The translations under genes were made by a program, and so were the position numbers. The notes below the pieces were generated by a model, which saw only the letters and a program-made list of their open reading frames with translations, had not been told where the DNA came from and made no database searches. From NCBI GenBank assembly GCA_021827245.1, contig JAKAWN010000131.1, forward strand, positions 1 to 15,530: 15,530 bases of DNA. Reading direction: 5' to 3'. Shown one piece after another: positions 1-15,530 of the stretch. Within the stretch, counting starts at the first letter, position 1. Each line of letters opens with the position of its first letter. The DNA is from Acidobacteriota bacterium (GTDB taxonomy: Bacteria; Acidobacteriota; Terriglobia; UBA7540).

Positions 1-773
1 ACTGGTTCAAGCGGCAGCAGGAAATTGTTTGTACACCAATGCTGCCCTAGTGTGACAAATAGACAATTTGCCGGAAAGACAGCGAGATGTGCGCGTGCAG
101 GCAAGAGTCTATGCGCCATAAATGCCCTAGAGCACTCGCCGAACGTCAACGTCATTGATGCCTGCGGCTTGAATTCTATGACCGCCTCATATGGTGCCCC
201 CAGAATGACTTTTCATTGGCATTCGCCGCCAACTGTCCCGCGAAATCAACAACATACACTCGCTGTGCTGGCTCATGGAGTAACAGGCACCGCTAACTGA
301 ACCCTTCAAGCATTCCATTGGGCTAAATATCAGAGTTAGTTCCAACAAAAGAATTGGAACCGAAGGGGACTGGATCGTCACGTTACTCGATTGCTTGATT
401 GCGCCGTGACGAAGGGTGTTAAGCGTCTCTTCCTCGGACAGGCGACTTCAAGTCGGATCCATTTACTTGCAGTGCATTCTGCCACCGTGATACAAGGGCT
501 TGACTTGATTGGCGTCTTATGGGAAATTTTACATCAGTAGCCCAATTGGACGTTCATCTGGAAGGGCAGCCGTTTAACCTCGGATTTCCGCAGGAAGGGA
601 GTCCGACCATCAACCCAGAGCAATGAGCCTCGCATACTGCAACCCATCATACTTTAGTACCATTGTCATCACATGAAAGATACTGTAAAAGATTGGTTGA
701 GAAGGAGGGGGAAATAAAAAATTACGAACTACACAATGGGTCGCGCATAAGTACGCTTGCATGAAATGCGCAT
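1..773. other. Left flank without a convincing gene
   Basis: No complete gene can be supported here. All three forward frames are open at the window edge. One runs to a stop at 298-300 and the other two close within about 55 bases, so the tail of a gene entering from the left could lie in any of them. The longest reading is rich in Cys, His and Pro, has no domain I recognise and has no ribosome site, so I do not call it. A strong AGGAGG at 703-708 has no start codon at a useful distance; the ATG at 736 opens only a four-codon frame. The stretch contains one inverted repeat (339-360). I find no correctly spaced -24/-12 element in front of the regulator gene. Confidence 0.5.
339..360. repeat. 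7-bp inverted repeat, 8-nt spacer
   Basis: GTTCCAA (339-345) and TTGGAAC (354-360) are perfect reverse complements around an A-rich 8-nt spacer. No T-run follows on either strand, so an intrinsic terminator is unlikely. A protein-binding site or a small RNA hairpin is possible. It lies about 450 bp before the regulator gene, which makes a direct promoter role uncertain. Confidence 0.4.
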
Positions 774-812
774 GTGGCAGATGAAGGTTGCCAGGAGAGC
801 GGGGTTACAGCA

Positions 813-2243
813 ATGTGTGAGCAAGCGATTCGGGTCCTATTTTACAGTTCAGACGGTGCTTTTGCGGAAGTGGTTATAAGGGCTCTTGGACCGGGCTACG
901 AAGTCAGGATATGTGAGCCACTTGACTTTGACAGTTCAGGCCCCGAGCGGCAGTGGTGCGACGTGGTTTTGCTGGACATGCACGATTCCGGAGAAGATTC
1001 CGATGCGGAAGCAACGCTCCACCTGATGGATGAGATCAAGAAGGTGGACGGGACAACTCCCATGATCGCAATTGTGGGGGATTCCGACGATAGCGTCGCC
1101 CGGACCGTCATCGAGAACGGCGCGTACGATACCCTCTCAACCCCTCCCAACATGGCCGAGCTTCGGTTGTTGCTCCGGCGAGCATACCGTTTTCGTAGAA
1201 TAGAAAGAGAATTGGCTGAACTTCGCTCCCGGGACCTGTCGGCAGGCCGGCTGGGTGACATGCTTGGCACTTCTGAGGCCATGCATCAGGTGTTTGAGAC
1301 CTCGCGCAAAGTAGCCTCTTGTGATGTAAGCGTACTCATTTCGGGTGAGACCGGAACAGGGAAAGAGCTTCTGGCGCGAGCCATACATCGGCTCAGTCCT
1401 CGCGCTGCCGGCCCGCTGGTGGCTTTTTCCTGCGCTAACCTGCCGGAAACCCTCGTGGACGACGAACTTTTTGGTCATGAGAAGGGTGCTTTTACGGGCG
1501 CTATCTCAACAAGACGCGGGCGCTTTGAAGCAGCCCATGGCGGAACTTTGCTCCTGGACGAGATCGGTGACCTGCCCCTGGGATTACAGTCCAAGCTGCT
1601 GCGAGTTTTGCAGGAGCGGTCTTTCGAACGTCTCGGCAGCAATACACCTATTGCCGCCGATGTACGAGTCATCTGCGCAACCCATCGGAACCTCGAAGCG
1701 ATGGTAGAAGAAGGAAGATTCCGGCAGGATCTTTATTACCGGCTCAACGTTGTGCCAATCCAGATCCCGGCGTTGCGCGAGCGCAGGGACGAAATCCCGG
1801 TTCTGGCGCAGCATTTCCTGCAAGAGTTTGCAGAGCAGTTTGGCAAGACCGCTACCCGCTTTTCTCCCCTGACCATCCACGCCCTGGAAGAATATAACTG
1901 GCCTGGAAATGTCCGGGAACTGGAAAACGCCATTCAACATGCTGTCGTCATGGCAGAAGGCCCGGCAATTGAAACTTGGCATTTGCCAAATAGCCTTCGC
2001 GGAGACGTCGAGCAGACGTCCGTCGGCCGCTCCTATGAGGACGAAGTCCGCGAATTCAAACGCCGGTTGATCATGCGAACGCTCAGAGAGTGCGGCGGGC
2101 GCAAGGTGGATGCTGCGCGCGCCCTGGGAGTGGCGCGTGGATATCTCCATCGCCTGATCAATCAATTGCAGATACAGATTGATGACGACGAGCTTGAACC
2201 TGTCGAGGCTGAGGGGCCTGCTTCTCAGGAACACATTATGTGA
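813..2243 (+). CDS. Sigma-54 enhancer-binding regulator, degenerate receiver
   Basis: An NtrC-class transcription activator that would hydrolyse ATP to open sigma-54 RNA polymerase promoters. Numbering is from the ATG at 813 (476 aa). The receiver-like domain spans about 5-125, the AAA+ domain about 145-385, and the Fis-type helix-turn-helix about 420-455. The AAA+ motifs are intact: Walker A GETGTGKE (178-185), sigma-54 contact loop GAFTGA (225-230), Walker B GGTLLLDE (243-250) and WPGNVREL (363-370). The receiver keeps a possible phospho-acceptor Asp55 in VVLLDM. The usual Asp-Asp pocket is Ser-Ser in VLFYSSD, and the conserved Lys of the LTKP motif is Thr in LSTPP, so normal phosphorylation is doubtful. 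A GTG at 774 would add 13 residues but has no ribosome site. I prefer 813 because it leaves a normal short lead into the first strand, although its AGGAG (793-797) is 15 nt away. The next gene follows after 24 bp. The family assignment is firm; the target genes are inferred. Confidence 0.93.
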   Translation: MCEQAIRVLFYSSDGAFAEVVIRALGPGYEVRICEPLDFDSSGPERQWCDVVLLDMHDSGEDSDAEATLHLMDEIKKVDGTTPMIAIVGDSDDSVARTVIENGAYDTLSTPPNMAELRLLLRRAYRFRRIERELAELRSRDLSAGRLGDMLGTSEAMHQVFETSRKVASCDVSVLISGETGTGKELLARAIHRLSPRAAGPLVAFSCANLPETLVDDELFGHEKGAFTGAISTRRGRFEAAHGGTLLLDEIGDLPLGLQSKLLRVLQERSFERLGSNTPIAADVRVICATHRNLEAMVEEGRFRQDLYYRLNVVPIQIPALRERRDEIPVLAQHFLQEFAEQFGKTATRFSPLTIHALEEYNWPGNVRELENAIQHAVVMAEGPAIETWHLPNSLRGDVEQTSVGRSYEDEVREFKRRLIMRTLRECGGRKVDAARALGVARGYLHRLINQLQIQIDDDELEPVEAEGPASQEHIM

Positions 2244-2267
2244 CATGTCCGACCGCACACGTTTGCA

Positions 2268-3257
2268 ATGAACGTAGGGTCCAAGCCAGATAACCTTCCC
2301 GCGGAGGGACACAAGGTTCTTTCCTTCTCCGAAGATTTCCTCGTCGATTTGCTGCGCCAGGCACAGAACTCTGACGGCGGATGGGGTTACCGCCCGGGGC
2401 TGCCGAGCAGCGTTGAACCTACCGCGTGGTCAATACTCGCATTGAGAGTTGATGAGCCGGGCCACGACAAAGCCCTTTCTGCCGCGTCAAATTACGTGCA
2501 ACGTACACAATTGGCACAGGGGGCATGGCCAACAAGCACCGGCAAGGATCCCGGATGCTGGACAACAGCCCTGGCATGTCTGGCTCTTCTTAAGCTCAAC
2601 CCCCCTTCACATGACGCCATCGCCCGGGGACTCAAATGGCTATGCGCAACCTGGCCGGCGGAGGGGAGCCTGATCTGGCGTATCCGGCAGACATGGATGC
2701 GGAAATCCCAGGATGTTGTTCGGCAGAATTATTCCCTTCGCGGTTGGAGTTGGACGCCGAACACGGCAAGCTGGGTTGAACCCACGGCCTATGTCCTGAT
2801 CCTGCTTCAAAATGCCCCTGAACAATTCTGCCCGCCAGAGGCCAAGGAGCGCATCCGCATGGCCGAAAGGATGCTCTATGACCGGGTGTGCCCTGGCGGA
2901 GGTTGGAATGCGGGCAATCCCCTCGTCTACGGAGTTCCCGGAGTCCCCAGGATTGGACCCACCGTTTGGGCCCTCCTGGCTCTGCGGCGCGACAAAGACC
3001 GTTCTATAAACCGGCAGAGTGTTGAATGGCTGGAACGCACCTATGACAATATCTGCAGTCCCAGCTCCCTGGCCCTGGCTCATCTATGCCTTAAAGCTTA
3101 CGGCCGCTCGGCACCTCCCATCGAGACGGAACTCTATAGGTTTTATCAGCGCAACCAGTTCCTCCAGAGTGTCCCGGTTGTGGCATGGGCATCATTGGCC
3201 GTCAACGGCATTCCCGGCTGGCTCGAAAGTTCATTTCAGGACAAATGCAAGGTATGA
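2268..3257 (+). CDS. Prenyltransferase/squalene-cyclase repeat protein
   Basis: A 329-aa protein made of alpha-alpha repeats of the terpene cyclase/protein prenyltransferase type. The repeat is a Gly/Trp turn followed by a helix of the form PTAWxxLAL: DGGWGY with VEPTAWSILAL (36-59), GAWPTSTG with CWTTALACLAL (85-107), GWSWTPN with VEPTAYVLILL (159-180), and GGGWNAGNP with GPTVWALLAL (210-239), plus a weaker final unit near 264-276. It is about half the length of a bacterial squalene-hopene cyclase and has no DxDD catalytic motif. A D-P-G-C at 94-97 faintly recalls the zinc-binding Asp/Cys of prenyltransferase beta subunits, but the spacing differs. There is no signal peptide, so it is probably cytoplasmic. 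The ATG at 2268 has no clear ribosome site and sits 24 bp after the regulator. The end overlaps the DUF362 gene by ATGA, so the two are probably translated together. The fold is clear; the reaction and substrate are unknown, and it may bind rather than cyclise an isoprenoid. Confidence 0.85.
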   Translation: MNVGSKPDNLPAEGHKVLSFSEDFLVDLLRQAQNSDGGWGYRPGLPSSVEPTAWSILALRVDEPGHDKALSAASNYVQRTQLAQGAWPTSTGKDPGCWTTALACLALLKLNPPSHDAIARGLKWLCATWPAEGSLIWRIRQTWMRKSQDVVRQNYSLRGWSWTPNTASWVEPTAYVLILLQNAPEQFCPPEAKERIRMAERMLYDRVCPGGGWNAGNPLVYGVPGVPRIGPTVWALLALRRDKDRSINRQSVEWLERTYDNICSPSSLALAHLCLKAYGRSAPPIETELYRFYQRNQFLQSVPVVAWASLAVNGIPGWLESSFQDKCKV

Positions 3258-4168
3258 GTTATTCTGATACGCTCCTGGTCCCTTCCTTCAAGCGTCCGCC
3301 CTCCAGAGTGGCAATTAGAGCGGTGTCGGACTATGAGGCTGACATCGAGGCGATCCTCTGGGAAGCTTTGCAGGAATTCCGGCTTCCCGTTCGGGGTAAG
3401 TCGGTCCTCCTCAAGCCGAACTTTGTCGAACCCGAGATGCAGGGGATAATCAATACTCATCCGATTGTGATAAGGGGTGCACGGGAAGTGTTCCTGAGGC
3501 TGGGCGCAGATTCCGTAACTATCGCCGAGGGGCCAGGCCATGAACGCGACACGGAAGGCATCCTGGAAGTGCTAAGGCTGCGGGAATACGTAGGGCCGCT
3601 GGAACGCACCTTCGTCGATCTGAACACCGGCGACGTCGCGGAAGTCGCTACACGCACCCAAGCCTCCAAACTGAAAGCTCTGTTCTTGCCGAAGACCGTG
3701 CTGGCAGCCGATTTTGTAGTTTCTATGCCCAAGATGAAGACCCACCACTGGGTTGGTGTCACTCTGGCCCTGAAGAACATGTTTGGCATAGTTCCTGGAA
3801 ACTGCTACGGGTGGCCGAAAAACGTCCTTCATTGGGCAGGAATCAGTAAATCCATTCTGGACATTAACGGGACAGTACGCCCGGACTTCGCCATTGTGGA
3901 TGGCATAGTGGGCATGGAAGGAAACGGCCCGATCCAGGGAACGCCCAAGAACTCCAGGGTTTTGGTGGTCGGCAATGATCCGGTTGCGGTGGACGCCACC
4001 TGCGCCAGGATCATGGGGCTAGTTCCAGACAAGATTGACTACATCAAACGCGCCGCACTGCTGCTTGGAAATATGCAGGAAGAAAAGGTCGAGCAGGTGG
4101 GTGAAAGCATAGCGTCCGTGCAGACGCCTTTTGAGCTCTTGCCGGCCTTCCAGCGGCTGCGAGCATAA
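3254..4168 (+). CDS. DUF362 family protein
   Basis: A 304-aa protein of the DUF362 family (COG2006), whose biochemical role I do not know. Family hallmarks are VLLKPNFV near the N-terminus, then NTHPIVI, a Gly-Ala-Asp segment leading into IAEGPGHERDTE, the central SMPKMKTHH followed by ALKNMFGIVPG, IVDGIVGMEGNGP, and VGNDPVAVDATCARIMG near the C-terminus. Many DUF362 proteins carry extra 4Fe-4S ferredoxin motifs; no such Cys cluster is present here, so this is the single-domain form. I see no signal peptide or membrane span. I chose the ATG at 3254, which overlaps the upstream stop as ATGA and begins just before the conserved region. An ATG at 3245 has an AGGA close by and is an alternative. 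The ATG at 3185 would lie deep inside the preceding gene and is unlikely. The overlap implies a functional partnership with the repeat protein. Confidence 0.88.
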   Translation: MSYSDTLLVPSFKRPPSRVAIRAVSDYEADIEAILWEALQEFRLPVRGKSVLLKPNFVEPEMQGIINTHPIVIRGAREVFLRLGADSVTIAEGPGHERDTEGILEVLRLREYVGPLERTFVDLNTGDVAEVATRTQASKLKALFLPKTVLAADFVVSMPKMKTHHWVGVTLALKNMFGIVPGNCYGWPKNVLHWAGISKSILDINGTVRPDFAIVDGIVGMEGNGPIQGTPKNSRVLVVGNDPVAVDATCARIMGLVPDKIDYIKRAALLLGNMQEEKVEQVGESIASVQTPFELLPAFQRLRA

Positions 4169-4169
4169 G

Positions 4170-4313
4170 ATGACCAACGCGGAACGTGCTTTCTGTAACC
4201 ATATGAATTCACATGGCTTGAACAGGGTTGCTACTATGCTCCGTACGTCGCCGCAACCAGAGGTGGCGCCGCAAGTTCTTGGCGCGCTCCGCCCAGGAGG
4301 AATTCGGTCGTAA
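4170..4313 (+). CDS. Possible 47-aa small ORF, doubtful
   Basis: An ATG one base after the DUF362 stop opens a 47-codon frame ending at 4313. The product has no recognisable domain, no membrane span and no low-complexity bias. Close spacing to the upstream stop would allow re-initiation by terminating ribosomes, but there is no separate ribosome site. The frame contains the 18-bp palindrome at 4199-4216. I list it only because of its position; chance is the more likely explanation. Confidence 0.15.
   Translation: MTNAERAFCNHMNSHGLNRVATMLRTSPQPEVAPQVLGALRPGGIRS
4199..4216. repeat. 18-bp near-perfect palindrome
   Basis: CCATATGAATTCACATGG reads almost identically on both strands around a central GAATTC, with a single mismatched pair (A against the C five bases in from the other end). 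It has no loop, so it suits a dimeric DNA-binding protein better than an RNA hairpin. It lies about 30 bp after the DUF362 stop and about 360 bp before the -24/-12 element. A role as a distal operator is an inference; chance is possible. Confidence 0.35.
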
Positions 4314-4337
4314 TGGGAAGATGAGGTATTTACCTGA

Positions 4338-4366
4338 TTGACAATAAGGTACATTCCTAGTACTGA
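4338..4366 (+). promoter_or_regulatory. Weak sigma-70-type promoter candidate
   Basis: A perfect TTGACA (4338-4343) is followed at the ideal 17-nt spacing by TACTGA (4361-4366), a poor match to TATAAT. Shifting one base gives ACTGAT with 18-nt spacing, which is no better. A transcript from here would have a roughly 270-nt leader before the first TadE-like gene, running through the dyads at 4376-4408 and 4477-4551. Confidence 0.25.
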
Positions 4367-4375
4367 TATGAGAGG

Positions 4376-4408
4376 TTTTTCAGGACATTCGGTAATGTGT
4401 CCGAAAAA
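4376..4408. repeat. Long dyad, candidate activator site
   Basis: The left arm TTTTTC-A-GGACA (4376-4387) pairs with the right arm TGTCC-GAAAAA (4398-4408), giving 11 complementary pairs interrupted only by one bulged A, around a 10-nt centre. The T-run is on the 5' side, so this is not a rho-independent terminator for the upstream genes. Its centre is about 185 bp ahead of the -24 element, within the usual range for an enhancer-binding protein site. That the regulator at 813-2243 binds it is an inference. Confidence 0.4.
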
Positions 4409-4476
4409 GAGATTGTGAAATGGCAGATGAAAAGCCGTATCCAGAAACAATTTACGTCCCCAGACTCTATGCCAGT

Positions 4477-4551
4477 CAGCCGGCGTGCCGCTGCACGGGC
4501 AAAAGGCGGGAGTGCCGGTGGCAGTGAAGGCAGCCGAAGTTCTGAACCGGC
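4477..4551. other. GC-rich dyads, possibly structured leader
   Basis: Two imperfect dyads lie next to each other. CAG-CGG pairs with CCG-CTG within 4477-4493, with one bulged C. GCCGGT (4514-4519) pairs with ACCGGC (4546-4551), with an inner CAG/CTG pairing. They would be transcribed only from a start upstream, such as the 4338 box, and not from the -24/-12 element. I compared the stretch by eye with the c-di-GMP-I riboswitch consensus; GGGCAAA is present, but the GGGACGCAAAGCC core is not, so no riboswitch class is assigned. Confidence 0.25.
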
Positions 4552-4574
4552 CGAATATTTGAAAAGACCAAAGT

Positions 4575-4591
4575 TTGGCAAGGAAGCTGCT
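4575..4591 (+). promoter_or_regulatory. Sigma-54 (-24/-12) promoter candidate
   Basis: TTGGCAAGGAAGCTGCT matches the sigma-54 consensus YTGGCACGN4TTGCW at 10 of the 12 compared positions, departing only at C-to-A after GGCA and T-to-C before TGC. The invariant GG (4577-4578) and GC (4589-4590) are exactly 12 nt apart. The expected start point is near 4602, giving a leader of about 43 nt before the ATG at 4645. A second site at 4421-4436 also has GG-N10-GC but a poor -12 half (AAGC), and is weaker. With a sigma-54 activator encoded 2.3 kb upstream and a dyad 185 bp ahead, this is the most likely promoter of the pseudopilin operon. Confidence 0.6.
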
Positions 4592-4615
4592 CCTCCCTTT
4601 GGAGGCGTAGGCAGC
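4586..4615. repeat. Hairpin-forming repeat overlapping the -12 element
   Basis: GCTGC (4586-4590) pairs with GCAGC (4611-4615), and inside it CCTCC (4592-4596) pairs with GGAGG (4601-4605) around a CTTT loop, leaving a T on one side and CGTAG on the other. The left arm is part of the -12 half of the promoter candidate. No U-run follows, so it is not a terminator. It could be a protein-binding dyad at the promoter, or a hairpin in longer read-through transcripts. Confidence 0.4.
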
Positions 4616-4644
4616 TTAAGTGTAATATTCTGGGGGATTCTTGT

Positions 4645-5211
4645 ATGATGCTCTACGCAGGAGGGGTGGAACGGGGACGCATGTGTCAATACACGAGGAC
4701 ACTCTCAAAGCGAATCTGTGTCCGAGTGGTTACAAGGTGGCGGGAAGAGTCAGGTGCCGAGCTGTTTGAGGCGGCGCTGGTAATTCCCCTTCTTCTCATG
4801 CTCTTGCTGGGGATTGTGACCTTCGGCAGGGCCTACAACATTTATCAGACGATTACCAGGGCGGCGAGAGAAGGCGCCCGGGAACTCGTGCTGTCAAGCA
4901 GCGCGGAAACGGGCAGCACTGTCTATTCTGCCTCCGACGTACAGACGAACTTTGTCGACCCTGCCCTGACGGCCGTCGGCCTCGATCCCAGTAAGATTAA
5001 GAACTACAGCACCATCTACGTCTTTCTCGATCCCAACGACCCAACTCCCAACATCTGCGGAGTTCAGATTTCTTTTCAATACCCGTATCAGCTTGCGCTT
5101 CCGTTCACTACCGTGAATCTCTCAACAATCAATCTTTCGACAACGGTTCAGATGCGCATGGAGAACCAGCCGACGAACTGTTCGACTCTAGTTGGAGAAG
5201 CTGTGCCATGA
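4645..5211 (+). CDS. TadE-like pseudopilin 1
   Basis: A 188-aa TadE-type protein of Tad (tight adherence) pilus or related secretion systems. TadE and TadF are minor pseudopilins anchored by one N-terminal hydrophobic helix. Residues 37-42 read G-AELFE, matching the prepilin peptidase rule G/XXXXE with Glu at +5, followed by a hydrophobic helix (about 43-62) and the family's AAREGAR stretch at 73-79. The rest (about 80-188) is predicted to be outside the inner membrane and beta-rich, with two cysteines at 138 and 179. The ATG at 4645 is preceded by GGGGGA at 7-nt spacing. An in-frame ATG at 4681 is an alternative, with AGGAGG (4659-4664) rather far upstream. It is the first gene after the sigma-54 promoter candidate and overlaps the second TadE-like gene by ATGA. 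The family is clear; whether it serves a true pilus is unknown. Confidence 0.88.
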   Translation: MMLYAGGVERGRMCQYTRTLSKRICVRVVTRWREESGAELFEAALVIPLLLMLLLGIVTFGRAYNIYQTITRAAREGARELVLSSSAETGSTVYSASDVQTNFVDPALTAVGLDPSKIKNYSTIYVFLDPNDPTPNICGVQISFQYPYQLALPFTTVNLSTINLSTTVQMRMENQPTNCSTLVGEAVP

Positions 5212-5819
5212 TCAAAGGGGATCTGCGTAAGTTTCTTAAGAATGAGAGACGTAAAGGCCTGTTCAAGGCACTTGGACTGTTCCGGCGCAGCGAAGCCGCG
5301 GAGCTCCTTGAATTTGCCCTGGCGCTTCCGCTCATCCTGGTGATGTTGGTTGGTGTTCTGGATTTTGCGAGCGCTTACCACCTGAAGCAGATACTTGCCA
5401 ACGCAGCACGGGAAGGCGCGAGGCTGGCAGCTTCAGAACCTATTATAGACGAGAGCCAATCGAGCCCCGGGTCCGTTCAGGCCGTCTATGAGGATGTGAC
5501 AACCTACCTGCAGGATGCCGGCGTCAACACCTCGTTTATCGGTTCGAGTATGTCCTATAACACCTCAACTGGAACTGCGACTTACTATACGACCAGCGGG
5601 GGCAACACTTACGGGCTGATAATCAATAGACAATATTATATTACAACCAACCCCGACGGCACTCCTATCGATCCTCCTGTCTTGGCAAACCAAGTCACGT
5701 TGATTTGTCCGTATGACTGGACCTATGGTTTTAACAATGTCATCAAACTTCTGATTCCATCGGCGAGCGTCCCCGGCAACATGACGATCACGGTGGACGC
5801 CGCGATGCCACAGCTCTAA
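5208..5819 (+). CDS. TadE-like pseudopilin 2
   Basis: A 203-aa TadE-like protein, paralogous to the gene before it. A basic N-terminus (1-27) leads to AELLEFALALP (31-41), a hydrophobic helix to about residue 56, and the characteristic NAAREGARLAA at 65-75. The prepilin peptidase-like site has Ala30 where Gly is usual, with Glu35 at +5. Processing is therefore plausible but less certain than for the first copy. The exported part is rich in Ser, Thr, Tyr and Asn (for example the stretch around 112-135), which could suit glycosylation, and contains a single Cys near residue 167. The ATG at 5208 overlaps the upstream TGA, so translation is coupled and the two proteins are probably made in equal amounts. 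The stop is followed by 85 bp before the start I chose for the TadG-like gene. Confidence 0.87.
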   Translation: MIKGDLRKFLKNERRKGLFKALGLFRRSEAAELLEFALALPLILVMLVGVLDFASAYHLKQILANAAREGARLAASEPIIDESQSSPGSVQAVYEDVTTYLQDAGVNTSFIGSSMSYNTSTGTATYYTTSGGNTYGLIINRQYYITTNPDGTPIDPPVLANQVTLICPYDWTYGFNNVIKLLIPSASVPGNMTITVDAAMPQL

Positions 5820-5890
5820 TGAACAGAGGCAGTGCAGTTGGGTGCCCTTGGAATTCACAACGAACACCGTGAAAGCATGGCTTGGTCGGG

Positions 5891-5895
5891 AGGAG
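5891..5895 (+). promoter_or_regulatory. Ribosome site fixing the TadG-like start
   Basis: AGGAG, 9 nt before the ATG at 5905, is the clearest ribosome site in this part of the window. It favours 5905 over a GTG at 5842, which has only AGAGG about 12 nt away. Confidence 0.6.
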
Positions 5896-5904
5896 CAGGA
5901 AAGC

Positions 5905-7344
5905 ATGACAGCAGAGAGGCGATCGAGAGCAAAGTCTTCCAATGAAAGTGGCGTCAGTATTCTTATTATTGCCGTGGGCATGGTCTTTGTCCTGGGGATG
6001 GCAGGGTTAGGCATTGACCTCGCCTCGCTTTATGTCGGGCGAAGCCAGGCTCAGCGCGCGGCTGATGCGGCAGCACTGGCGGGTGCCACGGCTCTTGTCG
6101 ATGATAGCTGCGTTACCGGGTCCACGGGAACGCCCCTCAGCGGCGGCTGTATGGCGCTTGCCAGGCAGCGGGCCGAAGCGGTTGGAAACAACAACCTGAT
6201 CGCCGGGGTGAGCCCGGACATTACAGACAATGATATCAGCTTTCCTAGCACCTCAAGCAGTGATCCTCAGGTTCAGGTTATTGCCGGACGCGGAACTTAT
6301 GACGGTGCCGACCATGGCAACCCAATGCCGACCTTCTTCATGAAAATATTCGGCATCACGACGGCCAGCGTTTCAGCGGTGGCAACTGCGGAAGCGTATA
6401 ATCCCTCCGGCTCGTCCACCAATGCCGGCACGACTTGTGTTAAGCCCTGGATGTTTCCCAACTGCGACCAGTTCAACACAACCGTTGATCCCAATTACCC
6501 ATACTGCTCAGGGGGTGTTGGGCCTTTCGTTGAGCCAGACGGAAGCGGAGGCTATACCGTTGCCCGCCCGGTAAACTATCCTAACGGGGCAATCGGGGAA
6601 CCCTACGTGATTAAACCGGCCTCCCCCGGATCCACCCCGGCTCCGGGTCAATATTACGCTGCCTACATACCGAGCAACACCGCTGTGCCCAGCGAGTGTC
6701 CTGCATGTGCGACGCAAGTATCCACCGGAGGTTCGGGCAGCGGCGCCCTGTACCGCGCCAACATCGAATGCTGTAATTCAACACCCCTTATCTGCGGGGG
6801 CGCCGTCGACCTCGAGAACACTCTTCAGAGCAACGCTGGCAATATGGCCGGCCCAACCTACCAGGGGGTTGATTGCCTGATTCACCAGGATGAAACGGCT
6901 GCCGGAGCCAATGGCGCAAGTTGTGGCCAGGACTACATTGAGGGCTTAACAGACAACTGCACTGATCCCGGAAGCCAGCTAGCGAGCGATCTGCCGAGCC
7001 TGCCAGCGATTCCCCCCTCAATCATGCCTGGAGCGAATGACCCTTATAACCCTGGTGGAAATAGTTCGATCCCCTACGCTGCCTCTAATTCGGTAGTCGT
7101 GGCGCCGATCTTCGATGGCAACATAGCGTCTGGCCAGAACACCGTCCAGGTCGCCGGCTTCGTCCAGCTCTTCATCCGTGATGTGACCGCAACGGGAAAT
7201 CCGAAGGGAACTGTCTATGCTTATGTTCTCGGCATCTCCGGCTGCGGCTCGGGAGGATCAGGCGCTAACTCCAACAACGGAAGCGGGGGGCCCGTCGTTT
7301 CAGACACCGGTTCTTATGTCCCCGTGCGTCTGATCCACCAATAA
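5905..7344 (+). CDS. TadG-like Flp pilus-assembly protein, Cys-rich
   Basis: A 479-aa protein with the TadE/G-like N-terminal domain: SGVSILIIAVGM leading into one membrane helix (about 17-40), then IDLASLYVGRSQAQRAADAAALAGATAL (38-64 region), the hallmark of TadG proteins. The remainder is predicted to be periplasmic or surface-exposed. Classical TadG proteins often have a von Willebrand A domain; I see no MIDAS DxSxS motif. Instead there are 14 cysteines, including CPAC and ECC, which suggests disulfides, and many Gly, Ser, Asn and Pro residues. The C-terminus is a Gly/Ser/Asn-rich linker ending in VPVRLIHQ. The ATG at 5905 is used because of its AGGAG; a GTG at 5842 would add 21 residues. 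It follows two TadE-like genes, and the first membrane paralogue starts only 4 bp after its stop, so they very likely share a transcript. The N-terminal family is firm; the function of the large exported part is unknown. Confidence 0.85.
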   Translation: MTAERRSRAKSSNESGVSILIIAVGMVFVLGMAGLGIDLASLYVGRSQAQRAADAAALAGATALVDDSCVTGSTGTPLSGGCMALARQRAEAVGNNNLIAGVSPDITDNDISFPSTSSSDPQVQVIAGRGTYDGADHGNPMPTFFMKIFGITTASVSAVATAEAYNPSGSSTNAGTTCVKPWMFPNCDQFNTTVDPNYPYCSGGVGPFVEPDGSGGYTVARPVNYPNGAIGEPYVIKPASPGSTPAPGQYYAAYIPSNTAVPSECPACATQVSTGGSGSGALYRANIECCNSTPLICGGAVDLENTLQSNAGNMAGPTYQGVDCLIHQDETAAGANGASCGQDYIEGLTDNCTDPGSQLASDLPSLPAIPPSIMPGANDPYNPGGNSSIPYAASNSVVVAPIFDGNIASGQNTVQVAGFVQLFIRDVTATGNPKGTVYAYVLGISGCGSGGSGANSNNGSGGPVVSDTGSYVPVRLIHQ

Positions 7345-7348
7345 GTCG

Positions 7349-9022
7349 ATGGTGGAGAAGGGGAAGATCGCCAAGAACGAACCCGCAGAACACGCTGCGA
7401 CAGACAGCCTGCGGCGTGGCACAGAACTCTCCACCGTGCCAGAGAATTCATTACCTGCAGCACGTTCAGGGTTTGCCCTTTCTTCCTTATTCCGCAGGGT
7501 GTTTTCCTTCAACACTGTTCTGGTCTTTCTGCTGCTTGGCGTGGTCGCGGGGACAGTCTATCTGAACGTTAGGAACGCGGCCGAGTCATCGGTCTCGGAT
7601 GCCGGACACATCATCTTTGAAGGCGACACGTGGTGGCACCTTGCCGTCGGCGACCACATCCTCACCACGCATCGCTGGCCTACAACTGACCAGTACTCAT
7701 TCACCGCGCACGGTGATTCGTGGATCGCTTACGAATGGCTCGGTGACGTGATGATTGCCGTTGCCCACAGGATTATGGGTTTGACGGGCATGGCGGTCCT
7801 GCTGGTGGGTCTTGCCGCGGTTATTGTTCTCCTTATGTACCGTTACGCCTGTCTCAGGAGTCGAAATACCAAAGCAGCTTTTGTCGCCTGTGCGTTGCTC
7901 CTGCCGCTGGTATTTATCTCCTTTACGCTTCGACCGCAACTTCTCGGATACATTTTCCTCCTCTTGACATTGATCTGGCTGGAGAAGTTTCGCCAGGGAA
8001 AGCAGAAGAACCTCTGGCTGCTGCCACCGTTATTTCTGGTTTGGGTCAACGTCCACGGATCATTCGCGTTCGGCCTTGCTGCGCTGGGCCTCTACTGGGC
8101 TAGCGGCCTCACCGATTTCAGAATTGGGCAGATCAGGGCCGAACGCTGGACTGAAAAACAGCGGCGGCACCTTGCCGTTATCACACTATTTTCGCTCCTA
8201 GCGCTGATCATCACGCCGTATGGCACGCAACTTGCTGCATACCCAGTGAACATGGCATTTTTCCAGCCGGTGAATATCGCCTCCTTCCAGGAATGGAGGG
8301 TTCCGGATTTCGGCGCAACGTATGGGGAACTGCTGCTGGCGATGATACTGCTTTTCGTGCTGCTTCCGCTTTTTTTCCGGCTTCAATATCGGGTGGAGGA
8401 AGCGGGGCTACTGCTTTTTGGGATATATGCAGCCTGTGTTCATATGAGGTTTGTGATTATATTTGCGATGATTTTTGCGCCCTTCTTGGCAACGTTGCTT
8501 GCTCGCTGGACACCCCCTTATCGGGCGAGCAGCGATAAGCCTGTCTTGAATCTCGCCTTGGTCGCGCTGGTTGTTTTCGGATGCGTGAGATTCTTCCCTT
8601 CCCGCCCAACGCTGGAAAAGGTGGTGAGCCATGGTTTCCCCAGCGGCGCTGTGGAATATATCCGGGAACACCCATCCGTGGGACCGGTGTTCAATGATGA
8701 GTTTTGGGGAGGATACCTGATCGAGGAGCTCGAGCCTGAGCAGAAAGTCTTTATCGACGGGCGGGCCGATCTTTATGAATCCGCCGGAGTCCTTTCCGAC
8801 TACATCAGGATTATGTCGCTTGCTCCCGACACAAGTTTTCTGCTTCGGAAATATCACGTGCGGTCGTGCCTGATTGAGCCCCATTCCCCGTTAGCAACAT
8901 TGCTGGCCCAGTTGCCAGGTTGGCGGCGTGTCTATTCCGACCGCATCAGCGTGATCTACGCGCGCCGATCAAAGGGCACGGTGGACACCGTTGCGAAAGG
9001 AAAGGCGAGCCGCAGAACCTGA
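7349..9022 (+). CDS. Multi-pass membrane protein, GT-C-like, copy 1
   Basis: A 557-aa integral membrane protein with about 10 hydrophobic segments between residues 52 and 415, then a soluble domain of about 140 residues. The first external loop carries EGDTWWHLAV (91-100), YSFTA (116-120) and WIAYEWLGD (125-133). Further shared motifs are RPQLLGY (195-201), WVNVHGSF (232-239), TPYGT (289-293), WGGYLI (453-458) and KVFIDGRADLYE (466-477). The large first loop with paired acidic residues and a C-terminal periplasmic domain recalls GT-C glycosyltransferases (PMT/ArnT type), which use polyprenyl-linked sugars at the outer face of the inner membrane. This resemblance is by layout, not by an identified family. 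I recall similar uncharacterised proteins in soil bacteria. The ATG at 7349 lies 4 bp after the TadG-like stop, without a clear ribosome site, so coupled translation is likely. A 111-bp gap, in which I see no convincing promoter or terminator, precedes copy 2. Confidence 0.85.
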   Translation: MVEKGKIAKNEPAEHAATDSLRRGTELSTVPENSLPAARSGFALSSLFRRVFSFNTVLVFLLLGVVAGTVYLNVRNAAESSVSDAGHIIFEGDTWWHLAVGDHILTTHRWPTTDQYSFTAHGDSWIAYEWLGDVMIAVAHRIMGLTGMAVLLVGLAAVIVLLMYRYACLRSRNTKAAFVACALLLPLVFISFTLRPQLLGYIFLLLTLIWLEKFRQGKQKNLWLLPPLFLVWVNVHGSFAFGLAALGLYWASGLTDFRIGQIRAERWTEKQRRHLAVITLFSLLALIITPYGTQLAAYPVNMAFFQPVNIASFQEWRVPDFGATYGELLLAMILLFVLLPLFFRLQYRVEEAGLLLFGIYAACVHMRFVIIFAMIFAPFLATLLARWTPPYRASSDKPVLNLALVALVVFGCVRFFPSRPTLEKVVSHGFPSGAVEYIREHPSVGPVFNDEFWGGYLIEELEPEQKVFIDGRADLYESAGVLSDYIRIMSLAPDTSFLLRKYHVRSCLIEPHSPLATLLAQLPGWRRVYSDRISVIYARRSKGTVDTVAKGKASRRT

Positions 9023-9133
9023 GTGCCCCATCGTTCCGTCAGACGTGAGTATCTTGCCGGATGCAATGGCAAAAATCGGTTCATGTTTGGTGCCTGTTTC
9101 TTGTAATGCCCCGCGCAGACTGAGAACATAAGA

Positions 9134-10804
9134 ATGCTTGATACAGCAACCGCGAAAGCCGCCAGCGCCAGGCCTTCTGTTTCAGGACATGGACCGGCCC
9201 CTATATTTCGAAGGCTTTTCTCCTTTCCGGTGCTGATGGGAGCGCTGTTGGTGGGGTGCGCGGTCGTTTCTGCTCGCTATAATCTTCCCGATCCTGACGT
9301 CTGGTGGAGTGCGGCGGTGGGCAAGCAGATTCTGGCCACTCACACTGTTCCCACTTCCGACTGGCATTCATTTACCGCCCAGGGCGCGCCATGGATGGCA
9401 TACGAGTGGCTGGGCGATATCGCGACCGGCGCGGCGGCAGAGCTTGGCGGCCTGCGCGGAATGACAGCGCTTCTTTTGCTGCTTACCGCAATTTTCATAG
9501 CACTGTTTTACGGTTACGCGACTCTGATCAGCGGAAGCTCCAAGGCGGCACTGATACCCTGCGCGATTGCTTTGCCGATCCTGCAAATCTTCTTTACCTT
9601 GCGTCCCCAACTCATCGGCTACATCTTCCTCATTATCACATTGATCTGTCTCGAACGATTCCGCCAGGGAAAGCAGAAGACTCTTTGGGCACTTCCCCCG
9701 TTGTTCCTGATCTGGCTAAACACTCATGGCTCCTTCGTTTTGGGTCTCGTGGCGTTCGCAATCTACTGGGGGTGCGGTCTCACGGAGTTTGAGGCAGGAG
9801 GAATTATTGCCAAACGATGGGCCGACTGGCAGCGCCGACACATGGAAATCGTCTTTCTGCTGTGCGTTGTAGCCTTGACGGTAAGTCCTTATGGAACTCG
9901 CCAAGCAGCTTATCCTTTGCAAATGGCATTCTTCGAGCCTGTCAATGTGGCGCACGTCATAGAGTGGCAGTCGCTCCCCTTTCAATTTTGGCAGATCAAA
10001 TTGCTGCTAGGCTTGGTCCTTATGTTCTGGCTTGCTCTGATCCCATTGCGGGAGAATTTCCGCCTGGAATCCATTGCCCTGTTGCTGTTTGCCACGTACG
10101 CCGCCTTTGTCCATCGCAGATTCACTCCCTTCCTTCTGATTCTCTTGATCCCGCTGCTTGCAAAGTTAATCGCAAGATGGGCGCCTGCTTATGACCCGTC
10201 GATCGACCATTTTGCATTCAACGCTATCCTCATGGCTTTGATCGCCGCCGGGCTGGTTATAACCCTGCCTTCTCGGCGGAAGCTCGAAGATGTGGTGGCA
10301 AAGAGTTTTCCGCTCAAGGCAATCGCATACCTGAACCAGCACCCTCAGCCCACGCCAACGCTAAATCAGTATAAGTGGGGCGGATATCTGATCTATTCCC
10401 CTGATTATCACCGAAAGGTTTTTATCGATGGCCGGGCCGATTTCTATGAATACGCGGGAGTCCTAGAGGATTATCTGGACATTACAGAGCTCAAGCCAGA
10501 CACGTTGTTCTTATTGCAGAAATACAATATCCAATCGTGCTTGATTCATCGGGACGGTGCGTTAGCAACAATGTTGGCTGCATCGCCGGGCTGGAAAGAG
10601 GTTTACAGGGACAAGCTGGCGGCTATCTTTATTCGCCGTCCGAAGCAGTCTTCCAGCCCGTCCGGAATCACCACCGCAAGGCCTTCTGCAACAGGCCCGG
10701 CTGGAAAAATCACGATCCGGACCGGCCAGCCCGACGAGCAAATGAGGCGCTCGTCTAATTGGCATAAAGCATGCTCTGGCATGGGGAAGTCAAGAGCCGC
10801 GTAA
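9134..10804 (+). CDS. Multi-pass membrane protein, GT-C-like, copy 2
   Basis: A 556-aa paralogue with the same topology. It differs from all the other copies at the first-loop motif: DPDVWWS (53-59), where Ser59 replaces the His of WWH; the following YSFTA is also HSFTA. Other motifs are kept: WMAYEWLGD (87-95), RPQLIGY (157-163), WLNTHGSF (194-201), SPYGT (251-255), KWGGYLI (414-420) and KVFIDGRADFYE (428-439). If the His contributes to catalysis or metal binding, this copy may be altered or inactive in that step. It also has a C-terminal tail of about 50 residues, rich in Ser, Thr, Pro and basic residues and absent from the other copies. That tail could be a non-functional extension after loss of an earlier stop. 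The start is the ATG at 9134, with no strong ribosome site. The stop at 10802-10804 is 42 bp before the preferred start of copy 3. Confidence 0.85.
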   Translation: MLDTATAKAASARPSVSGHGPAPIFRRLFSFPVLMGALLVGCAVVSARYNLPDPDVWWSAAVGKQILATHTVPTSDWHSFTAQGAPWMAYEWLGDIATGAAAELGGLRGMTALLLLLTAIFIALFYGYATLISGSSKAALIPCAIALPILQIFFTLRPQLIGYIFLIITLICLERFRQGKQKTLWALPPLFLIWLNTHGSFVLGLVAFAIYWGCGLTEFEAGGIIAKRWADWQRRHMEIVFLLCVVALTVSPYGTRQAAYPLQMAFFEPVNVAHVIEWQSLPFQFWQIKLLLGLVLMFWLALIPLRENFRLESIALLLFATYAAFVHRRFTPFLLILLIPLLAKLIARWAPAYDPSIDHFAFNAILMALIAAGLVITLPSRRKLEDVVAKSFPLKAIAYLNQHPQPTPTLNQYKWGGYLIYSPDYHRKVFIDGRADFYEYAGVLEDYLDITELKPDTLFLLQKYNIQSCLIHRDGALATMLAASPGWKEVYRDKLAAIFIRRPKQSSSPSGITTARPSATGPAGKITIRTGQPDEQMRRSSNWHKACSGMGKSRAA

Positions 10805-10846
10805 GTGGCTTTCCTCCCTGAGGGCTCTGTGAAGCGGATTTACACG

Positions 10847-12433
10847 ATGACGAATCCGGGGGAAACATCGACATTCGTTGAACAAAAGGACAACGCTACC
10901 ACCCCGATGGCAGATGGAGCACAGCCCGCCCTTCCTGCCCAGCATGAGAATAGCTTGCGTGCCGTCACGCAGAAGATCTTTTCCTTTCCAGTTCTCATGG
11001 GGACGCTACTTGTCGCCACGGTTGTCCTGTGCTCACGTCTAAATCTTCCGGATCCGGACACCTGGTGGCATCTCGCCATGGGAAAACAGATTTTGGCCAC
11101 GCGCACGTTGCCCAGATCGGATTCTTATTCGTTCACGGCTCCCGGAGCACCTTGGATTGCATATGAATGGCTTGGCGAGGTCGCCATGGCGATGGCCGCT
11201 AAGTTGGGTGCATTGCGTGGAATCGCATTCTTTGTGGTGGCGTGTGCCGCAGCATTCACGGCACTGCTCTTCGCATATGCCACCCTGGTTAGCAGGAACT
11301 CGAAAGCTGCATTGATAGCCTGCACGCTTTTCGTGCCGATCACACCAAGATTCTTTACGGCACGGCCCCAACTGATCGGTTACGCGTTCCTCATCTTAAC
11401 GCTTATTCTCCTTGAGCGCTTCCGCCAGGGAAAGCAAAGGAGCTTGTGGGTTCTTCCGCCGTTGTTTCTCGTTTGGGTTAACACCCACGGTTCGTTTGCT
11501 CTCGGCCTCGTAGTCTTCGGCGTCTATTGGGCATGCGGCCTGACAGAGTTTGAGGCGGGAGGAATCATTGCCAGGCGGTGGACCGATTGGCAGCGGCGCC
11601 ATATGGAGATCATCTTACTGCTTTGCGTACTGGCCCTGACCGTTAGCCCTTACGGAACCCGCCAAGCTGCTTACCCTATGCAGATGGCGTTTTTCCAGCC
11701 GTTGAATGTCTCGCACGTCGCGGAATGGCAGTCGCTTACGTTTGGTTCCTGGGAGGCTAAGCTTCTCCTCGCCTTGGTGCTGGTTTTCTGGCTGGCCAAT
11801 ATACCACTGAAGTCGAGCTTTCGACTGGAGAACGTGGTTCTGCTTCTTTTCGCCACCTATGCTTGTTTCGTGCATCTGCGCTTCGTTCCATTCCTCGTGC
11901 TGACGTTCGCTCCGCTGCTGGCAGAACTGATTGCGAGGTGGATACCCCGATACGAACCGTCCAAAGACCGCCACCCGCTCAATGCAGTCCTGATGGCTTT
12001 GGTTGCCGCCGGACTGGTAATGGCTTTCCCTTCCCGACGGACATTGGAAAATGTCATCTCGCAACACTACCCTGTCAAGGCCGTTGAGTATTTGTCACAT
12101 CATCCGTACCCAGGAAGAATGTTGAACGAATACAACTGGGGTGGTTATCTGATCTGGTCCGGTCGCTCCCACCACAGAGTTTTCATCGATGGGCGGGCCG
12201 ACTTCTATGAATACGCCGGAGTATTTTCCGACTATCTTCACATTTTTGAACTTAAGCCGAATGCAACAACTTTGATGCGCAGATATGATATCCGACTGTG
12301 TTTGATTTCTCGAAAGGAGCCGCTCAGGACACTGTTAGCTTCATCGCCTGACTGGAGAGAAGTGTATTCAGACAAGCTGGCGGTCATTTTTGTTCGCCGA
12401 CCCAGCCAATCCCGGATTTCTGTGCCGGAATGA
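10847..12433 (+). CDS. Multi-pass membrane protein, GT-C-like, copy 3
   Basis: A 528-aa paralogue, closest to copy 2; both share LTEFEAGGIIA and WQRRHMEI in the loop after the fourth conserved block. It has the full motif set: DPDTWWHLAMG (69-79), YSFTAPG (94-100), WIAYEWLGE (103-111), RPQLIGY (173-179), WVNTHGSF (210-217), SPYGT (267-271), NWGGYLIW (430-437) and RVFIDGRADFYE (444-455). About 10 hydrophobic segments lie between residues 45 and 395, and the soluble C-terminal domain follows. Possible starts are GTG 10805 (directly after the previous stop), GTG 10829 (with GAGGG close by) and ATG 10847. I use 10847 because the N-terminal lead then has a length like the other copies. With both the DxD and the WWH motif, this is a good representative of the active form, if the family is enzymatic. 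Confidence 0.85.
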   Translation: MTNPGETSTFVEQKDNATTPMADGAQPALPAQHENSLRAVTQKIFSFPVLMGTLLVATVVLCSRLNLPDPDTWWHLAMGKQILATRTLPRSDSYSFTAPGAPWIAYEWLGEVAMAMAAKLGALRGIAFFVVACAAAFTALLFAYATLVSRNSKAALIACTLFVPITPRFFTARPQLIGYAFLILTLILLERFRQGKQRSLWVLPPLFLVWVNTHGSFALGLVVFGVYWACGLTEFEAGGIIARRWTDWQRRHMEIILLLCVLALTVSPYGTRQAAYPMQMAFFQPLNVSHVAEWQSLTFGSWEAKLLLALVLVFWLANIPLKSSFRLENVVLLLFATYACFVHLRFVPFLVLTFAPLLAELIARWIPRYEPSKDRHPLNAVLMALVAAGLVMAFPSRRTLENVISQHYPVKAVEYLSHHPYPGRMLNEYNWGGYLIWSGRSHHRVFIDGRADFYEYAGVFSDYLHIFELKPNATTLMRRYDIRLCLISRKEPLRTLLASSPDWREVYSDKLAVIFVRRPSQSRISVPE

Positions 12434-12479
12434 ACCTTGCGATTGGATGATTTGCAGACTAACTCTGCCCTTTGAAGTG

Positions 12480-14141
12480 ATGACCGATCAAAGCTATCCC
12501 GGCGACGCGAAATCAGAGAACTGCAAATCCGTAGCGACACCGACCATGGAGGATCTGCAAACATCGCCGCACGGAGTCTCGAAAACGCTAGCGACCTTGC
12601 GGAAAGTCTTTTCCTTTCCTGGGCTATTGGGAACGATACTCATATTAGAAGCTTGGAGTACTCTTGCCCTTTATCCGCACGACCCGGATGTCTGGTGGCA
12701 TGTTGTTGTGGGGTCTCGCATCCTCAACACACACTCCTGGCCAAGTGCCGACCCTTATTCGTTCACGGCGCACGGCAATCCCTGGATCGCCTACGAGTGG
12801 TTAGGCGAGGTTGTCATGGCACTGGCGGAACGGGCGGGAGGGCTAGCCGGACTTGCGGCCTTGCGGATTGGAATTGCCGCAATACTCGGCTTGCTCCTCT
12901 ATTATTACGCTCATTTGCGGTGCCGGAACTCCAAGGCTGCGTTTGCTGCTACTGCTCTGATGTTCTGGCTGAGTTATGGATTCTTCTGGATGCGCCCGCA
13001 GTTAATAGGCTACGTTTTTCTCCTCCTTGTGCTTATTTTTGTAGAGAGATATCGGCAGGGCCAGCAGAAGTCCCTATGGATACTTCCATTTGTTTTCTTG
13101 CTCTGGGTCAATACTCACGGAAGCTTCGTATTGGGATTTCTGGTGCTGGGTGTCTACTGGGTCGGAGGGCTCTGGAACTGGGAACTTGGACACCTTCGCA
13201 TGGACCGCTGGTCTCCTGGCCAACGCCGGCACCTTAGCCTGATAATCTTGCTTTCTGAGGTGGCGCTGCTGTTAACACCCTATGGAACACAACTGGCAAC
13301 TTACCCGCTCGAAATGCTTTTTTCTCAACCACTAGTTTTCTCCAACATAGCCGAATGGAGACCCATAGGTTTTGGGGAAATATGGGGAAAAGAAGTCTTG
13401 GTTTTATTCTTACTCCTTTTCGTCGGTTTGGCAGTTCTTCGCCCTGTCTATCGGGTAGAGGAATTCATCCTCCTCTTTTTCGCAATATCCACCTGCTGCA
13501 TTCACCGGCGGATGTTCGTCGTTTTTGCGTTGATCGTCACCCCCTTGCTCGCCTCAATGTTAGCCCGATGGACGCCCCCATATAAGCCCAATGAAGATCA
13601 TTACGTCCTGAATGCATGCCTCATGGGACTGGCAGTGGCAGGAATGATTTGGTTCTTTCCCTCCAGGAAGAAAATTGAATGCTCAGTTAACCAGGTCTAT
13701 CCTCATAGCGCTGTCCAATATATCCGGGACCACCCGGATCTCAATCCAATGTTCAACGAGGACAACTGGGGGGGGTACCTGATATGGTCGCTCGGGGCTC
13801 CACACAAAGTCTTTATCGATGGTCGAGCGGACCTGTACGAACACGCCGGAGTTTATTCCGATTACATCAGTATGATGGAAGTCGCACCTCAAACAATGTT
13901 CCTCCTCCGCAAGTACTCCATTAGAAGTTGCCTGTTGATGCGAGGAGCGCCTCTTGGAACGCTCCTTGCCTCCTTGCCCGACTGGCATCGAGTGCATACA
14001 GACAAGCTGGCTGTCCTTTACGTTCACGAATCCGTCCCTTCCACTGCCCCCAAAGAAACTGCAGGTTTGGCACGGCTTCATAGTCGTTTCAGGAATGAGA
14101 GACCTGACCCGGCCAAGCATCCGAAGTGTTTTTTGCGATAG
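12480..14141 (+). CDS. Multi-pass membrane protein, GT-C-like, copy 4
   Basis: A 553-aa paralogue with the motifs DPDVWWHVVVG (68-78), YSFTAHG (93-99), WIAYEWLGE (102-110), RPQLIGY (172-178), WVNTHGSF (209-216), TPYGT (266-270), NWGGYLIW (429-436) and KVFIDGRADLYE (443-454). The cytoplasmic-side loop motif is RQGQQK rather than RQGKQK, and the sequence around 228-245 differs from copies 2 and 3, so this is a more diverged member of the DPD subgroup. A start at 12390 would overlap copy 3 by 44 bp and add 30 residues that the other copies lack. I use the ATG at 12480, 46 bp after the copy 3 stop, preceded only by a weak GAAG. The last 35 residues form an unmatched basic tail. The stop is 2 bp before the ATG of copy 5, indicating coupled translation. 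Confidence 0.85.
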   Translation: MTDQSYPGDAKSENCKSVATPTMEDLQTSPHGVSKTLATLRKVFSFPGLLGTILILEAWSTLALYPHDPDVWWHVVVGSRILNTHSWPSADPYSFTAHGNPWIAYEWLGEVVMALAERAGGLAGLAALRIGIAAILGLLLYYYAHLRCRNSKAAFAATALMFWLSYGFFWMRPQLIGYVFLLLVLIFVERYRQGQQKSLWILPFVFLLWVNTHGSFVLGFLVLGVYWVGGLWNWELGHLRMDRWSPGQRRHLSLIILLSEVALLLTPYGTQLATYPLEMLFSQPLVFSNIAEWRPIGFGEIWGKEVLVLFLLLFVGLAVLRPVYRVEEFILLFFAISTCCIHRRMFVVFALIVTPLLASMLARWTPPYKPNEDHYVLNACLMGLAVAGMIWFFPSRKKIECSVNQVYPHSAVQYIRDHPDLNPMFNEDNWGGYLIWSLGAPHKVFIDGRADLYEHAGVYSDYISMMEVAPQTMFLLRKYSIRSCLLMRGAPLGTLLASLPDWHRVHTDKLAVLYVHESVPSTAPKETAGLARLHSRFRNERPDPAKHPKCFLR

Positions 14142-14143
14142 CC

Positions 14144-15530
14144 ATGAAAACGTCTTCAATCACGGATACGGTTCAAACTTCAAAAAGAGGATCGGTCAAA
14201 GATCCGGCTCGCAAGTTCTTTTCCTTCCCGGTTTTTCTAGCTGCACTGCTGCTGGCAGGAGCTTATATCGGAAGGCTGGGGAACCTGGACCAGGCCCCAT
14301 CCTCACATTCTTCTATCTTCTGGCTGGAGGGCGACACCTGGTGGCATTTGGCAGTGGCTGCACGTATCCTGAGAACACATGTGTGGCCCACCCACGACAT
14401 CTACTCTTTTACTGCTTTCGGCTCTCCATGGATCGACTACGAATGGCTTGGCGATATTGTTCTGGATCTTTTCTGGAGACATGGCGGATTGCAGAGCCTG
14501 ATGATTTTCATCATTTTGCTTGGCGGCACTGTCATGATTCTCCTTTATTATTACGCCTCAATTCGCAGCGGAAACTGCAAGGCGGCATTCGTCGCCAGCG
14601 CCTTGGTGCTGATGCTGGCCTCGCTGCAATTCAGTACCCGCCCGCAGTTGCTGGGCTACGTTTTCCTGATCGTAACACTGATCTGCCTTGAGAAATTCCG
14701 GCAAGGCCACGCAAACGCCATTTGGCTATTACCACTTGTCTTTTGGTTATGGGTCAATACGCACGGGACCTTTGTGCTCGGGTTTCTGATCCTGGGCATC
14801 TATTGGGCGAGCGGATTTCGAGACTTTCAGTACGGGAGAATCTATGCAAAGCGTTGGAGTGGCGCTCAGCGGCGGCAGTTGGAGCTCGCATTTCTACTCT
14901 GCCTCGCAGCATCCGTCCTTACACCTTATGGAACACGCCTGGCCGCCTACCCACTCAAGATGTTTTTATCGCAGCACGAGATCATGCAGGCTGTGCAGGA
15001 GTGGCAGCCGCTTGATCTCTCGCAATTTTACGGGAAGTTCTTTCTTGTCTTATTGATGCTCTTCTTTATAGGGCTTGCAACTTCCGACTTGAGATACCGT
15101 CTCGAAGATTGTCTTCTGTTAGCATTTGCCACTTTTGAAACTTTTGTGCACGCCCGGTTTATGCTTCTCTTTGTCCCGGTTTTCGCGCCCATGGCGGCAC
15201 AGATGCTCGCAAAGTGGGTTCCGAAATACGAGCCAGCCAAAGACCACCCTGTTTTAAACTTTGCGCTAATGGCGATAATCGCCTTTGGGATCACGAAATC
15301 CTTTCCCTCAAGCCGGCGAATAAGCAATCAATTGCAGTACGAAGTTCCTGTCCGAGCAGTGCCTTTTCTAAGAGAGCATACAGAACTCAGACGAATGTTT
15401 AATGAAGCGAACTGGGGTTCGTACCTGGACTTTACCCTGGGCCCCTCTCGCAAGGTCTTCATAGATGGGCGTTACGACATTTACGAATATAACGGCGTTC
15501 TTTCAGATTATCTTTCAATCATCCATATCG
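14144..15530 (+). CDS. Multi-pass membrane protein, GT-C-like, copy 5 (partial)
   Basis: The frame opened by the ATG at 14144, two bases after the copy 4 stop, stays open to the window edge (462 codons). The gene is cut by the window, not broken. It encodes a fifth paralogue: EGDTWWHLAV (62-71), YSFTAFG (87-93), WIDYEWLGD (96-104), RPQLLGY (166-172), WVNTHGTF (203-210), TPYGT (260-264), NWGSYLDF (423-430) and KVFIDGRYDIYE (437-448). Like copy 1, it has Glu-Gly-Asp rather than Asp-Pro-Asp and an extra segment (about 45-60) before that motif. Unlike the others, it has WGSYL for WGGYL and GRYD for GRAD, so its C-terminal domain is the most diverged. About 60-100 residues should lie beyond the window, judging from the other copies. 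Confidence 0.85.
   Translation, partial: MKTSSITDTVQTSKRGSVKDPARKFFSFPVFLAALLLAGAYIGRLGNLDQAPSSHSSIFWLEGDTWWHLAVAARILRTHVWPTHDIYSFTAFGSPWIDYEWLGDIVLDLFWRHGGLQSLMIFIILLGGTVMILLYYYASIRSGNCKAAFVASALVLMLASLQFSTRPQLLGYVFLIVTLICLEKFRQGHANAIWLLPLVFWLWVNTHGTFVLGFLILGIYWASGFRDFQYGRIYAKRWSGAQRRQLELAFLLCLAASVLTPYGTRLAAYPLKMFLSQHEIMQAVQEWQPLDLSQFYGKFFLVLLMLFFIGLATSDLRYRLEDCLLLAFATFETFVHARFMLLFVPVFAPMAAQMLAKWVPKYEPAKDHPVLNFALMAIIAFGITKSFPSSRRISNQLQYEVPVRAVPFLREHTELRRMFNEANWGSYLDFTLGPSRKVFIDGRYDIYEYNGVLSDYLSIIHI

Follow-up and report, generated by a model that had tools for sequence, protein, structure and literature searches.

A head-to-tail array of five predicted STT3-like GT-C membrane proteins in a Tad pilus-like gene cluster of an Acidobacteriota bacterium

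The stretch of DNA analysed here (the window, 15,530 nucleotides of contig JAKAWN010000131.1) carries Tad pilus-like genes followed by an array of paralogous membrane protein genes:

774..2243, + strand: sigma-54-dependent response-regulator-type activator (PF00158, 241 bits), a conserved neighbour
2268..3257, + strand: squalene-hopene-cyclase-like repeat protein (PF13243, 29.5 bits against a cut-off of 26.1), a conserved neighbour
3185..4168, + strand: DUF362 protein (PF04015, 166 bits), order kept in relatives
4645..5211, + strand: first TadE-like protein, assigned from where it lies and from its likeness to TadE-like genes in relatives
5208..5819, + strand: second TadE-like protein (PF07811 TadE, 51 bits against a cut-off of 22.9)
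5842..7344, + strand: TadG-like protein (PF13400 Tad, 45.3 bits against a cut-off of 22.3), with copy 1 starting four bases downstream
7349..9022, + strand: copy 1, predicted STT3-like GT-C membrane protein, 557 aa (open frame, alignment, structure model and fold matches)
9134..10804, + strand: copy 2, 556 aa (open frame, alignment)
10805..12433, + strand: copy 3, 542 aa from the GTG or 528 aa from the ATG at 10847
12480..14141, + strand: copy 4, 553 aa from the ATG at 12480, frame open from 12390; modelled
14126..15530, + strand: copy 5, cut by the window edge, with a GTG at 14126 and an ATG at 14144, frame open to 15529

The five paralogues stand head to tail and can be aligned from end to end. 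The original prediction described five full-length-type paralogues; there are five in a row, but the last is truncated, leaving four complete copies, and it does continue past the edge as proposed, its frame from 14126 being still open at the end of the window. Pairwise identity among the copies is 42-62%, copies 2 and 3 being the closest pair (62%), and similarity at the DNA level repeats along the array at 1610-1761-bp spacing. With ATG starts, the intergenic gaps from copy 1 to copy 5 measure 111, 42, 46 and 2 bases. Sixteen residues are invariant in all five copies (D93, W96, D114, S117, T119, E129, R195, N234, H236, E315, R367 and the FIDGR motif, in copy-1 numbering), while copy 2 has a Ser at the position of H97. 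These residues and the end-to-end alignment bear out the proposed identical motif order; the KVFIDGR said to be common to all is found in copies 1, 2, 4 and 5 but reads RVFIDGR in copy 3, so that only FIDGR is universal. The numbers of candidate internal promoters (13 against 8.4, sd 3.3) and terminators (18 against 16.0, sd 4.3) are within chance, and we therefore claim no transcript unit for the array.

The structure models of copies 1 and 4 are confident (mean pLDDT 92.2 and 90.8). In a VIA-align fold search the best 50 matches of each model are all GT-C-type enzymes or subunits of the GPI-transamidase/OST complexes, with STT3 in first place, although for copy 4 it is ahead of DPY19 by only 2 Z units. 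The likeness to STT3 extends over the whole length, including the C-terminal soluble domain. The structural search that had been suggested thus upholds the GT-C-like assignment, and an unrelated transporter fold is not among the leading matches. By sequence, a PDB search gave nothing meaningful, a viral library search gave no match at E<=0.001, and none of the five copies matches PF02516 (STT3) or, at E<=1, PF02366 and PF13231 (PMT/PMT_2/ArnT).

Profile comparison was made with 11 of 13 STT3 proteins (PF02516 matches from the phylum of a Desulfuromonas genome) against a 100-sequence family alignment. The STT3 profile matches with 98.4% probability over 520 columns in one run and 95.4% over 362 columns in another; the controls gave 80.4% for PMT_2 and 88.3% for PMT (131-144 columns), 0.1% and 1.7% for two sets of MFS transporters, and 1.1% and 1.3% for reversed STT3 and PMT_2 sequences, respectively. 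The STT3 signal is 94-97% with acidobacterial members alone but only 65%, or 17% in global mode, for a subset made up of distant members and copy 1. Since the STT3 and PMT_2 profiles score 95.3% with each other, the profile score alone cannot single out STT3. Two candidates were rejected in these comparisons: transporters, by the MFS profile scores and their absence from the leading fold matches, and plain members of the PMT/ArnT family, by weaker and shorter matches in both profile and fold.

Residues were mapped in 12 profile-alignment runs against STT3, and PglB numbering was transferred through the alignment of L085 to 5ogl. In all 12 runs E315 is aligned with the E of SISE, R367 with the R of GARF, G455 and Y456 with the G and Y of WWDYGY, and D470 with the D of DGG; R367 and Y456 are likewise in every run the counterparts of PglB R375 and Y468. 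D93, nearly invariant (at least 90%) in 100 family sequences, is aligned with the D56 counterpart in ten runs and R195 with the R147 counterpart in eight, the exceptions to the latter being the four Acidobacteria-only runs. The E of SISE we take to be PglB E319 by the SVSE/TIXE correspondence, on which this assignment leans, because the pairwise phmmer alignment places the two residues three positions apart. At the place of the second D-x-D/E metal motif (D154, D156) the alignment has a gap, the family consensus there being RPQLxGYxFL, devoid of acidic residues, and the WWD of WWDYG, which forms the sequon +2 pocket, is replaced by xxWGGY, W453 being usually aligned with the D. In PglB, as described in PMC7226087, the acceptor amide is contacted by D56 and E319; these two also contact the metal, as do R147, D154 and D156. 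R375 contacts the pyrophosphate, Y468 the first sugar, and the WWD the +2 Ser/Thr. Given that the counterparts of R147, D56, E319, R375 and Y468 are kept and those of D154/D156 and the WWD are absent, the family keeps the residues of donor binding and catalysis and has lost the parts that define the N-x-S/T sequon.

The same residues bear on two other readings of the array. The copies might be true oligosaccharyltransferases that move a preassembled oligosaccharide from a lipid pyrophosphate to asparagine, PglB-like, each copy with its own sequon. STT3 as the best fold match and the retained counterparts of D56, E319, R375 and Y468 speak for this; however, since two defining motifs are missing and PF02516 has no match, membership in the oligosaccharyltransferase family proper (STT3/AglB/PglB, GT66) fails. 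PF02516 exceeds its cut-off in none of the 13 host genomes and was detected in 4 of 14 control genomes. The present family is also shorter, about 500-560 aa compared with 640-870 aa in the STT3/AglB/PglB PDB chains among the matches listed. We regard this reading as improbable. A transporter or scaffold with a borrowed fold, for which one may cite the lack of any characterised member and of a curated family model, is scarcely credible, as the invariant polar residues sit at the counterparts of the STT3 active site and transporters match neither by profile nor among the leading fold matches. Each copy is very probably a GT-C glycosyltransferase, and the models support the family as an STT3-like, unnamed GT-C family. 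With helices taken from the model, the five copies have 6-10 Lys and Arg residues in the 39 positions of the inner loops and 4-8 in the 109-120 positions of the outer loops; from the model, these loop charges and homology we infer that the conserved residues, and with them the active site, face the periplasm. D93 would be the conserved acidic residue that GT-C enzymes have in their first extracytoplasmic loop.

A species-genome scan, in which 80 of 337 confirmed stretches were kept, gave 78 distinct loci. Searched with a profile built from the five copies, most of these loci show a single copy, but L001 has four in a row, L002 five, and L003 two before its contig ends. In the family of G002, 22 of 39 genomes have a match at E<=1e-60 and four have at least three adjacent copies: G001 (four; locus L001), G002 (five; L002), G164 (four; L125) and G166 (three; L126). 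The suggested survey of copy number thus finds that arrays of three to five adjacent copies recur in separate assemblies; as even the two closest copies of the window differ at 38% of residues, assembly error, once considered a possible source of the copies, is excluded.

Copy 1 is orthologous to copy 1 of L001 and L002 (64% identity). In a tree of 50 proteins made by a quick method, copy 1 groups with copies one and two of both G001 and G002 (support 100), and copies 2 and 3 fall in one clade with the third copies of both genomes (support 100, inner order unsettled). Copy 5 groups with their fourth copies (support 80) and also with one copy each of G164 and G166 (support 97), while copy 4 has no clear orthologue or supported group. 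These groupings imply that several paralogue splits predate the separation of these genomes. NG86 dN/dS is about 0.11-0.16 in all seven orthologue pairs tested, indicating purifying selection; comparing copy 2 with copy 3 gives about 0.10, at a dS that is saturated. Only 18 columns are fixed within and different between orthologue groups, with no clear pattern, and because just 1 of the 77 positions of the C-terminal domain is of this group-specific type, there is no support for divergence of an acceptor site in that domain.

A redundant or dosage duplication with no divided function would fit the fact that tandem duplication is a common route to higher dosage, and the branching order within the group of copies 2 and 3 and the third copies of relatives is indeed unsettled. 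We consider it very unlikely in view of the 42-62% identity between the copies, the paralogue splits that came before the genomes parted (well supported for three groups) and purifying selection at each tested position. The original prediction that diverged copies are retained for more than simple dosage gains indirect support from the orthologous positions common to several genomes and from selection in all tested pairs. On sequence comparison the copies are an inherited, diversified array, and it is plausible that they differ in donor, acceptor or position.

The family extends beyond the Acidobacteriota. At E<=1e-40 it has matches in 66 of the 247 genomes in the phylum to which a Desulfuromonas genome belongs and in 132 of the 251 in that of an Anaerolineaceae genome, copy numbers in both surveys being lower bounds because at most six candidates were scored per genome. 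The latter survey contains adjacent pairs and one triple (G467), hence tandem growth happened repeatedly. G015 has 13 family matches. Among the homologues listed, 240 of 240 have no precomputed Pfam domain, and the names encountered among them are 'hypothetical protein' save one UniRef 'Glycosyltransferase' entry. These homologues include Pcar_1756 of Syntrophotalea carbinolica, a cultivable host with a single family gene. In the open-licence literature, the scope of the search (subscription papers and preprints lie outside it), no title or abstract opening deals with this family or such arrays. The family is widespread in uncultured soil and sediment bacteria, yet unnamed.

The gene order of the window (sigma-54 activator, SHC-like protein, DUF362 protein, TadE, TadE, TadG, array) is matched in many relatives according to local profiles. 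This Tad-pilus context, like the specific likeness to STT3, was missed by the earlier reading. In the window and in nine of the 78 loci (L001, L002, L003, L008, L010, L016, L018, L019 and L031), a family gene begins no more than 353 bp downstream of TadG and has the same orientation. In L001 the four-copy array ends directly before a Flp pilin gene (its Flp match, 27.4 bits, is under the Pfam cut-off of 32.2); also downstream of this array are genes for RcpC, a prepilin peptidase, a secretin and a protein of the ParA type. The membrane proteins downstream of the arrays of L002 and L126 are not recognisable as family members and have no Pfam or NCBIfam match. Tad genes are near 35 of the 78 loci; the first 31 loci, mostly from Acidobacteriota, account for 24 of these and the remaining 47 for 11, counts that are lower bounds as the flanks vary in length. 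They were not found in 43 loci, 36 of them beyond the first 31, so a pilus acceptor cannot hold for every member of the family. TadE genes are present in 12 of 12 genomes searched, often at several places, and no family member is found in 13 other such TadE/TadG stretches that were examined.

The Flp pilins near family genes (17 loci scanned) have Ser/Thr-rich C-terminal tails; a Flp pilin is recognisable in only 1 of the 13 other TadE/TadG loci, and this is the sole comparison pilin for the tails. Of 25 distinct Flp pilins encoded near family genes, 12 have an N-x-S/T sequon among their 20 C-terminal residues, as an oligosaccharyltransferase would have it, but 13 do not, including that of G002, in contrast to its close relative G001. 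Alternatively, the copies could be enzymes of envelope polysaccharide or lipid modification, placed in the Tad cluster for co-regulation and not acting on the pilus. Known GtrB/GT-C pairs are described as often modifying cell-wall polymers or O antigen (PMC8035078, PMC11127046), and the loci with no Tad genes found nearby agree with this; the close same-strand position behind TadG and the L001 array ending just upstream of a Flp pilin do not, and we hold this alternative to be rather unlikely. That the acceptor is a pilus component of the same cluster is what gene context points to, and we propose it tentatively, at slightly less than an even chance.

A hint about the donor comes from the neighbouring genes of some relatives. 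Between TadG and the array, L125 and L126 each carry a GT2 gene of the GtrB/ArnC/PgfS type. The GT2 protein of L126 has a PF00535 match (119 bits), and its best NCBIfam model is PgfS (277.8 bits, cut-off 500), the ArnC model giving 168.3 bits (cut-off 529). A profile from nine such genes, applied to 172 family loci at a threshold of 100 bits, has a match in 14 and none in 158; the same search gave no match within the 15,530 nucleotides of the window. The GT2 gene is at most 503 bp from a family gene on the same strand in nine loci (L007, L038, L077, L114, L124 and L204 among them), which count as eight distinct places because L120 and L126 represent the same one. This adjacency is a minority pattern, a donor hint that by analogy would fit multi-component transmembrane glycosylation and Pgf systems. 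In Table 1 of PMC10920833, GT-C_A families other than GT66 are given lipid-monophosphate sugars as donors. A polyprenyl-monophosphate sugar is the donor we favour over a lipid-pyrophosphate oligosaccharide, and we think it somewhat the likelier case.

None of the closest known systems compared here matches the present one throughout. STT3/AglB/PglB share the fold, the residues listed above (R147 in most alignments) and the G of WWDYG. DPY19 tryptophan C-mannosyltransferase, described as metal independent and as having an STT3-like module (PMC10154233), resembles the family over the whole length in a comparison of folds. The PMT, PMT_2 and ArnT-type enzymes (GT39, GT83) share the GT-C core, but their profile match is confined to it, at the N-terminal side, and the fold alignment with Pmt4 covers about 307 residues. 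The Pgf system of Streptococcus mutans, in which the GT2 protein PgfS works with the paralogous membrane proteins PgfM1 and PgfM2, is reported to modify a surface adhesin (PMC5856776); some relatives similarly have a GT2 gene of the sugar-lipid-synthase type beside related GT-C-like membrane proteins, whereas the PgfM proteins are PMT_2-type, belong to another phylum, have no pilus and number two paralogues instead of five. Multi-component transmembrane glycosylation, with a GtrB-type GT2, a flippase and a GT-C (as outlined in PMC8035078), resembles the eight places where GT2 and GT-C are adjacent and differs from the window, which has no GT2, though one may lie elsewhere in the genome.

We propose that each copy is an integral membrane GT-C_A glycosyltransferase, whose nearest solved relative by fold is STT3, the catalytic subunit of oligosaccharyltransferase. 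Its active site would lie on the periplasmic side, where it would take a sugar from a polyprenyl-linked donor, more probably the monophosphate type, and transfer it to an acceptor outside the membrane. This acceptor would most likely be a Tad/Flp pilus component or else an envelope molecule made with the pilus. The array would have been inherited and then diversified, probably for different acceptors, positions or linkages. This explanation builds on homology, fold, retained catalytic-type residues, array conservation, selection and Tad context, as found by computation; activity, donor, acceptor and division of labour are its proposed parts, and as a whole its chances of being right or wrong seem to us evenly balanced. 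A bolder version, which we find doubtful, is that the family is a large unnamed bacterial lineage of protein glycosyltransferases, sister to STT3 and DPY19, polyprenyl-monophosphate-dependent and poor in metal motifs; in some Acidobacteriota it would form inherited arrays within the Tad pilus operon, whose members (up to five) would each decorate a different pilus subunit or site.

If the sister-lineage reading is true, the family would stand, as a surviving intermediate form, between the GT-Cs that transfer monosaccharides and the oligosaccharyltransferase that transfers en bloc. With STT3-like donor-side residues but no sequon pocket, the family could open the origin of oligosaccharyltransferase to testing. 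If pilins are glycosylated by the family, Tad pili would gain a further protein-glycosylation route, and specificity could be mapped by setting the paralogues of the natural arrays against one another. The five-copy array in an acidobacterial Tad pilus-like cluster hints at an unstudied surface-glycosylation machinery.

Among the five copies of the tandem STT3-like GT-C array in the window, copies 2 and 3 (9134-12433) form the closest pair, with 62% identity. His97 (copy-1 numbering), which is nearly invariant in the family, is replaced by Ser in copy 2. A deltaproteobacterial genome (G015, locus L071) harbours 13 family matches, several of which are clustered and some of which lie within longer open frames.

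Neither a GT-C family member nor TadV was detected in any of the 13 other TadE/TadG clusters of the same genomes (L262-L274, some of these stretches being short contigs), and a recognisable Flp, the Tad pilus pilin, is absent from 12 of them. In the Flp pilins of L001, L010, L016, L019, L125, and others, the C-terminal tail frequently carries N-L-T/S and is Ser/Thr-rich.

At L125 and L126, which carry four and three adjacent copies, respectively, the stretch that separates the array from the Flp pilin holds a SAM-dependent methyltransferase and an additional polytopic membrane protein (L125, 5491-7979; L126, 12094-14520), the latter having no match in the Pfam comparison. Another polytopic membrane protein, without match in Pfam or NCBIfam, is encoded downstream of the family genes of the five-copy locus L002 (18769-20355), and its relatives likewise follow family gene(s) in L004, L011, L017, and L101.

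Ahead of the Tad genes, the window (2268-4168) and relatives share conserved genes for a DUF362 protein, present in 18 of the 78 loci, and for an SHC-like repeat protein, present in 16.
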